Source of the DNA: Verrucomicrobiaceae bacterium
Lineage (GTDB): Bacteria; Verrucomicrobiota; Verrucomicrobiia; Verrucomicrobiales; Verrucomicrobiaceae
NCBI GenBank assembly: GCA_027486585.1
Contig: JAIXOU010000058.1
Location: forward strand, 1-64,000
DNA length: 64,000 bases
Direction of reading: 5' to 3'
This document shows positions 1 through 64,000 of this stretch, piece by piece. The notes below the pieces were generated by a model. The model was not told the DNA's origin. It saw only the letters and a program-made list of their open reading frames with translations, and searched no databases. A program made the translations under genes and the position numbers. How positions within the stretch are numbered: the first letter of the stretch is position 1; every line of letters begins with the position of its first letter.

Positions 1-97
1 CAGTGGTGATAAGGGTGGCTTCCATCCATACCCTCATCAGTGGTTATGGTAATTTGTACAGTGATTTGTTCATCGAGTATTTACCATACCCAGTTAT

Positions 98-871
98 TCA
101 TTTCATGCGTTTGCCCTGTGAGGTGGCCGGTAAACTCGGCTCCGCTGCCTGAGCCGTCACAGCCTTCTCAAATTTGGTCTGCCAGCGTTCCCAAGCTTGA
201 AGGCAGCGTTGACGGAAATCAGTGGGTTTTACCTCCATTGCCCGAAGAGCATGACGGTGATCCCAGGCGACAACCGTGGTGGTGATGGCATGGATGAGCT
301 GAAACTGACAGCGCCAGAGCCAACGACCTAGAGGTGAAAACGTCGCTAGACGTTCGCTGAGAAATTCGCGCTGAAAGGCAAGGTGCTTCATTTCATCTCG
401 GAGGATCTTTTGGGTCAGCTGATGCACGGCTGGATCAGGGCAGCGCAGATACAAAGTGCCGTAATAGACCTCAGCGATGAGTTCCGCCGTTAACAGCACT
501 TGAATGGCAAACTCGAGGTTCACGAGGAAGCGCAGCCGGCGGAAAACACTGTTGGTCCATTGTTTCTCCAAAAGAGTGCCTCCGAGCCTTTGCACGACGC
601 GGGCGAGCAGTTGAGAATGGCTTTGCTCTTCGACAATGAACAGATCAATAGCCCGCTGATAGCCACGGAAGTTTTCTAGAGGTGCCACCTCACGTGCATA
701 GCGTCTCAGGCGGGTGCCGCTGCCGGACTCTCCAAGCTGAAATGTGGCCAAGGAGGCTGCAATGGGCAAACGTACGTTCTCCGGCAGTGTGCAGGGATCG
801 TCAGTGAACTGCATGGTGTCATTGAGCCGCGTGTTGACTTCGAAGTGGTTGATCCAAGTTTGAGTATTCAT
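98..871 (-). CDS. Ferritin-like diiron-domain protein
   Basis: A 257-residue protein with the helical pattern of ferritin-like diiron proteins. A helix ends in EEQSH (E81, E82, H85), a second helix carries E130 and E134, and a third has DEMKH (D159, E160, H163). Together these give the E-xx-H / E / E-xx-H ligand set expected for a two-iron centre. The family includes oxidases and hydroxylases such as the MiaE/COQ7-like proteins; the substrate cannot be told here. It lies 20 bp downstream of ispH on the same strand and is probably cotranscribed. The C-terminal 30 residues are polar and probably disordered. Function beyond metal binding is inference. Confidence 0.7.
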   Translation of the reverse strand: MNTQTWINHFEVNTRLNDTMQFTDDPCTLPENVRLPIAASLATFQLGESGSGTRLRRYAREVAPLENFRGYQRAIDLFIVEEQSHSQLLARVVQRLGGTLLEKQWTNSVFRRLRFLVNLEFAIQVLLTAELIAEVYYGTLYLRCPDPAVHQLTQKILRDEMKHLAFQREFLSERLATFSPLGRWLWRCQFQLIHAITTTVVAWDHRHALRAMEVKPTDFRQRCLQAWERWQTKFEKAVTAQAAEPSLPATSQGKRMK

Positions 872-891
872 GAGGGTCGTGTGATGGAGGG

Positions 892-1743
892 TTAGTTGGA
901 TTCGTCAGTGATCACTTTGAGGCGATCCATGACCTTGCGGACGGTCTCATCCAGCGTGGAGGTGCCTGCGGTGACGCCGACATCGCTGACCCCGGTGAAC
1001 CAGTCCGGCATGAGATCTTCGGCGGTCTCGACCTGATGCGTGCGTACGCCAAGTCGGGTGGCTTTTTCGGTGAGCTGGCGGGTGTTGTTACTGTTGCGAC
1101 CACCGATCACGACGACCACCTGGCAGTTGCGGCAAATGTCCTCCAGGGCGGTTTGACGCTGTTTCGTCGGGTGGCAGACGGTATCGATAAAGCGCACTTC
1201 GGCCTGGGGATGACGCGTTTTGACCGCCGCGACCAACTGCAGCACCACATCCAGCGGCTGCGTGGTTTGAGACACGACACCGATTTTCCCCGAGTCTGGG
1301 ATTTGCGCCAATTGTTCCTCTGCTAAAATGACAACGGCTTCTGGGAAATCGCCGATCAAGCCTCGGACCTCCACATGATCACGCTGACCGATCACCACGG
1401 GGTGGTAACCTTCCTGAACCAGTGTGGCCAGGGCTGCGTGAGCTTTCCGCACCAGTGGGCAGGTCGTATCCGTGATGAGATGACCCGCTTTCTGCCAGGC
1501 CTTCCGATGCCGATCTGACGCACCATGCGCGGTGATCACCACGCGCGGTGTTTGCGCTGAATCCAGATGATCCAAATGGCCGGACTGCACACCCAAGGTC
1601 TGCAAATGATCTGCCACCACAGGATTATGCACGAGCTGACCGAGCATGGTGACAGGCTCCCGCATGGCAGCGGAGTGAGTGGCACGAAGAGCGTCTCTGA
1701 CGCCAAAGCACATGCCGTGATGTTGAGCTAGATGGAGGTTCAT
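892..1743 (-). CDS. ispH: 4-hydroxy-3-methylbut-2-enyl diphosphate reductase
   Basis: IspH (LytB), the last enzyme of the MEP isoprenoid pathway, reduces HMBPP to IPP and DMAPP with a [4Fe-4S] cluster. The three cluster cysteines are visible at C12 (MCFGVRDAL), C95 (TTCPLVRKAH) and C190 (DTVCHPT). The HGAS and SQTT motifs and the late TAGTST loop are also present. At 283 residues it has normal family length. I start it at the ATG at 1743, because the 22-codon extension upstream is only translated heptamer repeat. A 17-bp palindrome at 1796-1812 lies 53 bp upstream, identical in its arms to sites in front of the neighbouring regulator operon, so control by that regulator is likely. Confidence 0.93.
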   Translation of the reverse strand: MNLHLAQHHGMCFGVRDALRATHSAAMREPVTMLGQLVHNPVVADHLQTLGVQSGHLDHLDSAQTPRVVITAHGASDRHRKAWQKAGHLITDTTCPLVRKAHAALATLVQEGYHPVVIGQRDHVEVRGLIGDFPEAVVILAEEQLAQIPDSGKIGVVSQTTQPLDVVLQLVAAVKTRHPQAEVRFIDTVCHPTKQRQTALEDICRNCQVVVVIGGRNSNNTRQLTEKATRLGVRTHQVETAEDLMPDWFTGVSDVGVTAGTSTLDETVRKVMDRLKVITDESN

Positions 1744-1750
1744 ATTATTT

Positions 1751-1785
1751 GTTCTGGGTTCTTGGTTCCTTGTTCTTGGTTGGGC
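1751..1785 (-). repeat. Heptamer tandem repeat (GTTCTTG type), 5 copies
   Basis: Five consecutive 7-bp units, each beginning GTT, start at 1751, 1758, 1765, 1772 and 1779 (GTTCTGG, GTTCTTG, GTTCCTT, GTTCTTG, GTTGGGC). The array ends just upstream of the ispH start at 1743, in its 5' untranslated region. The same unit recurs at 24440-24488, also just upstream of a leftward gene. It is a single arm with no inverted partner nearby. The 7-bp periodicity is seen directly; membership of one family with the GAAGATG-type arrays is inference. Confidence 0.8.
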
Positions 1786-1795
1786 GGGGTAGTTT

Positions 1796-1812
1796 ACTTT
1801 GTAATACAAAGT
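1796..1812. promoter_or_regulatory. Putative operator palindrome upstream of ispH
   Basis: A perfect inverted repeat, ACTTTG-TAATA-CAAAGT, 53 bp upstream of the ispH start. The same arms and 5-bp spacer recur at 2824-2840 and, with one mismatch, at 2790-2806 upstream of the adjacent winged-helix regulator operon. Three copies within about 1 kb, all in front of genes, suggest the operator of that regulator (1831-2136). Confidence 0.65.
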
Positions 1813-1830
1813 TAAAGGGTAAAAAGAAAC

Positions 1831-2136
1831 CTAGCCTTGCGGTTTCATGGCTTTCACGATGCTTTCCAGCACCTCGACATAGCTCTTGAAGGCCTTCTTT
1901 CCTGCGGCGGTGATTTTATAGGTCGTGCGTGGTCGGGTACCTGACTCATCTCGGTCTTCTTTGACAAAATCCGCTGCCGTGAGAATGCGCAGATGAGTGA
2001 TCAAATTGCCATCACTCATGCCAAGTTCAGCTTTGAGATCCTGGAATGCCCACTCGCCTCGACTAGCCAGCAGAGTCATGATAGAGAGACGCGCCTTCTC
2101 GTGGATCGTCTTGTCGATCTGGTCAAAGTCGATCAT
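1831..2136 (-). CDS. Small winged-helix transcriptional regulator
   Basis: A 101-residue protein of the short winged-helix group related to MarR/ArsR regulators (the DNA-binding domain type annotated HTH_34). Residues about 15-75 contain the helix-turn-helix (LKAELGMSDGNLITHLRIL) and a wing (DESGTRPRTTYKIT). The C-terminal helix probably dimerises. No metal-binding cysteine pair is seen, so an ArsR-type metal sensor is unlikely. Its start overlaps the stop of the upstream membrane-protein gene in an ATGA arrangement, so the two are translationally coupled. Three nearby palindromes suggest that it autoregulates and also acts on ispH. The signal sensed is unknown. Confidence 0.8.
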   Translation of the reverse strand: MIDFDQIDKTIHEKARLSIMTLLASRGEWAFQDLKAELGMSDGNLITHLRILTAADFVKEDRDESGTRPRTTYKITAAGKKAFKSYVEVLESIVKAMKPQG

Positions 2137-2801
2137 TCTGCTGAGATGACCTCCGGCTTTTTGCTAATGAACACGGCGACTGCATAAATGATGTGCAGGA
2201 AACCAAAGGTGAGACCCATGGCCATGAAGGCCGGACCTGTAGAGGCGTTTGCCAAGTGAAGTTCACCCTTGGCAGCCCAGAACCAAAACAGCATCAATCC
2301 AGCAGCAACAAACGTCCAGCCTAAGCGAACCAGCGAGCGCGGTGAAAAGCTGGCAGTGGCTAGAAGAGCCAGACCATAACAGACGATCCAAATCAGCGCT
2401 GCTAGGGTCAAACTTTGCAAATGCACGATGAGGCCGATTCCAAGAATGCCTCCCACCGCCAAGGGTGGCAAAATAGCACGTAAAGCCATGCGCATACCAT
2501 CCGATATAAAGGCTTGTCCACGCTTTTTAGCGTCACGAGAGAGTAGAAAAACATTCAATGCTGCGGTGACTGCCAGGATGCCCAGCCAAATGAACAAAAA
2601 CTCATTGGGCGTCATAGCTTTAGCCTCGCATGAAGCCAATTCATAACCACCAGCTGAAACAGCCGTCGCCAAAACTCCACCCACCAAAGCCGCTGGAGCA
2701 GAGATAGCCCGGTAGATGTGCGCCTTCTCCATCAGAGATCGGATCACGCGTAGATTATCGAGGGCGTCTTGCTGGCTGCTCATGAGATAACTTTGCGACA
2801 T
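2133..2801 (-). CDS. Multi-pass membrane protein cotranscribed with regulator
   Basis: A 222-residue protein with a polar N-terminal helix (about residues 8-30) followed by roughly six hydrophobic segments. I do not recognise a named family. Regulator/membrane-protein pairs of this layout are common in Verrucomicrobiota, and the membrane partner may modulate or be controlled by the regulator; that is inference. The last codons overlap the regulator start. An internal ATG at 2783 is an alternative start, and it would place the palindrome at 2790-2806 wholly upstream of the coding region. Neither start has a clear Shine-Dalgarno sequence. Confidence 0.7.
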   Translation of the reverse strand: MSQSYLMSSQQDALDNLRVIRSLMEKAHIYRAISAPAALVGGVLATAVSAGGYELASCEAKAMTPNEFLFIWLGILAVTAALNVFLLSRDAKKRGQAFISDGMRMALRAILPPLAVGGILGIGLIVHLQSLTLAALIWIVCYGLALLATASFSPRSLVRLGWTFVAAGLMLFWFWAAKGELHLANASTGPAFMAMGLTFGFLHIIYAVAVFISKKPEVISAE

Positions 2802-2806
2802 AAAGT
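2790..2806. promoter_or_regulatory. Putative operator, second copy, over the start codon
   Basis: ACTTTG-CGACA-TAAAGT, one mismatch from the perfect palindrome at 2824-2840. The two centres are 34 bp apart, about three helical turns. It overlaps the ATG at 2801, or lies 7 bp upstream of the alternative start at 2783. Confidence 0.5.
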
Positions 2807-2823
2807 GAATCGCGCAAGTATAA

Positions 2824-2840
2824 ACTTTGCATCACAAAGT
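2824..2840. promoter_or_regulatory. Putative operator palindrome of regulator operon
   Basis: A perfect inverted repeat, ACTTTG-CATCA-CAAAGT, 23 bp upstream of the membrane protein/regulator operon. On the minus strand a TATACT hexamer (2818-2823) that could serve as a -10 element directly abuts it, so a bound protein would block the promoter. Arms and spacer length equal those of the site upstream of ispH. Confidence 0.65.
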
Positions 2841-2859
2841 ATTTTCTTTTCAGCACTGA

Positions 2860-3669
2860 TTAAGACCGTGGTTTGAGCTTTAGACTTTCGGGGGGTGCGA
2901 CGCCTAACGAGGGCACCGCTGGTAATTTCAGCGTGGTCAGGTAAGCAATGATATCCCAGCGCTGATCTGGACTGAGTGAAGCCTCGAAACTAATCATGGG
3001 TGTGCCGTTTAATCCAGTCGCCAGAACCCGATACACATCGGCTGGACCGTCGCCACAGCGTAAATGTGGTTGGCGTAAATCGGAAGGTTTGGATGGCTGA
3101 TTCCAAATGTCTTTGAGTGTCGACGCAGCAGGTCCATGCCCATCTCCATCCTGGCCGTGACAGACTGCGCATTGGCCCTTAAATAACTCTTTGCCTTTAA
3201 TTGCATGATTCTGTCGTTCGGCCAGCTGCTGCAGCCATGCTGGTGGAGAAGGCAATTTAATCTCCTCGGCATAGTTCTCAGGCTTCCGCCAGCGACGAGA
3301 AAAGGATTTCACGTACTCAATGACTGCACGGACTTCAGAGTCCGATAAATGCGTGAACATGCCCATGCCAGTGCCGGTTAAGCCTCCGCGAATGGTCCGT
3401 GCCAGATCTGCTTCTGTTGGAAGCATGCCATAGGGCGTGGAGCGGAATTTAAAGAGGCCTTCGCGAAAGGAGCGTGGCTTGGGCAACAAGTTGGCACTCA
3501 TCTCTCCAGCGCCGTCCCCCCTCGTACCATGGCAAACCAAGCAATGCCGCTCAAACACGTATTTGCCTTCCATGTACTGGTTCAAATCCATAGGCTGGGG
3601 TTCTATGGCGGGTGCCATTTGAATGAAGCCCAAGCCAAGGCCTAAGATGATGGAAGATGCGCGAAACAA
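2860..3669 (-). CDS. Diheme c-type cytochrome
   Basis: A 269-residue periplasmic protein with two cytochrome c domains. Haem-binding motifs are CLVCH (43-47) and CAVCH (167-171), each followed by a glycine/aspartate-rich turn (GDGAG, GDGHG). The hydrophobic N-terminus (about residues 5-20) looks like a signal peptide or anchor. The start used is TTG at 3669, because no ATG precedes the hydrophobic segment; no good ribosome site is visible. Diheme proteins of this form carry electrons in the periplasm. The partner is unknown, though the next gene leftward-transcribed from 7163 is also a haem protein. Confidence 0.85.
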   Translation of the reverse strand: MFRASSIILGLGLGFIQMAPAIEPQPMDLNQYMEGKYVFERHCLVCHGTRGDGAGEMSANLLPKPRSFREGLFKFRSTPYGMLPTEADLARTIRGGLTGTGMGMFTHLSDSEVRAVIEYVKSFSRRWRKPENYAEEIKLPSPPAWLQQLAERQNHAIKGKELFKGQCAVCHGQDGDGHGPAASTLKDIWNQPSKPSDLRQPHLRCGDGPADVYRVLATGLNGTPMISFEASLSPDQRWDIIAYLTTLKLPAVPSLGVAPPESLKLKPRS

Positions 3670-3767
3670 GAGAAGTACAGACGACCCAAAGTGAGCACTT
3701 CAGTTACTGTATCTAGTCTGATCTAGTGCGGGAATTGTCATGCGCTAAAAATTGGGCACGTCACATT

Positions 3768-6700
3768 TTATTTACCCAAGAGAAAAGCTATCAAATCACT
3801 CATCTGATCCTTGGTTATGGCGGCCTCCAGTCCTTCCGGCATGAGGGTCCGGTCGAGGGACTTCATGTCCTTGATCGCGCTGCGGGAGATGGTCTCCTTG
3901 GCTCCGCCCATCATGGCGAGCACGACGGCGTCGCTGGTTTCGTTTTGGATGAGGCCACTAAGGCTGCGGCCGTCTTTCGTCTCGACGGTGTAAGCACTCC
4001 AGCGGGCTTCGAACATGCGGTTGGGGTCGAGGATGTCGGAGAGCAGACCTTCGGGCGGCTTCACCTTCACGTCAGAGAGTGGTGGTCCAACATCGACGCC
4101 CAGAGTGCCGTGCTTGTGGCAAGTAACGCAGATGGTTGAGAAGACTTGCTGGCCGCGTTTGGCGTCGCCTTTCATCGTGGTGGCGACCATGTATTCCTTC
4201 ACGATGGCGGCGCGGTCGGTATTGGCCTCGCCGAAGAGCTTTTTGGCGAGTTCGGCCATTTCGCCTTTGCCGCGCTGATAAGCCCAGCGTTTTTCGACAT
4301 CTACCCACGCGGGCGGGAACTCGCCTTTTTCCATGCGCTTGAAGAGTTCGAGCGCGGTGGTGGCGTTGGCGGTGAGGATGGTCACGAGGTCACGTTTGAG
4401 GCCGGGACCGGCTTTGGGCAGGAGTTCGTAAATGAGCGTCGAGGTGCTGGTGGCGCTGAATTTTTTCAACAAGGCCACGGTGGCCGCAGTGAGCTCCAGC
4501 GGCTGCGTGGTGGTGAGCAGGTTTTTCACCACCGGCTCGACAGCGGCCCATTTCCGCGACGCCAGCAGCGGCAGCACGGCGAGGCGTTGATCGAGCGGTG
4601 CCTTGGCATCGGCGATGATGGTGTCGATCTTCGTTTGAAGCGCGGCGATCTCCTTGGCGGCGTCTTCGTGGCCTTTGGGCAGTTTGGCGAGACCTTGGAG
4701 CAATGCGGGTTTCCACCAGAGGAGTTCGCTGGGTTGCTTTTGGAGAAGGGTGAGCAGTGCGTGGATGTCGCCGGCATCGCCATCAGCGAGCGAACCGGCG
4801 GCAAAGGTGCGGAAGGTGTCGCTCTTGGTGGCGGAGAAGGTGGTGAAGAAGCTGTCGCCGAGCTGGCTGAGGACGCTGCCCATGTTCTTCGATGAAGCGC
4901 TGGCAACCATTTTGGCCATCCATGGGTCTTCGCCATGTTGGGAGAGGATAGTAGCGAGCTCCTTTGTGTCGGTGATGCTGGGGATTTTGAGGAAGAGGGC
5001 GCGTTCGGAGTGCTCGGGGAGAGGTTTGAAGTGTGGTGCAGCCGTCCCGGCTGCGACAGAACCAGCCGAGACGGCTGGACCACTCTTCTTCGGCACCACG
5101 CGCCAGATGCGCCCATGGTTTTCGCCTTGGCGCATGTCGTGGGTTTTGACGAACTCCTCGGGGAAGAAGCGGGCGTGGTCGATCCAGCGGCGGTAGATGT
5201 CGCAGATGTAGATGGCGCCGTCGGGGCCGGTGGTGAAGTTCACGGGGCGGCTCCATTCGTCGCTGCTGCGGAAGAACTCGGTGCGATCACCGACCCGCGT
5301 GGCTTTGAGCGAGGCGCCGTTCGGCTCGATCTTGTAGCGGGTGACGAGCTGGCCGGTGGGATCGGGGACGAAGACGTTGTTTTTGAGTTCGGGCATCAAG
5401 TGGCCGCGATAGACGCCGAGGCCACTGCAGGCGGTGTTCGTGCCAGCGTGCGCATCGGCGGTGGTGTGGGTGATTTGTAGCGGATAGACGCGGGTCTCCG
5501 CGCCGGGCGTGGCGATGTCTTCATGCACCTGCGTGATGCCGGCGTGCGGATTCCGCAGCATGGCCTCGTAGGGCATGACGGTGAACATGAGCGGGTTGCG
5601 ATTCGAGCAGTAGAAGTGGTGGCCGTAGTCGTCGAACGCGCCGCCGTATTGGCCTTTGCCGCCGGTGGGTGTGATCTCGCCGGTCTTGGGGTTCCATTTG
5701 AAGTTGGAACCGGCGACGGATACCGCGGAAGATGGAGGATGGACGATAGAGGATGGAGGCTGAGCGCCTGCGGCTTGATCTATCTTCCCTCCTCCATCTT
5801 CCATCTTCGGATTGGCTGGGTATATTTCACGGGCATCGAGGCCGTTGTTGAAATGCACGCAGCCATCGGGACCCCAGCGCGGCGCACTGACTTGAAGCTG
5901 GCTATGCTTGGGATTGAAACCGCGGATGAGCGGCTTGATGAGGTCGGCTTTGTTGTCGCCGTCGGTGTCTTTGAGGAAGAGAATCTGGCTGCGCGTGGTG
6001 GCGATGAGGCCGCCGTCGTAAGGGAGCAGGCCCTGCACGTTGTCCATGTGGTCGGCAAAGGTCACGGCTTTGTCCATGCGGCCGTCGCCGTTCTCGTCAG
6101 TGAGGAGTTGAATGCGGGAAAGCCAGGGATCACCGGGATTCGGCGGGCCGAGCGGGTAGTCGCGCATGTCGGCAACGAACATGCGGCCTTTTTCATCCCA
6201 GGTGCATTCGACAGGATCGAGCACGAGCGGCTCAGCGGCGACGAGTTGCACTTCATAGGGTCCATCGAGCTGAATGCGCTTCATGCTTTCTTCGGGCGAA
6301 AGGGCTTCGGTTTGGCCATCGCGCACGCTGACATCGCTGCCGCCGCTGGCCTGGATGGCGGACCATTTCTCTTTGAACTCGCCGAGCGGATGCAACTCGT
6401 AGCGACGCACGATCATCTCCGCGCCCTCGGTCTGGAGGAGGATTTTGCCTTCGCTGGGTTTGCAATCGAAGGCCTCGTTGATGAGCGCTCCATTGACGAA
6501 GTATTGCAGCGTGTCGCCCTTGGCGATGACTTCGAGGCGGTTCCACTCGCCGCTGGGGCTTTCGACATCGTTTTTGCCGCGGAAGCCGACCGTGTCGCTC
6601 CAGTCTTCATCGCGACCTTTCCAATTGATGCGGCCTTTGGTCACGGTTTGGCGTGGAGAGCCTTGTTTCCAAATCTTCTCCTTGTCGCGATCGAGCGTGA

Positions 6701-7163
6701 ACTCAGCGGAGAGCGAAGTCGTGAGTTCAGGCGTGGGGGAGAGTACCAAAATATCCCCTATCCCACCCTCAATGATCTGCGCCTCGATGCTAGCCATCCA
6801 GGTGTCGCTGTAGGTGCCGTGCGGGCCGTAGGCGTGAAGGAGGATGCCGTTGTCCTTCGCTTTCTTTTCGCGAGCGCCCCAGGTCTTCGTGCCCCATTTG
6901 AATTCGATGACGAGATGGTAGTCGCGGAAGTTTTCCTTCGTGGCGACATAGCCATAACCACGACCGGAGATGTTCAGCGATCCATCAGCGGCAAAGGTCC
7001 AAATGTTTTTTGGAGCGTCGTGGAAATCCATCTTGGGATTGACATGATGCTCCACATTGCCGCTGCGGATGGTTTCGAGGAGATCTACCCTTTTTGTAAC
7101 GGGCTGAGCCGCTAGTGCAGATCCGAGGGATAGTGCCAAGGTGACGAATGTGGAGCAGCGCAT
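3768..7163 (-). CDS. PVC-type heme-binding protein with DUF1080 domain
   Basis: A secreted protein of 1131 residues. After a signal peptide (MRCSTFVTLALSLGSALA) comes a DUF1080/3-keto-disaccharide hydrolase-like beta-sandwich (about 25-265), then a membrane-bound dehydrogenase-like propeller (about 300-700), an alpha-helical HEAT-like stretch, and a C-terminal cytochrome c domain with CVTCH near residue 1015. The combination is a hallmark of Planctomycetota and Verrucomicrobiota and is thought to act in periplasmic oxidation of sugars. I start at the ATG at 7163; the upstream 42 codons lack a signal-like sequence. Two repeat elements, 5033-5083 and 5728-5808, lie in frame inside the gene and add about 17 and 27 residues of low-complexity sequence. 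Confidence 0.88.
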   Translation of the reverse strand: MRCSTFVTLALSLGSALAAQPVTKRVDLLETIRSGNVEHHVNPKMDFHDAPKNIWTFAADGSLNISGRGYGYVATKENFRDYHLVIEFKWGTKTWGAREKKAKDNGILLHAYGPHGTYSDTWMASIEAQIIEGGIGDILVLSPTPELTTSLSAEFTLDRDKEKIWKQGSPRQTVTKGRINWKGRDEDWSDTVGFRGKNDVESPSGEWNRLEVIAKGDTLQYFVNGALINEAFDCKPSEGKILLQTEGAEMIVRRYELHPLGEFKEKWSAIQASGGSDVSVRDGQTEALSPEESMKRIQLDGPYEVQLVAAEPLVLDPVECTWDEKGRMFVADMRDYPLGPPNPGDPWLSRIQLLTDENGDGRMDKAVTFADHMDNVQGLLPYDGGLIATTRSQILFLKDTDGDNKADLIKPLIRGFNPKHSQLQVSAPRWGPDGCVHFNNGLDAREIYPANPKMEDGGGKIDQAAGAQPPSSIVHPPSSAVSVAGSNFKWNPKTGEITPTGGKGQYGGAFDDYGHHFYCSNRNPLMFTVMPYEAMLRNPHAGITQVHEDIATPGAETRVYPLQITHTTADAHAGTNTACSGLGVYRGHLMPELKNNVFVPDPTGQLVTRYKIEPNGASLKATRVGDRTEFFRSSDEWSRPVNFTTGPDGAIYICDIYRRWIDHARFFPEEFVKTHDMRQGENHGRIWRVVPKKSGPAVSAGSVAAGTAAPHFKPLPEHSERALFLKIPSITDTKELATILSQHGEDPWMAKMVASASSKNMGSVLSQLGDSFFTTFSATKSDTFRTFAAGSLADGDAGDIHALLTLLQKQPSELLWWKPALLQGLAKLPKGHEDAAKEIAALQTKIDTIIADAKAPLDQRLAVLPLLASRKWAAVEPVVKNLLTTTQPLELTAATVALLKKFSATSTSTLIYELLPKAGPGLKRDLVTILTANATTALELFKRMEKGEFPPAWVDVEKRWAYQRGKGEMAELAKKLFGEANTDRAAIVKEYMVATTMKGDAKRGQQVFSTICVTCHKHGTLGVDVGPPLSDVKVKPPEGLLSDILDPNRMFEARWSAYTVETKDGRSLSGLIQNETSDAVVLAMMGGAKETISRSAIKDMKSLDRTLMPEGLEAAITKDQMSDLIAFLLGK
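5033..5083. repeat. Intragenic double-hairpin repeat (51 bp)
   Basis: Two 22-bp arms (5033-5054 and 5062-5083) are inverted copies of each other with 19 of 22 positions matching. Each arm is itself a hairpin: GCAGCCG-tcc-CGGCTGC and CCAGCCG-aga-CGGCTGG. This is the layout of REP/BIME-type elements. It lies within the coding sequence of the giant haem protein, is 51 bp long (a multiple of three) and is translated as a small-residue stretch of Ala, Gly, Ser and Val. Confidence 0.75.
5728..5808. repeat. Inverted pair of heptamer arrays inside a gene (81 bp)
   Basis: The left arm has five 7-bp units (GAAGATG, GAGGATG, GACGATA, GAGGATG, GAGGCTG; 5728-5762). An 18-bp spacer follows, then a right arm of four units (TATCTTC, CCTCCTC, CATCTTC, CATCTTC; 5781-5808). 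The arms are inverted relative to each other and could pair as a hairpin. The element is 81 bp, a multiple of three, and is read in frame by the giant haem protein. Its unit and polarity match the arrays that bracket the S23 gene at 15830-16297. Confidence 0.8.
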
Positions 7164-7350
7164 GAGGGAGATACGGCAAAGGGTAGGAGACTCTAACGGC
7201 CTACACGGAATCGATGCTCGTCTGAATGCAGCTACTGATGGTGTTTTTGTGATGCTCATTGAACAACGACTCTTCAATTCAGTGAGCATTGCTCTGAATT
7301 GAATGCCTTAACGCTGGTAAAACCAAGCTGGTTGTGGCAATCTGAGACTC

Positions 7351-7980
7351 ATGCGGCGTCCTTGGCTGATTTTGATCTTCTGCCTACTGGCTGGTATACT
7401 AGCTTGGTGGGAGCTGCGGCTAACGAACTCTGCCGAGAGCGAGAAGATATCAACGGCAAAGATTCTTTCAGAATCCGAATCTGCGGCCAAGGCAAGCATG
7501 AAACCAACTTTGTCTGTGAACGATGTTCCAATGGTTCCAGCATCTGAGCGTGAACGAATAATGCCTCAGAATGACAGCCAGACAGGACCGCGATTCAAGC
7601 GGGCCTACATGCTGAGCCTCGATCAGGGTAAGCTGGCATTTCTTGAAGCACAGGACATTGAGGGAGATTTCGCCAAACCTCGGCGCAAGCCAGAGGAATG
7701 GTCGGGGATGCTGCGCTGCCGGCTGATGTCTGAAAGCAATGCCGTTTTGGCCGAAGAATTGCTGCCAGCACCGGATCATCTCTGTGCTGTGATTGACCCG
7801 AAGTCGGGCTATGACAAACCTGTGCAATATACCGTGGCAGGACCTGTGACTTTCCAAGTGCGGCTGCCGCGTGTGAAAGGGGCTGTCCGGCTCGACATTT
7901 CCCGTATCATCCAACCTGCTGACTCCACCCAGCCCGGTCTCGAAGGCCAACTCGGCTCCATTCTCCTGCCACGCTCATGA
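7351..7980 (+). CDS. Membrane-anchored protein of unknown function
   Basis: A 209-residue protein with a single N-terminal hydrophobic segment (about residues 4-22, LILIFCLLAGILAWW) that acts as anchor or uncleaved signal. A polar linker follows, then a beta-rich C-terminal domain (about 85-205). I do not recognise the family. Its stop overlaps the start of the M64 peptidase gene in an ATGA arrangement, so the two are translationally coupled and probably work together, for example as a membrane-side partner of the secreted peptidase; that role is inference. Confidence 0.65.
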   Translation: MRRPWLILIFCLLAGILAWWELRLTNSAESEKISTAKILSESESAAKASMKPTLSVNDVPMVPASERERIMPQNDSQTGPRFKRAYMLSLDQGKLAFLEAQDIEGDFAKPRRKPEEWSGMLRCRLMSESNAVLAEELLPAPDHLCAVIDPKSGYDKPVQYTVAGPVTFQVRLPRVKGAVRLDISRIIQPADSTQPGLEGQLGSILLPRS

Positions 7981-10900
7981 AAACATTGATCCTGCTTCTT
8001 GCCATCGTCACTACAACAGCGCTGCGAGCCCAGACCTCCAACCTCGTAGTAGTGGAGCAAAACGGCCCGCGTAGTACGCGGGTGAACATGGTCTTTTTGC
8101 CCGATGGCTACACCAGCGGCCAGATGGGCAAATTTGCCACCGATGTGCAGGCGACACTCACGTTCCTCCTCAGCAAGGAGCCTTGGAACCGCTATCGCAG
8201 GTATCTCAATATTTATCGGATCGAGGTCGCCTCCAACGAGAGTGGAACCGACAACACTCACGTGCCCACCCCAAACCCGCGCACTACGCCGATCGTGCTA
8301 AAGGACACTTATTTTCACACAGGTTTTGTCACCAACGGACAGGGTTTTGATAGGCTGAACACAATCTCGTCCACAGGCAGTAGCAGGGCCTATGCTATGT
8401 TAAACAAACATGTCCCGGAGTATGACATCCCGATCGTGATCGTGAATGACGACACCTACGGAGGCAGCGGCGGCCCCATCGCGATCGCTACGACCAATCA
8501 ATTCAGTGCTCAGATTCTGGAGCACGAGCTGGGGCACTCCTTTGCCAAGCTGACGGATGAATATGATGAGGAACTTCCTGGCTACCCGAACACGGAGTAT
8601 CCCAATGCCACGGCCAAGACCTTGCTCTCAGAGATTCGCTGGAATATGTGGATCGAGTCTGGAACGCCGGTTCCCAGAACGCCTGAATACGATCCGCTAT
8701 ACAATGACAAGGTCGGCCACTTTGAGGGTGCCAACTATCACGCGAGCGGCTGGTTTCGACCCCATGACGCAGCCCTCATGCGCTTCCTTAATGCCCCTCC
8801 GGGTAGTGTGACCCGTGAGGCTATTCTACTGAACTATTACAGCAGAGTCTCTCCCATTGATGATTATAGCCCCCAAACACTGTCAAGAACAGTCACCAGC
8901 CAGTTTCCACTGAGCTTCAGCGTCACGCCGAAGGTGCCCAGTACGGCCCCAGCACTGACGGTTCAGTGGCTGCTCGATAATGCTCCCATTTCAGGACAAA
9001 CGGGAACGACGCTGAATATCGCCAGTGCGAGTATCGGTAATGGTGTCCACAAGATTAAAGCCGTGGTGCGTGATCCTACGAACTGGGTGAGGCGTGACCC
9101 CACTGGGCTCATTGTGGATGAAATCACCTGGTCCCTCACGCTCAGTAATCAGGTCGGCACGGCCGCCATCACCACACCGCTACCTGAAATGACGGTGATT
9201 CAAGAACTCTACACCCTCCAGTTGGATGCCACTTCCACTGGCCCGGGGCCCATCAGCTACCGCTGGTTTAAAAACAACGTGGAACTTAATCCTGCCGTCA
9301 CCACGCCGACACTCACGGTGGGTCCCGTCACTTTGGCGGCCGCTGGCACTTACACGGTGAAGGTCACAAACCCTGCCGCCACGGTCTCTCATAGCAGTGT
9401 ACTCGGCGTCATCCGGCCCACCATTCCGCGAGTCGTCGTAGGCAGGGGCAAGACTGCCACCCTTCCCATCACCGCTTCAGCGAATGTGACCTCGGCTTTC
9501 TGGTTCATCGGTGAAGGTCCGGACCTCCCGAACAATACCCGCTATGCAGGAGCCACGACCAAGTCTCTCCAGATCAAGAATGCGGGCACGGATGACAGCG
9601 GATTCTACAACTTTGGCTCGGGCGCCTTCGCCGGAGGCCAGGCCGAGCTGCTCGTCGTCACCACAAAGCCTGACTACACGGGCACCACATCGACACTGCC
9701 GACCTTCATCATTGGGCAAAGCGTCAATGAGCCCTTCCCGATGCCCAGCAATATTCTTCAAACTCCCAACAGCTTCACCGCCGTCATGCCCGCCGGTTTA
9801 AAGATCGATTCCAAAACCGGCCGGATCACAGGGAGCCCGACGAAGGCTTCCAAAGACCAAGCTCTAGGCGACGAGATCACCTTCACCGTCGGCAATGAAT
9901 TTGGCAAAGTGCCGGTGAAAATCCGACTGCTCGTCAAGTCGCTGCCTCCTTTCATTGAGGGCGTGTTTACAGGTTCCATCACGCAGGGCTCCGCCCTAGG
10001 TGGTCCTTTAGGGGGCCGGATCGACCTCACGGTGATGAGCACTGGAACCTACAGCGGAAAGGCATTCATCGGCACGGAGATACTGTCATTTAGTGGCCCG
10101 CTCTCGGTTCTGAATCCAGCGGCAACTTGGGCATCCGGCTCTTTCACGCTGAAGCCCAAGCACGCCACCGCCAGCATCAACCTCTTGTTTGAAGTGAATG
10201 ATGCGGGCGACAGCGACCCCACCACGGCTAATGTCGTACACTCACAATTCCTTGCCTGGCGGAACAAATGGCTGCCTCCCGAGTCTCAGGATCCCATGCG
10301 CGGCTACTACACCTTCGCCTTCCAATCTCCTACAGAGACCAGTGCCCCCAAAGGCCACTGCTTCGGCTCGGTGACCATTGATGCGAACGGAAAGACCATC
10401 GCCACAGGCAGATTGGCGGATGGAGAGAGCTTCACCACGACCTCTCATCTCAGTCCTGAAGGCAAAGTTCACGTTTACCAGCCTCTCTACAGCACTCTCG
10501 ACAAAGGCATCTTCTTCGCACTTCTCGATCTCGATCCCGCGCCTGGACCCCTAGGCCCCGCCTTTGCCAGTTCCAGCCCGGTATTGTGGATGAAACCACA
10601 GGATAAACCTACTTCACGAATCTATAAAAATGGCTTCGGTCTGCTGCAAATGGAGGTCTTTGGTGGCCTCTACACCCCTCCCGATAAAACGGTGATCCCC
10701 ATGGAGCTGCCTGCCGCCAGTGGTGTTCCGCTAAAGAATGCTATGCTTGAATTTGCCACCACACTCGGGACTGATCCCCTCGCGGTAAACGCTGACGTGA
10801 CTCTGAACATCAGAGCAGCCGGCGCTACTACAGTGAACCCCAATACCAAGCTTGTCAGTTTCTCTGTCACTCCTACGGATGGTCGATTCAAAGGCAGCTA

Positions 10901-11114
10901 CACAACGAAGGACAATGATCCCCGTTCCACCGCACCCGTCCCTCCTATGATTACCCGCAAGGTCGATTACCAAGGCATCTTTGTGCGTGAAAACGGCGTC
11001 CAAAAAGGTTTTGGCTTCTTCCTCCGGGATGCTTTGCCGAAAGCAGATGGCAGCACTACACCAACGACCAGCCCGAAAGATTCAGGCAGCGTAAGACTGC
11101 TCAAATCACCCTAA
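7977..11114 (+). CDS. M64-family metallopeptidase with Ig-like domains
   Basis: A secreted protein of 1045 residues. After a signal peptide (about 1-19) the catalytic domain of the IgA-peptidase M64 family carries HELGH (H183, E184, H187), followed closely by the LTDEYDEE segment typical of the family. Behind it come Ig-like/PKD-like beta domains, one with the WFKNN core typical of bacterial Ig folds, and a putative-Ig segment (TGRITGSPT). The C-terminal half has glycine/threonine-rich beta repeats of the same type as the protein at 27239-28948. Family knowledge says zinc endopeptidase; the substrate is unknown. It starts within the stop of the upstream anchor-protein gene. Confidence 0.85.
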   Translation: MKTLILLLAIVTTTALRAQTSNLVVVEQNGPRSTRVNMVFLPDGYTSGQMGKFATDVQATLTFLLSKEPWNRYRRYLNIYRIEVASNESGTDNTHVPTPNPRTTPIVLKDTYFHTGFVTNGQGFDRLNTISSTGSSRAYAMLNKHVPEYDIPIVIVNDDTYGGSGGPIAIATTNQFSAQILEHELGHSFAKLTDEYDEELPGYPNTEYPNATAKTLLSEIRWNMWIESGTPVPRTPEYDPLYNDKVGHFEGANYHASGWFRPHDAALMRFLNAPPGSVTREAILLNYYSRVSPIDDYSPQTLSRTVTSQFPLSFSVTPKVPSTAPALTVQWLLDNAPISGQTGTTLNIASASIGNGVHKIKAVVRDPTNWVRRDPTGLIVDEITWSLTLSNQVGTAAITTPLPEMTVIQELYTLQLDATSTGPGPISYRWFKNNVELNPAVTTPTLTVGPVTLAAAGTYTVKVTNPAATVSHSSVLGVIRPTIPRVVVGRGKTATLPITASANVTSAFWFIGEGPDLPNNTRYAGATTKSLQIKNAGTDDSGFYNFGSGAFAGGQAELLVVTTKPDYTGTTSTLPTFIIGQSVNEPFPMPSNILQTPNSFTAVMPAGLKIDSKTGRITGSPTKASKDQALGDEITFTVGNEFGKVPVKIRLLVKSLPPFIEGVFTGSITQGSALGGPLGGRIDLTVMSTGTYSGKAFIGTEILSFSGPLSVLNPAATWASGSFTLKPKHATASINLLFEVNDAGDSDPTTANVVHSQFLAWRNKWLPPESQDPMRGYYTFAFQSPTETSAPKGHCFGSVTIDANGKTIATGRLADGESFTTTSHLSPEGKVHVYQPLYSTLDKGIFFALLDLDPAPGPLGPAFASSSPVLWMKPQDKPTSRIYKNGFGLLQMEVFGGLYTPPDKTVIPMELPAASGVPLKNAMLEFATTLGTDPLAVNADVTLNIRAAGATTVNPNTKLVSFSVTPTDGRFKGSYTTKDNDPRSTAPVPPMITRKVDYQGIFVRENGVQKGFGFFLRDALPKADGSTTPTTSPKDSGSVRLLKSP

Positions 11115-11190
11115 TGAGGGCAGTCCAAGGTGCCTGAACATATGAAGCGAACTCTAGTCATCTCAGTCAGGTCGTCCTGACCAAACTGAC

Positions 11191-12606
<1,416 letters not shown>

Positions 12607-12680
12607 GATTTTTTGGTGGTGGACGTACAGCCTAGCACGCTGAGGGGCGTGTGCAATCAGTCGGACGAAATTTCCTAATT

Positions 12681-13121
12681 CTAGCCCAGTTGACGCTTCA
12701 ACTTCATGAGCAATTCAGGATTCCCCTCTAGCTCCTCCATGAGCAGCGTCAGAACTTCCAGTGTTTGGCGGCTGATGTGGTGCTCCATGCCTTCCACATC
12801 TTCATGGACTGTTTGTGGGTCTAGCCCAAAACTGGCCAGCAAGCGTGTGAGCACCTCATGCCGCCGAGCGATTTCTTGACCGATCTTCCGACCAGCTTCC
12901 GTCATGACGACACCGCGATAGCGCTCGTAAATCACGTAACCTTCAGCATCCAAGCGCTGGATCATGTTGGTCACGCTGGCCTGGGAGATGCCTAGATTCT
13001 TGGCAATATCGACGACGCGGGCATAGCCCTTCCCCTCGATCAGGTTGTGAATCTGCTCCAGATAATCCTCAATGGCCGGTGAATGGACATGCGCGGTGGT
13101 TTCTTGGCGCTTGGTTGGCAT
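12681..13121 (-). CDS. DtxR/MntR-family metal-dependent regulator
   Basis: A 146-residue repressor of the DtxR/MntR family. The N-terminal winged helix (about residues 15-75) has the recognition segment [15 protein letters not shown]. The metal-binding and dimerisation helices contain E, H and D residues typical of MntR ([13 protein letters not shown]). There is no C-terminal SH3 domain, as in MntR rather than DtxR. I start at the ATG at 13121, since the longer frame lacks homology-like sequence. It is transcribed divergently from an operon encoding an outer-membrane barrel and a manganese-type ABC transporter. Two matching palindromes lie in the shared region, so manganese-responsive repression is very likely. 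Confidence 0.88.
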
Positions 13122-13184
13122 CTGCGGAGAAATAGCCAGAACGGAGCGGCGGCAAAGTCCAATCTTTGGCCAAGGCAAGAAAAG

Positions 13185-13198
13185 TTAGCCCAGGCTAA
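13185..13198. promoter_or_regulatory. MntR-like operator box 1
   Basis: A perfect palindrome, TTAGCC-CA-GGCTAA, extending to AAGTTAGCC/GGCTAAACTT. It sits between the divergent DtxR/MntR-type regulator and the transporter operon. A second copy with one mismatch is at 13233-13246, 48 bp away. The position and the resemblance to DtxR-family boxes support a manganese or iron operator. Confidence 0.75.
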
Positions 13199-13232
13199 AC
13201 TTCCGCTTGATCAACAGTCTGGCCTGATGTTC

Positions 13233-13246
13233 TTAGTCCAGGCTAA
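13233..13246. promoter_or_regulatory. MntR-like operator box 2
   Basis: TTAGTC-CA-GGCTAA, differing from box 1 at one base. It ends 7 bp before the ATG at 13254, so binding would cover the expected leader region of the transporter operon. No Shine-Dalgarno sequence is visible between the box and the start. Confidence 0.7.
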
Positions 13247-13253
13247 CTTTCCC

Positions 13254-14036
13254 ATGCGTGTCCAACTCCTTTTCCCACTCTTGCTGCTGGCGCTAAGTCA
13301 CAGTTTCAGTGCCGAATCGGTGCGGGAGATGAGCACAGACCGGCCTGACACGACAGAATCCGCTTATTCCGTGCCCGCTGGGATGTTTCAGATCGAGATG
13401 AGCTTTTTCGATTACAGCCGTGATTCGCATCCGGGTGCTGTTTCAGAGCAGTGGATTTATGGTCAGGTGAACTTTAAGACCGGGCTTTCCTCGGACATTG
13501 ACTTTCAGATGATCGTCAACAGTCACGCCATTGCCGGTGAGTCCGAGCGCGGTGATTCGACCAGAACCTCGGGCTTTGGTGATATCACGCTACGACTCAA
13601 AAAAAATCTCTGGGGTAATGATCAGGGCAGCACCGCTTTGGCCATCATGCCCTATGTGACTGTCCCCACTCACACTCATGTCAGTGAACAGGCCTGGTCA
13701 GGCGGTCTGATCATGCCGTTTGCCATGACACTCTCAGATCGCGTTTCCCTGGGTCTGATGACTGAGATGGATGTGGTGCACGATGCTGCAACCGACGGCT
13801 ATGATCTCGAGTGGCTGCATTCGGCGACGCTCGGCTTCAGCTTCACAGAAGAATGGGGTGCTTTCATTGAAGTCGTCGGCATTGCTGGGCAAGACACGTC
13901 ATTTCAGGCCCTCTTCGATGCTGGCCTGACCTATGCTGTGACACCAGAACTCGTTCTCGATGCAGGACTGCGTCTCGGACTCAATCGCGCTGCGCCTGAT
14001 ATCGGCCTCTTTACTGGCATGAGCCTCCGGTTTTAA
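13254..14036 (+). CDS. Outer-membrane beta-barrel protein, MetA-pathway-like transporter family
   Basis: A 260-residue protein with a signal peptide (VQLLFPLLLLALSHSFSA) and the start motif STDRPDTTESAYSVPAGMFQIE, typical of the 'transporter' family once named for the MetA phenol-degradation pathway. Alternating hydrophobic strands end in the C-terminal MSLRF, an outer-membrane insertion signal with terminal phenylalanine. It is the first gene of the manganese-type ABC operon and lies directly behind two MntR-like boxes. A role as outer-membrane entry route for the metal is therefore a reasonable inference. The start at 13254 is chosen because the signal peptide begins there. Confidence 0.75.
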   Translation: MRVQLLFPLLLLALSHSFSAESVREMSTDRPDTTESAYSVPAGMFQIEMSFFDYSRDSHPGAVSEQWIYGQVNFKTGLSSDIDFQMIVNSHAIAGESERGDSTRTSGFGDITLRLKKNLWGNDQGSTALAIMPYVTVPTHTHVSEQAWSGGLIMPFAMTLSDRVSLGLMTEMDVVHDAATDGYDLEWLHSATLGFSFTEEWGAFIEVVGIAGQDTSFQALFDAGLTYAVTPELVLDAGLRLGLNRAAPDIGLFTGMSLRF

Positions 14037-14048
14037 TTTTCCTCATCC

Positions 14049-14951
14049 ATGTTTCGCCCTCTTTTTTCTCTAGTCCTTGTCTTTTCGCTGCTGACCTCCT
14101 GCGAGAGGCCATCTTCCGTGCGTGCAGATGGGAAAAAACGCATTCTCACGACCTTCACCATCATTCAGGACATCGCTCAAAACGTGGCAGGCGATGCAGC
14201 CGTGGTCGATTCCATCACCAAGCCAGGCGCAGAGATCCACGACTACGAACCCACGCCTCTCGATCTCGTCAAAGCCCAGGATGCCGACCTCGTGCTCTGG
14301 AACGGACTCGGACTGGAGCGGTGGTTTGAGAAATTCCTCCAGCAAGTGCGTGACGTGCCATCTGCCGTGGTTAGCTCAGGCGTTCAGCCCATGAGTATCG
14401 GCGAAGGTCCCTACAACGGAAAGGCCAATCCCCATGCCTGGATGTCGCCAGCAAACGCGATTCGCTATGTCGAAAACATTCGTGAGGCGCTGGTGAAACT
14501 CGATCCTAAAAATGCAGCGACCTACAACGCCAATGCAGCCGCTTACACAGAGAAGCTCAAAGCGGTCGATTCCCCTGTGAGGCAGAAATTAGGCACTCTG
14601 CCTTCGGCCCAAAGATGGCTCGTCAGTTGTGAGGGAGCCTTTTCCTATCTGGCCCGTGATTACGGCATGAACGAGCTCTATCTCTGGCCTGTCAATGCCG
14701 ATCAGGAAGGCGCTCCGCAGCAGGTTCAAAAAGTCGTCGATACCATACGTCGTAATCAGATCCCTGTCGTCTTCAGTGAAAGCACGATCAGTGACAAAGC
14801 CATGCAACAAGTGGCCAAAGAAACTGGTGCTCGTTTTGGTGGCGTGCTCTATGTGGACTCACTGACGGACGCCAGCGGCGCCGCACCGACGTATATGAAG
14901 CTACTTGAAACCAACGCCGACACGATTGTGAAGGCGTTTACTCACCAATGA
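14049..14951 (+). CDS. Manganese/zinc ABC transporter substrate-binding lipoprotein
   Basis: A 300-residue cluster A-I (TroA/PsaA/ZnuA) binding protein. The lipobox LTSC puts the lipidated cysteine at C18. Predicted metal ligands are H64 (IHDYEPTP), H129 (NPHAW), E195 (CEGAFSY) and D270 (YVDSL). Glutamate at the third position, and no His-rich loop, point to manganese or iron rather than zinc. It overlaps the ATPase gene by 4 bp (ATGA) and follows the outer-membrane barrel gene by 12 bp, so all are one operon. Confidence 0.9.
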
Positions 14952-15850
14952 CGCACCCACTCTCCATCGAAGTTTCCAATGTCACCGTTGCCTATCCGAA
15001 CGGGCACACGGCGCTGAGTGATGCCTCTTTCACTCTGAAGCAGGGAACCATCGCTGCTCTCGTCGGCGTGAACGGCAGTGGCAAGAGCACCCTTTTCAAA
15101 GCCATCATGGGCTTTGTCCAGCCCGTCAGCGGTAGCATCCGACTGGCTGGTGACACGGTCAAAGAATCACGAAAACACAAGCTCGTGGCCTATGTGCCAC
15201 AGACTGAAGAAGTGGATTGGACCTTCCCCGTCAGCGTTTGGGATGTGGTCATGATGGGCCGTTACGGACACATGAATTTTCTGCGCATCCCCAGTGCTGA
15301 AGACAAGCGAATGGTGCGCGAAAGCCTGGCCAGGGTCGGCATGACCGATTTTCAAGAACGCCAGATCGGCGAACTCAGCGGCGGCCAAAAGAAGCGCGTC
15401 TTTCTGGCTCGGGCACTGGCTCAAAATGGTCAAATCATCTTGCTCGATGAGCCCTTCACTGGCGTCGATGTCACGACTGAGGAAGCCATCATCGAACTAC
15501 TGAGGGCTCTGCGTGACGAGGGCCGCATCATTCTCGTCTCCACTCATAATCTGGGCAGTGTGCCCGAGTTCTGTGATCAGGTCGTACTCGTGAATCGGAC
15601 CGTTTTAGCCGCTGGGCCACTCGAAGAGGTCTTCACGGAGGATAACCTTAGCCGGGCCTTTGGCGGCGTGCTACGCCAGTTCCATTTTGAAAGCAGCACC
15701 ATCCAGGATCATGATGGAAAAACCGTCAAACTTCTCACCGATGACGAACGGCCCCTGGTGTTTGGCAAAGACGGGCATCTCGAATACAAGGACCGCTCTG
15801 AGCGAGAGGAACTGGTGAAGCAACGAGAGAAAATAGAAGATGGAAAATAG
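14948..15850 (+). CDS. Manganese/zinc ABC transporter ATPase
   Basis: A 300-residue ATPase of the metal (MZT) ABC family. It has Walker [10 protein letters not shown] (40-48), the signature LSGGQKKR, Walker B ILLDEP and the switch histidine in STHNLGSV. The C-terminal tail of about 50 residues beyond the ATPase core is polar. Its last codons, including the TAG stop, are encoded by the left heptamer array (15830-15857) that flanks the inserted S23 gene. The natural C-terminus has thus probably been replaced or extended by the insertion. Its partner permeases follow after the S23 gene. Confidence 0.92.
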
Positions 15851-15857
15851 AAGATAG
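15830..15857 (+). repeat. Left heptamer array of S23 cassette
   Basis: Four 7-bp units (AAAATAG, AAGATGG, AAAATAG, AAGATAG), equally describable as two 14-bp units. The array encodes the end of the ABC ATPase, including its TAG stop at 15848-15850. Confidence 0.8.
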
Positions 15858-15876
15858 ATCCAAACCAACCTGCGCT

Positions 15877-16272
15877 ATGAAGGAAGACTATCGGCCTAGA
15901 AAAGTGATCAATTCATTTAGAGATCTTGATGTCTATCAAATGGCAAGACAGGCCTCCTATCAGATCTTTGTGATAACCAAAGATTTCCCAAAGGATGAAA
16001 AGTATTCCATGACAGACCAAGTCCGTCGTTCCTCGCGTGCCGTGGCTAGCATGATAGCTGAAGCTTGGGCGCGCCGCAGGTATATGGCTGCCTTTATCGA
16101 CAAACTTAATCAAGCTCAGGGCGAAGCAATGGAAAGCCAAGCGTGGTTGGATCAAGCGCTCGACTGTAAATACATGTCGTCCGAGAAACATGCAGAAATC
16201 GACGCCGCTATCCAAGCAATTGGCGGCAAACTCCAGCGTATGATCGACAAGGCCGACACCTTCTGCGGCTAA
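15877..16272 (+). CDS. Four helix bundle protein (S23/IVP family)
   Basis: A 131-residue protein of the four-helix-bundle family first found in 23S rRNA intervening sequences and related to the Avd protein of diversity-generating retroelements. Typical marks are FRDLDVYQMA at the N-terminus, DQVRRSSRAVASMIAEAWARR in the second helix and ESQAWLDQAL in the third. The first arginine-rich segment is likely to bind nucleic acid. It has no obvious link to manganese uptake. It sits between the ATPase and first permease gene, flanked on both sides by inverted heptamer arrays, which suggests an inserted cassette. No ribosome site is seen before the ATG. Confidence 0.9.
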   Translation: MKEDYRPRKVINSFRDLDVYQMARQASYQIFVITKDFPKDEKYSMTDQVRRSSRAVASMIAEAWARRRYMAAFIDKLNQAQGEAMESQAWLDQALDCKYMSSEKHAEIDAAIQAIGGKLQRMIDKADTFCG

Positions 16273-16276
16273 CCTC

Positions 16277-16297
16277 AATCTTCCATCTTCCATTCTC
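16277..16297 (-). repeat. Right heptamer array of S23 cassette
   Basis: Three 7-bp units, AATCTTC, CATCTTC and CATTCTC, inverted relative to the left array. It ends 4 bp before the GTG start of the first permease gene and so occupies its ribosome-binding region. Confidence 0.75.
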
Positions 16298-16301
16298 CAA
16301 A

Positions 16302-17192
16302 GTGCCCTCCCTCCTCACACCCTTCGAATACGACTACATGCTGAAAGCCATTCTCGTGAGTGGCTTGATCGGTGGCGTATGCGCATTTTTATCCTGCTTT
16401 ATCACGCTGAAAGGCTGGTCACTTATGGGGGATGCTCTTTCTCATGCCGTGGTTCCAGGCGTTTCGCTGGCTTGGATCATCGGATTGCCTTTTTCAGTCG
16501 GTGCCTTCATCGCAGGGATTCTCGCCGCACTGACCATGGGCTGGATCAAAAGGAAATCAGGGCTGCGTGAGGATGCCGTGATCGGCGTGGTGTTTACGAG
16601 TTGGTTCGCACTGGGCCTGCTGCTACTCTCCCTGTATCCGAGCCATCTGAATCTCAAGACCATCATCTTTGGTAACATCCTAGCCATCTCTGATCCTGAT
16701 GTCCTGCAAGTGCTCATTATTGCCGGCCTCTCCATCCTCGTGCTCACGATCAAGTGGCGGGATTTACTGCTTTATTGCTTCGATGAAGCCCATGCCCGCG
16801 CCATTGGTCTGAATACAGGGTTTCTGCACTTCCTCCTGCTCTCCTTACTTGCAGCGACAGCCGTTGCCGCCCTGCAAACCGTGGGTGCCTGCCTCGTCGT
16901 CGCCATGCTCGTGACTCCGGGTGCCACGGCTTATTTACTGACCGATCGTTTTGGCAGGATGCTAGGCATTGCCACTTTGACCGGAGCGCTGTGCGGCATC
17001 ACGGGAGCCTATGCCAGCTATTTCATCAATGGCAGCACTGGCGGCTGCATCGTGGTGCTGCAAACGCTCGTGTTCCTCACTGCGCTCATTTTTGCACCCA
17101 AGCATGGTCTGCTGGCCACACGCCGACTGCGTCGTCTGGCCACACAGAGCTTCACCCCAGCCAGCAGAGATAAAGCTGGCATCGTGTCATGA
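16302..17192 (+). CDS. Manganese/zinc ABC transporter permease 1
   Basis: A 296-residue permease of the ABC-3 (metal) family with about eight to nine hydrophobic segments. It has the family sequence GWSLMGDALSHAVVPG and, in the second half, CFDEAHARAIGLNTG. The start is GTG at 16302, directly after the right heptamer array. The ribosome site is therefore missing or replaced, which may lower translation relative to the rest of the operon. It overlaps permease 2 by 4 bp (ATGA). It is about 20 residues longer than permease 2 owing to a C-terminal tail. Confidence 0.9.
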   Translation: MPSLLTPFEYDYMLKAILVSGLIGGVCAFLSCFITLKGWSLMGDALSHAVVPGVSLAWIIGLPFSVGAFIAGILAALTMGWIKRKSGLREDAVIGVVFTSWFALGLLLLSLYPSHLNLKTIIFGNILAISDPDVLQVLIIAGLSILVLTIKWRDLLLYCFDEAHARAIGLNTGFLHFLLLSLLAATAVAALQTVGACLVVAMLVTPGATAYLLTDRFGRMLGIATLTGALCGITGAYASYFINGSTGGCIVVLQTLVFLTALIFAPKHGLLATRRLRRLATQSFTPASRDKAGIVS

Positions 17193-18013
17193 ACTGGCTG
17201 ACTCCATTGCAATATCCCTTCATGGTCGAAGCACTCATGATCAGTGCTCTGGTCGGCAGCGTGTGCGCCGTGCTTTCCTGCTACCTCGTGCTGAAAGGTT
17301 GGTCACTCATGGGGGATGCGATTTCTCATGCCGTGCTGCCCGGCATTGTCATCGCCTACATGCTCGGGTTGCCACTCGCCGTCGGGGCCTTTGCAGCTGG
17401 GCTCTTCTGCGCTACGGCGACAGGCTGGATCAAGGCCAGCACACGGATCAAAGAAGACACCGTGATGGGCATTGTCTTTACTGGCATGTTTGCCTTTGGG
17501 CTCGTTCTCTTTACGAAAGTACAGACAGATGCCCACCTGAATCACATTCTCTTTGGCAACATCCTCGGCATCGAGCGCGCTGACCTTCTGCAAACCATCA
17601 TTGCAGCCGTGATGACTCTAAGCGTCGTTTTGATCATGCGCAAAGACCTGATGCTCTTCTGCTTTGATCCCGCTCATGCTCGCGCCATCGGGTTAAACAC
17701 CACGCTCATGCACTACGTGCTGCTGTCCTTGCTTTCTGGGACCATTGTCGCCTCCATGCAGGCAGTCGGTATCATTCTGGTCGTGGCCATGCTCGTCACG
17801 CCAGGTTGCACGGCTAGGCTGCTGACCGACCGCTTTGATCGGATGTTAATGATTGCCACAGCCTCCTCGGTGCTAGCGAGTTGCCTGGGCGTTTACGTTA
17901 GTTTTTTCATCAACGGTACCACCGGTGCCTGCATCGTCTTAGCTCAAACATTGCTATTTGTGTTAGCCTTCGCTTTCTCGAAATATACAACCCACAGAAA
18001 TCTTGCGAGGTAA
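17189..18013 (+). CDS. Manganese/zinc ABC transporter permease 2
   Basis: A 274-residue ABC-3 family permease, clearly paralogous to the preceding gene (shared GWSLMGDA-SHAV, FCFDPAHARAIGLNT and LVVAMLVTPG). Two permease genes after one ATPase gene is the arrangement of SitCD/MntCD-type manganese and iron transporters, where the two form a heterodimer. It is the last gene of the operon, with no strong terminator visible in the 45 bp before the convergent gene. Confidence 0.9.
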   Translation: MNWLTPLQYPFMVEALMISALVGSVCAVLSCYLVLKGWSLMGDAISHAVLPGIVIAYMLGLPLAVGAFAAGLFCATATGWIKASTRIKEDTVMGIVFTGMFAFGLVLFTKVQTDAHLNHILFGNILGIERADLLQTIIAAVMTLSVVLIMRKDLMLFCFDPAHARAIGLNTTLMHYVLLSLLSGTIVASMQAVGIILVVAMLVTPGCTARLLTDRFDRMLMIATASSVLASCLGVYVSFFINGTTGACIVLAQTLLFVLAFAFSKYTTHRNLAR

Positions 18014-18058
18014 TGTCGCTTTTGGTGTCTAGAAGCTAGTGTAGTCAGCAGCAACGAA

Positions 18059-18613
18059 TCAGTGATTGGCGAGCGCTAAAAGAAAAGCGACTAGGAGAAG
18101 AATTCCGAAAAGTAAAATAAAGCCAAAGACTTTCAGTTTGCACCGAATCTGGGGCGTTTGTTCGATGACTTCCCTGTAGCTACGGCGAGTGATCGTTTTC
18201 GTTTTGGTTTGGAGGTATAGCATAAGGCCTGCCGCGCCCAGCATGATTGTTCCGATTCTACCCTGCATATCCAGCATTCCAATGGTCAGCATACCAGCGG
18301 CAGACATTGCGGCCAATGCCACAGCCCAATAGCGCAAGAAATATAAACCCAATCCTATGACCAAACTGCCTAAACCAAAATAAAAGATCGATGAAGACAA
18401 GAACTCCCATTCCCGTCCGGTTGTGTTCATAATGATTCGATAAGTGACAAACGCCAGCGTGCTAAGTAACGAACCGCCAATAACTGTGTGCACTATGCCC
18501 GCAGCGCGAAGTGCTGCCTCAATGTAAAGATGCTCTCGGCGAATACCCGCAGAGTCTGGCGTCTGTGTGAGCACTTTGCTTTGCGGGGCCGCGTAAGGGT
18601 TTAGTTCATCCAT
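18059..18613 (-). CDS. Membrane protein with NPYAAP motif
   Basis: A 184-residue protein starting MDELNPYAAPQ, a motif that begins many small membrane proteins in Verrucomicrobiota and Planctomycetota. About four hydrophobic segments follow (roughly residues 40-62, 70-95, 100-115 and 155-180). No enzyme motif is seen. I prefer the ATG at 18613 because the NPYAAP motif is always N-terminal; a GGAGG lies directly before it, too close to be ideal. Function unknown. Confidence 0.6.
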   Translation of the reverse strand: MDELNPYAAPQSKVLTQTPDSAGIRREHLYIEAALRAAGIVHTVIGGSLLSTLAFVTYRIIMNTTGREWEFLSSSIFYFGLGSLVIGLGLYFLRYWAVALAAMSAAGMLTIGMLDMQGRIGTIMLGAAGLMLYLQTKTKTITRRSYREVIEQTPQIRCKLKVFGFILLFGILLLVAFLLALANH

Positions 18614-18772
18614 CCTCCGATTTAGTCGAAGAAGAACAAATTGACGAGTTTTTCGTGCTGCTGAGCACCTCGTTTTTGCCTTCAAGCCAACCTAGGCACT
18701 AGAGCTGTGAATCATCTATCCTGTGGTCCATCCTTGCCTGATTCATTGAGCGCGCCACCGTAGGCTCTCCTC

Positions 18773-19714
18773 ATGCTCGATTTTGCCAGCATTCTTACCG
18801 TTGTACTGCCCGTGTATCTCACGATGGCGGCGGGCTTTACTGTGCGAAAAACGGGTCTGCTGCCCGCAGAGGTGGATGCCGGGGTGATGCGTCTCTGCGT
18901 GATTCTTCTCACGCCCTGCTTGATCATTGAGCGCGTGGTTGGCAATGAAACAGTCATGCATCCGCTGCCAGTTTTAATCGCAGCCGGTTTAGGGTTTGGG
19001 CTGGTTGCTTTGGGTATCACGGTTTCCTACTTTGCCGCGCCGCTGATCGGCCTGCGCAAACATGAGGGCAGACGCAGCTTTGCCGTCTCTTGTGGCTTAC
19101 AAAATTATGGTTTTGTGGCCATCCCCATCGTGACGGCACTGTTTCCCGACAATGGCACTCTAGGTGTACTTTTCACCTTTACCCTCGGGGTCGAGCTCGC
19201 CTGCTGGACGGTCGGAGTCGGCCTCTTGACAGGGCTCAGTCACGCTCCTTGGAAGCTGGCGCTGAATCCGCCTGTGCTGACGATCCTCTTTTCTTTGCTG
19301 CTGAATTTCACGGGTCTGCATGGTTATGTGCCCAAGGTCCTGCACAACACCTTTGCCATGCTAGGTGCCTGCGCGGTGCCTCTTTCAGTGCTGATCATCG
19401 GAGCTTCCATCGCTGATATTTGGGGCCAAGAACGCATGAGGTGGTCGATTGCCATTCTCGCGCCGTTACTACGACTGGCCCTAATCCCGATTGCCTTTTT
19501 GGCGGCAGCTTGGTATCTGCCTTTGACCGTTGAGCTAAAGCGCATCCTCATCGTTCAAGGAGCCATGCCAAGTGCCGTTTTCAACATCATGATCGCCCGC
19601 CATTATGGTGGCCATGCCCCCACGGCGGTACAGTGTGTGATTGCCACGACACTCGTCAGCATCATCACCACACCGCTTGTCATCGCCTGGGCACTCAAAG
19701 CTATCGGCGTGTGA
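18773..19714 (+). CDS. AEC family (auxin efflux carrier-like) transporter
   Basis: A 313-residue inner-membrane protein with about ten hydrophobic segments in two inverted halves, as in the AEC/membrane transport protein family. Family marks include ILLTPCLIIERV in the first half, CGLQNYGFVAIPIV, and the C-terminal QGAMPSAVFNIMIARHYG. Members export or import small organic anions such as malate; the substrate is not predictable here. It stands alone, with a GNAT gene 50 bp downstream on the same strand. Confidence 0.87.
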   Translation: MLDFASILTVVLPVYLTMAAGFTVRKTGLLPAEVDAGVMRLCVILLTPCLIIERVVGNETVMHPLPVLIAAGLGFGLVALGITVSYFAAPLIGLRKHEGRRSFAVSCGLQNYGFVAIPIVTALFPDNGTLGVLFTFTLGVELACWTVGVGLLTGLSHAPWKLALNPPVLTILFSLLLNFTGLHGYVPKVLHNTFAMLGACAVPLSVLIIGASIADIWGQERMRWSIAILAPLLRLALIPIAFLAAAWYLPLTVELKRILIVQGAMPSAVFNIMIARHYGGHAPTAVQCVIATTLVSIITTPLVIAWALKAIGV

Positions 19715-19764
19715 GACAATTCTGCGTTTTAACTTTCTAACCCCCATCCACTTTTTTCAAAGCT

Positions 19765-20373
19765 ATGCCTTACAACGAAGACGATACCGAGCTGGAAGAT
19801 CTCTCTCCTCTCATGGAAGCCATCGTGCCAAAACTTGTCGCCTGCCGCATCCGCGAGTATCAAGCGGATGATCTAGAGGCTTGTCTGGAAGTTTACCGCT
19901 CCAATACACCGGACTTTCTCAGCCCTGAAGGGCTGGCGAATTTCACCGAGTTTCTGGAACTGGGTACCTCCTACTACCTTGTTGTTGAGCACGATGGAGA
20001 GATCGTGGGCTGTGGCGGACTTGAACTCGTCGGTGATTCAGATGCTGCCACACTGGTCCATGGCATGATTCATGGCGAGTATCACCGTCGCGGTTTTGGG
20101 GCCACGCTTCTCGCGGCGCGCTTAGCTCTGTTAGAGGTCGATAACCGCCCTGTCGATGTTTGGGCACAGACGAATGTGACCTCGATGCCGTTTTATGGGC
20201 GCTTTGGTTTCACCTACAATGCCGATCACAACGGACGTTCCCGCAATCAGGCGAAACTTTGGCTGAGCATTGACGGACAAGATATTTTGGATGTGCGCGA
20301 CGCTCTAGAGGAGCGCAGTATCCGCATCCACTTGAACGATGTCCAAGAGGAAGACGAATACGAGAGTGATTGA
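19765..20373 (+). CDS. GNAT family N-acetyltransferase
   Basis: A 202-residue protein with one GNAT domain (about residues 28-160). Beta strand 4 and the acetyl-CoA loop are visible as MIHGEYHRRGFGATLLAARLALLE, followed by the strand-5 region PFYGRFGFTY. The N-terminal 25 residues and the C-terminal DVQEEDEYESD are acidic extensions. The acceptor substrate cannot be inferred. It follows the AEC transporter gene. Confidence 0.85.
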   Translation: MPYNEDDTELEDLSPLMEAIVPKLVACRIREYQADDLEACLEVYRSNTPDFLSPEGLANFTEFLELGTSYYLVVEHDGEIVGCGGLELVGDSDAATLVHGMIHGEYHRRGFGATLLAARLALLEVDNRPVDVWAQTNVTSMPFYGRFGFTYNADHNGRSRNQAKLWLSIDGQDILDVRDALEERSIRIHLNDVQEEDEYESD

Positions 20374-20506
20374 AGCCAGTATTTAAAAGGTCTGAGTGCA
20401 CTCAAAAGAAAGTTTGCATCGAAGACATCGTATCTGATAGCCTTCCTATTCACCTGCCCGCTAATCGCTGGCGGAAACAGAGAACCCGTAGTGTAAAACC
20501 CCTGCC

Positions 20507-22042
20507 ATGAACTCACAGCAATCCACACGCCGCACTTTCCTGCGCGGCACCATCGCCGGCGCAGCCGGTATCGCCACCTTGCCGACCTGGGCAAAAACCA
20601 TCGGTGCCAATGACGACGTTCGCGTCGCAGTCATCGGCTTTAATGGCCGCGGAGGTGGCCACATCGGCAGCCTTTTGGCGATCAAAGGCGTGCGTCTCGT
20701 CGCTCTCTGTGATGTGGATGACAAAGTCATGGCCAAGCAGGTGGCTTCCTTAGCCAAGAAGGGTATTGAGGTGAAGCAATACAAAGATTTCCGCGAGTGC
20801 TGTGCCGACAAAGACATTGACGCCATCACCATTGCGACGCCGAATCATAGCCATACCCTGATTGCCATGACAGGCATTGCCAATGGTAAGCATGTCTACG
20901 TTGAGAAACCCGTCTCTCACAATATGTGGGAAGGCCGCAAGCTCCTGGATGCCGCCCTCATTGCTGAAAAGAAAGGAATCGTTGTTCAGCACGGCATGCA
21001 GCGCCGCTCCGACCTCGGTTGGGCCGCCGCCAGTGAGTACTTAAAGAGTGGTCAGATTGGTAAAACCAACCTGAGCCGTGGTATCAATTACAAAGCCCGT
21101 AAGAGCATTGGTAAAGTTTCCGCTCCTGTTCAACCAGATGCGAATGGCCGTATTGTCGGCACTTTCCGTGACACGGGCGGCAAGCCACAGATCGTGGATC
21201 TCGATTACAAACTCTGGTCAGCCCCACGTCCAGTCGCTCCCGTTCAGCGTGAACAGATGCACTACGACTGGCATTGGCAGTGGGCTTATGGCAACGGTGA
21301 TATTGGCAATCAAGGGCCACATCAGCTCGACGTGGCTCGCTGGATGCTCGGCAATCCTGGTCTTCCAAAACGTGTCATGAGCTTTGGTGGTCGCTGGGGT
21401 TACGACGACGATGGTCAAACCGCCAACAACCAAATGGCTTATTTTGAATATCCTGAAGGTGCACCGATGCTCTTTGATAATCGTGGGCTGCCCTTAAAAG
21501 ACATGAACTGGACCAAGGGCGCAGAACCTGTTTATCGCATCAACGGTAAAACCTCAGCTCCGCGTATCGGCAACGTTGTTCATTGCGAAGGTGGATACAT
21601 CGCCGAATCCAAGGCCTACGACAATGAGGGTAAAACCATCCAGAAATTCGAAATTCTCGAAGGTCCAAACCACATGAAGAACTTCATCGAATCCGTCCGT
21701 GCAGGAAAGCTGGTTAACAGCAACCTTCACGTCTCCCACGGCTTCCATGCAGCAGCACTGTCTCAGATGGCCAATGTTTCTTTCCGCCTCGGCAAGAAAC
21801 TTTCCAACGACGAAGTCAAAGAACGCCTGAGCAACAGCAAGGCCGCCCAGGAAACCCTGGAGCACTTCATCGCCAACCTGGAAGCCAATCAAATCGACAC
21901 CAAAGCCCAGCAGGCAGCGGTGGGACCATGGCTCGACTTCGATCCCGTCAGCGAGAAGTTCACGGGTGAATTCGCCGAGGAAGCCAATAAAATGGCCCAA
22001 GACGAATACGCAGCAGGCTTCGAGCTACCAGAAATCAGCTAG
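20507..22042 (+). CDS. Tat-exported Gfo/Idh/MocA family oxidoreductase
   Basis: A 511-residue NAD(P)-dependent oxidoreductase. The N-terminus has a twin-arginine signal (STRRTFLRGTIAGAAG), so it acts in the periplasm. The Rossmann fold starts VRVAVIGFNGRGGGHIG, and the catalytic lysine is in the family motif EKPVSHN. The second domain holds GDIGNQGPHQLDVARW. Such exported members are abundant in Verrucomicrobiota and are thought to work on sugars released from polysaccharides, with a tightly bound cofactor. A terminator hairpin follows at 22073-22106. Confidence 0.9.
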   Translation: MNSQQSTRRTFLRGTIAGAAGIATLPTWAKTIGANDDVRVAVIGFNGRGGGHIGSLLAIKGVRLVALCDVDDKVMAKQVASLAKKGIEVKQYKDFRECCADKDIDAITIATPNHSHTLIAMTGIANGKHVYVEKPVSHNMWEGRKLLDAALIAEKKGIVVQHGMQRRSDLGWAAASEYLKSGQIGKTNLSRGINYKARKSIGKVSAPVQPDANGRIVGTFRDTGGKPQIVDLDYKLWSAPRPVAPVQREQMHYDWHWQWAYGNGDIGNQGPHQLDVARWMLGNPGLPKRVMSFGGRWGYDDDGQTANNQMAYFEYPEGAPMLFDNRGLPLKDMNWTKGAEPVYRINGKTSAPRIGNVVHCEGGYIAESKAYDNEGKTIQKFEILEGPNHMKNFIESVRAGKLVNSNLHVSHGFHAAALSQMANVSFRLGKKLSNDEVKERLSNSKAAQETLEHFIANLEANQIDTKAQQAAVGPWLDFDPVSEKFTGEFAEEANKMAQDEYAAGFELPEIS

Positions 22043-22072
22043 AACCCGAAACGGATCACCTCCGCCATTTAG

Positions 22073-22106
22073 AAGCCCACGCCGTCTCAGGATTGTGTGG
22101 GCTTTT
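22073..22106 (+). terminator. Rho-independent terminator after oxidoreductase gene
   Basis: An 8-bp perfect stem, AAGCCCAC (22073-22080) and GTGGGCTT (22097-22104), with a 16-base loop and a short T run. It lies between the oxidoreductase and rpoN, supporting separate transcription of rpoN. Confidence 0.65.
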
Positions 22107-22151
22107 GATTAGCTCTGACAAGTAACATTCTAGTAATAATAATTTTACATC

Positions 22152-22168
22152 TTGGCCCGATCTTTGCT
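22152..22168 (+). promoter_or_regulatory. Putative sigma-54 (-24/-12) promoter of rpoN
   Basis: TTGGCCCG-ATCT-TTGCT matches the sigma-54 consensus YTGGCACGrNNNTTGCW at all fixed positions but one. GG (22154-22155) and GC (22166-22167) are separated by exactly 10 bases. It would start transcription about 35 bp before the rpoN ATG at 22213. It implies that sigma-54 activates its own gene. Confidence 0.6.
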
Positions 22169-22212
22169 TGCCATCTAATAGCATCGGTGAAAAGGTTACC
22201 GCTACTTCACCA

Positions 22213-23622
22213 ATGGCCGACCAAGGACTCTATCAGTCACAGACTCAAAAGCTAGCTATCGGCCCGCAGATGCAGCAGAGCCTGCAGATTCTGCAGGCGC
22301 CGACTCTTGATCTGCGCCAAATCATTCAGCAGGAGATCAATATCAATCCTGTTTTGGAATTGGAGAGCCCAGAGGTCTCCCTAGAAGACACGGCCCCTGA
22401 AGATCCTGCCGACCGCGATGAGCTCGACTCCATGTCCCAAATGGACGAGGAATGGCGCGAGTATTGGGCCCAGAGCATGATGCAGTCCCCGAATCGCCGT
22501 ACCGACGATCAGGAGCGCTGGCAATTCCTGATGGACTCCATCGTGGTCCCGATGACTCTTCAGGAGCATCTCACCACGCAGCTCCGCACCTCTGAAATTA
22601 AAGATCCTGTTCTCATCAAGAATCTTGAGTTTCTGATCGGCAGCATCGATGACCGTGGTTTTCTCCATAGCACGGTGGAAGAGCTGAGCCTTCAACATGG
22701 CATCCCTGTTGATGATCTACATGAGGCCAAGGCAACCCTGATCACCTTTGACCCCGTCGGTGTCGGTTCCGAAGATTTGCGCGAGTGTCTGATGATTCAG
22801 CTAGATCGACTGAGCAAGCGCCAGAGCCTGGCTTATCGCCTAGTGGACATGTATCTGGAAGACTTGGCCAACAAGCGCTATCCGATCTTGGCCAGAAAAC
22901 TAGGCATGCCGATCGAACAGATTTCCCGTGCAGCCGACTTCATCAGCACCTTGGACCCGCGCCCTGCTTCGCGTTTCAGTGTCAGCTCGAACAACTACGT
23001 CAATCCAGACATCATCGTCGAGCGTCAGGCTGGTGAGTGGGTGCCTGTGATGAATGGCGATGAGCTCCCCCATCTGCGTTTAAGCAATGCCTATAAAGAC
23101 ATGCTGGGCCAGTCTGATAGCAGCACGGAAGTGCGGAACTACATCCGAGATAAAATCCGCAGTGGTAAGTTTCTCATCCGCAGCATCCAGCAGAGGCAGC
23201 AAACCATTCACAAAATTGCCGTCAAGATCTTGGCGCATCAGCAGGAATTCCTGGAAAACGGCACTAGCCAGCTGCGCCCACTGAACATGGCTCAGGTAGC
23301 CGACGAAGTTGGCGTTCATGAGACCACCGTCAGTCGCGCCATTTCCGGCAAGTACATGGCCACGCCGCATGGTGTCTTTGAGCTCAAATTCTTCTTCAGC
23401 CATGGCGTGAAAACCGATTCAGGCGAAGATCTCAGCAATACCAGCGTCAAAAACGCCATTTCTGATCTCATCAAAACGGAGCCCAAAAGCAAACCACTTA
23501 GCGATGACAAGCTCGCAAAGTTGCTTGATAAACAGGGAATTAAGGTCGCAAGGCGCACCGTCGCGAAATACCGTGAAGCACTCGGCATCTTACCAAGCCA
23601 TCTCAGGAAGTCGTTTTCCTGA
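22213..23622 (+). CDS. rpoN: RNA polymerase sigma-54 factor
   Basis: A 469-residue sigma-54. Region I is the Gln-rich activator-interacting segment (about 1-50: QSQTQKLAIGPQMQQSLQILQAP). An acidic linker (about 55-100) and the core-binding domain follow. Near the end is the helix-turn-helix VADEVGVHETTVSRAISGKY and the RpoN box ARRTVAKYRE (about 446-455), which reads the -24 element. I start at the ATG at 22213 because the longer TTG-started frame would overlap the putative sigma-54 promoter. The factor needs AAA+ enhancer-binding activators, none of which is in this window. Confidence 0.95.
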   Translation: MADQGLYQSQTQKLAIGPQMQQSLQILQAPTLDLRQIIQQEININPVLELESPEVSLEDTAPEDPADRDELDSMSQMDEEWREYWAQSMMQSPNRRTDDQERWQFLMDSIVVPMTLQEHLTTQLRTSEIKDPVLIKNLEFLIGSIDDRGFLHSTVEELSLQHGIPVDDLHEAKATLITFDPVGVGSEDLRECLMIQLDRLSKRQSLAYRLVDMYLEDLANKRYPILARKLGMPIEQISRAADFISTLDPRPASRFSVSSNNYVNPDIIVERQAGEWVPVMNGDELPHLRLSNAYKDMLGQSDSSTEVRNYIRDKIRSGKFLIRSIQQRQQTIHKIAVKILAHQQEFLENGTSQLRPLNMAQVADEVGVHETTVSRAISGKYMATPHGVFELKFFFSHGVKTDSGEDLSNTSVKNAISDLIKTEPKSKPLSDDKLAKLLDKQGIKVARRTVAKYREALGILPSHLRKSFS

Positions 23623-23677
23623 ATCGTGCCAAGTGTCGCGCAAGGGTTGGATCAAAGGGTGATGCGCGTTTTCAGGA

Positions 23678-24433
23678 TTAATCGATCTGTAATTGTGGGC
23701 GCAACCCATTGCGCTGCAGGAGATTGAGAGTGCCGCACAGCACCTCTTCACAGATCGGCGTGGCATCATGCAGAAGGATGATGGCTCCGGGACGCAGACT
23801 TTTTTCAATCCGTCTTAGTGCCAAGGCGGCGTCTTTTTCCACCGCATCGTAGCCTCGGCAGTTCCACATGAGCATCTTCAAATCAAGCGCACGTAACGGG
23901 GCAGCGACAAAGAGATTGTGATGCCCGACTGGCGGACGGAACCACTGTGGCGTGGTGCTGGTAATCTGAATGAGTGTCTGCTGACAGCCCGCGATCTCTG
24001 CCCACATGCGCCAAGGATTGAGCGCCCAAAACGTGGCGGCAGGATGGGTCTGTGAATGATTGCCGATGACATGGCCCCGCCGCGCAATCTCTCTGACCAA
24101 CTCAGGATGATGCGCAGCACGGTCCCCAATGAGAAAGAAGATCGCCTTAGCCTGATGCTGATCCAGGATGTCGAGTAAAGCTAGCGTGTGTTCAGGATCT
24201 GGTCCGTCATCTATCGTCAGGCAGACACCTTCTGAACCTGCTGGCAGAGCGCTGATCAGCGGTCCAAACCAAGCACAACGCGGTGCCAGTGTGCCAACCA
24301 TGATGACCACGGACGTGCCCAGGAACAAGAGCCCTGCTAGTCCAAACCAACCAGCCAAGAGCGCCGCCAAAACACCGAATGCGGGGAAGAGGGATAGGGC
24401 TAGTCTGGGGTAGCTGTTGAAGGGAAGGGGCAT
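23678..24433 (-). CDS. Polysaccharide deacetylase family protein
   Basis: A 251-residue NodB-homology (CE4) protein. N-terminal hydrophobic segments (about 8-45) anchor it in the membrane. The catalytic motifs are visible as LTIDDGPDPEHT (general base and metal aspartate), HSQTHP (metal histidines), RPPVGHHN and the late ILLHDATP. It probably deacetylates N-acetylated cell-wall or envelope polysaccharide. I use the ATG at 24433; the 79-codon extension upstream is mainly translation of heptamer repeats. Confidence 0.88.
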   Translation of the reverse strand: MPLPFNSYPRLALSLFPAFGVLAALLAGWFGLAGLLFLGTSVVIMVGTLAPRCAWFGPLISALPAGSEGVCLTIDDGPDPEHTLALLDILDQHQAKAIFFLIGDRAAHHPELVREIARRGHVIGNHSQTHPAATFWALNPWRMWAEIAGCQQTLIQITSTTPQWFRPPVGHHNLFVAAPLRALDLKMLMWNCRGYDAVEKDAALALRRIEKSLRPGAIILLHDATPICEEVLCGTLNLLQRNGLRPQLQID

Positions 24434-24439
24434 GGGGTG

Positions 24440-24488
24440 GTTCTTGGTTCTCTGTTCTCTGTTCTCTGTTCTCTGTTCTCTGTTTTTG
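24440..24488 (-). repeat. Heptamer tandem repeat (GTTCTCT type), 7 copies
   Basis: Seven 7-bp units start with GTT at 24440, 24447, 24454, 24461, 24468, 24475 and 24482; four are identical GTTCTCT. The array lies 6 bp upstream of the deacetylase start, occupying its ribosome-binding region. The unit resembles that at 1751-1785. There is one arm only. Confidence 0.85.
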
Positions 24489-24567
24489 GGCTCGATGATC
24501 AGGTGCCTACTTGAAACACACTGTCTGGAACTAACCACTAAAACCCCGCCAACCGTTAAAGTCTTTG

Positions 24568-25800
24568 ATGGTCGCGGTGCGACTTGCCAACGCGCCCCCT
24601 TGCGCACACTGTCTGAGCCTTGTGACAATCGCTCAGGACAGAAACACTCAGGCAGGGCTCGTGGGATCATTGGTGATCCATGCGATCGCCTTCATGATTC
24701 TGTTGTGGGGCTTTAGTTTGCAGTCCGGGATGCCATTGTTAGAGCCGCCCACCGCCGTGAAGGAAGAACCTGTGCAGGAGGTGACGATGATTTTCCCGGA
24801 GCAGATCATTTCAGTCCCAACACCCCCCAAGCCGCCAGAAAAAGCCTACATCCGCACCACTCAGAATGTGGCTGAGACTGCAGCCCCAAAGCAGGCAGCC
24901 TTTCAATCGGACCGCAACACGCAGGCTGCCAGCAAGCTGCCCCCGAAGTCTGGGGCGACTCTGATGATGCCGACCATGGAAGGCAATGCACCAACGAAAC
25001 TGGAGATGGCCAACCGCGATTACCAAGATGGCCAGGTGAAAAACGATGCCACGCTGCCAACAACGGCTGCGCCACCGGACATGCGCCCGCCACAACCCCA
25101 GACGCAACCTGCTCCGTCAAGCATTCTCAAGCCCGTGGAGGCTCCACCACCGCCCACTCAGGTGGCTAAGCTCACATCGACAGATGGCACGCCCCTGGTG
25201 AAAATGATGGAGGAGATGGACAAAGATGCAGCTCGACTCGACATGAATCGACTGCCGCTAGAAGTACGGAAGCCTGAGCGACAACCCGTGGCCGAAACAG
25301 CTCCCGCCAAGCCGCAAATCCGTGCTCCCGCAGATATGCCGCCACCGCAGATCGCTAAAGCGCTCCCAGTCACTGAGGAAGAGATCAAAATGACAGCTGG
25401 CCAGGCTGAAAAAGACTCCTACGTCCCCTTTACTCGGACCAGTAAAGTGGATGGTGCCATCAGCCGTGAAGGCGACAATGCCGTGGACTCTGAGGCCACA
25501 CCGCTGGGGCGCTACATGAAAGAGGTCACCGGAGCCGTGGGTAAAAAATGGCATCTCTATGTCAAATTAGCCCGTGACTCCGTGAACTTTGGCCGCGTGC
25601 GTTTCCGCTTTTACGTGGATCGCAAAGGCGTGCCGCAGGATCTGCAAATCCTCTCCGATGCCCGTGACGCTGATCCCAGAATGAGAGAGCTAACCCTACG
25701 TGCCATCCTGGATGCTCAGATCCCACCCATCCCGAATGATCTTTTGCCGGACCTAGATGAGGAACGCGTCAAAATCGAATACGAAGCCATCGTCTATTAA
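24568..25800 (+). CDS. TonB-like energy transducer, large form
   Basis: A 410-residue protein of TonB layout: one transmembrane segment near residues 30-50 (GSLVIHAIAFMILLWGF), a long Pro- and Gln-rich periplasmic linker (about 60-300), and a C-terminal TonB-like domain (about 310-410) with FGRVRFRFYVDRKG. It may couple inner-membrane energy to an outer-membrane receptor, but no ExbB/ExbD genes are nearby. The final 38 bp are identical to the end of the next gene. The ATG at 24568 is preceded by an in-frame TTG one codon earlier. Confidence 0.7.
   Translation: MVAVRLANAPPCAHCLSLVTIAQDRNTQAGLVGSLVIHAIAFMILLWGFSLQSGMPLLEPPTAVKEEPVQEVTMIFPEQIISVPTPPKPPEKAYIRTTQNVAETAAPKQAAFQSDRNTQAASKLPPKSGATLMMPTMEGNAPTKLEMANRDYQDGQVKNDATLPTTAAPPDMRPPQPQTQPAPSSILKPVEAPPPPTQVAKLTSTDGTPLVKMMEEMDKDAARLDMNRLPLEVRKPERQPVAETAPAKPQIRAPADMPPPQIAKALPVTEEEIKMTAGQAEKDSYVPFTRTSKVDGAISREGDNAVDSEATPLGRYMKEVTGAVGKKWHLYVKLARDSVNFGRVRFRFYVDRKGVPQDLQILSDARDADPRMRELTLRAILDAQIPPIPNDLLPDLDEERVKIEYEAIVY
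25762..25799 (+). repeat. 38-bp direct repeat, copy 1
   Basis: Exact 38-bp match with 26227-26264, covering the last codons of two adjacent TonB-like genes. Upstream of the repeat the genes have diverged strongly. Confidence 0.9.
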
Positions 25801-25803
25801 GTG

Positions 25804-26265
25804 ATGAATAGTGTTCTTCCTCTTGCACTCTTGATTCTAATTGCCTGTTTACAGCTCGGTTGTGCTAGCAAGTCTACCGAATCAGTAAGAGACGGTAAAC
25901 CTTCGTCTCTTCAAGCAAAGGACGCAGCCAAGATCCACCCATTTAAAGTTGTGGATGGACAAGACGACGCGGACCTTCTTAAACATTACATTAAAGTGTC
26001 AACCTCGCGTGTTGGAGTTCGTTGGCAGCAGCTGATTTATTCTCATCGCGACGAACTTGAATTTGGTAAAGTCAGGTATCGTTTTTACATTGATAAAAAT
26101 GGCTCACCTGACCGAATAGCATTAATTTCTGGCAAGTATTCGCTTCTATCAAAGCTGACAAAGCGGGCCATTTCTGAGACTTTATTCCCTCCCATTCCTG
26201 ATAAGCTTTTATCGACGCTTACTGAAGAACGCGTCAAAATCGAATACGAAGCCATCGTCTATTAG
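25804..26265 (+). CDS. TonB C-terminal-like lipoprotein
   Basis: A 153-residue protein with a lipoprotein signal (lipobox LQLGC) and a domain paralogous to the C-terminal part of the preceding gene (FGKVRYRFYIDKNG against FGRVRFRFYVDRKG). It lacks the membrane helix and Pro-rich linker, so it cannot act as a full TonB. The final 38 bp are identical to the previous gene, while the rest is clearly richer in A+T than the neighbours. Partial duplication followed by divergence, or insertion with regeneration of the 3' end, would explain this. Role unknown. Confidence 0.7.
   Translation: MNSVLPLALLILIACLQLGCASKSTESVRDGKPSSLQAKDAAKIHPFKVVDGQDDADLLKHYIKVSTSRVGVRWQQLIYSHRDELEFGKVRYRFYIDKNGSPDRIALISGKYSLLSKLTKRAISETLFPPIPDKLLSTLTEERVKIEYEAIVY
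26227..26264 (+). repeat. 38-bp direct repeat, copy 2
   Basis: Exact copy of 25762-25799. The two copies bracket the A+T-rich lipoprotein gene. Confidence 0.9.
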
Positions 26266-26273
26266 TCCTGCCT

Positions 26274-27164
26274 GTGACCGTCCATACCCTTGATCTGCAT
26301 TTCCAAGACATGCCCGGCCTGATCGCCGCCTACGTGATCGAATCTGAAGGTGAACTGGCCCTGATTGAAACGGGACCTGGCTCCACGCTGGAGACTTTGC
26401 GAGCGGGCATTCGGGGACTGGGGCTGGATGAAACCAAGATCCGTCATGTCTTCGTCACCCACATCCACCTCGATCATGCAGGTGCCGCAGGCTGGTGGGC
26501 TCAGCAGGGAGCTCAAGTTTATTGTCACCCGAAAGCAGCCCAACATCTCATCAATCCCAGTCGGCTCATGGACAGTGCTCGACAGGTTTACGCCGAAAAG
26601 ATGGATGTTCTCTGGGGAGACATGCTGCCAGCGCCAGCCGAGCGTGTAACGGCTCTGCAAGACGGGGAAAGCCTGCGCCTAGGCGCTGTCAACGTCACAG
26701 CCTGGGATACGCCAGGTCATGCGCGTCATCATCACGCCTTTGTTATTGGAGACGTCTGCTTCACCGGAGATGTGGCGGGAATGCGCTTAGCAGGCACCAA
26801 CTACCTTTCCGTGACCGCTGCGCCGCCGCAGTTCGAGCCAAAGGCGTATGTCGCCTCAGTAGATCGCCTAGCTGCGGCAGACTTTCAAAAGCTCTACCTG
26901 ACCCACTTTGGGGAGGTCAGCGATGTGGCAGCTCATTTAGCGACCTATCGACAGCGGATCCAGGAGGTGCACGAGGCCGTGCTTCGAGACCAACAGGCAG
27001 GATTGTCCAATGACGACATTCGCGCTGCCTATCATGACCGCGAGTATGCGCTAGCTAGATGCCTAAGCATTTCGGAAGTAGAATGGCAGAGCCTAGAGCG
27101 ATCTAATTCTTCAACCATGTGTGCAGACGGAGTTCTCTTGAGCGTACGTAAAGAATCCAGTTAA
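26274..27164 (+). CDS. MBL-fold metallo-hydrolase
   Basis: A 296-residue metallo-beta-lactamase-fold hydrolase. Metal ligands are in THIHLDHAG (HxHxDH), in the GHARHHHAF segment, in the FTGDVAG aspartate and in the late THFG histidine. The domain spans about residues 10-215. A C-terminal helical part resembles that of glyoxalase II-like and RNase Z-like relatives without making the substrate clear. The start is GTG at 26274, 8 bp after the previous stop, so it may be cotranscribed with the TonB-like genes. Confidence 0.88.
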   Translation: MTVHTLDLHFQDMPGLIAAYVIESEGELALIETGPGSTLETLRAGIRGLGLDETKIRHVFVTHIHLDHAGAAGWWAQQGAQVYCHPKAAQHLINPSRLMDSARQVYAEKMDVLWGDMLPAPAERVTALQDGESLRLGAVNVTAWDTPGHARHHHAFVIGDVCFTGDVAGMRLAGTNYLSVTAAPPQFEPKAYVASVDRLAAADFQKLYLTHFGEVSDVAAHLATYRQRIQEVHEAVLRDQQAGLSNDDIRAAYHDREYALARCLSISEVEWQSLERSNSSTMCADGVLLSVRKESS

Positions 27165-27238
27165 CTCTCAGAAAATAAACGATTCATGGGTTAATCCAGT
27201 CTTGTTTTGGCCGCCAAATCGTGAAGTATCAAGGGCCT

Positions 27239-28948
27239 ATGAAAACCATCCCGACTGTTTTCGCCTTGTTGCTTGTCGCTGCCAGCCAGCTCCACGCAGA
27301 TCCTATCCCCCAAACTTTAGCCGGAGGTTATCAGGCGTTGCTTTATTTTGGCGATGAAGCAACGGGTAAACCTGCGGGCCTGGTCAAACTGACGGTTGCC
27401 ACAGCTGGCACATTCACAGGCAGTCTCGTGACGACCGAATCTAAGACCTATCCACTCACGGGTAAACTAACCTACGACAGCGTGAACAGTGTGGCAGAGG
27501 TCACCGGCGGCCTTGTGATCAAGCGTGTTGGCGTTGGTATTTTGCCACTGAACCTGAAGCTTTCGATCACCAACTCAACTCAGACACTCAGCGCCACCTT
27601 ATCGGGCGACATGGGCGTTTACACCGTCGGTGGCGCACCCGTAGATGCTGTCTCCACCACCGGCTTTCGTAATCTCACTTTAGCAGCCAAAACAAGCGCT
27701 GACTTTGCTGGGAAGTACACGCTCGCCATGCCCCTGGCAGCAGCTGCAGCCTCAGGCACGCCTGCAGGCTCGGGCTATGCCTCAGTCACTATCAGCACCG
27801 CAGGCCTCCTCACATGGACCGGAAAAGCCGGAGACGGCACAGCGTTGACCGCTTCCCTCACACCAGGTCCAAACCGCAATTATCTAGTCTTTCTAAATCC
27901 CAACCTTCGCGCCGCCAGTTACATCGCTGGAAAGTTGAATCTGACCGCTCGTCCAGACACTGGCTTTCATATTGTGCCAGCCACCAGCGGAAACGATCTG
28001 CAATGGGCCAAGGTCGGCAAAACCACTGACGTTAGCTACCGCAGTGGCATCCCCAATGTTGGCCTTCGCGTCAGCATGGAGCCCTGGAAAACGGTCCCCG
28101 CTTTACCGGCAGGTCAGACCCTCGGCAGCTTCCTCAGCATGACGGAAGACAAGGTCTTTGATTTCACCCTAGCGGGTGATTTTAACCCCGCTAATTATGG
28201 CACACGCATTCCAACCAAACTCGCACTGACGAAGCTGAATAAGTTCCGTGTTGCGGGAGGCATCGTTGGCGCACCAGACCCTGTCATCGCTTCCGCTGAT
28301 TGGGCAAAGTATGTGACTCTTTCCGTCGCACCAGCCACGGGTTTGATCACAGGCACGATCAAAATCAGTGACAGCGTACCTGTGCCCTTAAAGCCCAACA
28401 TCACGGTCTTGAGAACCCTAACTTTCTACGGTGTGCTCATGCAACCGCCAACGGTTGGCAGTTCTACCTTCGCTTATGGCTTTCTCAGTATTCCGCCTCT
28501 AAATCCCAAGACCGAGACCACAACGACCAATTCATTTGCCTTTAACGGACCGATTGTAGCCGATCCAGTATACGTGAAAGCCGCAGGAACGGCGGGCACT
28601 TACACAACGATTGTGGATCGTCTCAATAATGGAGGCCTACCATATCCAACCAGCTGCCCTGCCTCTGGAGCCAATGTGACTTTCGTTATTTCACCAGACC
28701 TAAAAGTCGTGACTTTCAATGGTCGTAAATTCACTCTCGTGGGAGATAGTCGTCCCGTTTCCCTGGTTTATAATGACATCGTCAACGTTAGAGATAATGG
28801 AGCCATAGAACTCTTTCTTGATACCGAGGGGAAAGTCATCCGCGGCGTTTCCAATTATAACCAAATCACCATCTCTGGTTTTATTCCGACCATTAAAAAT
28901 GGTGTGGTCACCTATCCACGAAACGGAACTTCTGTGATCAAAAAATAA
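27239..28948 (+). CDS. Secreted beta-rich protein of unknown function
   Basis: A 569-residue protein with a signal peptide (TIPTVFALLLVAASQLHA). It is built of Gly/Thr-rich beta repeats such as GLVKLTVATAGTFTGSL and GYASVTISTAGLLTWTGK. The same kind of repeat forms the C-terminal half of the M64 peptidase at 7977-11114 (IDLTVMSTGTYSGKA), so it is a shared surface module. The ATG at 27239 has AAGGG upstream at suitable distance. A strong terminator follows. No catalytic motif is seen. Confidence 0.65.
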   Translation: MKTIPTVFALLLVAASQLHADPIPQTLAGGYQALLYFGDEATGKPAGLVKLTVATAGTFTGSLVTTESKTYPLTGKLTYDSVNSVAEVTGGLVIKRVGVGILPLNLKLSITNSTQTLSATLSGDMGVYTVGGAPVDAVSTTGFRNLTLAAKTSADFAGKYTLAMPLAAAAASGTPAGSGYASVTISTAGLLTWTGKAGDGTALTASLTPGPNRNYLVFLNPNLRAASYIAGKLNLTARPDTGFHIVPATSGNDLQWAKVGKTTDVSYRSGIPNVGLRVSMEPWKTVPALPAGQTLGSFLSMTEDKVFDFTLAGDFNPANYGTRIPTKLALTKLNKFRVAGGIVGAPDPVIASADWAKYVTLSVAPATGLITGTIKISDSVPVPLKPNITVLRTLTFYGVLMQPPTVGSSTFAYGFLSIPPLNPKTETTTTNSFAFNGPIVADPVYVKAAGTAGTYTTIVDRLNNGGLPYPTSCPASGANVTFVISPDLKVVTFNGRKFTLVGDSRPVSLVYNDIVNVRDNGAIELFLDTEGKVIRGVSNYNQITISGFIPTIKNGVVTYPRNGTSVIKK

Positions 28949-28962
28949 TCCAAAAATTGGCC

Positions 28963-28993
28963 CCACCCAGAGCACCTCTCTGGGTGGATTTTT
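28963..28993 (+). terminator. Rho-independent terminator
   Basis: A perfect 10-bp stem, CCACCCAGAG (28963-28972) and CTCTGGGTGG (28978-28987), with a 5-base loop, followed by ATTTTT. It ends the secreted-protein transcript before galM. Confidence 0.85.
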
Positions 28994-29046
28994 GTTTCCT
29001 GGATTCCCTTGCATCTCGGCCTCTCAGCGGTTTGAGAGTAAGGACG

Positions 29047-30120
29047 ATGATCCTTCCTCAATCTGAAATTTTTGGTGCGCTGCCAGATGGCACGTTGGTC
29101 GATGTGTTTACCCTGACAAACCGCCATGGATTGAGGATGCGCGTGATGACCTATGGAGCCGTCATCCTCAGTCTGGAGGTGCCGGATCGTTCGGGGAAGC
29201 TTGCGGATGTGGTGTTGGGCTTTAAGACCTTGGGGGAATACCTGAGTAGCTCTGGCTTTCATGGCACCGTGGCAGGTCGCTTTGCCAACAGGATCGCTCA
29301 GGGCCGATTCACGCTGGATGGACAGGACTTTCAGTTGGCTGCCAACAACGAACCTGCCGGCATCCCCTGCGCCTTGCACGGTGGCCTGAAAGGCTTTGAT
29401 AAAGCCGTCTGGAAGGCTGAAGGCGTAGCGCGTGACGATGCTCAAGGTGTTCGTTTCCGGCATCTAAGTCCGGATGGTGATGAGGGCTATCCAGGCAATC
29501 TCGAAGTTCACCTCACCTACTGGCTGACAGATCAGAATGAATGGCAGATCGACTATGAGGCCGTCACGGACATGCCGACGCCGGTCAATCTCACCCAACA
29601 CGCCTTTTTTAATCTGAAGGGCGAAGGCGAGGGAACGATTCTCGACCATGAATTGAAGCTGAACGCCACCCGCTTTACCCCCGTGACGGCGGGCCTCATC
29701 CCAACTGGTGAACTGCGATCCGTGATCGGCAGTCCACTGGATTTCACCACCTCAACCGTGATTGGGGATCGGATCGAATCCGACGATGAACAGCTCAAAT
29801 TCGCGCGGGGTTATGACCATAATTATGTGCTCGACCATGCTGATGGCCCCCTGACTTTAGCAGCTCGTGTTCTGGAACCCAAAAGCGGTCGTGTCATGGA
29901 AGTGCTCACCACGGAACCGGGGGTGCAACTTTACACGGGTAATTTCTTAACTGGTGCTGACACTGGAAAATCAGACCGTCCTTATCACTTCCGAAATGGG
30001 TTTTGTCTGGAAACCCAGCACTTCCCCGACTCGCCGAATCAGCCGACGTTTCCCAGCTGTATCCTGCGTCCTGGAGAGACGCTGCGGAGCACGACCCTTT
30101 ATCGTTTCACGACGGTTTAA
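29047..30120 (+). CDS. galM: Aldose 1-epimerase (mutarotase)
   Basis: A 357-residue aldose epimerase that interconverts the anomers of galactose or glucose. Family marks are the N-terminal LTNRHGLRMRVMTYGAVI, GRFANRIAQGRF, the catalytic histidines in ALHGG and NLTQHAFFNLKG, and the C-terminal catalytic glutamate in CLETQHFPDSPNQ. The ATG at 29047 is preceded by AAGGA at 5 bp; the longer frame would run through the preceding terminator. No other galactose genes are nearby. Confidence 0.93.
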   Translation: MILPQSEIFGALPDGTLVDVFTLTNRHGLRMRVMTYGAVILSLEVPDRSGKLADVVLGFKTLGEYLSSSGFHGTVAGRFANRIAQGRFTLDGQDFQLAANNEPAGIPCALHGGLKGFDKAVWKAEGVARDDAQGVRFRHLSPDGDEGYPGNLEVHLTYWLTDQNEWQIDYEAVTDMPTPVNLTQHAFFNLKGEGEGTILDHELKLNATRFTPVTAGLIPTGELRSVIGSPLDFTTSTVIGDRIESDDEQLKFARGYDHNYVLDHADGPLTLAARVLEPKSGRVMEVLTTEPGVQLYTGNFLTGADTGKSDRPYHFRNGFCLETQHFPDSPNQPTFPSCILRPGETLRSTTLYRFTTV

Positions 30121-30165
30121 TCCATGATCTTGCGGAGCTTGGACAGCTCTTTAATCTCAAATGCC

Positions 30166-31593
30166 ATGTTCAAACTCTCCCCCGCTGCCCTGCTAATCCT
30201 GCTCCTGCTAGGCGGATCAGGCTTGGGCTGGTGGATCAGTCATCATCCAGAGTCACCCGCAGTCGATCCGCCGGAAGCGGAAGATTTAAGCAAGCAGATC
30301 GTCCTGCTGGAAGGCCAAGTCGAATATCTGCAAGGCCAGGTCGGTGCGCTTCAAGATGAAAACGCCAAGCTGCTCGAAAAACTGGGCACGCTGGGCATGA
30401 AAGGTGTGGCTAAAACGGAACCGAGCCCTCCCATCAGCGACGATCCGCCTGACTTTGTCGGCATGGGCTTGGACATGATGAAATTCCGCCAACTCAAGGC
30501 GCTGCCCATCCCTACAACTAGCGCCAGCCAGGATGCCGTCGAAAAAGCCATCCTGCATTGGCTGCGCAAACAACAACCTGAGGATGAAGCCCCGCGTTTT
30601 GCCCTCGCTTTGACAGCGCTGGGCTGGATCGATAAGCCAGTCGATCCCCTGCCTTTGCGAGCAGCTGTTTTAGCGCGTCAGCTCGGCGGTTGGTACAGCA
30701 CGGAATCCGGCACATTGCTGGTTTCAGATGACAAACCCGGGCCGGGACTACCAGCCCCGGATCGCCCGCTGGCCTTAGCCTTTGGCCAGCTGTTGCGTGA
30801 ATACGGCACCACTCTCTTTCCTGAAAACGCCAAACAACCCCTCACGACAGATGAGCGACTCGCCCGTGAATCGCTCATCGCTGGTGACGCCACACTGACA
30901 CGCTTTTTGTTCAGCATTCAGAATCCGATTCCCCAAAGCACCAACGATCTCCCCGCAGACGATCCTGATCATCCCCTCAATCAGGTGCCGATGCCGGTGT
31001 ATCTCAAAGAACTGGCACTCTTTCCCTTCAGTCGCGGCTTTGAGTTTAGCCAATCGCTGCACAGTGCGGGTAACTTTGCCCAACTCAATGCCGCCTACTC
31101 GAGCCCACCAACTGCCTGCGCGGAAGTCATCGAACCCGAGCGCTTTCTAGATCCAAATCGTCTGCCGCCCGCAACGGTCGATCTGGCCAGCACCGAGATC
31201 GAAAAGACGGCCCCTTACTGGGATGATCGGCTGGGCCGCTTTGCCATCTTCACGGCCCTACGCACTTACAACAGCGACGAGGAAGCCGGTCAAGGAACAC
31301 GTGGCTGGAAGGGCGACCGTCTGCTGGCCTATCCTGCACCAGAGGCCCCGCGTGATCACGCTTTCTGGCAGACGCTGTGGCTGACCCAGGAAGACAGTGC
31401 CGCATTCTTCAAAGCCATGCGCAACTGCCTGCATCAGCGCTATGACATTCAACCCGTTTTAGACACAGCTGAAACGTTCACCCTATCCGCCGGAGGACGC
31501 GACGTGCGCCTCATCAGGAACCGCAATGGCCTCGGCGTCCTTCTGATTGATGCTGCCACACCTGCTTTTGCGCAGGCTGCCAGTCGCCTGTAA
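30166..31593 (+). CDS. Membrane-anchored coiled-coil protein of unknown function
   Basis: A 475-residue protein with one N-terminal transmembrane segment (about 5-22, PAALLILLLLGGSGLGWWI), a short coiled coil (about 40-75, QIVLLEGQVEYLQGQV) and a large soluble domain (about 100-470). The soluble part has no motif I recognise; its end (DVRLIRNRNGLGVLLIDAA) is beta-like. It lies 45 bp after galM and 5 bp before acyP and is probably cotranscribed with the latter. I chose the ATG at 30166 because it directly precedes the membrane segment. Confidence 0.65.
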   Translation: MFKLSPAALLILLLLGGSGLGWWISHHPESPAVDPPEAEDLSKQIVLLEGQVEYLQGQVGALQDENAKLLEKLGTLGMKGVAKTEPSPPISDDPPDFVGMGLDMMKFRQLKALPIPTTSASQDAVEKAILHWLRKQQPEDEAPRFALALTALGWIDKPVDPLPLRAAVLARQLGGWYSTESGTLLVSDDKPGPGLPAPDRPLALAFGQLLREYGTTLFPENAKQPLTTDERLARESLIAGDATLTRFLFSIQNPIPQSTNDLPADDPDHPLNQVPMPVYLKELALFPFSRGFEFSQSLHSAGNFAQLNAAYSSPPTACAEVIEPERFLDPNRLPPATVDLASTEIEKTAPYWDDRLGRFAIFTALRTYNSDEEAGQGTRGWKGDRLLAYPAPEAPRDHAFWQTLWLTQEDSAAFFKAMRNCLHQRYDIQPVLDTAETFTLSAGGRDVRLIRNRNGLGVLLIDAATPAFAQAASRL

Positions 31594-31598
31594 AACCC

Positions 31599-31874
31599 AT
31601 GCCCACCAAACAAATCATCTATTCTGGCCGCGTTCAAGGAGTCGGCTTTCGTTACAGCACCAAACAAATCGCCTCTGGTTATGAAGTGGTCGGCACCGTC
31701 AAAAATCTGCCTGATGGTCGCGTCGAAATGCAGGTCATGTCCCAGGATAACGACGAACTGGAAGACTTCCTTGCCGCCATTGATGAAAGCAATCTCGGAT
31801 CCCTGATCAAAGAACGCGAGATCAGCAGTATTCCGCCCTTAGTTGGTCAACGCAGCTTTAGCATCGTGAAGTAA
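31599..31874 (+). CDS. acyP: Acylphosphatase
   Basis: A 91-residue acylphosphatase, the usual size. The motif GRVQGVGFRYSTKQIA carries the phosphate-binding arginine, and NLPDGRVEMQV the second motif with the catalytic asparagine. It hydrolyses acyl phosphates such as 1,3-bisphosphoglycerate and carbamoyl phosphate in the cytoplasm. It begins 5 bp after the previous gene. Confidence 0.95.
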   Translation: MPTKQIIYSGRVQGVGFRYSTKQIASGYEVVGTVKNLPDGRVEMQVMSQDNDELEDFLAAIDESNLGSLIKEREISSIPPLVGQRSFSIVK

Positions 31875-31877
31875 ATC

Positions 31878-32861
31878 TCACTCAAACTGCTTCAGCATCC
31901 CACCATAAATGCCCTGCACCATCATGATGATTCGGTAGGCCGTAAAAAGCGCCACAAGAGCATAACCGATCTTGGGGAGCCAGAGTGAAGCACGCGTGAT
32001 AGCCTCATTGGCCATCATGGTCTCAGCTGCCGTCCAGCGCGCCATTTCTTCATCCAATCGACCCACCTCCTCTGCGGTGGCGATGCCGTGGACAAACTCC
32101 GCCGGGAAATCCCCCGTCTCGGCCAAGGCCAGAGATAGTTGCTCACCTTCCACAACCATCTCTGCGGCTAGCTGAGAGGCCTGTTTTAAAACCCCACTCT
32201 GGCTGGCATTGCCAGAAATGCGTATGGTTTCCGACATGTTGATGGCGGCCAATAAGCAGGCATGAGCCACCTGCGTAAAGCGAGCCAAAGCCCAGTGCTG
32301 ACGTGCTGTCCCCACAAAAGGCACACGATTTAGCCAAGCATCGACGGTCGCTGATTCCGTGGCCTTTTGAGTTAGCCAGCGCCACAGTGCCGTTAGGGCA
32401 AAAAGAGTCACCCACAGCCCAATGAGGGCCAGCACCATGCGGCGCAAAGGATGATCCTCTTCCTGCGCAACAATGATCGCAGGAAGTTCTGGCAAAAAGA
32501 TCGCCAGATGAAGCAGAATCAACGGGTAGATCAACGCTTGGCTAGCCTGCCGTTTGGCCCCGTCCATCGCCGAAAAATAGCGAGTTAGATGATTAAATGC
32601 ATTGGCCAACTTACCGCTGCGTTCACCAGCCTCGATTAGTGAAATCTCCAATCCACCGACCAAAGCTGCGTTGTGCGTTTGAATGGATTCAGCAATGCTT
32701 TGTCCACTTTCAAGCCCACGCTTTAAGCCTTCTAAAAAAGCCCGTTTCTGAGGAGAGGGCTTCTGCCCGAGTAAGAAGGCCAAAGAACGGTCCAGATGAA
32801 AATCTGCGTCGGTCAATTTTGCCAATTCACGATACAGTGTGGCCTTTTCGCTATGCGTCAT
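31878..32861 (-). CDS. Type II secretion/type IV pilus GspF-like membrane protein
   Basis: A 327-residue protein of the T2SSF family (GspF/PilC). Two repeated helical domains (about 10-110 and 180-290) contain LIEAGERSGKL and TAEEVGRLDEEM, the matching family motif in each half. Three membrane segments are visible near 110-130, 140-160 and 300-320. It is shorter than full GspF (about 400) and no other secretion genes lie nearby, so it is an orphan. It converges on acyP with 3 bp between stops. Confidence 0.85.
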   Translation of the reverse strand: MTHSEKATLYRELAKLTDADFHLDRSLAFLLGQKPSPQKRAFLEGLKRGLESGQSIAESIQTHNAALVGGLEISLIEAGERSGKLANAFNHLTRYFSAMDGAKRQASQALIYPLILLHLAIFLPELPAIIVAQEEDHPLRRMVLALIGLWVTLFALTALWRWLTQKATESATVDAWLNRVPFVGTARQHWALARFTQVAHACLLAAINMSETIRISGNASQSGVLKQASQLAAEMVVEGEQLSLALAETGDFPAEFVHGIATAEEVGRLDEEMARWTAAETMMANEAITRASLWLPKIGYALVALFTAYRIIMMVQGIYGGMLKQFE

Positions 32862-32978
32862 GACGCTCTTTATCCCAGTCTCGTGCCGTCAGGTCAAGCT
32901 TCGTCATGGTTTGGCCAAGATTCCGTGAAGTCTTTCTGCTGAATCCTGTGCATTCACTGCGTTAACCTCCGTTCCATC

Positions 32979-34901
32979 ATGAAGTACCTGCCACTCCTTG
33001 CGCTGCTATGCACCAGCACCTTTGCCACCGAAGGTTTACGCCCGATCCTCTACAATCACCCCGGCTTGGTCGTCGATCTAGAAGTCGGCCTCTGGGCCTG
33101 GCCTGTGCCTTGTGATGCCGATGGCGATGGCGACTTTGATCTGATCGTCTCCTGCCCGGACAAGCCTCATAACGGCGTTTATCTCTTTGAGAACACCACG
33201 GGCGACACCACCAAGAATACGATGCCTGTTTTCAAACCAGGGAAATTCCTGAGCAAAACGGAAACCTACATCATGCCCAGTTACGTGAACGGCAAAATGC
33301 GCGTCATGCGACCTGGAGTGGAGTTTCCAGAATTCACCACCCAAGGCACGCTGGTCAAAAAGCCCATTCCAAACCCCAGCAGTAAATGGTACAAGCCCCA
33401 GGGTAAACAAACCAAAGGACCCAAGCTACGTCACCACCAGTGGCGCTACACCGACTATGATGGCGATGGTCAAACAGACCTCGTGGCAGCGGTCGAAGAC
33501 TGGAGCTACTACGGCTGGGATGATGCCTGGAATGCTCAAGGCCAATGGCAAAATGGCCCCCTGCATGGGTTTGTTTTCATCTTCCGCAATACCGGCAGCA
33601 ATGAAGAACCCAACTACGCCCAAGAATTCCGCGTGCAGCCCGTGGACACCTATGGCTGCCCATCGCCTAACTTTGAAGATTTCGACAAGGATGGCGATCT
33701 CGATCTGCTCTGTGGTGAGTTTTTAGACAAATTCACCTACTTCCAAAACATCGGTACCCGCACCGAGCCCAAGTATTCCAAAGGCGTCCGCATTCTTGAT
33801 TCTGCTGGCAAGCATCTACGCATGGACCTGGAAATGATCGATCCCGTCGCCTTTGATTGGGATAAAGATGGCGACTTTGATCTCATCTGCGGAGACGAAG
33901 ATGGCCGCGTGGCTTTCATCGAAAACACGGGCCATCTGGGCCCCGACAAAACGCCCGTCTTTAACAAACCTCGTTACTTTCAACAAGAAGCTCACGAGAT
34001 CAATTTCGGGGCCCTCGTGACCCTCTTCGGCTGTGATTGGGATGGCGACCAAGATACCGACATCATTGCGGGCAATACCGCCGGTTACATCGCCTTCATC
34101 GAAAACTTAAGCGGTCCCCGCGTTGCTGAGCCTAAGTGGGCTGCGCCCATCAAATTCAAAGCTGGCGACAAAACACTGCGCATCATGGCCGGTAAAAACG
34201 GCAGCATCCAAGGGCCCGCCGAAGCCAAGTGGGGCTACACCACCCAGACCGTCGCTGATTGGGATCATGATGGCGATCTCGACATCATCGCCAACAGCAT
34301 CCTTGGCAAAGTCGTCTGGTTTGAAAACACAGGCCACCGCACCCAGCTCGCGACAGAAAAGCCGATCGAAGTTCAATGGAAAGGCGACCCGCCCCACCTG
34401 GCCTGGGGTTGGCTCAGGCCTGAAGGCAAAGCCCTCCTGACCCAATGGCGCACCACACCCGTTGCCATTGATTGGAACAAGGACGGACTCATGGATCTTG
34501 TGATGCTGGATCACGAAGGTTACCTCAGCTTTTTTCCACGAACCCAGGATGGCCTGCAGCCACCCCAACGAATCTTTGGGGATCACAACGGCAAGCTCCT
34601 CCAGCTCAATAACGGCAGTGCAGGCAAAAGCGGTCGCCGCAAACTCTGCCTCATGGACTGGGATGGCGATGGCAGACTCGACATCCTCATCAACAGCGAA
34701 AACGCCCAGTTTCTACGCCAATCTGGCGAACGCGACGGCCTCGTGCTGTTTACCGATGAAGGCAACGTCAGTGACCGCAACATCGAAGGCCATGACACCA
34801 GCCCCACCCCCGTCGATTGGGACGCCAACGGCCTCCCCGACCTCCTCATCGGTGCCGAAGACGGCCGCCTCTATTTTCTGAAGAATCCAAAGGCCAAGTG
34901 A
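32979..34901 (+). CDS. Secreted VCBS/FG-GAP repeat protein
   Basis: A 640-residue secreted protein with signal peptide (KYLPLLALLCTSTFA). It has at least nine calcium-binding repeats of the type DxDGDGxxDL, for example DADGDGDFDL, DFDKDGDLDL, DWDHDGDLDI and DWDGDGRLDI. They are spaced along the whole chain, each followed by a FENTG-like strand. This is the FG-GAP/VCBS propeller found in surface and polysaccharide-binding proteins. It probably forms one or two calcium-stabilised beta-propellers. No catalytic domain is attached. Confidence 0.88.
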   Translation: MKYLPLLALLCTSTFATEGLRPILYNHPGLVVDLEVGLWAWPVPCDADGDGDFDLIVSCPDKPHNGVYLFENTTGDTTKNTMPVFKPGKFLSKTETYIMPSYVNGKMRVMRPGVEFPEFTTQGTLVKKPIPNPSSKWYKPQGKQTKGPKLRHHQWRYTDYDGDGQTDLVAAVEDWSYYGWDDAWNAQGQWQNGPLHGFVFIFRNTGSNEEPNYAQEFRVQPVDTYGCPSPNFEDFDKDGDLDLLCGEFLDKFTYFQNIGTRTEPKYSKGVRILDSAGKHLRMDLEMIDPVAFDWDKDGDFDLICGDEDGRVAFIENTGHLGPDKTPVFNKPRYFQQEAHEINFGALVTLFGCDWDGDQDTDIIAGNTAGYIAFIENLSGPRVAEPKWAAPIKFKAGDKTLRIMAGKNGSIQGPAEAKWGYTTQTVADWDHDGDLDIIANSILGKVVWFENTGHRTQLATEKPIEVQWKGDPPHLAWGWLRPEGKALLTQWRTTPVAIDWNKDGLMDLVMLDHEGYLSFFPRTQDGLQPPQRIFGDHNGKLLQLNNGSAGKSGRRKLCLMDWDGDGRLDILINSENAQFLRQSGERDGLVLFTDEGNVSDRNIEGHDTSPTPVDWDANGLPDLLIGAEDGRLYFLKNPKAK

Positions 34902-35105
34902 TTCTTCATGAAACCAAAATACGGGAGTGGCAGTCGTTGATTTATCCCGCATGGATAAAGGCTCAAGCCACGCTTAGCGAGGTTTAAGGGCTGGAACCTG
35001 GTGGCTTTGATTATCATGCTGATCCTAGCTGGCAGGCATATCATCTCCATGTTCAAGAGCTATCATCAATGGTGATCTAATCTTTGGCGGGATGTTTGTT
35101 ACTTT

Positions 35106-35306
35106 TTGTCAGGTTGGACCCCGTTTCTTGAAACTCGCGCAAATGCATCGGCGAGCGGTCAACTCCACGGACATCTGCTGCCGTATAAAACGCCCTCTAG
35201 GGCCAATCCCGCACGCGGCATTTTCAGCGGCCCAATCAGCGACGAAGAAATCTTCTATTTCAAAGCCCGCGGCATCAGCGGGCTTCTCGACGCATTGGAC
35301 GCCTGA
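35106..35306 (+). pseudogene. Possible gene remnant
   Basis: An open frame of 66 codons ending ISGLLDALDA, with codon use like neighbouring genes but only a TTG as start and no ribosome site. The 5' part is missing. I do not recognise the family. It could be a degraded gene tail or a chance frame. Confidence 0.25.
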
Positions 35307-35392
35307 CTCGATGAAAAGCTGGAGCGGGTGGTTTGATCTTTTAATTCGATAAACGAACTGATCAGAATTCTAGAGACTTGCCTGAACGCAAG

Positions 35393-35409
35393 TTGGCTTA
35401 GATTTTGCT
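35393..35409 (+). promoter_or_regulatory. Weak sigma-54-like promoter
   Basis: TTGGC-N7-TTTGCT with GG and GC exactly 10 bases apart, but the CACG part of the -24 element is not conserved. It would place the start of transcription about 55 bp before the acidic protein ATG at 35476. Confidence 0.35.
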
Positions 35410-35475
35410 GCGACATTGGCATCTTAAATGAGATGACAAAATCAAGTCCCTCATTTATAAAAACGCTCTAACCCA

Positions 35476-36819
35476 ATGAAAATATTCCAGTTAACCCAAA
35501 TACTAGCGTGCCTCAGCATGTTCGGCATGAACGTGCAAACGATTCAGGCTAAAACGACCAAGACTCCAGCCAAAGTTTCCAACAAAACAGGCGACCAACC
35601 AGGCCCACTGAGTCTTGTGGGTGACATGCGGAAGTCATTGATTTACATCGTTCAGCACTCGGACGAAGTGAATCCAAAAGCCAAGCAGACCAAGCCCTAT
35701 TGGCTGGCATTGAATGCCGCTTGGGATGGCATTGATGTCATGGAAGAAGGCATCAAGAAAAAGGATGCCAGCATGATCAAAGGGCTGGAAGACACTGGTC
35801 GCGGTATCACCCAGCTCGCTGCCTCATGGGGGATGATTCGTGGAGCGTATCCAAAGTCCACCGTGGGGCGCGGAGTGAGCTCTCTGCACAGTGCTTATGA
35901 GATGTATCAGGAACACTACGGCCCACACGTCGCACGCTTCAAAAAGAAGGGTCCTCTGACCGCTAAAGAAAAAGCGCATATGGCGCAGAGTAGCAAGCAA
36001 TTGGATACATTGTTCGCCAACCTGAAAAAAGTCAATGGTAAGGCCAGGCCCAAGTCATTCCAATCACGCATGGTTCATGACATCGTTAACTTGATCAACA
36101 ATCTGGACCGTTGTCGCACAAAAGGAAGGGGACGTCTTGGTTATGCCTCCTACATGTATCAGTGGAGCCGCCTTCAAAATGCTATGTGGGCTTACTCTGA
36201 GATTATTAGCGTGAACTATGCAGATTTCTATGAATCCTGGAGCATCTTGGAGTCTGACATTGAGGTCATGAACACCTGTTTTGGTAGTGAAGAGGAGTTG
36301 TTTGAAAGCTACGAATCCTGGGACTACACCGAAGACACCATCGAAGAGTATGACGAATACTACGAAGAGACAGCGGTTGTCGAAGAAGTCGAAGAAGAGG
36401 TAAGTGAAGAGGAAGAGACGGCTTTCGAAGAGGAAATCGAAGAATACAACGAAGAAGAGGCTGTAGAGGAGTCCGAAGAACTCGATGAGGAATCCGATGA
36501 AGAGCTCTCTGAAGAGGAGTCATGTGAGGCAGACGAAAGCCTCTTTGAAGAAGTCGGCGAAAGTTACGGCGACGATGACGGCGACGGCGTCGATGACGAA
36601 GAAGACACGGACGACGACAACGACGGCACCGCAGACTGTGCAGACACAGATGACGATTGCGATGGCGTCGCCGATGAAGAAGACGCTGATACCGAAGAAG
36701 AAGAAGCCGAAGAAATGGAAGAAGAAGACTGCAACGGCATCTCTGAAGAATGTGAAGAGAGCTGCAGTGGTGGCTGCGAAGGCGGCTGCAGCGGTGGCTG
36801 TGAGGGTGGTTGCTGCTAA
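35476..36819 (+). CDS. Secreted acidic protein with Asp-rich and Cys-rich tail
   Basis: A 447-residue exported protein with a signal peptide (about 1-25). The N-terminal domain (about 40-265) is alpha-helical and basic to neutral. From about residue 270 to 360 it is almost all Glu with Ser and Tyr. Next comes an Asp-rich stretch of thrombospondin-3-like calcium motifs (DDDGDGVDDEED, TDDDNDGTADCADTDDD), and the chain ends in repeated C-S/E-GGC units finishing GGCC. The tail could bind calcium and form many disulfides or bind metal. A terminator follows and a weak sigma-54-like promoter precedes it. I know of no named family for the whole. Confidence 0.7.
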   Translation: MKIFQLTQILACLSMFGMNVQTIQAKTTKTPAKVSNKTGDQPGPLSLVGDMRKSLIYIVQHSDEVNPKAKQTKPYWLALNAAWDGIDVMEEGIKKKDASMIKGLEDTGRGITQLAASWGMIRGAYPKSTVGRGVSSLHSAYEMYQEHYGPHVARFKKKGPLTAKEKAHMAQSSKQLDTLFANLKKVNGKARPKSFQSRMVHDIVNLINNLDRCRTKGRGRLGYASYMYQWSRLQNAMWAYSEIISVNYADFYESWSILESDIEVMNTCFGSEEELFESYESWDYTEDTIEEYDEYYEETAVVEEVEEEVSEEEETAFEEEIEEYNEEEAVEESEELDEESDEELSEEESCEADESLFEEVGESYGDDDGDGVDDEEDTDDDNDGTADCADTDDDCDGVADEEDADTEEEEAEEMEEEDCNGISEECEESCSGGCEGGCSGGCEGGCC

Positions 36820-36849
36820 TACAGACACCAACTGTTCCTGAATGAATCA

Positions 36850-36880
36850 AGCGCATGGTCTAACCGCCATGCGCTTTTTT
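36850..36880 (+). terminator. Rho-independent terminator of acidic protein gene
   Basis: A perfect 9-bp stem, AGCGCATGG (36850-36858) and CCATGCGCT (36867-36875), with an 8-base loop, followed by a run of six T. Confidence 0.9.
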
Positions 36881-37048
36881 GTGGCTTAACTCGATGGGAT
36901 CTGAGCGTGAATCGGAAGTCTAAAATACAGAGCCTAGGCAGGGCACCTCATTTGACCGAAGATTCTTGGGAAGATTGATATCACACGAGTTTATTGGCTT
37001 CTGACCATTACAACAAAAGTGACGATAAACTGGCGTATGTTGCGGATA

Positions 37049-37183
37049 TCATCCACCCAGAGCACTAACCAAGATAACAATAAGCACGGAGATGAGAGTG
37101 GCTAAAATGAGGAGCAATGCTCTTTCGCGGGAGAAGGTCGATGAGATGAATTTAGAACTGCGGAAAACGCAGCTTAGCGAGAA
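37049..37183 (-). other. In-frame hydrophobic extension after a stop codon
   Basis: Immediately after the TGA of the gene at 37184 the same frame stays open for 44 codons and encodes a polar start, SRER, and then a clear 20-residue hydrophobic segment (ALLLILATLISVLIVILV) before the next TGA. No ATG precedes it. It could be a lost C-terminal membrane anchor, a fragment of another gene, or chance. The plus strand also has a short open frame here. Confidence 0.2.
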
Positions 37184-38431
37184 TCAATCGTAATGGGACT
37201 CTGTGCCTGTACATTGAAGCTGGGACTGACCACCGTTTTCATCAGGCATAAGCTGGAAGGTCAGGGTGAGATTGAAGTAGGAGCCCTCTTCTTCGCTTTT
37301 CGGAATTTGCCCTGCGACTTCGACAATGACGACGGTCTTGGAACCACGCTGGGCGATTTTCACATCATGAAGGGTGGTGGTGAAGTCATCTTTATCAAAC
37401 TTTTTCAGGAGGTCACCACCCTTGAGGTTTGAAAAAGCAGCCTTTTTGGCCATTTCCAAGAGGTCTATCGGCTCTGAGAGCGCTCCATCGACGGGACTGA
37501 TCTCATAGAAGCTGGCGGAGAATGTCGCCCACTTGCCGCTACAGATTTGAACCAGGTAGTTGCTCGCAGAACTCCATGCAACCTCGTGCGTGTAGTGGCC
37601 ACTGTCAGGTTTGTCACTGGCATGCATGCCATTCGTTTTGCCCAAAATGGCTCCATTGCTCAGGTCGATCACATAGTTAGTGAGGCCTTCGGCTTCTGGA
37701 TCATTTGCAGAAAGTGCACCACTCTCATCGCTATCGCCTTCAGGAACAGATTTCCCCTGCATTCCCCAAGCCAACGCATACTGACCGTTGCGAGACTGAG
37801 AGCCACGAATCAAGCGCCAGCCGTCACCGGAGCTGGCTGAACCAGACGCAGCTGCTGGAGCAGAAGGTGCGTCATCCGAGGAAATTTGCTGAATCTTGGC
37901 CATGATTGCCTGAGCTTCGCGATCGAGGTCGCCATAGAGTTCTCCTGCGCCTAAGACCTCTTCAACTGGGGTTTCCTTGTTCTTGATGGCGGTCGTGTCG
38001 GTGGGCTTACCCTCGGGGAACTTACCATTTTTCTCCAAATAACGGATCAGACTACTTTCGGCAAAATAGAGGCGCTTTTCTACGACACTGGTGGCTGCCT
38101 TTTCCTGCATGGGTGTCATCTCCGAACGGTCCAGAACAAAGAGAAGTTCATTGCCTTTGAAGAGAAATTGCTTCTTTGCCTGTCTGTGATCGTCAAATGA
38201 TAGTGATTCGACACGATAAAGCGGTGGCTCATCTTCGCTTTTCCAGACATGGTGCTCAAAGGCATAACCGCCTTCTAAATTTTCACCAGTGATGCTATGG
38301 TGAGGCCAATATTTGTAGTTTTCCTCCACGGTATTAAACACGCTGGAGATGTGCTTCAAGGCTGCTTTGTCTTGGGCATGCAGGATTGAGGCCGTAAGTG
38401 CAACGGCAAGGACGAGGAGTCTTTGGATCAT
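37184..38431 (-). CDS. Secreted protein of unknown function
   Basis: A 415-residue exported protein with signal peptide (IQRLLVLAVALTASILHA). Residues about 25-130 and 195-400 look like two beta-rich domains joined by an Ala/Ser/Gly linker (SAPAAASGSASSGDG). The second domain has the NGQYALAWG and YVIDLSNGAILG strands of a propeller-like fold. No catalytic motif is recognised. It is the last gene of a leftward cluster of exported and membrane proteins, 18 bp after the gene at 38450. Confidence 0.65.
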   Translation of the reverse strand: MIQRLLVLAVALTASILHAQDKAALKHISSVFNTVEENYKYWPHHSITGENLEGGYAFEHHVWKSEDEPPLYRVESLSFDDHRQAKKQFLFKGNELLFVLDRSEMTPMQEKAATSVVEKRLYFAESSLIRYLEKNGKFPEGKPTDTTAIKNKETPVEEVLGAGELYGDLDREAQAIMAKIQQISSDDAPSAPAAASGSASSGDGWRLIRGSQSRNGQYALAWGMQGKSVPEGDSDESGALSANDPEAEGLTNYVIDLSNGAILGKTNGMHASDKPDSGHYTHEVAWSSASNYLVQICSGKWATFSASFYEISPVDGALSEPIDLLEMAKKAAFSNLKGGDLLKKFDKDDFTTTLHDVKIAQRGSKTVVIVEVAGQIPKSEEEGSYFNLTLTFQLMPDENGGQSQLQCTGTESHYD

Positions 38432-38449
38432 AGAAGTAATTGTCTGAAG

Positions 38450-39199
38450 TTATTGAACCCACTCAAACAATGGCCAGGGGGCTTTGGGATATTTCTCCTT
38501 AGCTTCTTCAAGTACGCCGGTGTCGCCCGCAAAGCCCCAATGTGGGGCCGTCCAATTACCATCGGCATTCTTTTTCAGGATAGCCACAAAATCGAGTTCC
38601 ATGTCAGCCGCGATGCCTTCAACATCCACTTTTTTACCATCAGCTGGTGCGACTGAGCCAAAGAAGCGTGCCCACGATCCCATGGCACGAATTTTACCCG
38701 TAAATGTGACAGGCTTCCCTGCATATTCAGAAACTGGGCCACGCATGGCATCCATCATCTCCTTTCGCTCGGGTGTGCCAGGCTTGGGTTCGCTGACGGG
38801 CACTTTCTTTAGTGCATTGGTGAAGCTTACCTTGTTTGGCTCTTTGAGATTTAAACGTCCTTTGCCTGCATCTTCCAATTCACCTTCCCCGATGAGGAGT
38901 GTGTCACCATCTAGTTTGAGGACCATTTCCTCGCTCTGCTCGGAGCCTTCGATCATGTAATCGTAAACTACTTGGATGACGTCACCGTTGACAATTCCCT
39001 CAAGCGTTCCACTGGCACCGTGTTCTCCTTTTGGCTGCCAAACCTTTGTGCCATAGACTTTTTGATCATCGTCAATACTCAGGGCAATGCGAGTGTATTC
39101 TTTGTCGGTTTCTTTGGCGAAAAAGAGCGCCCTAGATTCTGCTTTGGCAAACAAGGCTGCTAGAGTTAAGCAGAGGATAAGGATAGGTTGGGTTTTCAT
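38450..39199 (-). CDS. Secreted protein of unknown function
   Basis: A 249-residue exported protein with signal peptide (KTQPILILCLTLAALFAKA). The N-terminal half is a beta domain (about 25-125), and the C-terminal part (about 130-249) another compact domain with VTFTGKIRAMGSWARFFG. No family recognised. Its ATG at 39199 shares one base with the stop of the upstream membrane protein gene (TGATG), so it is translationally coupled; longer starts would run into that gene. Confidence 0.65.
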   Translation of the reverse strand: MKTQPILILCLTLAALFAKAESRALFFAKETDKEYTRIALSIDDDQKVYGTKVWQPKGEHGASGTLEGIVNGDVIQVVYDYMIEGSEQSEEMVLKLDGDTLLIGEGELEDAGKGRLNLKEPNKVSFTNALKKVPVSEPKPGTPERKEMMDAMRGPVSEYAGKPVTFTGKIRAMGSWARFFGSVAPADGKKVDVEGIAADMELDFVAILKKNADGNWTAPHWGFAGDTGVLEEAKEKYPKAPWPLFEWVQ

Positions 39200-39546
39200 C
39201 AGAAAAAGGAAGTGAAGGATAGAATCTGGAGGGCAAGACCAACGATCAGCAGTAAGCCGAAAGTCCATAGAAGTCTCTTGCGCCAGCTGCGCCAGAAAAA
39301 AGCCAAGCCAGCAGGAATGCCAGCAAGACCGGTTAGCACCTGCCCTGCCATCATGCCGCCAATTAAGGTCATGTGTGCATCAGCGCTGGCAACGCCTGAA
39401 TCATTGGCCATGATGCTGGCCATGAGCTTCATAGTGCCCAAGACAAAAGCACCAGCTAACCAAAGAACGATGAAGATCAAACCAAGGAAAATCATCCCAA
39501 TAGAGACGCTTTTCCCAGAATCTTCAGTTCCAGGTTTAGGATTCAT
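39199..39546 (-). CDS. Small membrane protein, tandem paralogue 1
   Basis: A 115-residue protein with three hydrophobic segments (about 15-38, 55-78 and 90-110) and the inter-helix motif GLAGIPAGLAFFWRSWRKRLLW. The same motif (GSAGIPLGLAKFWITYQKHLKK) is in the next protein upstream, so the two are tandem paralogues. I use the ATG at 39546, because the longer frame starts inside the neighbouring gene. Function unknown. Confidence 0.65.
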   Translation of the reverse strand: MNPKPGTEDSGKSVSIGMIFLGLIFIVLWLAGAFVLGTMKLMASIMANDSGVASADAHMTLIGGMMAGQVLTGLAGIPAGLAFFWRSWRKRLLWTFGLLLIVGLALQILSFTSFF

Positions 39547-39607
39547 AAAACAAGGCAAGATAACAATGGACCAACAACGCCTGATCGTGCCACCTGAAGG
39601 GAGATCA

Positions 39608-40015
39608 TCAGGTCGGCGCGGTGAAGGCCGTTGAGATAAAAATAAACAAAGCGTAGAGTTCAAAAAGGAACCCGAGGATCAGTAATAACCAAAAGACTTT
39701 CTTGAGATGCTTTTGGTAAGTGATCCAAAACTTGGCTAAGCCAAGAGGAATGCCCGCAGAACCTGCGAGGACCAAACCAGTTTTGAGAGTGCCTTCCCAA
39801 GCATGTCCGATTGAGGGAAATGCATTGTTGTCGTTCAGCAGGATGGTTTTAACAAAACCAACGAAAATCTCCACGAGAACACCGCTGCCGGCAAAGAGAT
39901 AAAACAGCACCACATGCAGAAAAATCCATGCAGCCATGATGACCATGCCGCCAAAGATTTTCCCTTTGTTTGGCGCATCGTTAGTGTCACTGGGAAGTGC
40001 AGGCGGCTGCTCCAT
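39608..40015 (-). CDS. Small membrane protein, tandem paralogue 2
   Basis: A 135-residue protein with a polar, proline-rich N-terminus and three hydrophobic segments (about 20-45, 75-95 and 105-130). It shares the segment GSAGIPLGLAKFW and the overall hydropathy with the protein at 39199-39546. Tandem duplication is evident; function unknown. Confidence 0.65.
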   Translation of the reverse strand: MEQPPALPSDTNDAPNKGKIFGGMVIMAAWIFLHVVLFYLFAGSGVLVEIFVGFVKTILLNDNNAFPSIGHAWEGTLKTGLVLAGSAGIPLGLAKFWITYQKHLKKVFWLLLILGFLFELYALFIFISTAFTAPT

Positions 40016-40113
40016 AAGATTGAATTTCTAGCAACGATTCCAGTTCACTTTTTGTGAGGCATGACACGATTTGTATTTCCATGTCATGCCTTCCAAAACA
40101 GAGCTTTTGGAGC

Positions 40114-41076
40114 CTATTGGTTTTTAACCTTGATGGACTTAATGATCCCGGACATGGCCTCACCGTGGGTGTCCAGAGCTTTCAGGGGTTGCTGGCTCAA
40201 CAACAGAAGAAATTTGTCACTGCCTTTGCGGACGTACTGGACGAAGTTCACGCTGTATTTCACGTCTGAATCTACGGCGACGGCATTATCGAAGATGGCG
40301 GTTAGTCCCAGAGCTTCGTCCTTATTGACTTCAGGCTCACCGCCCTGATTCCACTCAATGCTAGCATACTTATCACCGACCTTCTTTTTCATGCTCTCAC
40401 GAGCGACTTCGACATCGGCGGCATCAATGAAGAGCACATTCATCGCGATAAGTTTATCAGGCGATTCGACGTAGGTGCCTTCGTCATTGTTCTCCATTTT
40501 CCAGTCGGCAGGAAAGTCGATGGAATACTCTGGATTCTCTTTGCTCGGAAAGCTGAAGTTTTGCGCAGTGCTTCCAGCTTCATGTGCGGCGATTGTCTTA
40601 ATGATAGCTAAACCCTCTTCACCATGTTTTTCAAAAGCCTCTTGGGATGAGATGCATTTCAGGAGCATCAGAGTTGGGTCACCTTTTTTGGTGATCATCC
40701 AAAGATTGATATTCGCTTTACCGTCCTCATCCTCGCCTTTGGCATTGATTAGCAGAACACTCAGTCCGCCGATCTCCGTTTCCTCGGGTTCTTGATAAAC
40801 GACGTTTTTGAAGAGGTCTTCGATCTCCTCTTTGACCTCAGCTGCACCGGCGGCAGTATCATCGCTGGTGGCTTCGAGAGGGGCCAATGACATGAAAAAA
40901 CTGGCATCGTCTGCGGGGTGTGCATAGAGAACACCTTCTTTAGGTTTGACGTCCCAACCATCCGGGAATGTGATGTCGATGATAGGTTTATCTTCAGGGT
41001 AGCTGATGGGCTGCTCGGCCATGGAGATTGAGGTAACCATGATGCAGGCAAGGCATATAAGAACGGGAGTATTCAT
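40114..41076 (-). CDS. Secreted protein with two repeated domains
   Basis: A 320-residue exported protein with signal peptide (about 1-20). Two similar domains follow each other: one begins IDITFPDGWDV (about 33) and the other YSIDFPADWKM (about 178). Each continues with a strand mentioning PDK or PADD and a helix ending in an IIK segment. The fold resembles PsbP/Mog1-like lipoprotein domains that start with a 'FP..W' strand; the match is by pattern only. Function unknown. It lies between GluR0-like channel and small membrane protein genes. Confidence 0.6.
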   Translation of the reverse strand: MNTPVLICLACIMVTSISMAEQPISYPEDKPIIDITFPDGWDVKPKEGVLYAHPADDASFFMSLAPLEATSDDTAAGAAEVKEEIEDLFKNVVYQEPEETEIGGLSVLLINAKGEDEDGKANINLWMITKKGDPTLMLLKCISSQEAFEKHGEEGLAIIKTIAAHEAGSTAQNFSFPSKENPEYSIDFPADWKMENNDEGTYVESPDKLIAMNVLFIDAADVEVARESMKKKVGDKYASIEWNQGGEPEVNKDEALGLTAIFDNAVAVDSDVKYSVNFVQYVRKGSDKFLLLLSQQPLKALDTHGEAMSGIIKSIKVKNQ

Positions 41077-41199
41077 GATGGGTGGCGTTAGATAAAGATG
41101 AGGTCTAACTTTGCTAGTTTTGACCTAGGAAAATGCTTTGTCAAACGACACAAAAGACCAGTTAGATAATTGCCGCTCAGAGCAGATTAAAGGCCAGAA

Positions 41200-42285
41200 T
41201 TATTGATCTTCTCCGAAATATTTTTTGCGCAGTTCATTGCCAATACCGCGTTCGGATGCGGTAAGAAGTGCCTGATTGAGCTTTTCACGGAGAGGACTAT
41301 CCTGCTGGAGGGCAAAGGCGTAGTTTTGTCGCTCAAACACAGGACCAACCATCTGCAGTTTTTCGTCATTCATTTTGGAGGATTCATACTGGAGGACTGG
41401 CGCATCATAAACGACAGCATTGACTAAACCATCCTTAAGGGCGGCGATGCACTCGGTGACTGTAGCATAGGGTTGCACCTTTGCGCCTTTGGCCGTGAGC
41501 CAAGTTTCTGTCGTGCTGCCTTTGACTGTGGCAACCTTACGACCAGGAAGATCTCCTGGGCCATTGATGTCACCTTTGAGGGTGTTGATGGTTAGAGTGG
41601 TTGTGAAAGAGGCTGTGAGTAAGGACACTAAAACAATGCTCAACAACATCCAAACGATGGCCACGATACGGCCACCAACCCCAACTGGCCCTTTGTTATC
41701 GGCTCCACCAACAAGCAGGGTGCTGATTGTCCACCAAAAAGACTCCCATAGACCTGCTTTATAATCCGCAGGCCATTGATCTTCATTCACCTTGTGCTCA
41801 CAACGCCAGACGAGATGGGATATGATGAACATGGTGCCGATGAGCAGCAGGAACATACCGATCAACTCAAGATTAAAGAGGTTTGTAATGAGTGACAGAA
41901 TGTTATCTGCAAAGTTCCCGCTTGAACCAGATACGAGGACTTGCAGGCCGGACTCATAAAAGGGCTGCGTGAAATCAATGACTGCCTCGCGCTGCGCGGT
42001 GACACTCAAGGCACCGACGCCGATATCTGCAGTTTTGTTTTTCAGCGCATCAATGATTTCTTGTGCAGTTTTGACCACTTGGACTTCATACTCCAGATTA
42101 GATTCTCGTGCGAGTTGATCCCAAAGCTCTGCTGCATAGCCGAGTCGGCGGCCATCTTTATCAAAGGAGAAGGGCTCAAGATTACGAGTGACTACTCGGA
42201 CCTTACTGACAGGTGCTTGGGCCAAAGTTTGACTTGCAGTGAAGTTAAGAAGACAAAATCCGCAAAGGAGTGTGAGTAGGCGCAT
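41200..42285 (-). CDS. Ionotropic glutamate receptor-like ligand-gated channel (GluR0 type)
   Basis: A 361-residue protein with the layout of prokaryotic ionotropic glutamate receptors. After a signal peptide comes the first lobe of an amino-acid-binding domain (27-120, with R99 in TAQRE, expected to bind the ligand carboxylate). Then a membrane helix (138-160), a re-entrant pore loop (180-200, SFWWTISTLLVGGADN) and a second helix (207-232, ending SLLTASFTTTLT, akin to the SYTANLAAF signature). The second binding lobe follows (240-355, D294 in YDAP binding the amino group). The filter reads VGGAD where potassium channels have VGYGD. A plain substrate-binding protein is excluded by the pore segment. 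Confidence 0.88.
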   Translation of the reverse strand: MRLLTLLCGFCLLNFTASQTLAQAPVSKVRVVTRNLEPFSFDKDGRRLGYAAELWDQLARESNLEYEVQVVKTAQEIIDALKNKTADIGVGALSVTAQREAVIDFTQPFYESGLQVLVSGSSGNFADNILSLITNLFNLELIGMFLLLIGTMFIISHLVWRCEHKVNEDQWPADYKAGLWESFWWTISTLLVGGADNKGPVGVGGRIVAIVWMLLSIVLVSLLTASFTTTLTINTLKGDINGPGDLPGRKVATVKGSTTETWLTAKGAKVQPYATVTECIAALKDGLVNAVVYDAPVLQYESSKMNDEKLQMVGPVFERQNYAFALQQDSPLREKLNQALLTASERGIGNELRKKYFGEDQ

Positions 42286-42360
42286 GGGAGTTATGGGGAG
42301 TTGATGGACGCTGATGGATGAATAAAAATTCAGCAATCTAAGGTGAGAATAGAAAAGAAG

Positions 42361-43527
42361 TTAAACGGTGACGGCTGCTGATTTGCTGGTTGCCGCCAAT
42401 TTCCTAGTGTAGATGAAGCCCCCAACGGCAAGCGCAAGAAGGATGATGCCGAGTATAGGACGAACGAAGATCCAGGCGATAGCAATGACCAACAGCGAGA
42501 TGGTGCCCGCAAGGACAAAGGAGATCAGCCCCGTGCCCATGCCGATGATGCTGCCAATGAATGGGATCACACTGCCAAGCACACTGAGGGGGCGCATGAT
42601 GGCCATAAAGCCAAAGCTCATGAAGAGGAATCCGAGAAAGCGGACTAACCAAGTCATCATGGTATTTGCGCTGGCTGCATTTTTAAACATGGTCTCAGCG
42701 CTGACGCTGCCTTCTTCGATGAAGCTGATCGAGTCACCAGCCTTTGTGGCATAGTCTTCGAAGGTGTCTCCGAATTGAGCAGCCAGAATACTGAAGGCAC
42801 CTGCCTTGACGATCTCATAGGAGATGCGCACATCACCGATCTGAGGCGCGCTTGGTTTCTCTCCAAAGTAAAAGGCGCCTGCTTGTATAGACGCAACGTC
42901 TTTGAGGTCGCCTGTGAGTGATTCCAGCGCCTCCTCCTTGAGGCTGAATTTCTCAGGATTGCCCATGCGTTTAACAAACTCAGATGGGACTTTAAAGCTA
43001 CCAAGAGTAACATCTTCAGCGGTAAACTCAGCATTTCCAGCGATCAGGTCGCCTTCATTAACGTGATCAGCAGCTTGCTTGAATTCAGAAGACTTAATGG
43101 GTTCATCGACCCAATCTTTCTCATAGGTGTAGGTAGTGGTGGTTTCCTCGCCACCACCGACCTTTTGTTTGGTCTCGGATTTTTTGTTTTCGACCCATTG
43201 ATAGATTTCTTCCGTCCTCAGCAATCTCAGGGCAGGTGCGCTGATGCCAAAGTCTGGATCGCTGGCGGGGCTGGAGGCAGCGGCTTCGCCCATGACATGA
43301 ATGAGTTTTTTATCATTGGCAGGATCGATTTTATCGGAAGCTACACTGACGACAGCAGCGGCACCTTCTTCGAGGCTGTTGGCTGTTGTCACCGCACGCC
43401 CTTCATTCCACCACAGGAGGATCACCATCACAGGGATGACGATGATTCCGAAGAGAATGCCTTTGATAGAGTCGCCGATGCGGCTGAACCAACTTTGATT
43501 TGTTACTTCGGTGTAGGAGTCTGCCAT
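42361..43527 (-). CDS. TMEM43 family protein
   Basis: A 388-residue membrane protein of the TMEM43/LUMA family. An N-terminal helix (about 20-42, GILFGIIVIPVMVILLWWNEGRAV) carries the family's WWNEGRAV signature. A large extracytoplasmic domain (about 45-285) follows, then four hydrophobic segments at the C-terminus (about 285-380). The eukaryotic relative sits in the nuclear envelope; the bacterial role is unknown. It lies 75 bp upstream of the GluR0-like gene on the same strand, and they may be cotranscribed. Confidence 0.85.
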   Translation of the reverse strand: MADSYTEVTNQSWFSRIGDSIKGILFGIIVIPVMVILLWWNEGRAVTTANSLEEGAAAVVSVASDKIDPANDKKLIHVMGEAAASSPASDPDFGISAPALRLLRTEEIYQWVENKKSETKQKVGGGEETTTTYTYEKDWVDEPIKSSEFKQAADHVNEGDLIAGNAEFTAEDVTLGSFKVPSEFVKRMGNPEKFSLKEEALESLTGDLKDVASIQAGAFYFGEKPSAPQIGDVRISYEIVKAGAFSILAAQFGDTFEDYATKAGDSISFIEEGSVSAETMFKNAASANTMMTWLVRFLGFLFMSFGFMAIMRPLSVLGSVIPFIGSIIGMGTGLISFVLAGTISLLVIAIAWIFVRPILGIILLALAVGGFIYTRKLAATSKSAAVTV

Positions 43528-43566
43528 AATGTTTGGGTTTGTTTGAGGTGAAATTGAAAACGGGAG

Positions 43567-43695
43567 TTAGTTTAGCTCCACATTCTCGGACGCATTGGCG
43601 ATGATTTGGTAAACGCGGTATGTCTCTTCAAGCAAGAAAGGGCCAGGAGTCAATTCATGACCGTTCAGTGTGACGGAAGTGTAAAAGGCCGTCAG
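43567..43695 (-). CDS. Probable small protein with CTG start, coupled to upstream gene
   Basis: A 42-codon frame with strongly coding-like content (LTAFYTSVTLNGHELTPG, then a segment ending NASENVELN). A CTG at 43695 overlaps the TGA of the gene at 43692-44420 (CTGA, as in ATGA couplings), with AGGGA 5 bp before it. No ATG or GTG is available. Alternatively a -1 frameshift near the AGGGAA of the upstream gene would fuse it to that protein. Either way this segment is translated sequence that ordinary gene finding would miss; which of the two is open. Confidence 0.45.
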   Translation of the reverse strand: MTAFYTSVTLNGHELTPGPFLLEETYRVYQIIANASENVELN

Positions 43696-44420
43696 CGTCT
43701 TCCCTGACCCGCCTTCTCCACGAGGTTCTCATAAATCTTCCGCCGTTCATCCATGCCGAGGCCTTGGTTGCGTAGGCCGAGCATTTGTCGATTGATGTCC
43801 TCACGCTGGCCCACACTCAGGCGCGAGAGTTTTTGCACCATCTCAGGTGGTGGGGCATTTGGGTAGCCATCGGAGGTGAAGCCTTCTTTGTAGTTCACAG
43901 CAGCGTTTTTGGCTTCTGCCATTTGAGACGAATTCAATGGCGGAGAATTGCCACCAGAATTGCCGCTGTCGCCGCTACTGCCTGATCCTAAACGAACAGT
44001 CTTTTTCGGCGGCTGTTGATAGCGGACGGAGATGACCTGTCCCCCGGCCACTTGGATCTTGGCGGTCCAGGTTCGGGATTCGGCGGTATTGCCTCCGACG
44101 CCGATCAATTGCCATCCGCGTAGATTGGCCGTTTTTGAGACCACCTGAGACTCCATGGTCTGGGTGTCAAAAAGCGTGGCAAAGACATTGCCCTCGATGT
44201 GTGCGATACCGGTGAGGATGATCGAATCGGACACGCCCAGAGAACGTGTGAAAGGCGAGCTTGCAAAAAGCGCTTCAAATTCCTCGCCCTTCATGGCTTG
44301 AGGAATTGCTCCATCATCGGATGCTGGCGGCATCTGCTGTTCGGCCTCAACTCTAGCGAACGACGCGCAGCAGCAGAAGCCCATGATCAGAGCGCTTTGC
44401 TCCAACCGCATGATCTTCAT
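43692..44420 (-). CDS. Exported protein of unknown function
   Basis: A 242-residue protein with an N-terminal hydrophobic signal (SALIMGFCCCASFARVEA). A beta-rich domain (about 45-145) comes next, then a Gly/Ser linker (SGSSGDSGNSGGN) and a helical C-terminal domain (about 160-240). That last part has repeated short helices of a DUF-type 'peptidyl' region (SVGQREDINRQMLGLRNQGLGM). Start choice between 44420 and 44411 is uncertain. It is divergent from the sulfatase with about 100 bp between. Confidence 0.6.
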   Translation of the reverse strand: MKIMRLEQSALIMGFCCCASFARVEAEQQMPPASDDGAIPQAMKGEEFEALFASSPFTRSLGVSDSIILTGIAHIEGNVFATLFDTQTMESQVVSKTANLRGWQLIGVGGNTAESRTWTAKIQVAGGQVISVRYQQPPKKTVRLGSGSSGDSGNSGGNSPPLNSSQMAEAKNAAVNYKEGFTSDGYPNAPPPEMVQKLSRLSVGQREDINRQMLGLRNQGLGMDERRKIYENLVEKAGQGRR

Positions 44421-44517
44421 TCCAACAAAACACGGCAGCAGATTCATGGAAGCCAAGTACGAAAACAAAACAACAAAACCATCAGCCCAACGACGAAAAC
44501 CCGAACGAGGTAATTTG

Positions 44518-46560
44518 ATGAAAGTCGGCGATCATTTGCTTCGTCAACGGGTCATGCGCTTTCTGCTCCCTCTCATTCTTCTGATTTCAACTAGCCTTGC
44601 TGCGGATCGTCCTAACGTCGTGGTGATTCTCAGCGACGACTTTGGCTGGGGCAGCGCGGGTTGCTACGGGGCTGATCCAGCTTTGGTGCAGACGCCGAAC
44701 ATTGACCGCATCGCGAAGGAAGGCCGACGTTTCACGGATGGGAACACGACCTCGTCCGTCTGTTCGCCCACGCGTTATGCGATGCTCACAGGACGCTACT
44801 GTTGGCGAACCCCGCTCATCAGCGAAGTGCTCAGCACTGTGGCACCGCTGCATATCGAGACGACGCGACTCACGATCGCGTCGATGCTCAAATCACAGGG
44901 CTACAATTGTGCCGCCGTCGGCAAATGGCATCTCGGTTACGGCACAGCAGAACGTTGCGACTTCACCAAGGAACTGAAGCCTGGGCCGCTTGAAGTCGGC
45001 TTTGACTATCACTTCGGTGTGCCGAGCAATCATGGTGACATCACCGGCGCTTATGTTGAAAATCACTGGATCTACGGCTTGAACAAGGACAGTCCGACCT
45101 CGCCGAGTCCGCCGTATGTCACAATGGGTCAGCAGAAGGGCAAGACGGTTAAAACGCTCGAGCTAAATGCGCCGAAACGCATCGACGACGAAGTCATGGC
45201 CACACTCACCGATAAGATCGTGAACTGGATCGACCAGCAGAGCGCAGAGAAGCCCTTCTTCGTCTATTTCACCCCCGTGGGCGTACACAACCCGATCACG
45301 CCGTCGAAGCAGACGGCGGGCAAAAGCAAAGGCGGACCGTTCTGCGACTTCATCAGCGATCTCGACATCAGCGTGGGTCGAGTGCTCGACGCCCTCGATA
45401 AAAAAGGTCTCGCGAAGAATACGCTGGTTCTTTTTAGCAGCGACAACGGCGGCGTGTCCAAGCCAGAGAACGCCAACCTCGTGCAAACCGATGCGCAAAA
45501 GGCTGGATTGAAGCCAACGGGACCGTTTCGCGGTGGAAAACATGATGTGTGGGAAGGCGGCTTTCGCGTGCCTTACATCGTACGCTGGCCCGGTCATGTG
45601 CCCGCAGGCACCGTGTGCGATGAAACCGTCAGCATCGTCGATACCATCGCCAGCCTTGCCGCGATCACAGGCTACAAGCTACCCAAGGCCGATGTCGCCG
45701 CTGAAGACAGCCACGATGTGTCCAAGGCTTGGCTTGGTGAAACCTATGAAGGACCGCTGCGACCCGATGTGATCGTCCATAGCGCCGATGGCAACTTTGC
45801 CATTCGCAAAGGTGCCTGGAAGTGGATCGAAGGCGTACCCGCTGACGATGTGAAACCGGCAGCGAAGAAAGCACATGCCGAGCAATTTAAGCGTCAACTC
45901 TACGACCTCAAATATGACATTGCCGAAGTCACTGATGTGTCTGCTCAGAATCCGGATGTGGTGAAGGATCTTGAAAAATTGCTCATCCGTTATCGCGATG
46001 GTGGTTACAGCCGCGAGTTGCCGCCTGCTGACGCCAAGCCGAAGCCTGCTTTCGCCGAGCTGCCACCACTCAAGAAAGCCGAACCACTCGATCTGAAAGC
46101 CTTCATCGGCAAAGGCTGGGCCGCGCGGGGTGACGCGATGTTTGGCAAGGCCAACGACAAAGGAACTGCACTGACCGGTCCGGTGAAGATGCAAAATGGA
46201 GTGATCGAATTCCAAATCCGTCTCGGCGAAGCGGATCGCCACTCGTTGCGCATCCACACCGCCGACAATGCACACAGTTTCCGTGTGGTGCTTTCACATG
46301 CCTTCATGGAGATCGCCAAGAACCCTAATAAAAGCGAAGGAGTCGACAAGACAGTGGCCTTGGCAAAAACGCGGGTGAAATTTAAAGCCAGCGACTGGCA
46401 AACAATGCGCCTCACCTTCCATGGAGACGAACTCACCGTGGAATTCGCTGGAACGACGACAAAAGCGAAGCATGCCGTTTTGGCAGAAACCAAAGATCAG
46501 CTCAACTTCATTGCCTTTGAAGGCGAAGTCGGCATCAAGCAGTGCGTGTTGGCGCAGTGA
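44518..46560 (+). CDS. Sulfatase (arylsulfatase family)
   Basis: A 680-residue exported sulfatase. The signal peptide lies at about 13-29. The metal-binding aspartates D40 and D41 are in LSDDFGWG, and the formylglycine motif is C82-S-P-T-R86, so it should be converted by a sulfatase-modifying enzyme. KWHLGYG and SSDNGGVS complete the family pattern. A C-terminal beta-sandwich (about 515-680) resembles the DUF1080/LamG-like fold and may bind polysaccharide. The ATG at 44518 has GAGG 7-8 bp upstream. Such enzymes desulfate algal or mucin polysaccharides. No modifying enzyme is in the window. Confidence 0.92.
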   Translation: MKVGDHLLRQRVMRFLLPLILLISTSLAADRPNVVVILSDDFGWGSAGCYGADPALVQTPNIDRIAKEGRRFTDGNTTSSVCSPTRYAMLTGRYCWRTPLISEVLSTVAPLHIETTRLTIASMLKSQGYNCAAVGKWHLGYGTAERCDFTKELKPGPLEVGFDYHFGVPSNHGDITGAYVENHWIYGLNKDSPTSPSPPYVTMGQQKGKTVKTLELNAPKRIDDEVMATLTDKIVNWIDQQSAEKPFFVYFTPVGVHNPITPSKQTAGKSKGGPFCDFISDLDISVGRVLDALDKKGLAKNTLVLFSSDNGGVSKPENANLVQTDAQKAGLKPTGPFRGGKHDVWEGGFRVPYIVRWPGHVPAGTVCDETVSIVDTIASLAAITGYKLPKADVAAEDSHDVSKAWLGETYEGPLRPDVIVHSADGNFAIRKGAWKWIEGVPADDVKPAAKKAHAEQFKRQLYDLKYDIAEVTDVSAQNPDVVKDLEKLLIRYRDGGYSRELPPADAKPKPAFAELPPLKKAEPLDLKAFIGKGWAARGDAMFGKANDKGTALTGPVKMQNGVIEFQIRLGEADRHSLRIHTADNAHSFRVVLSHAFMEIAKNPNKSEGVDKTVALAKTRVKFKASDWQTMRLTFHGDELTVEFAGTTTKAKHAVLAETKDQLNFIAFEGEVGIKQCVLAQ

Positions 46561-46712
46561 TACCGCACCACTTCCGGTCAATGAAGAGGCGGTAACTCAA
46601 AATGCCGCCATAAGCGCTGGATAGCTCATCTATCAATGGCTTGAATTTGCTAGATTCGGGACCGTTGAGGTCTTCTTGTGTCCCTGAAGGATTTCGCTAT
46701 AAGCTTGATTTT

Positions 46713-46739
46713 ATTATAATTTAAATATAAAATTATAAT
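46713..46739. promoter_or_regulatory. A+T-only inverted repeat in leader
   Basis: A perfect inverted repeat, ATTATAATTT (46713-46722) and AAATTATAAT (46730-46739), with a 7-base loop. It lies within about 31 consecutive A/T bases and ends 4 bp before an ATG at 46744. No Shine-Dalgarno sequence is present. It stands out against the GC-rich surroundings and may be a promoter or a translation-initiation element. Confidence 0.5.
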
Positions 46740-46743
46740 TACC

Positions 46744-49269
46744 ATGCAAAAAATCACGGCTATCCTGCTGATCGTCGCCTGCCTTTGTGACCCTATCAGG
46801 GCTGAAAAGGCCGCCGATGAATCTTCCGCTATTGGAGAGTCCTTTTCGGCAAAGGATATCGCCCCAGTAGGACTGGCTTGGTCTCGTTTGGTAGCGTCCA
46901 GGGTATCCGTTTTGCCAGAGGAAATCCGTCATGGTCTGCTCGACATCGTGGCGGATGCAGAGGGTAGGATCTGGGCAGCTCAGAAGCAGGGTGCTGAACT
47001 TCAAGTACTGGAAAACGCCAATTGGAGGTCAGTGAAACCGAAGGGCCTTCCAGCCAACTTGATTGCCAAGGCCATCACGAAGCTTAAAGATGGATCCATC
47101 GCCTGCCTTTGGAAGGACACCTCTGCTCCGAAGCTCTATCAAGTGAGCTGGCATACCGGTGCCAAAAACACACTGCCGGTCAAAGTGGAGATGGAGCTGC
47201 GGGAACCGCGTCTTTTGCCGCTGGAGGATGACGGCCTGCTCATCACTCACGAGGGCCGTGAGGTGCTGCGCATCAGCAAAGACGGTGCTGACACCGAGAC
47301 GCTGGTGCTGCCGGAGCGCCTGCTAGTGTCGCCCGATAGCAAGCCGGGTAGCTCGAATGATGCTGAATATGCCATGCTCCATGCCGTCGAGCATGAAGGG
47401 GCTCTCTGGTTTTGGAATCCAGCCCTGCGGGAGCCTGTCCACCGCTGGAGGCTCCGCGGACTGGTTAAATGCAAAGGGTCTTCATTTAGCTTGGTTGATC
47501 TCAAAATGCCGGACAAATACCGGGCCATCTCGGCCGTCGCTCCGCGTGAAGGAAAGCTGACCATCGCCGTGGCCGGACTATTGGTCATGGACTACATCGA
47601 AGGGCGGGAAGATCAAACTGGCTTCAGCGGCCACGAGGACCTGCAATTCATCGAGCAATTTTTTAAAGCAGGGGATACCTGGCACTTCCTCAGCGTTCCA
47701 AGACCGGATTTGGTGGAGATCGAGCCTTCCGGCGGCATCAATAACCAGCTCATGGTCAAACAGGAGCGCTACTACGATCCTGAAAAGCAGACGAGTGTGC
47801 TGGTGGCCATGGTGAAGAACCAGGACGGCGGCATCATTCTACGTCGAAGGACCGTGAAGCTGGACTCCGAGCCCTTCTTTGGCTGGTCGGACAGGCCGGT
47901 TCTGGCCACTGCCGATGGCTTCTGGTGCGGCACACGCGATGGGGCGATGTTTTTCCCCACCGAGTCCAAGGCGGAGCCGATCGTGCTGAGTGGACGTCAG
48001 GTGGTCAGAATTATCCAGGTGGATGAAAATCACATGCTCATGCTTTCAGAAAATGGAGACGCTACGTTGATGCCGTTAAAGGCAGTGAAAGAAGAAAGCA
48101 GCACCGTGGCACGCATCGAAAAGATGAAGACAGGATCCTTCCTCGTCGATGATGGCGCAGGCCGCGTGTTAGGCCGCCTGCCTGATGGCAGCTTTTGTCG
48201 CTGGGATCAGGACGGCACTCGGCAGCCCCTGGCGGTGACGGAAAACGTGCTGGCTCTGCGGACCAACATACTAGCAAACGACGGTGCTGGGCAGACCTGG
48301 CTTTGGCCTCGGGAAGGCGGCCCAGCCGCCGTGCTCGATCAGACCAGTGGCAATTGGGAGGTCTTCCAAGATCCACGGAAAGCTCTGGAAACACGAATGC
48401 GCGCCGGATCGAAGCTGCAAATCCACGACTGGCCTGGCTACGCCCCCTTTGCCTCTGCCGCCAAGCCAAAGCAGATCGCCTTCCTGCGCATGGATGGCTC
48501 ACTGCACTTGTTTGATGGTGGCCAGTGGCAGAGCTGGCAGGCGGATCAGATCGGTGGCGCAGATGCAAAAGCCACCGGTGGCCCCTTCTTTAACTCGAAA
48601 GGCCTCCTCACCCTGTCCCTCGGCTTCATGGACCATCAGCTCACGGATGGAAAACGCTGGGAGGAGATCGGAAGCAGCGACATTGAAAATCTACGGCTCA
48701 ACAACACCGATGATCCTCAACCACCGGAGGTCTGCCCAGTGGAGCCGCACCGGGTCACCTGCACCGCCTATGACCGGCACGGCGTCTGCTGGATGCGGGA
48801 CTACGATAGTCGGCTGTGGAAATGCTTTCAAGGCGCGGCGGCCGTGTTCCTGGAGCCAGGCAGCGCCGATGATCCCCTGCACGGCGAAAGCTGCCGAATC
48901 TATGAGGCCCAGGTCACAGACTCTGGGCATGCCTTTCTTCGCATCGGCTTGAGCTGGGACAATGACGAGGATTATCTCTGCGTGCGCCCTCGGTTTCCCG
49001 TGCCGGTCAGCGAGGCCAAGCTGGCACAGGTCAGTGCCGACACGGCCACGATCAGTCTAGGAAAAGCGGAATGGCATGTCTGGCGTGTGGACGGAGGGAA
49101 ATGGTCCTTAGCCACCAAGGAACGCGAAGCCGTGCTGGCTGGCCTCGATCCCGGCCAACACGAAATCGAAGTGCTCGCCCTGAACGCAGAAATCACACCT
49201 GCACCCAAGTCAGCCAAGCTGCTCTGCAAGATCTCGAAGACCGCTCCCCAGAACTCAAAAAATCAATAA
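46744..49269 (+). CDS. Large secreted beta-propeller-like protein
   Basis: An 841-residue exported protein with signal peptide (QKITAILLIVACLCDPIRA). Most of the chain is built of propeller-like blades with strands such as IVADAEGRIWAAQKQGAELQV, ADGFWCGTRDGAMFFP and RHGVCWMRDYDSRLWK, the style of two-component-regulator propellers. A fibronectin/Ig-like end (about 750-835, WHVWRVDGGKWSLATKE) resembles the Y_Y_Y domain that follows such propellers. No kinase part is attached. It could be a free sensor or binding protein; this is inference. Its leader is an unusual A+T-only inverted repeat. Confidence 0.65.
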   Translation: MQKITAILLIVACLCDPIRAEKAADESSAIGESFSAKDIAPVGLAWSRLVASRVSVLPEEIRHGLLDIVADAEGRIWAAQKQGAELQVLENANWRSVKPKGLPANLIAKAITKLKDGSIACLWKDTSAPKLYQVSWHTGAKNTLPVKVEMELREPRLLPLEDDGLLITHEGREVLRISKDGADTETLVLPERLLVSPDSKPGSSNDAEYAMLHAVEHEGALWFWNPALREPVHRWRLRGLVKCKGSSFSLVDLKMPDKYRAISAVAPREGKLTIAVAGLLVMDYIEGREDQTGFSGHEDLQFIEQFFKAGDTWHFLSVPRPDLVEIEPSGGINNQLMVKQERYYDPEKQTSVLVAMVKNQDGGIILRRRTVKLDSEPFFGWSDRPVLATADGFWCGTRDGAMFFPTESKAEPIVLSGRQVVRIIQVDENHMLMLSENGDATLMPLKAVKEESSTVARIEKMKTGSFLVDDGAGRVLGRLPDGSFCRWDQDGTRQPLAVTENVLALRTNILANDGAGQTWLWPREGGPAAVLDQTSGNWEVFQDPRKALETRMRAGSKLQIHDWPGYAPFASAAKPKQIAFLRMDGSLHLFDGGQWQSWQADQIGGADAKATGGPFFNSKGLLTLSLGFMDHQLTDGKRWEEIGSSDIENLRLNNTDDPQPPEVCPVEPHRVTCTAYDRHGVCWMRDYDSRLWKCFQGAAAVFLEPGSADDPLHGESCRIYEAQVTDSGHAFLRIGLSWDNDEDYLCVRPRFPVPVSEAKLAQVSADTATISLGKAEWHVWRVDGGKWSLATKEREAVLAGLDPGQHEIEVLALNAEITPAPKSAKLLCKISKTAPQNSKNQ

Positions 49270-49333
49270 GGTGCCATTCATTTTCTGGGTGCATCCTGCC
49301 TCAATACTTAATTTCATTTCCGGATTTAGACTA

Positions 49334-49807
49334 ATGAATCGCTTATTACTCCAATCAGTTGCTTTGATCGCGCTGATACTGATGATTCCATCGTGCATTG
49401 TACCATATCCACGTGTCACCCTGAGATCTCCAATGTTGATTGGTCGCGTCGTCGATTCCAAAAACGGAGCACCCGTATCAAACGCCATTATCTCAGGTGC
49501 GCAAGCCTACATGGAGATATCCATGAATCCGGAGAACCAGCGGTGCAAACACAAGTCAGTCAAGCCAGCAACCTTCACCAAAGCCGACGGTACATTCCAG
49601 CTGCCCAAGACACACAACTTTCTACTGACCAAGACGTTCTTTGCCCCTTGCAGTGGCTCAATAGGAGATGAATCGGGGGAATCAATACAGTTGTTTATGG
49701 TGAGTGCGGAAGGGTATGCCCCGTTGGTTTTCGAAACTCCTGAACATCAAAAACAGAGTTTCGAGGCTGGTGACCTGAAACTAGAGGCCGCTCGTCTTTC
49801 TCGCTGA
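49334..49807 (+). CDS. Lipoprotein with carboxypeptidase-regulatory-like domain
   Basis: A 157-residue protein. The signal ends in a lipobox, MIPSC. The rest has the pattern of a carboxypeptidase regulatory-like (transthyretin-like) domain: GRVVDSKNGAPVSNAIISG, then TKADGTFQLP and YAPLVFETP. It probably sits on a membrane facing the periplasm. Its partner is unknown. The ATG at 49334 precedes the signal peptide; a longer frame adds no signal. Confidence 0.7.
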   Translation: MNRLLLQSVALIALILMIPSCIVPYPRVTLRSPMLIGRVVDSKNGAPVSNAIISGAQAYMEISMNPENQRCKHKSVKPATFTKADGTFQLPKTHNFLLTKTFFAPCSGSIGDESGESIQLFMVSAEGYAPLVFETPEHQKQSFEAGDLKLEAARLSR

Positions 49808-50011
49808 GCTTCAGTATCAGATCGCAACCATCCGGTGTCTTTTCATAGTGCGTTTCGGCGAAAGTGGTGTCGCCGATGCCTTCAGTGCATCTCCGTCACA
49901 GCAGTGCCAAACGCTGCGGCGACTTTCAAGGCTTGGGCTTTAGCAAGCTTTCGCCAAACATTCCCGATCTGAGGTTTGACGTGCTCGATGGGCTGCGGAA
50001 GATCGCGGGCC

Positions 50012-50767
50012 ATGAAACTCACTACTTGGAACGTCAATGGCATCCGTGCCTCGCTGAAAAAAGGTCTGCACGAATACCTGCTGAGCTGTGATGCCGACGT
50101 GATCTGTCTGCAAGAAACGAAGGCCATGCAGGAGCAGGTGGATTTGTCGTTTTTCACGGGTTATCAGGCGGTCTGGAATAGCGCGGTGAAGAAGGGTTAC
50201 TCGGGCACATGCATTCTAAGCCGAGTCCCCTGGATCAGCCATGATCTGGGCATGAATCACGCGGATCATGACAATGAAGGTCGTGTGATCACGACGGAGT
50301 TTCCCGACTTTTATGTCGTGACAGTTTACACGCCGAATGCGCAGGGTGAACTGGCGCGTCTGCCCTACCGTTTGCAGTGGGATGCGGCTTTCCGCCAATT
50401 CATCAAAAAGCTGGAGCTAAAAAAGCCAGTGCTGGTCTGTGGTGACCTCAATGTGGCCCATCAAGAGATTGATCTAGCCAACCCTAAGTCCAATCGTATG
50501 AATCCCGGCTTTAGCGATGAGGAGCGCTCCAGTTTTACTCAGCATCTGGAGGCAGGCTTTCTGGATGTCTTTCGCGAACTGGATCCCACACCGCATCATT
50601 ACACTTGGTGGACGCAGCGCACGCCAGACGCACGGGCTAAGAACATCGGATGGCGTCTGGATTACTGGCTGGCCTCAGCGTCTCTGCGTCCAGCGCTGAA
50701 AAGCTGCACCATTCGTGATGACGTTCATGGATCAGATCATTGTCCCGTTGAACTAGTGGTGGGTTAA
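50012..50767 (+). CDS. xth: Exodeoxyribonuclease III
   Basis: A 251-residue AP endonuclease/3'-5' exonuclease of the ExoIII family for base-excision repair. Motifs are WNVNGIRAS (N in the active site), CLQETKA (catalytic glutamate and metal), GDLNVAH (aspartate and asparagine), and the final SDHCPVE with the catalytic histidine. I use the ATG at 50012 because the conserved KLTTWNVNG begins there. Its stop overlaps that of the convergent FAD oxidoreductase gene by 3 bp. Confidence 0.94.
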   Translation: MKLTTWNVNGIRASLKKGLHEYLLSCDADVICLQETKAMQEQVDLSFFTGYQAVWNSAVKKGYSGTCILSRVPWISHDLGMNHADHDNEGRVITTEFPDFYVVTVYTPNAQGELARLPYRLQWDAAFRQFIKKLELKKPVLVCGDLNVAHQEIDLANPKSNRMNPGFSDEERSSFTQHLEAGFLDVFRELDPTPHHYTWWTQRTPDARAKNIGWRLDYWLASASLRPALKSCTIRDDVHGSDHCPVELVVG

Positions 50768-51804
50768 AAATTCCCTGCTAGGTCCAGTTCCGATTCAATC
50801 GGTTTCCCATCTAATAAGTGCTCCACAAGCTGTCGCGACAGCCAGGGAGCGCGCAGCACGCCTTTGGATCCAAGGCCATTCATGAAGGCGATGTTGGGTC
50901 GCGCAGGATGCCGACCTATGAGTGCCTGCCGATGCTGGATGATGGGCCTGACTCCTGTTTGTGAGCCAGTGATTTCATAGGGGTGCTTCAGCAGCGCCTG
51001 CAATTTCGTTTCCAAGCCTGCTACAGCTGCAGGAGAGGGGTGATGCGGATGATCAAAGTTGAACTCATAAGTCGGTCCGACCCGCAGTGTGCCATCGCCA
51101 CGAGGCAGCAGCCAGCAGCCGCGATTGATGATGCGCGTCTCGCCACCAGTGTCTGCTTTGACTTTTAAAACGGTGCCACGACCACTGCGAAAAGGCAGCC
51201 AATCAAACCAAGGGTGTTTGGCTGCTTCCCAGCCAATACAGAAAATGGCGTGGGTATAAATTTGGCCATTCCATTGAATGGGGCCGCTGGATTCAGAGAA
51301 AGGAAACTCAGCTTGTTGCCAACAACCTAGAGTCTGAAAATAGCGCTGACTGGCGGCTAAAAACGCTGCTGTGTCCAACCAGGCACCGCGCTGTTCAAAA
51401 CCGCCGTAAGGATTGGTAAAGATGGACTCATCCACTAGCGGTAGGCTTGATGCCTCATTCAGATAGGGCTGCACCTCTGGCTGCTGCTGCCGCTTCTGCC
51501 ATTGCTCGACGGCCTTATCATCCAGCAAGAGACTCACGATGGCTGTCTCATGATAAAATCGACGCCCCAATTCCTGCTCCAGCTGCTGATAAAACGTGGC
51601 GGCTTCTGGATAAAGCGTTGCGATTCGCCAGTTCAAAACCAGCCGCATCCCAGTGATGGGCGTGATCAATCCCGCGGCTACTTTGGAAGATGTCTGTGGC
51701 TCATCACGATCCACGATCATGAACGGCACGCCACGCTCATGCAGTCGCCAGGCCAGCGACGTTCCAGCTAGCCCGCCACCAATGATGAGTAGGCGCGGAG
51801 TCAT
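50764..51804 (-). CDS. FAD-dependent oxidoreductase (DAO family)
   Basis: A 346-residue flavoprotein of the D-amino acid oxidase/glycine oxidase superfamily. The FAD-binding motif LLIIGGGLAGTSLAWRL is at 4-20, with the second Rossmann acid in IVDRDE. The C-terminal part has the FAD contacts GVRPIIQHRQALIG and NIAFMNGLGSKG. Relatives include MnmC-like and thiamine-pathway oxidases. The substrate is not clear. It overlaps the upstream esterase gene by 4 bp (ATGA). Confidence 0.88.
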   Translation of the reverse strand: MTPRLLIIGGGLAGTSLAWRLHERGVPFMIVDRDEPQTSSKVAAGLITPITGMRLVLNWRIATLYPEAATFYQQLEQELGRRFYHETAIVSLLLDDKAVEQWQKRQQQPEVQPYLNEASSLPLVDESIFTNPYGGFEQRGAWLDTAAFLAASQRYFQTLGCWQQAEFPFSESSGPIQWNGQIYTHAIFCIGWEAAKHPWFDWLPFRSGRGTVLKVKADTGGETRIINRGCWLLPRGDGTLRVGPTYEFNFDHPHHPSPAAVAGLETKLQALLKHPYEITGSQTGVRPIIQHRQALIGRHPARPNIAFMNGLGSKGVLRAPWLSRQLVEHLLDGKPIESELDLAGNF

Positions 51805-52730
51805 TTCACAAGCACCGGTCCTTGCTGCACATCGCCTGGTTTGCCTTGCAGATGATGATCAAAAAAGGTCTGCATTTTACTGACCAAATCAGGCGAGAAA
51901 AACACATGCAGTGCCCCTTCACCCGTGAGTAGAGTGCTGGAGACACCTGACTTGTCCAATGCGGCATCAAATTCTTCTGCCTGAGATAGCGGCACCAACT
52001 TGTCAGCCGTGCCATGGATGTGCAAAAACGGCGGATCATCGTGGCTCACATAAGTGATCGGTGAGGCGGCCTTGGCCTCTTCCAAATGCTGGCTCATAGG
52101 CCCACCGAAAAGTTTAGTGATGGCTGTACCAGATTTCTCTGAGTCGATAATGCTGCCCTTGCCTGGAAAGCTCAGGAAGTTCGCGGGACCACAGAAATTA
52201 GCCACACAGGCAATCTTGGGTAAAGTGCCCGCAATGCCGACATTGCCATCCAGCTCGCTCACGCCGCCACTGGTGCCGAGCAGACTCACGAGTTGGCCGC
52301 CTGCTGAGATGCCAAACAGACCGATTTTTTCGGCATCAAATCCGTGATCCTTAGCGTGTGCCTTGAGCCAACGCATAGCTGCTTTCACATCATGAATCTG
52401 CGCCGGCCACTTGGCCTCATTCGTGAGTCGATAACCGATGGATGCGCCTGCATAACCTTTTTGAATGAAGTGCAGCAGCACTCCTGGTTCGTTTTTGCTG
52501 CCGCCTTCCCAGCCGCCGCCATGAATGTAAACGATGAGGGGTAGCGGCTTTTCCGAAGGCTTTTCAGGCAAATACAGATCCAGCTTTTGGCGTGGATTAT
52601 TCTGGCCAGCGTAGTCGAGATCTCGCAGCGCTAAAAATCCCGGCGGCGGAGGCGGCGCGGCAGTGGTCATCACTGGGGCACAAAGGACTGCAATGAGGGG
52701 AAGAAGGTATGGGAAAAGTCGCGCATTCAT
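51801..52730 (-). CDS. Alpha/beta hydrolase (esterase/lipase), exported
   Basis: A 309-residue protein with a signal peptide (FPYLLPLIAVLCAPVMTTA). It has the hormone-sensitive-lipase-like oxyanion motif HGGGW, the nucleophile elbow GISAGG, and the later catalytic Asp (HGTADKLVP) and His (ALHVFF). The fold and length fit acetyl-xylan or pectin deacetylase-like esterases. The start is the ATG at 52730, where the signal peptide begins. It is coupled to the FAD oxidoreductase gene. The substrate is probably a plant or algal polysaccharide ester; this is inference. Confidence 0.86.
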   Translation of the reverse strand: MNARLFPYLLPLIAVLCAPVMTTAAPPPPPGFLALRDLDYAGQNNPRQKLDLYLPEKPSEKPLPLIVYIHGGGWEGGSKNEPGVLLHFIQKGYAGASIGYRLTNEAKWPAQIHDVKAAMRWLKAHAKDHGFDAEKIGLFGISAGGQLVSLLGTSGGVSELDGNVGIAGTLPKIACVANFCGPANFLSFPGKGSIIDSEKSGTAITKLFGGPMSQHLEEAKAASPITYVSHDDPPFLHIHGTADKLVPLSQAEEFDAALDKSGVSSTLLTGEGALHVFFSPDLVSKMQTFFDHHLQGKPGDVQQGPVLVK

Positions 52731-52787
52731 GCTGTACTGATGCTGCGTTGAAAAACTGTGATTGCTAACCAAAATCTTTTCCTCTTC

Positions 52788-53579
52788 ATGAAATCCCTCA
52801 TTTTCCTAGCGCTCTCCCTCAGCCTTCAAGCTGCGGAATTACCCATCACGATAGCGCTGACAGGTGAAATCGGTAAGTATTCCGTCGAAGATTGGAAAAA
52901 GGATTGGCCGGGCTGTGAGTTCGAAGACGGCATCAAGGAAGGCCATGTTTCACTCAAAGAACGAGACGGTGTGAAGTGCCTGCGAGTGAACTATGCCGTG
53001 GGTGGTATCGGCCCAGAAAAAGGCGGCGCCGGCTGGCGTTGGCCGATCGGAAATCATGAGTCTGCGGAGCTACACTATACGCTGCAATTCAGCAAAGACT
53101 TCGACTTTGTTAAAGGCGGCAAACTCCCTGGCTTTTGTGGAGGTCCCGAGAATGTCAGTGGCGGTCGCCCAGCCGATGGCAGCAATGGTTTCTCTGCCCG
53201 ACTGATGTGGCGAAAAGACGGCCGAGGTGAGGCCTATGTGTATCACAAAAACCAACCCGAAAAATACGGTGAGAGCTTTGCCTTCCCCGAAGACTTTCGT
53301 TTCCCCATCGGTAAACCAGTTCAAGTGCGGCTGGCAGTCCACATGAATGCCAGTGGAAAGCGCGACGGCATCTTGCGTGTGTGGATCACGCTTCCGAATG
53401 AGAAAGAACGACTAGTCGTCGATCAATCAAACCTGGAGTGGCGGAGTGCGGCTACCTTTGGCGTGGATAGCCTGTATTTCGAAAGTTTCCACGGCGGCAA
53501 TGACTCCTCTTGGGCTCCTACCAGACCCTGTTTTGCTGAGTTCAGCCAACTCAAGGTCGTGAAATCTTCTGGAAAGTAA
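52788..53579 (+). CDS. Polysaccharide lyase 14-like protein
   Basis: A 263-residue exported protein with signal peptide (SLIFLALSLSLQA). The sequence has the jelly-roll pattern of the polysaccharide lyase family 14 domain: LHYTLQFSKDFDFVKGGKLPG, then GFSARLMWRKDG and YVYHKNQPEKYG, and a late DSLYFESFHGG. Enzymes of the family cleave alginate or glucuronan by beta-elimination. The match is by pattern; catalytic residues cannot be assigned with certainty. It is divergent from the esterase gene, with the sulfatase some 6 kb away. Confidence 0.75.
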   Translation: MKSLIFLALSLSLQAAELPITIALTGEIGKYSVEDWKKDWPGCEFEDGIKEGHVSLKERDGVKCLRVNYAVGGIGPEKGGAGWRWPIGNHESAELHYTLQFSKDFDFVKGGKLPGFCGGPENVSGGRPADGSNGFSARLMWRKDGRGEAYVYHKNQPEKYGESFAFPEDFRFPIGKPVQVRLAVHMNASGKRDGILRVWITLPNEKERLVVDQSNLEWRSAATFGVDSLYFESFHGGNDSSWAPTRPCFAEFSQLKVVKSSGK

Positions 53580-53589
53580 AATCGTGAGC

Positions 53590-54351
53590 TCACAGACCCG
53601 TCGGGTGGTCCACAAACGTCCAAGGCAGAGCGTATTGAGTCTGAAGGTGCTGAGCCAGCGCCTTCACCCCAAAGGTCTCTGTCGCATAGTGCCCGCCATA
53701 GAGCACATTGATGCCAAGTTCTTCAGCCAAAGTGTAGCTCCAGTGTGGGCCCTCGCCCGTGATGAAGGTGTCCACACCTGCCTTTGCAGCCGCCGCCACC
53801 TCGGAGCCTGAGCCACCGGAGGAGATGCCAATCTTCCGCGTGAGCTTTGGACCGCCAGCACAGACATGAACGCGGCCACCGTCCAAAGCAGTGGTGAAGC
53901 GGGAAATGATCTCTTCGAGTGGCAGCTCAGCCTCGCACGTCACACCGACAGACAGTCCTTTGTAATCCAAAAAACCGCCACTCGGCGTGAGCTGCATCGC
54001 GCGGGCAATGCAAGCGTTGTTCCCCAGAGTCGCATGGACATCCAGCGGCAGATGAGCGCTATAGATGGCCAGATTGTTTTCCAGGGCCAAACTCATGCGT
54101 TCAAAGGCGGCGCCGGTCCAAGGCTGGAGTCCACTCCAAAACATACCATGATGCACAATTAAGAGGTCTGCCCCAGCCGCGATAGCCTTTTTGACCACCG
54201 GTAAAGTCGCATCCACTGCAGCAGCCACACGCGTGACTTTGCCAGAGCGATTCTCAAGCTGCAGTCCATTGACCGCATTCGAGTAGTCCGGCAGGTCTGG
54301 AATCCGTAGCGTGCTGTTGAGGTGGGCAGTGAGTTCAGCGAGAGAGATCAT
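53590..54351 (-). CDS. Nif3-like dinuclear metal center protein
   Basis: A 253-residue Nif3/YbgI (DUF34) protein, normally a hexameric ring with two metal ions per subunit. Family marks are NGLQLEN, the HHGMFW metal site, the SAHLPLD segment and the C-terminal GHYATE. It has been linked to GTP cyclohydrolase-like chemistry, but the physiological role is unsettled. It converges on the lyase gene with 10 bp between, and follows pdhA by 86 bp on the same strand. Confidence 0.92.
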   Translation of the reverse strand: MISLAELTAHLNSTLRIPDLPDYSNAVNGLQLENRSGKVTRVAAAVDATLPVVKKAIAAGADLLIVHHGMFWSGLQPWTGAAFERMSLALENNLAIYSAHLPLDVHATLGNNACIARAMQLTPSGGFLDYKGLSVGVTCEAELPLEEIISRFTTALDGGRVHVCAGGPKLTRKIGISSGGSGSEVAAAAKAGVDTFITGEGPHWSYTLAEELGINVLYGGHYATETFGVKALAQHLQTQYALPWTFVDHPTGL

Positions 54352-54437
54352 GGCTTTCTATGAACGCAAATAACACCTTGTTCAATCCATCAAGAGACGG
54401 ATTGAATCTTCGTTCCAAGGACCGCCAATAGCAGAAC

Positions 54438-55508
54438 TCAGTCGTTGAAGAAATGCCTGCCCGTCGCGCCAGCTTCGGTTTTGTTGTCCACTTCCCAGTA
54501 CACGTCGTCAAAAATGGACTCGGGTTCTGGGTAGGGGCTGGCTTTGGCAAATTCGCCTGAGGCTTCGGCTTCGGCTTGGGCTTCGCGATCGATGATTTTG
54601 AGCTGCTCTTCGGTGGCGACGCCGACTTCGATGAGATTGCGTTTCATGACCTGGATGGGGTCATGCTCACGCTGATAGCACTCGACTTCTTCTTTGGTAC
54701 GGTATTTGAGCTTATTCGCATCGGCGACGCTATGGCCTTCCCAGCGATAGGTGGCGATTTCCAGCACGGTCGGCTTGCTCTCGTTGTGAGCGCGATCGAT
54801 GGCCGTTTGGACGCGGGCGCGGACTTCAAAGATGTCTTCGCCGACAAACTGATCCCAGGCGATGCCGTAACCTTCGGCGCGCTTGGCTAGGCAGCCATCA
54901 AAAGCAGATGAGCGCTCCTGGCTGGTGCCCATGGAGTAGCCATTGTTTTCGATCACGTAGATGACGGGCAGATCCCAGAGACCGGCAAGGTTCAGGGATT
55001 CATGGAAGGCACCCTGATTTACGGCACCATCACCGAGGAAGCACATGGCAGCGCCTTTGAGCCCACGGTATTTAAGGCCGTAGGCGAGACCGAGACCGAG
55101 TGGCGTTTGTCCGGCGACGATCCCGTGACCACCCCAGTAGTTTTTGTCAGGGGCAAAGTAATGCATGGAGCCACCTTTGCCCTTGGAGCACCCCGTCGCT
55201 TTCCCAAAAAGCTCGGCCATGCACTCGTTCATGCCCATGCCGACGCCGAGGGCGTGGGCGTGGTCGCGATAAGCAGTGATGACGTGATCATTCTCACCCA
55301 TGAGGGAGACACAACCGATAGCGACGGATTCCTGGCCGATGTAAAGATGCAGGAAACCACCCATGCGACCGCCTTGATAATGCAGCATGGAGACTTGCTC
55401 AAAGCGGCGGACTCGGACCATTTTGCGATACAGCTCGATTTTTTCATCAGCTGTAAGCTTGGCGTTGATAGGATGCTGGGCGGCGGTAGGGGCTTTCGCG
55501 GTGGCCAT
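54438..55508 (-). CDS. pdhA: Pyruvate dehydrogenase E1 component, alpha subunit
   Basis: A 356-residue thiamine-diphosphate enzyme of the two-chain E1 type. The ThDP motif starts GDGAVNQGAFHESLNLA and ends ENNGYSMG; the active-site loop has YRWEGHS. The chain begins MATAKAPTAAQ; the longer 39-codon frame upstream has no family sequence. Catalyses decarboxylation of pyruvate for acetyl-CoA. The beta subunit and E2 genes are not adjacent, which is unusual; the next gene downstream is nif3-like. A related 2-oxoacid cannot be fully excluded. Confidence 0.9.
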   Translation of the reverse strand: MATAKAPTAAQHPINAKLTADEKIELYRKMVRVRRFEQVSMLHYQGGRMGGFLHLYIGQESVAIGCVSLMGENDHVITAYRDHAHALGVGMGMNECMAELFGKATGCSKGKGGSMHYFAPDKNYWGGHGIVAGQTPLGLGLAYGLKYRGLKGAAMCFLGDGAVNQGAFHESLNLAGLWDLPVIYVIENNGYSMGTSQERSSAFDGCLAKRAEGYGIAWDQFVGEDIFEVRARVQTAIDRAHNESKPTVLEIATYRWEGHSVADANKLKYRTKEEVECYQREHDPIQVMKRNLIEVGVATEEQLKIIDREAQAEAEASGEFAKASPYPEPESIFDDVYWEVDNKTEAGATGRHFFND

Positions 55509-55623
55509 AAAGGGAAGGTGAGAGTAGGCAGAAGAGTGCAGGAAGCAAGCTTTGGGTGAGAATCGTCGGACAAATGCCTTGTTGCAGCGCCCACATTGTT
55601 GTTCAAGTAGCATCTTACGTACC

Positions 55624-56103
55624 ATGACCGAGTCAGAACGCCGAATCCAGGCCGCACAGGGCTATGTCGAGCTGGGCCTCCATTCAGAGGCTCGGGAAGA
55701 GCTGTCTCAATTATCCGCCATAGCGGCTGAAAGGCCTGACGCTCTGGAAATTTCAGCTCTCTGTTTCATGGGAGAGTCGCGCTGGGCAGAAGCCCTGCCG
55801 CTGACCCAAAAGCTCTGTCAAATAGAGCCCAAGGAGCCTGGAGGCTACATCCATGCGGCCTACTGCCTGCATGAACTTGGGCAAACCCATGAGGCTTTGG
55901 ATTTATTGGCCCGTGGTCCAGCGGCGCTCAAAGCCAAGCCGGTCTATTATTACAATGTCGGCTGTTACATGGCTAAACTGGGGCAGAAAGACAAGGCGTT
56001 GAAGCTTTTAGAGCAATCTTTTGAAATGGATGGCAGCCTGCGTAGCTATGCCAGAAAAGACCCGGACCTAGCTGGTTTGAGAGAAAAATTGGCCAAACTC
56101 TAA
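55624..56103 (+). CDS. Tetratricopeptide repeat protein
   Basis: A 159-residue all-helical protein of about four TPR units, for example AQGYVELGLHSEAREEL, AYCLHELGQTHEALDLL and GCYMAKLGQKDKALKLLEQSF. No signal peptide, so it is cytoplasmic and probably a protein-binding adaptor. The ATG at 55624 lies 116 bp from the divergent pdhA start. A 160-bp inverted-repeat element begins at the last base of its stop codon. Confidence 0.8.
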   Translation: MTESERRIQAAQGYVELGLHSEAREELSQLSAIAAERPDALEISALCFMGESRWAEALPLTQKLCQIEPKEPGGYIHAAYCLHELGQTHEALDLLARGPAALKAKPVYYYNVGCYMAKLGQKDKALKLLEQSFEMDGSLRSYARKDPDLAGLREKLAKL

Positions 56104-56262
56104 TTCCAATGAGCTTTCAAGATGAAGCCATCCTCTTGCTAATGTGTCCGCTGGTTTCGTTGCGTCCTCGTCAGGTATTGCTCGAATACAGTCCTCGTCC
56201 GCGTCTAGCCACCGAACACATTGGCAGCGAGGCTAAACACCATCTTCAAAGCTCATTGGAAT
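56103..56262. repeat. 160-bp MITE-like inverted-repeat element
   Basis: Terminal 22-bp arms (56103-56124 and 56241-56262) are inverted copies with one mismatch. Imperfect pairing continues inward (for example AATGTGT with ACACATT). The element spans precisely from the TPR stop codon to 1 bp before the ATG of the next gene. It has no coding capacity. It is either a miniature inverted-repeat element or a long structured leader. Confidence 0.7.
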
Positions 56263-56263
56263 A

Positions 56264-57436
56264 ATGTATCAACCCGCACCCCATGCCCTAGCAGACGTCA
56301 CCACTTGGTTTGAGGAAAACTTCCACACCCGAGGAGAGCTCGGCGCGTCTGTCTCTATCTGGCAAAATGGGGTCGAAATCCTGAATCTATCACATGGACA
56401 CATGGATCGGTCACGGTCGCGAGCCTGGGATGTCGATACCTTGGCCCCTGTTTGGTCTGCCACCAAAGGACCAGCTGCTGTGTGCTGCCTGATGGCTTTG
56501 CATGAGGCCAATTTGCCGCTGGATTGCCCAGTTTCAGAAGTTTGGCCAGAGTTTGTTGTCGGTGGGAAAGCCGCCATGACCTTTGCCCATTTGCTATCCC
56601 ACACGGCTGGGCTTTGTGCTTTAGATGAGCGCGTGCCGATCTTTAATTACGAGGCTGTGATTGATGCGATCGAGCAGCAGACGCCACTCTGGGAGCCCGG
56701 CACCAAACAGGGCTACCATGCCCGTACCTTTGGTTTCCTGATGGACGAGATCGTCCGCCGTATCACTGGATTGGAGTCGCTGGGAGAATACTTCCGCGAG
56801 ACCATCGGCAGCCCATTAGGTCTCGATTTTTGGATCGGCCTACCGTCTGCTCAGCATGACCGAGTGGCCTGCATTTACCCAGGTAAAATCAGCATCGCAG
56901 GGGGTGATCAGCCTTTTCTGAAAGCCTTTAGCACCAGCGGCACATTGACTCAGCGTACCTTTGGTTCACCGATGGGGCTAAACGCTGTCAGTGACTTTAA
57001 TCAGCCAGAGACCTGGAAGGCTGGTTATGCCAGCATGGGTGGGGTCGGCAGCGCCAGAGGCCTGGGCCAATTTTACGCGATGCTAGCCCAAGGCGGCACT
57101 TGGAATGGCCGCGAGATCGTGCCCGCTTCCGTGGTAGCTCTGCTCAGTGAGCCCCTTTCTCAGCAGGATGACAGCGTGCTATGCACCCCGATTGCCTTTG
57201 CCGCAGGCGTCATGCAGGACCCGATCCATCAAGACCCCGAACAGCCTCCTGGGAAAATGCGCCAGCACTTCGGTCCATCATTGAAGGCCTTCGGTCATCC
57301 TGGCGCTGGTGGTTGTCTAGCCTTTGCCGATCCTGAAAATGCGATCTCCTTCGCCTACGTCATGAATCAAATGGAAGTGGGGGCACTCCCCGGTGCCAAA
57401 TCCATCGGCCTGATTGAGCGATTTTATCAGGCTTAG
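56264..57436 (+). CDS. Serine hydrolase, class C beta-lactamase family
   Basis: A 390-residue penicillin-binding-protein-like esterase. The catalytic S-x-x-K is S65-A-T-K68; Y151 in GYHARTFGF takes the place of the Y-x-N tyrosine, and HPGAGG near residue 344 replaces the K-T-G triad. The replaced third motif (HxG) is typical of EstB/lactonase-like esterases rather than true beta-lactamases. No signal peptide, so cytoplasmic. Its ATG follows the inverted-repeat element at once, so its ribosome site is inside that element. Confidence 0.87.
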   Translation: MYQPAPHALADVTTWFEENFHTRGELGASVSIWQNGVEILNLSHGHMDRSRSRAWDVDTLAPVWSATKGPAAVCCLMALHEANLPLDCPVSEVWPEFVVGGKAAMTFAHLLSHTAGLCALDERVPIFNYEAVIDAIEQQTPLWEPGTKQGYHARTFGFLMDEIVRRITGLESLGEYFRETIGSPLGLDFWIGLPSAQHDRVACIYPGKISIAGGDQPFLKAFSTSGTLTQRTFGSPMGLNAVSDFNQPETWKAGYASMGGVGSARGLGQFYAMLAQGGTWNGREIVPASVVALLSEPLSQQDDSVLCTPIAFAAGVMQDPIHQDPEQPPGKMRQHFGPSLKAFGHPGAGGCLAFADPENAISFAYVMNQMEVGALPGAKSIGLIERFYQA

Positions 57437-57458
57437 CCGCCAGCAAGATCGACGGTCA

Positions 57459-58448
57459 CTACTTTTGCAAAGGTTGCGGCAGCCAGCCCTTCTCCTTGAG
57501 AAGTGAAGCTAGAGACTTGGCAATCAGGCGATGCCCTTCAGGCAGCACATGAGCCGAATCCATGAAGAGTGTGCGGGCTTGATCTGGCGTGAAAACGCTC
57601 TTCATGGGCAGGAGCAGCACTTTGTCCGAAGCTAGATCACCACTCCAAGTGGATATTGAGCGATCATCAAGAGTGACTTGTTGATCGCTGATTTCAAAAT
57701 TCACTTGGGTAACGATGAGTGTGGGAATACCAGCGTCCTGCAAACGTTTGATGCTTTCTCGCGTGGTGGCCTCCACAAACTGGGTCCATTGCCGTTGCTT
57801 TTCAGGATCCTTTGAAGCGATTTGTTCTGTCATCGCATCCTGTGCAGAACCGATGGCGCGCACCTCCTGTGGCAAAAGCTGACCATCCACCTTTTCTGTC
57901 TTGATGCCGTATACCTGCCGCATTGCCAGTGACCTCATGAGCCAGTTTTTCGGATGTGGGCTATTAAAGCTTTCCTTCTTTCCCCACTCTCTTTCGTCTT
58001 CGTACTCATTGGTGGTTCCCACATGCAAAATCACCAGACTAGGCTGGTATTTGAGAACCTGCTGAACCACTAAATCTTTTCTGCGTGCCCCAAACCCCGG
58101 CAAGCCTAAGTTCAAGCATTCAGCCTTGATACCTGCTGCCAGAAGTTCTTTTTGCAGATAACCAGTGTAGGATTCATTGACGCTGGTGCCCCGAGCCACG
58201 GAATCACCAACCACCATGACACGATAGACATCTTTGGGTCGCTCTTTTTGAAACGATTGCGGGAAAAATCTCCGACCTCCGGTGCGCTTGAGATTAACCT
58301 TTCCATCGACTTCCTGAAATCCTGCTGTCGGATGGTAGCCGTAATCAAAACGACCCTCCATGGTCGATACAAAGATAAAACGAACAGCCAACTCAAGGGT
58401 CAGCCAAAGAGTCAAAAAAAGGAGAAAGCTACGAGTCAAGACGTGCAT
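57459..58448 (-). CDS. SGNH/GDSL hydrolase paired with MBOAT
   Basis: A 329-residue protein with an N-terminal membrane anchor (about 6-28). The SGNH blocks are present: VVGDSVARG with nucleophile S83, the glycine/asparagine loop GTTNEYEDE, and the late DSAHVLPEGH with the Asp-His pair. The gene shares one base with the upstream MBOAT stop (TGATG), so the pair is coupled. In alginate, peptidoglycan and teichoic acid systems such pairs transfer acetyl groups to exported glycans; the target here is inferred. Confidence 0.85.
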   Translation of the reverse strand: MHVLTRSFLLFLTLWLTLELAVRFIFVSTMEGRFDYGYHPTAGFQEVDGKVNLKRTGGRRFFPQSFQKERPKDVYRVMVVGDSVARGTSVNESYTGYLQKELLAAGIKAECLNLGLPGFGARRKDLVVQQVLKYQPSLVILHVGTTNEYEDEREWGKKESFNSPHPKNWLMRSLAMRQVYGIKTEKVDGQLLPQEVRAIGSAQDAMTEQIASKDPEKQRQWTQFVEATTRESIKRLQDAGIPTLIVTQVNFEISDQQVTLDDRSISTWSGDLASDKVLLLPMKSVFTPDQARTLFMDSAHVLPEGHRLIAKSLASLLKEKGWLPQPLQK

Positions 58449-60019
58449 CAGAATTGGAAATAAATGAACTCCTGTTCGCTGGTGCTAGAACTGGCAAAGA
58501 GTAAAAAGAGGGCAAAAAAGATCAGCCCACGTGACCACCACGATAGATGCCCCAACTCCGATTCATCCTCCAAATGCCGACTGGCGATCTGGAGTAAAAT
58601 CAGCGGTAGAATATGGATGAGCAGCCAACAAGCTGCTCGGAACCAGGTGGCTGAAGCCGTCCAGATCGTCATGGCCTGCATCCAGTGCTCCAGTCCACCA
58701 AGCGTCTGGGCGCGGAAAATGGCCCAGCCAAAAAGGGTGAGAACAAACATGAAGCTGATGGCAAACAGGCGCTTACCACGAGTTGTCGCCGTTTCTAAAG
58801 CGCCCAGTGCTGGAATGAGTCGGTAGGCTGTCAGCATCACGGCGTGATAGGCACCCCATAAAACAAAGGTCCAACTAGCCCCGTGCCAGAGTCCCGCCAG
58901 AACCATCGTGATCCAAAGATTGACCACTGTTCGAGTCGGGCCACAACGGTTCCCACCGAGTGGAATGTACACGTAATCTCTGAACCAACTGGAAAGAGTG
59001 ATGTGCCAACGTTGCCAAAAGTCGGAAGGGCCGGAGGCCAAATAAGGGAAACGAAAATTCGTGCTCAAGTTGATCCCCAAAAGCCTAGCCGATCCGCGCG
59101 CCAAATCCGTGTAACCAGAGAAGTCCCCATAAATCTGAAAAGCAAAAGCCAGGATGCCCAGCAGCGCCCAAGGCGCATTCGGCGTGGAATCAGGATGAAA
59201 AACGTAATTGGCAATCTCCGCGCAATTGTCAGCAACGAAGACTTTTTTGAAGGCCCCAATCAAGAGCAGGCGAAGTCCCGCATGAAGATGCTCCCATTCC
59301 CAGCGCGCGGCTTGGGTGAACTGCGGCATGAATTTAGCAGGCCGCTCGATTGGACCCGCGACCAATTGAGGAAAGAAAGCTAAGTAGGCGGAAAAAGTCA
59401 GCAAATCCGTGGCTGGCTGCAGCTTGCCCTTATAGACATCCACGGCGTAAGCGACGGATTGAAAGGTGTAAAAGGACACAGCCACTGGCAGAATGATGTG
59501 CGGTAGAGTCCAGCCAGGATCAATCCCTGCAGCGCCAAGCAAGTTGAGTAGGCTGCTGGCAAAAAAGCCGAAGTATTTGAAGAATCCTAGCACTGCTAGA
59601 TTGGTCAAAACACTCAACCACATAAAGCCTCGGCGGCGTTTTTCTTCTGACCAAGTCCAGATCCACTCATGCATCGGCACAAAGAGCACGGGGAAAATTC
59701 CAGCGACGATTAGGCTAGTTGGACTGATGCTGATGATTGACTGACCCAAAAAGCTACAGCCACCCAGCCAGACGATGGGTGCAAGGGTCGTGCATAGAAT
59801 TTTAGCACGGCCTTCGCGGATGCCGACCATCGACCGTGCACAAAAATAGTCGATGCCGGTAGAAGCCATCAACAGAGCTAAAAAGCGCAGATCCCAAAGT
59901 CCGTAAAAGAAGTAACTGGCGGCCAAAAGCAGCGCCATGCGCCCCAGTCTCGGCAGTGGCCAATAGAGGACCACCACGAGTGGCAGAAAGAGGGCATATT
60001 GCCAGGAAGTAAACGACAT
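58448..60019 (-). CDS. MBOAT family O-acyltransferase
   Basis: A 523-residue membrane-bound O-acyltransferase with about eleven hydrophobic segments. It has the AlgI/DltB-type block YGDFSGYTDLARGSARLLG, FWQRWHITLSSWFRDYVYIPLGG, and the catalytic histidine in LAGLWHGASWTFVLWG. It moves an acyl group across the inner membrane for transfer to envelope polysaccharide. It is cotranscribed with the SGNH hydrolase downstream. DUF1501 gene lies 130 bp upstream on the same strand but is probably separate. Confidence 0.92.
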   Translation of the reverse strand: MSFTSWQYALFLPLVVVLYWPLPRLGRMALLLAASYFFYGLWDLRFLALLMASTGIDYFCARSMVGIREGRAKILCTTLAPIVWLGGCSFLGQSIISISPTSLIVAGIFPVLFVPMHEWIWTWSEEKRRRGFMWLSVLTNLAVLGFFKYFGFFASSLLNLLGAAGIDPGWTLPHIILPVAVSFYTFQSVAYAVDVYKGKLQPATDLLTFSAYLAFFPQLVAGPIERPAKFMPQFTQAARWEWEHLHAGLRLLLIGAFKKVFVADNCAEIANYVFHPDSTPNAPWALLGILAFAFQIYGDFSGYTDLARGSARLLGINLSTNFRFPYLASGPSDFWQRWHITLSSWFRDYVYIPLGGNRCGPTRTVVNLWITMVLAGLWHGASWTFVLWGAYHAVMLTAYRLIPALGALETATTRGKRLFAISFMFVLTLFGWAIFRAQTLGGLEHWMQAMTIWTASATWFRAACWLLIHILPLILLQIASRHLEDESELGHLSWWSRGLIFFALFLLFASSSTSEQEFIYFQF

Positions 60020-60149
60020 TCAGTTCCATGGTATAACTGAGCGCTGCCTGTTAATCAAAAAATATTGCGTGGCACTTCCCCAAGCTAGGAGACTCGTTGT
60101 CGCGGTGGCGGCTTGGCGTCGCCGTCACCTTCGGGAATTCACAGCCAGG

Positions 60150-61583
60150 TCACCCAAACAAGCCCATCACAGGCTTACCGCCATCCACGATTGGAATCGG
60201 ACGGTTCTCGCGATTCATAAGCATGAGATCGGGATCGATGCCGAGGGACCAATAGATGGTTTTGGCCAGGTCCTCGGGCGAGACGGGCTTATCGTCGGGA
60301 TAGGCGGCTTCTTTGTCAGATGCTCCATAGACGATGCCACCGCGCACCCCGGCTCCGGCGATGAGCGCGGGGAAGCAGGTGCTCCAGTGGCCACGGCCCC
60401 AGGTGGCGTTTGGGACCGGTGTGCGGCCCATTTCGCCGATGGCGATGACGAGTGTTTCATCGAGCAATCCGCGCTCGTCGAGATCGGTGAGCAGCGCGGA
60501 GCAACCTTGATCAAAGGTGGGCAGCAGATGATCACGCACGTCATCGCTGGTGCGATGCGAGTCCCAGCCGTAGCCATCGGGGCTATCGTAATGAACGGTG
60601 ACAAAGCGCGTGCCTGCCTCGACGAGCCGACGTGCCATAAGGCAGCTTTGGCCAAAGAGATGGCGGCCGTAGCGATCACGCATCACTTCCTTCTCTGCGC
60701 AGATGTTGAGAGCGCTGCTGGTTTTGTCGGAGGAGATGAGCGCCATGGCGCGCTTGCGGTGCAGATCCATCGCATCGCCATCGCCCATGTCGAGCCGCGT
60801 GCGCACGGCCTCGAATTGATCGAGCAAACCGACGCGCTCCTGGATTCGGCTCACGGGTATCACGGGCTTGAGACCTTCAATCTCGAAGCTCAGCTCGCCA
60901 TCCGCGCAGGCACGCCAGTAGGGATTGTCCTTCACGTCTTTCTTGTCGATGACGGTTGTCATTGGGTTGTAAGCCTGGCCGAGCCAGCCTGCATACTCGC
61001 CGGGGCGGATGTATTGCCCGCGATCTTGCAGTTTGCCGAGCCTGTTCGGCAGCACGGCATACGTGGCGAGGTCGCGTTCCATGCCACCAGGCATTTTTTG
61101 GCTTAAATGCTCTACCACGGAGCCCATCGACGGCCAATCCTGCGGCGTGGCCGAAAAGCCGCCACCCACGGGTAGATGCCAGCGATGCCCGGTCTGGAGA
61201 TAATGCCCCGCACCGCTATGATCGTTGTAGTTGTGCGTCATCGATCGGATGACCGCGTATTTGTCCGAGATCTTTGCAAGACGGCCCAAGTGCTCGCTGA
61301 TGAGCAGGTCCGGCGTGCGGCTCTTGATCGGTTTGAAAGGTCCGCGCACCTCGCTCTTGGCTCCCGGCTTCATGTCAAAGGTCTCCAGCTGGCTCGGACC
61401 TCCAAATAGAAATAAAAAGATCACGGACTTAGCCTTCCCTGCAGCAAAAGCCTGCTGCGCCTCCTGCGCGGCGAGAACGCCCGGCAAGGTCATTCCAAAC
61501 AACCCCGAGCCGCCAATTTGCAAAAGCTCCCGACGCGTGACGCCGGAGCAGTTGGAGCGAGATGTGCCGTTGATGGTTAGCAT
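60150..61583 (-). CDS. DUF1501 domain-containing exported protein
   Basis: A 477-residue protein of the DUF1501 family, related to sulfatases and alkaline-phosphatase-like enzymes. It has a twin-arginine-like signal (VTRRELLQIGGSGLFGM), the start GGPSQLETFDMKP and the late LPTFDQGCSALLTDLDERG and GEMGRTP metal-binding segments. The family is abundant in Planctomycetota and Verrucomicrobiota and usually pairs with DUF1553/DUF1549 cytochrome-type proteins. No such partner is next to it here. Long open frames on the opposite strand are shadows. Confidence 0.9.
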   Translation of the reverse strand: MLTINGTSRSNCSGVTRRELLQIGGSGLFGMTLPGVLAAQEAQQAFAAGKAKSVIFLFLFGGPSQLETFDMKPGAKSEVRGPFKPIKSRTPDLLISEHLGRLAKISDKYAVIRSMTHNYNDHSGAGHYLQTGHRWHLPVGGGFSATPQDWPSMGSVVEHLSQKMPGGMERDLATYAVLPNRLGKLQDRGQYIRPGEYAGWLGQAYNPMTTVIDKKDVKDNPYWRACADGELSFEIEGLKPVIPVSRIQERVGLLDQFEAVRTRLDMGDGDAMDLHRKRAMALISSDKTSSALNICAEKEVMRDRYGRHLFGQSCLMARRLVEAGTRFVTVHYDSPDGYGWDSHRTSDDVRDHLLPTFDQGCSALLTDLDERGLLDETLVIAIGEMGRTPVPNATWGRGHWSTCFPALIAGAGVRGGIVYGASDKEAAYPDDKPVSPEDLAKTIYWSLGIDPDLMLMNRENRPIPIVDGGKPVMGLFG

Positions 61584-61750
61584 GATGGGTGGAATACGGG
61601 TGCCACGCAGCGTGTTTATCTAGGGCGTGTTTAAAAACTCAGGATGCTGAGGCTCGGAGCGCAGAGGGATGAGAGGCAAGGCGCTGGGTGCAGTGTCTTG
61701 AAGATCCCATTGCACCCCTTGTGTCGCGTGCTCCAATCAACACCTTTACT

Positions 61751-62500
61751 ATGAAATCAATCATCCATCTCAGTCTAGCCCTCGTTCTTGGGTCCGCCAT
61801 TTTGCTTCCGGCTCAAGAAGCCGTGAACTACGCCATTTCACCGGTTCCCAGAGACGCCGGGTGGATGAAGCGCCATGAATCTTTTAATGCGATCTCCAAG
61901 CAGGGTGAATCACCGCTCGTGTTCCTGGGCGACTCCATCACCCAAGGTTGGAGTGGAAAAGGAAAAGCATCGTGGGAGAAACACTTTGCGCCACTCAAGG
62001 CTGCAAATTTTGGCATTGGAGGTGACCGCACCGAGCATGTGCTTTGGCGTCTGCAGAATGGAAATTACGACGGTTTGAAACCAAAACTAACCGTGCTGAT
62101 GATCGGCACCAATAACACAGGCCATCAGGGCCGCCCCCAAGTGGAATTAAAAGGCGCAATTTATCAATCCACTGCTGAGCAAACGGCTCAAGGCGTGAGC
62201 GCCATTATCAAGCTATTGCGTGAAAAGCAGCCGCAAATGAAGATACTGCTACTGGGCATCTTCCCGCGTGGAGCTGACGCCAAGGACGAGAAGCGTAAAC
62301 AGAACATTGCCACAAACAACCTCATCCGCAAACTCGCGGATGATCAAACTGTGCATTACCAAGATATCAGCGATACCTTCCTGCAAGCCGACGGCGTGCT
62401 ACCAAAAGAAATCATGCCGGACCTGCTGCACCTCAATGAAACAGGCTATGAAAAATGGTCCCAAGCCATTCTGCTAAAGGTCACCGAATTGATGAAGTAG
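61751..62500 (+). CDS. SGNH/GDSL hydrolase, PAF-acetylhydrolase-like
   Basis: A 249-residue exported esterase. Signal peptide at about 1-21; nucleophile S62 in FLGDSITQGW; GIGGDRTEHVLWRL for block II; GTNNTGH for block III; and DLLHLNETGY with the catalytic Asp-His. It resembles the catalytic subunit of platelet-activating factor acetylhydrolase and bacterial sialate or acetyl-xylan esterases. The ATG at 61751 starts the signal peptide. It probably removes acetyl groups from glycans; not proven. Confidence 0.88.
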   Translation: MKSIIHLSLALVLGSAILLPAQEAVNYAISPVPRDAGWMKRHESFNAISKQGESPLVFLGDSITQGWSGKGKASWEKHFAPLKAANFGIGGDRTEHVLWRLQNGNYDGLKPKLTVLMIGTNNTGHQGRPQVELKGAIYQSTAEQTAQGVSAIIKLLREKQPQMKILLLGIFPRGADAKDEKRKQNIATNNLIRKLADDQTVHYQDISDTFLQADGVLPKEIMPDLLHLNETGYEKWSQAILLKVTELMK

Positions 62501-62845
62501 CTACAGCTTACCCCCCAGTGGGTAAGACTATTCGCATAGAGCTCAGATCCTTTCGATTTCCACAAAACTTGATGACAAGTCGTCGCATGGGCAGAGCTCC
62601 AATGACGCCAACCGACAAAAAAGCGGATCGAGAAAAACTCTCGATCCGCTAGGTTTGTCCTGTGCCCACCTCATCAGGCTCCCGGAAATCAGAAGCAGGT
62701 CGCAGAACGAATTATTGAAAAGCTGACTGCTACCTCAGACCAGCCTCTTGAAAGGAAGTTCAAAAATCTAAAAAATATTTTTTCGGGCCTGCATTTCTAC
62801 CGTTGTACGGTGGCATGAATCCATAGACCGCTCCATGATGAGACT
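62501..62845. other. 345-bp intergenic stretch before priA
   Basis: No gene seen. It contains a perfect 12-bp hairpin (62622-62650) with a run of A on its left, so it works as a terminator for leftward transcription. An A/T-rich patch is at 62765-62785. Confidence 0.5.
62615..62650 (-). terminator. Leftward-oriented hairpin terminator
   Basis: A perfect 12-bp stem, AGCGGATCGAGA (62622-62633) and TCTCGATCCGCT (62639-62650), with a 5-base loop. A run of six A is on the plus strand just before it, which reads as a T run on the minus strand. No minus-strand gene is known to its right, so its transcript is unexplained. Confidence 0.65.
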
Positions 62846-64000
62846 GTGTCAGCGTCTGATCCATCCCTCTTCCAGCTAGAAGCCTCCCCTGCCAAAACAG
62901 TGGCGGAGCCGTTGAGTGATGTGGTCGGAGTCGCCCGAGTGCAGCTTGAGGGGTCAGCCGTGATGGAGCTGGATTATGCTATCCCTGAGCGCTTTATATC
63001 GCGACTCGTCGTTGGCACGCGGGTCATGGTGCCGCTGCAAAACCAGCGTCAACCCGCGGTCGTCATGGCCATCTTGGAGTCCTCGCCCCATCAACATCGG
63101 CTTAAAGAAATCGCCAGCATCGTTGGCGCACGCCCAATGTTCACGCCTGGCCTGCTGAAACTAGCGGATTGGGTGGCCGAGTACTACATTGTGCCTGTCC
63201 ACCGCGTCTTGCGCAGCATGCTACCCCAAGCAGTGCGGGATAAGCCGGAGACTTTCCTCACCGACAGCCACTTGAAGCTGGTCAAAGAACTACCCGCTGA
63301 GGTAATGGATAAACTGCACAAGACCGCGCCGATGCAGGCCCGTATTTTGGAAACCCTGCGTTCTCATGGCGGGGAAGCTACCCTGAGTGATTTACGACGA
63401 GATTTGCCAAGAGCGGTGAGCATCATCAAACCGCTGCTCAAGGCGGGCTACATCACTCGAAGCGAAGTGCGCGTGGAGCGTGATCCGTTTCAAACCGAAG
63501 AATTTTTGCCAAGCCAAGCGCTCACCTTTACAGAAGAGCAGCAAAGTGTGTTTGAGTCGGTGATGAAGGCGCTGCAGGCTCCAAAAGAAGCCCGTCCGAT
63601 GCTGCTTCATGGGGTGACCGGCAGCGGCAAAACAGAAGTTTATCTTCAAGCCATCGCAGAAGTCTTAAAATCAGGTAAAACAGCTCTCGTTTTGGTGCCC
63701 GAGATCAGCCTCACGCCGCAGACGATCGAGCGCTTTAAAGCCCGCTTTTCCGAGAAGAAAGATGCCATTGCCGTGCTGCACAGTCACCTGAGCGATGGAG
63801 AACGGCATGATGAATGGTTCAAGGTCCAGGAAGGCCGCGCCGACATCGTCATCGGTGCGCGAAGTGCCATTTTTGCCCCGCTAGAGAGACTGGGTCTGAT
63901 CATCGTCGATGAGGAGCATGAGCCTTCCTACAAACAGGAGGATGCGCCTCGCTATCATGCTCGGGATTTGGCTGTCGTTCGGGGTCACATCGAGCGCTGC
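62846..64000 (+). CDS. priA: Primosomal protein N' (replication restart helicase), 5' part
   Basis: The first 385 codons of PriA; the gene continues past the window. PriA binds stalled forks and reloads the replisome. The N-terminal 3'-DNA-binding domain spans about 25-130 (LADWVAEYY). The winged helix follows, and then the helicase core with Walker A HGVTGSGKTEVYLQAI and the Walker B segment IIVDEEHEPSYKQEDAPRYHARD. I use a GTG at 62846, which is in frame; the two nearby ATGs are not. The zinc cysteines lie beyond the window. Confidence 0.93.
   Translation, partial: MSASDPSLFQLEASPAKTVAEPLSDVVGVARVQLEGSAVMELDYAIPERFISRLVVGTRVMVPLQNQRQPAVVMAILESSPHQHRLKEIASIVGARPMFTPGLLKLADWVAEYYIVPVHRVLRSMLPQAVRDKPETFLTDSHLKLVKELPAEVMDKLHKTAPMQARILETLRSHGGEATLSDLRRDLPRAVSIIKPLLKAGYITRSEVRVERDPFQTEEFLPSQALTFTEEQQSVFESVMKALQAPKEARPMLLHGVTGSGKTEVYLQAIAEVLKSGKTALVLVPEISLTPQTIERFKARFSEKKDAIAVLHSHLSDGERHDEWFKVQEGRADIVIGARSAIFAPLERLGLIIVDEEHEPSYKQEDAPRYHARDLAVVRGHIERC

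Follow-up and report, generated by a model that had tools for sequence, protein, structure and literature searches.

An S23 gene within a manganese-type ABC operon

The window, by which we mean the whole 64,000-nucleotide stretch of Verrucomicrobiaceae DNA analyzed here, carries a ZnuA/ABC/ABC-3 transporter operon in which an S23 gene separates the ATPase from the first permease. The features of the operon, followed by two further repeat regions of the window, are:

14049-14951, plus strand: ZnuA-family metal-binding protein, first gene of the operon (PF01297, 304 bits)
14948-15850, plus strand: ABC ATPase, its stop codon (15848-15850) within the left array (PF00005, 113.7 bits; open reading frame)
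15828-15857, plus strand: left (upstream) purine-rich array, 7/14-bp period, unit GAAAATAGAAGATG (repeat and inverted-arm analysis)
15877-16272, plus strand: S23/four-helix-bundle protein gene, 131 aa (PF05635, 96.1 bits; TIGR02436, 85.4 bits)
16278-16297, minus strand: right (downstream) array, inverted counterpart of the left, with ATCTTCC units on the plus strand
16302-17192, plus strand: ABC-3 permease 1, GTG start (PF00950, 285.1 bits)
17189-18013, plus strand: ABC-3 permease 2 (PF00950, 301.1 bits)
5727-5808, no strand: hairpin-only palindromic array without a gene, similar GGAAGATGG-type unit (RNA fold z -5.43, not equaled in 200 shuffles)
24438-24487, no strand: single GTTCTCT array in one orientation only (repeat scan)

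Both S23 scores exceed their cut-offs (33.8 bits for PF05635, 24 bits for TIGR02436). A MntR gene lies upstream of the operon on the other strand (NF003025, 153.7 bits; cut-off 138) and, because it accompanies a ZnuA-type gene, an ATPase and two ABC-3 permeases, the label “manganese” is reasonable. The original prediction, that an S23 gene splits such an operon, agrees with this arrangement in the order of ATPase, S23, and permease; it did not mention the second permease.

It had further described a purine-rich left array and an inverted, pyrimidine-rich right one, and both are present. The unit GAAAATAGAAGATG is repeated about twice at about 15828-15857 (TRF score 54), and the arms at 15829-15857 and 16269-16297, separated by 411 nt, are 79% complementary over 29 nt. 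The arms are short (about four units on the left, two to three on the right) and are predicted to pair into a stem in RNA (z -2.45, equaled by 1 of 100 shuffles). As anticipated, the left array supplies the TAG that terminates the ATPase frame, and the right array takes the place of the permease ribosome site: the GTG at 16302 falls 4 nt past the array, after a pyrimidine-rich stretch with no ribosome site. In relatives with an empty junction, the ATPase end overlaps or almost touches the permease start and GGAGG is present (e.g., ..AAGGAGGCTGGGGAATGACC.. in L046). S23 is the sole recognized gene between the arrays, with no transposase inside the element as an insertion sequence would have.

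Short-period arrays flank S23 genes as a class

Short-period arrays accompany S23 genes in many phyla. At least one side carries an array at 123 of 141 S23 loci (20.8 expected) and both sides do at 72, an array being a run of at least 8 at periods 7-11 and the expectation coming from 72 of 937 control windows. These loci are best-scoring matches rather than a random sample; loci of one genus are non-independent, and the same-genus sets include orthologous sites. The set represents 141 of 148 loci, six having been dropped for short flanks (L082, L100, L108, L132, L163, and L166) and one as a duplicate of L012 (L101), and the scan of named genomes contributed 80 loci of many phyla, the best of 548 confirmed. 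The period spectrum over the 141 loci is clearly raised at 7, 8, 10, and 14, and shifted windows give an expectation of 3.2 flanks with period-7 runs of at least 11, whereas 49 upstream and 44 downstream flanks have them.

The two arms of a locus also match each other as inverted copies. The median own-arm score is 19, compared with 9.5 for mismatched pairs and 10 for same-locus shifted controls (n = 528), and 44 of 141 loci lie above the 99th percentile of mismatched pairs, compared with 1 of the 528 controls. A locus ranks its own downstream flank first in 44 of 141 cases and among the top five in 86, so own arms are not always unique. Among relatives, matched arms at a score of at least 17 flank 29 of 37 S23 genes, 0 of 30 PIN genes, and 0 of 8 HepT genes; as units are shared within a subfamily, only 8 of these 37 S23 loci rise above the 99th percentile of mismatched pairs. 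On the coding strand, purines predominate in upstream arrays (median 0.67, n = 98) and pyrimidines in downstream ones (0.33, n = 93), a polarity that may in part reflect ribosome-site function. Layouts vary: with A for an array and A' for its inverted partner, we observe A-S23-A', A-A'-S23-A', and A-S23-A2-loop-A'.

S23 was found in 51 of 56 relatives and in 100 of 144 genomes of the phylum. The genome of the window (G000, 6.5 Mb) has 11 PF05635 matches, of which 8 score above the cut-off; each of these 8 is flanked on one or both sides by an array (by eye; run of at least 10), and the units differ. The weak matches L009-L011 have longer open frames and perhaps represent a separate branch: by eye, arrays are absent at L009 and L010, and L011 has a gene-less palindromic array just upstream only.

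Array units follow the S23 subfamily

S23 subfamily and array unit are inherited together across phyla while neighboring genes change, and the two arms stay matched. Consensus units group by subfamily: S23 proteins of the MRKQFPFEKLEVWQ type occur with 10-bp AACCACCGTC-like units and the MKITRHTELEVFQRAF subfamily with 8-bp units, GGAGACTT being the 8-bp unit of one subfamily. FEDLIVWQKAH-type proteins have AAGACAG-, AATTCAG-, and AGGAGTC-like 7-bp units at cyanobacterial, desulfobacterial, acidobacterial, clostridial, and other loci. GAAGATG is likewise a local unit of the window element and not a general signature.

Protein similarity and array similarity correlate across phyla (Mantel r 0.42, 0 of 2000 permutations) for 74 named loci, taken from the best 80 of 548. 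Array similarity on the wrong strand correlates with protein as well (r 0.22, 0 of 2000 permutations), at a mean similarity of 11.0 versus 14.0 for the right strand. Within the retrieved flanks, homologous neighbors are absent from 17 of 20 tested pairs, drawn from the 25 most similar; pairs with some homologous neighbors are L102/L104 (76%), L111/L130 (79%), and L159/L160 (28%). Within subfamilies, the two arms belonging to an element are more alike than arms taken from different elements in 64 of 89 cases (p 6.6e-8). The GTTCTCT unit of the single array at 24438-24487 also flanks S23 genes beginning MKIERFED in G006, G011, G016, and G024, all of the same genus.

Gain and loss at tight intercistronic junctions

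S23 elements are gained and lost at tight intercistronic junctions of related species, and they exist either with the gene or as bare hairpins. The window operon (junction A) was compared across 14 same-genus loci with an orthologous permease: 2 carry S23 (G000 and G020), 4 carry a hairpin without S23 (G003, G006, G008, and G011), 7 are empty (0-15 nt), and 1 is unreadable. The four hairpins have the unit GAATGAC, and no S23 gene carrying this unit was found among those read, which are part of the S23 genes of these genomes. Divergence has blurred the insertion edges. GAATGAC resembles ..GGGGAATGACC.. at this junction only; by eye, the units at the other three junctions are unlike their targets, and we rejected the idea that arrays are templated by the target.

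Junction B precedes a gene that, from sequence and general knowledge, we take to be SIS-domain-like. Its 30 loci comprise 1 with S23 (G000 only), 6 with a hairpin, 10 empty, 2 with another insert, and 11 unreadable. The hairpins, assessed by eye as at junction A, belong to other families, including that of the relative G024, whose neighbor is 95% identical. The other inserts, in L213 and L224, are 334-335 bp long and show no arrays.

Junction C lies before what is presumably, on the same grounds, an ABC-2 permease-like gene. Here G000 has array-S23-array2-loop-array'. Its sister G003, with a 98% identical neighbor protein, shares the loop in the order array-loop-array', with no S23 between the array units. 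In our reading, array units form the boundaries of this difference in presence and absence. We left out the remaining 28 loci, which are more distant.

Junction D lies in an operon that we assume, again on these grounds, to be a nitrate-type ABC transporter. S23 occurs at 7 of 18 loci, 9 are empty (16-17 nt), 1 holds a GxxExxY element, and 1 is unreadable. The S23 copies are 80-90% identical to that of G000, so some insertions look old, and the elements are antisense to the host operon. On an ATPase tree of 17 of the 18 loci (L438 left out), 4 changes of S23 presence are needed, at least 3 of them on supported branches; the S23 label is not significantly clustered on this tree (69 of 500 shuffles as low).

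By eye, no target-site duplication is evident at junctions A and D, where the flanks have diverged, and no transposition event or intermediate was seen. Among 20 stretches compared, none proved to be a near-identical copy elsewhere in one genome. The closest pair of the 20, L181/L182, reflects a duplicated operon rather than recent element copies. Likewise, a low pS between L002 and L026 was rejected as a sign of recent transfer: 1890 bp are 94% identical and, because these include the upstream gene, the similarity is not specific to the element.

The junctions bear on whether S23 is an ordinary operon gene whose arrays form a control region—by TRAP-like autoregulation, in which S23 would bind the purine-rich repeats of the 5' arm in its mRNA, or as a processing stem—with no mobility. 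Such a role would suit the purine/pyrimidine polarity of the arrays and the pairing of the window arms in the predicted fold. It would also suit the orientation of S23, which agrees with both neighbors at 89 of 135 loci and opposes both at 7 (a comparison drawing on 148 loci, L101 included), and the purifying selection on the gene (pN 0.006-0.168 versus pS 0.109-0.813 in 13 pairs; e.g., 0.035 versus 0.623). We nonetheless consider it highly improbable, as relatives have empty junctions A, B, and D; similar S23 proteins recur in unrelated gene contexts; arrays exist without any gene; and a GxxExxY gene with inverted arrays occupies the same junction D.

Gene-less hairpins and other bracketed genes

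Within 456 kb of G000 chosen to cover five S23 loci, each of these loci was detected as an array with an inverted partner, along with four gene-less places: 5727-5808 of the window, C70:70321, C67:52813-52916, and C88:19309-19478. By eye, the units at three of the four resemble those of S23 elements in that genome. Period-9 matches at window position 22266, C117:107092, and C117:115540 did not resemble the others and were excluded. Another, non-overlapping sample of G000 (614 kb) yielded 3 array/inverted-partner places versus 0 in shuffled sequence; they are two GGATGAA-type hairpins and one array pair around HepT/MNT-type genes.

A second gene family, GxxExxY (PF13366, PDDEXK_3), is bracketed in a similar manner. 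Inverted arms match at a score of at least 17 in 21 of 29 loci from relatives and 24 of 29 from the phylum, 1 of 30 loci having been dropped from each set for short flanks. Mismatched pairs score high too (95th percentile 18 in the phylum set; 8 of 29 loci from relatives exceed the 99th percentile) because arms of the CACGGAGG, CCACAGAG, and ACACGGAAT types recur. Few of these loci show clear tandem periodicity: period-9 runs of 11 or more occur in 4 and 3 of 29 flanks in relatives and in 5 and 3 of 29 in the phylum. The junction D element (L441, in G029) is 710 bp long and comprises a GxxExxY gene (TIGR04256, 137.2 bits; cut-off 35) and inverted arrays of its own (CTCACGCAAAGGCGCAAAGG), at a place where relatives have S23 or nothing. 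The CCACAGAG-type hairpins at junction B may be gene-less GxxExxY elements, as their appearance suggests.

A HepT/MNT-type pair on G000 contig C108 (L320:1-1010) has a GAGATGGA array on one side and an inverted TCTCCATTCC array on the other; HepT scores 105.8 bits, and its partner is one that we presume to be MNT. The pair is possibly a third kind of cargo. HepT was rejected as a general cargo, the matched-arm test giving 0 of 8 even though the G000 pair is bracketed by arrays; with its 200-bp window, this test may overlook two-gene modules.

These observations could also be read the other way around, with the arrays as the mobile or expanding DNA and S23 and GxxExxY as passengers, gained and lost by recombination between units because intergenic arrays would be frequent, neutral sites of insertion. 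By eye, S23 lies between direct array copies in L004, L025, L031, L032, and L018, and the G000/G003 pair differs in whether S23 stands between units; junctions A and B often hold bare hairpins, and the HepT/MNT-type pair is bracketed by arrays once. Against a passenger role, the unit of the array varies with the S23 subfamily across phyla, strand polarity being mostly kept, and the matched-arm test found no PIN or HepT gene among 30 and 8. Moreover, 614 kb of G000 holds just the 3 array/inverted-partner places, yet arrays occur at 123 of 141 S23 genes. Passengers on mobile arrays are therefore, in our estimation, unlikely.

The S23 protein and comparison with known systems

We know of no catalytic site in S23. 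The solved relatives 2gsc and 2rld, found by sequence, have five chains each, and S23 is described as a homopentameric toroid in the available part of PMC4990558. Avd, of diversity-generating retroelements (DGRs), is homologous to the PF05635 family (PMC10053308, text available in part), and the bAvd and DivGenRetAVD models match the S23 four-helix bundle. The window protein differs from Avd in scoring under both model cut-offs (bAvd 35.8 versus 40; NF033474 33.3 versus 80), with no reverse transcriptase (RT) near its gene. A defense system was considered and rejected: PADLOC has no match for the window protein and two weak matches (E 0.005 and 0.008) for L012.

Intervening sequences (IVSs) of rRNA genes include hairpins that hold no S23 gene. 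Other IVSs carry S23 between complementary ends and are regarded as selfish (PMC4990558, in part). The window element resembles the latter in having S23 between complementary, stem-forming ends and in its sporadic distribution; it differs in lying between ABC protein genes rather than in rRNA and in having ends made of tandem 7-, 8-, or 10-bp arrays whose unit changes with the subfamily, as compared with the IVSs in the accessible text of that source.

This likeness raises the prospect of an intercistronic IVS at the RNA level, with RNase III cutting the stem from the operon mRNA and copies arising via an RT acting in trans; rRNA IVSs are removed by RNase III with no ligation afterward. The S23-bearing IVSs (PMC4990558, in part) and the relationship of S23 to Avd, a partner of DGR RTs, speak for it. 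Against it, the Avd models fall below their cut-offs and the junction D elements are antisense to the operon. S23 loci inside rRNA were also rejected, as four 23S marker strings are absent from the loci bar one chance 11-mer in L030; no Rfam match was found in L003. An RT in trans fared no better, the only PF00078 match of G000 (contig C113, L201) belonging to a group II intron. We judge an RNA-level origin to be distinctly unlikely. The intron RNA adjoining this RT (RF02005, 111 bits) seems, by eye against L026, to sit in the right-hand array of the S23 element L002.

Two further repeat systems invite comparison. REPINs and their RAYT transposases share extragenic short inverted repeats that form hairpins, as here, a repeat unit linked to a dedicated protein, and hairpins as non-autonomous copies; they have one conserved REP rather than tandem arrays and a tyrosine transposase rather than a four-helix bundle or GxxExxY protein (PMC3116915, in part). 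The TAACTGA heptamers of Beggiatoaceae and some Cyanobacteria and Bacteroidetes, for which a repeat-binding protein has been put forward as a candidate mobile component, are likewise intergenic 7-bp tandem units; they differ in having one fixed unit and mostly direct repeats, and the terms “S23”, “helix bundle”, and “intervening” are absent from the accessible text (PMC4679880). We found no report of S23 or GxxExxY bracketed by inverted short-period arrays in open-access PMC papers; this silence is weak evidence of absence. The available parts of PMC10910872, PMC8700078, PMC8934634, PMC4853749, and PMC3542288 do not mention arrays around either family.

A probable family of very small mobile elements

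In many phyla, S23 and its mirror-image arrays appear to come and go between bacterial genes as a unit. S23 is therefore probably the hallmark of a family of tiny mobile elements that has escaped notice. The window feature is likely to be one copy of such an element, a palindromic tandem array plus S23, and we favor, with similar conviction, a mobile palindromic-array element in which S23 is its own acting protein. In its favor are the arrays and matched arms of S23 loci, the co-inheritance of unit and protein, the gains and losses at junctions, and the purifying selection on S23. This reading agrees in part with the original prediction of a non-autonomous mobile unit with heptamer arrays as ends. 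The empty orthologous sites it called for occur at junctions A (7 of 14), B (10 of 30), and D (9 of 18), arrays are linked to S23 genes, and one difference (G000/G003) reads as array-bounded; a restriction to heptamers and to S23 was too narrow. The proposed GAAGATG/CATCTTC signature holds for the local unit alone and, because units differ with S23 subfamily, a search with it would miss most elements. Neither contrary outcome that it had named, S23 always present at this site without arrays or arrays unlinked to S23 genes, was observed.

We propose the following working model. The element would be a palindromic tandem array with arms of 7-, 8-, or 10-bp units and an S23 gene inside or against one arm. 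The pentameric S23 ring may bind its cognate unit as a single strand or hairpin, at about one unit per subunit, and could thereby mark and protect the DNA or RNA of the element while it is copied or joined elsewhere. Cutting and joining would come from replication and repair or from another enzyme; the GxxExxY sister class would bring its own PD-(D/E)XK-type nuclease. Bare hairpins might depend on movement in trans, as is believed of REPINs and RAYT, and hairpin-templated copying would keep the two arms alike. We suggest that intercistronic insertions survive because the genes stay unbroken and because expression of S23 comes mostly from the host operon.

A broader proposal, to which we give about even weight, is that S23 and GxxExxY are signature genes of one undescribed, phylum-crossing mobile class with protein-recognized, co-evolving palindromic ends. 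The rRNA IVSs would then be the subset that landed in rRNA hairpins, and many scattered heptamer arrays and hairpins would be gene-less remnants. Such a class would give two common protein families with no known role a testable job, suggest a possible origin for intergenic heptamer and hairpin repeats, and provide a link to the puzzling rRNA intervening sequences. It would also represent a mobile element with re-writable repeat-array ends that apparently co-evolve with a small ring-shaped protein.

Finally, viral contigs carry S23 genes as well (15 loci, L390-L404); by eye, about 12 of these have arrays, a count that includes near-duplicate contigs, and phages may therefore carry S23 elements between hosts.
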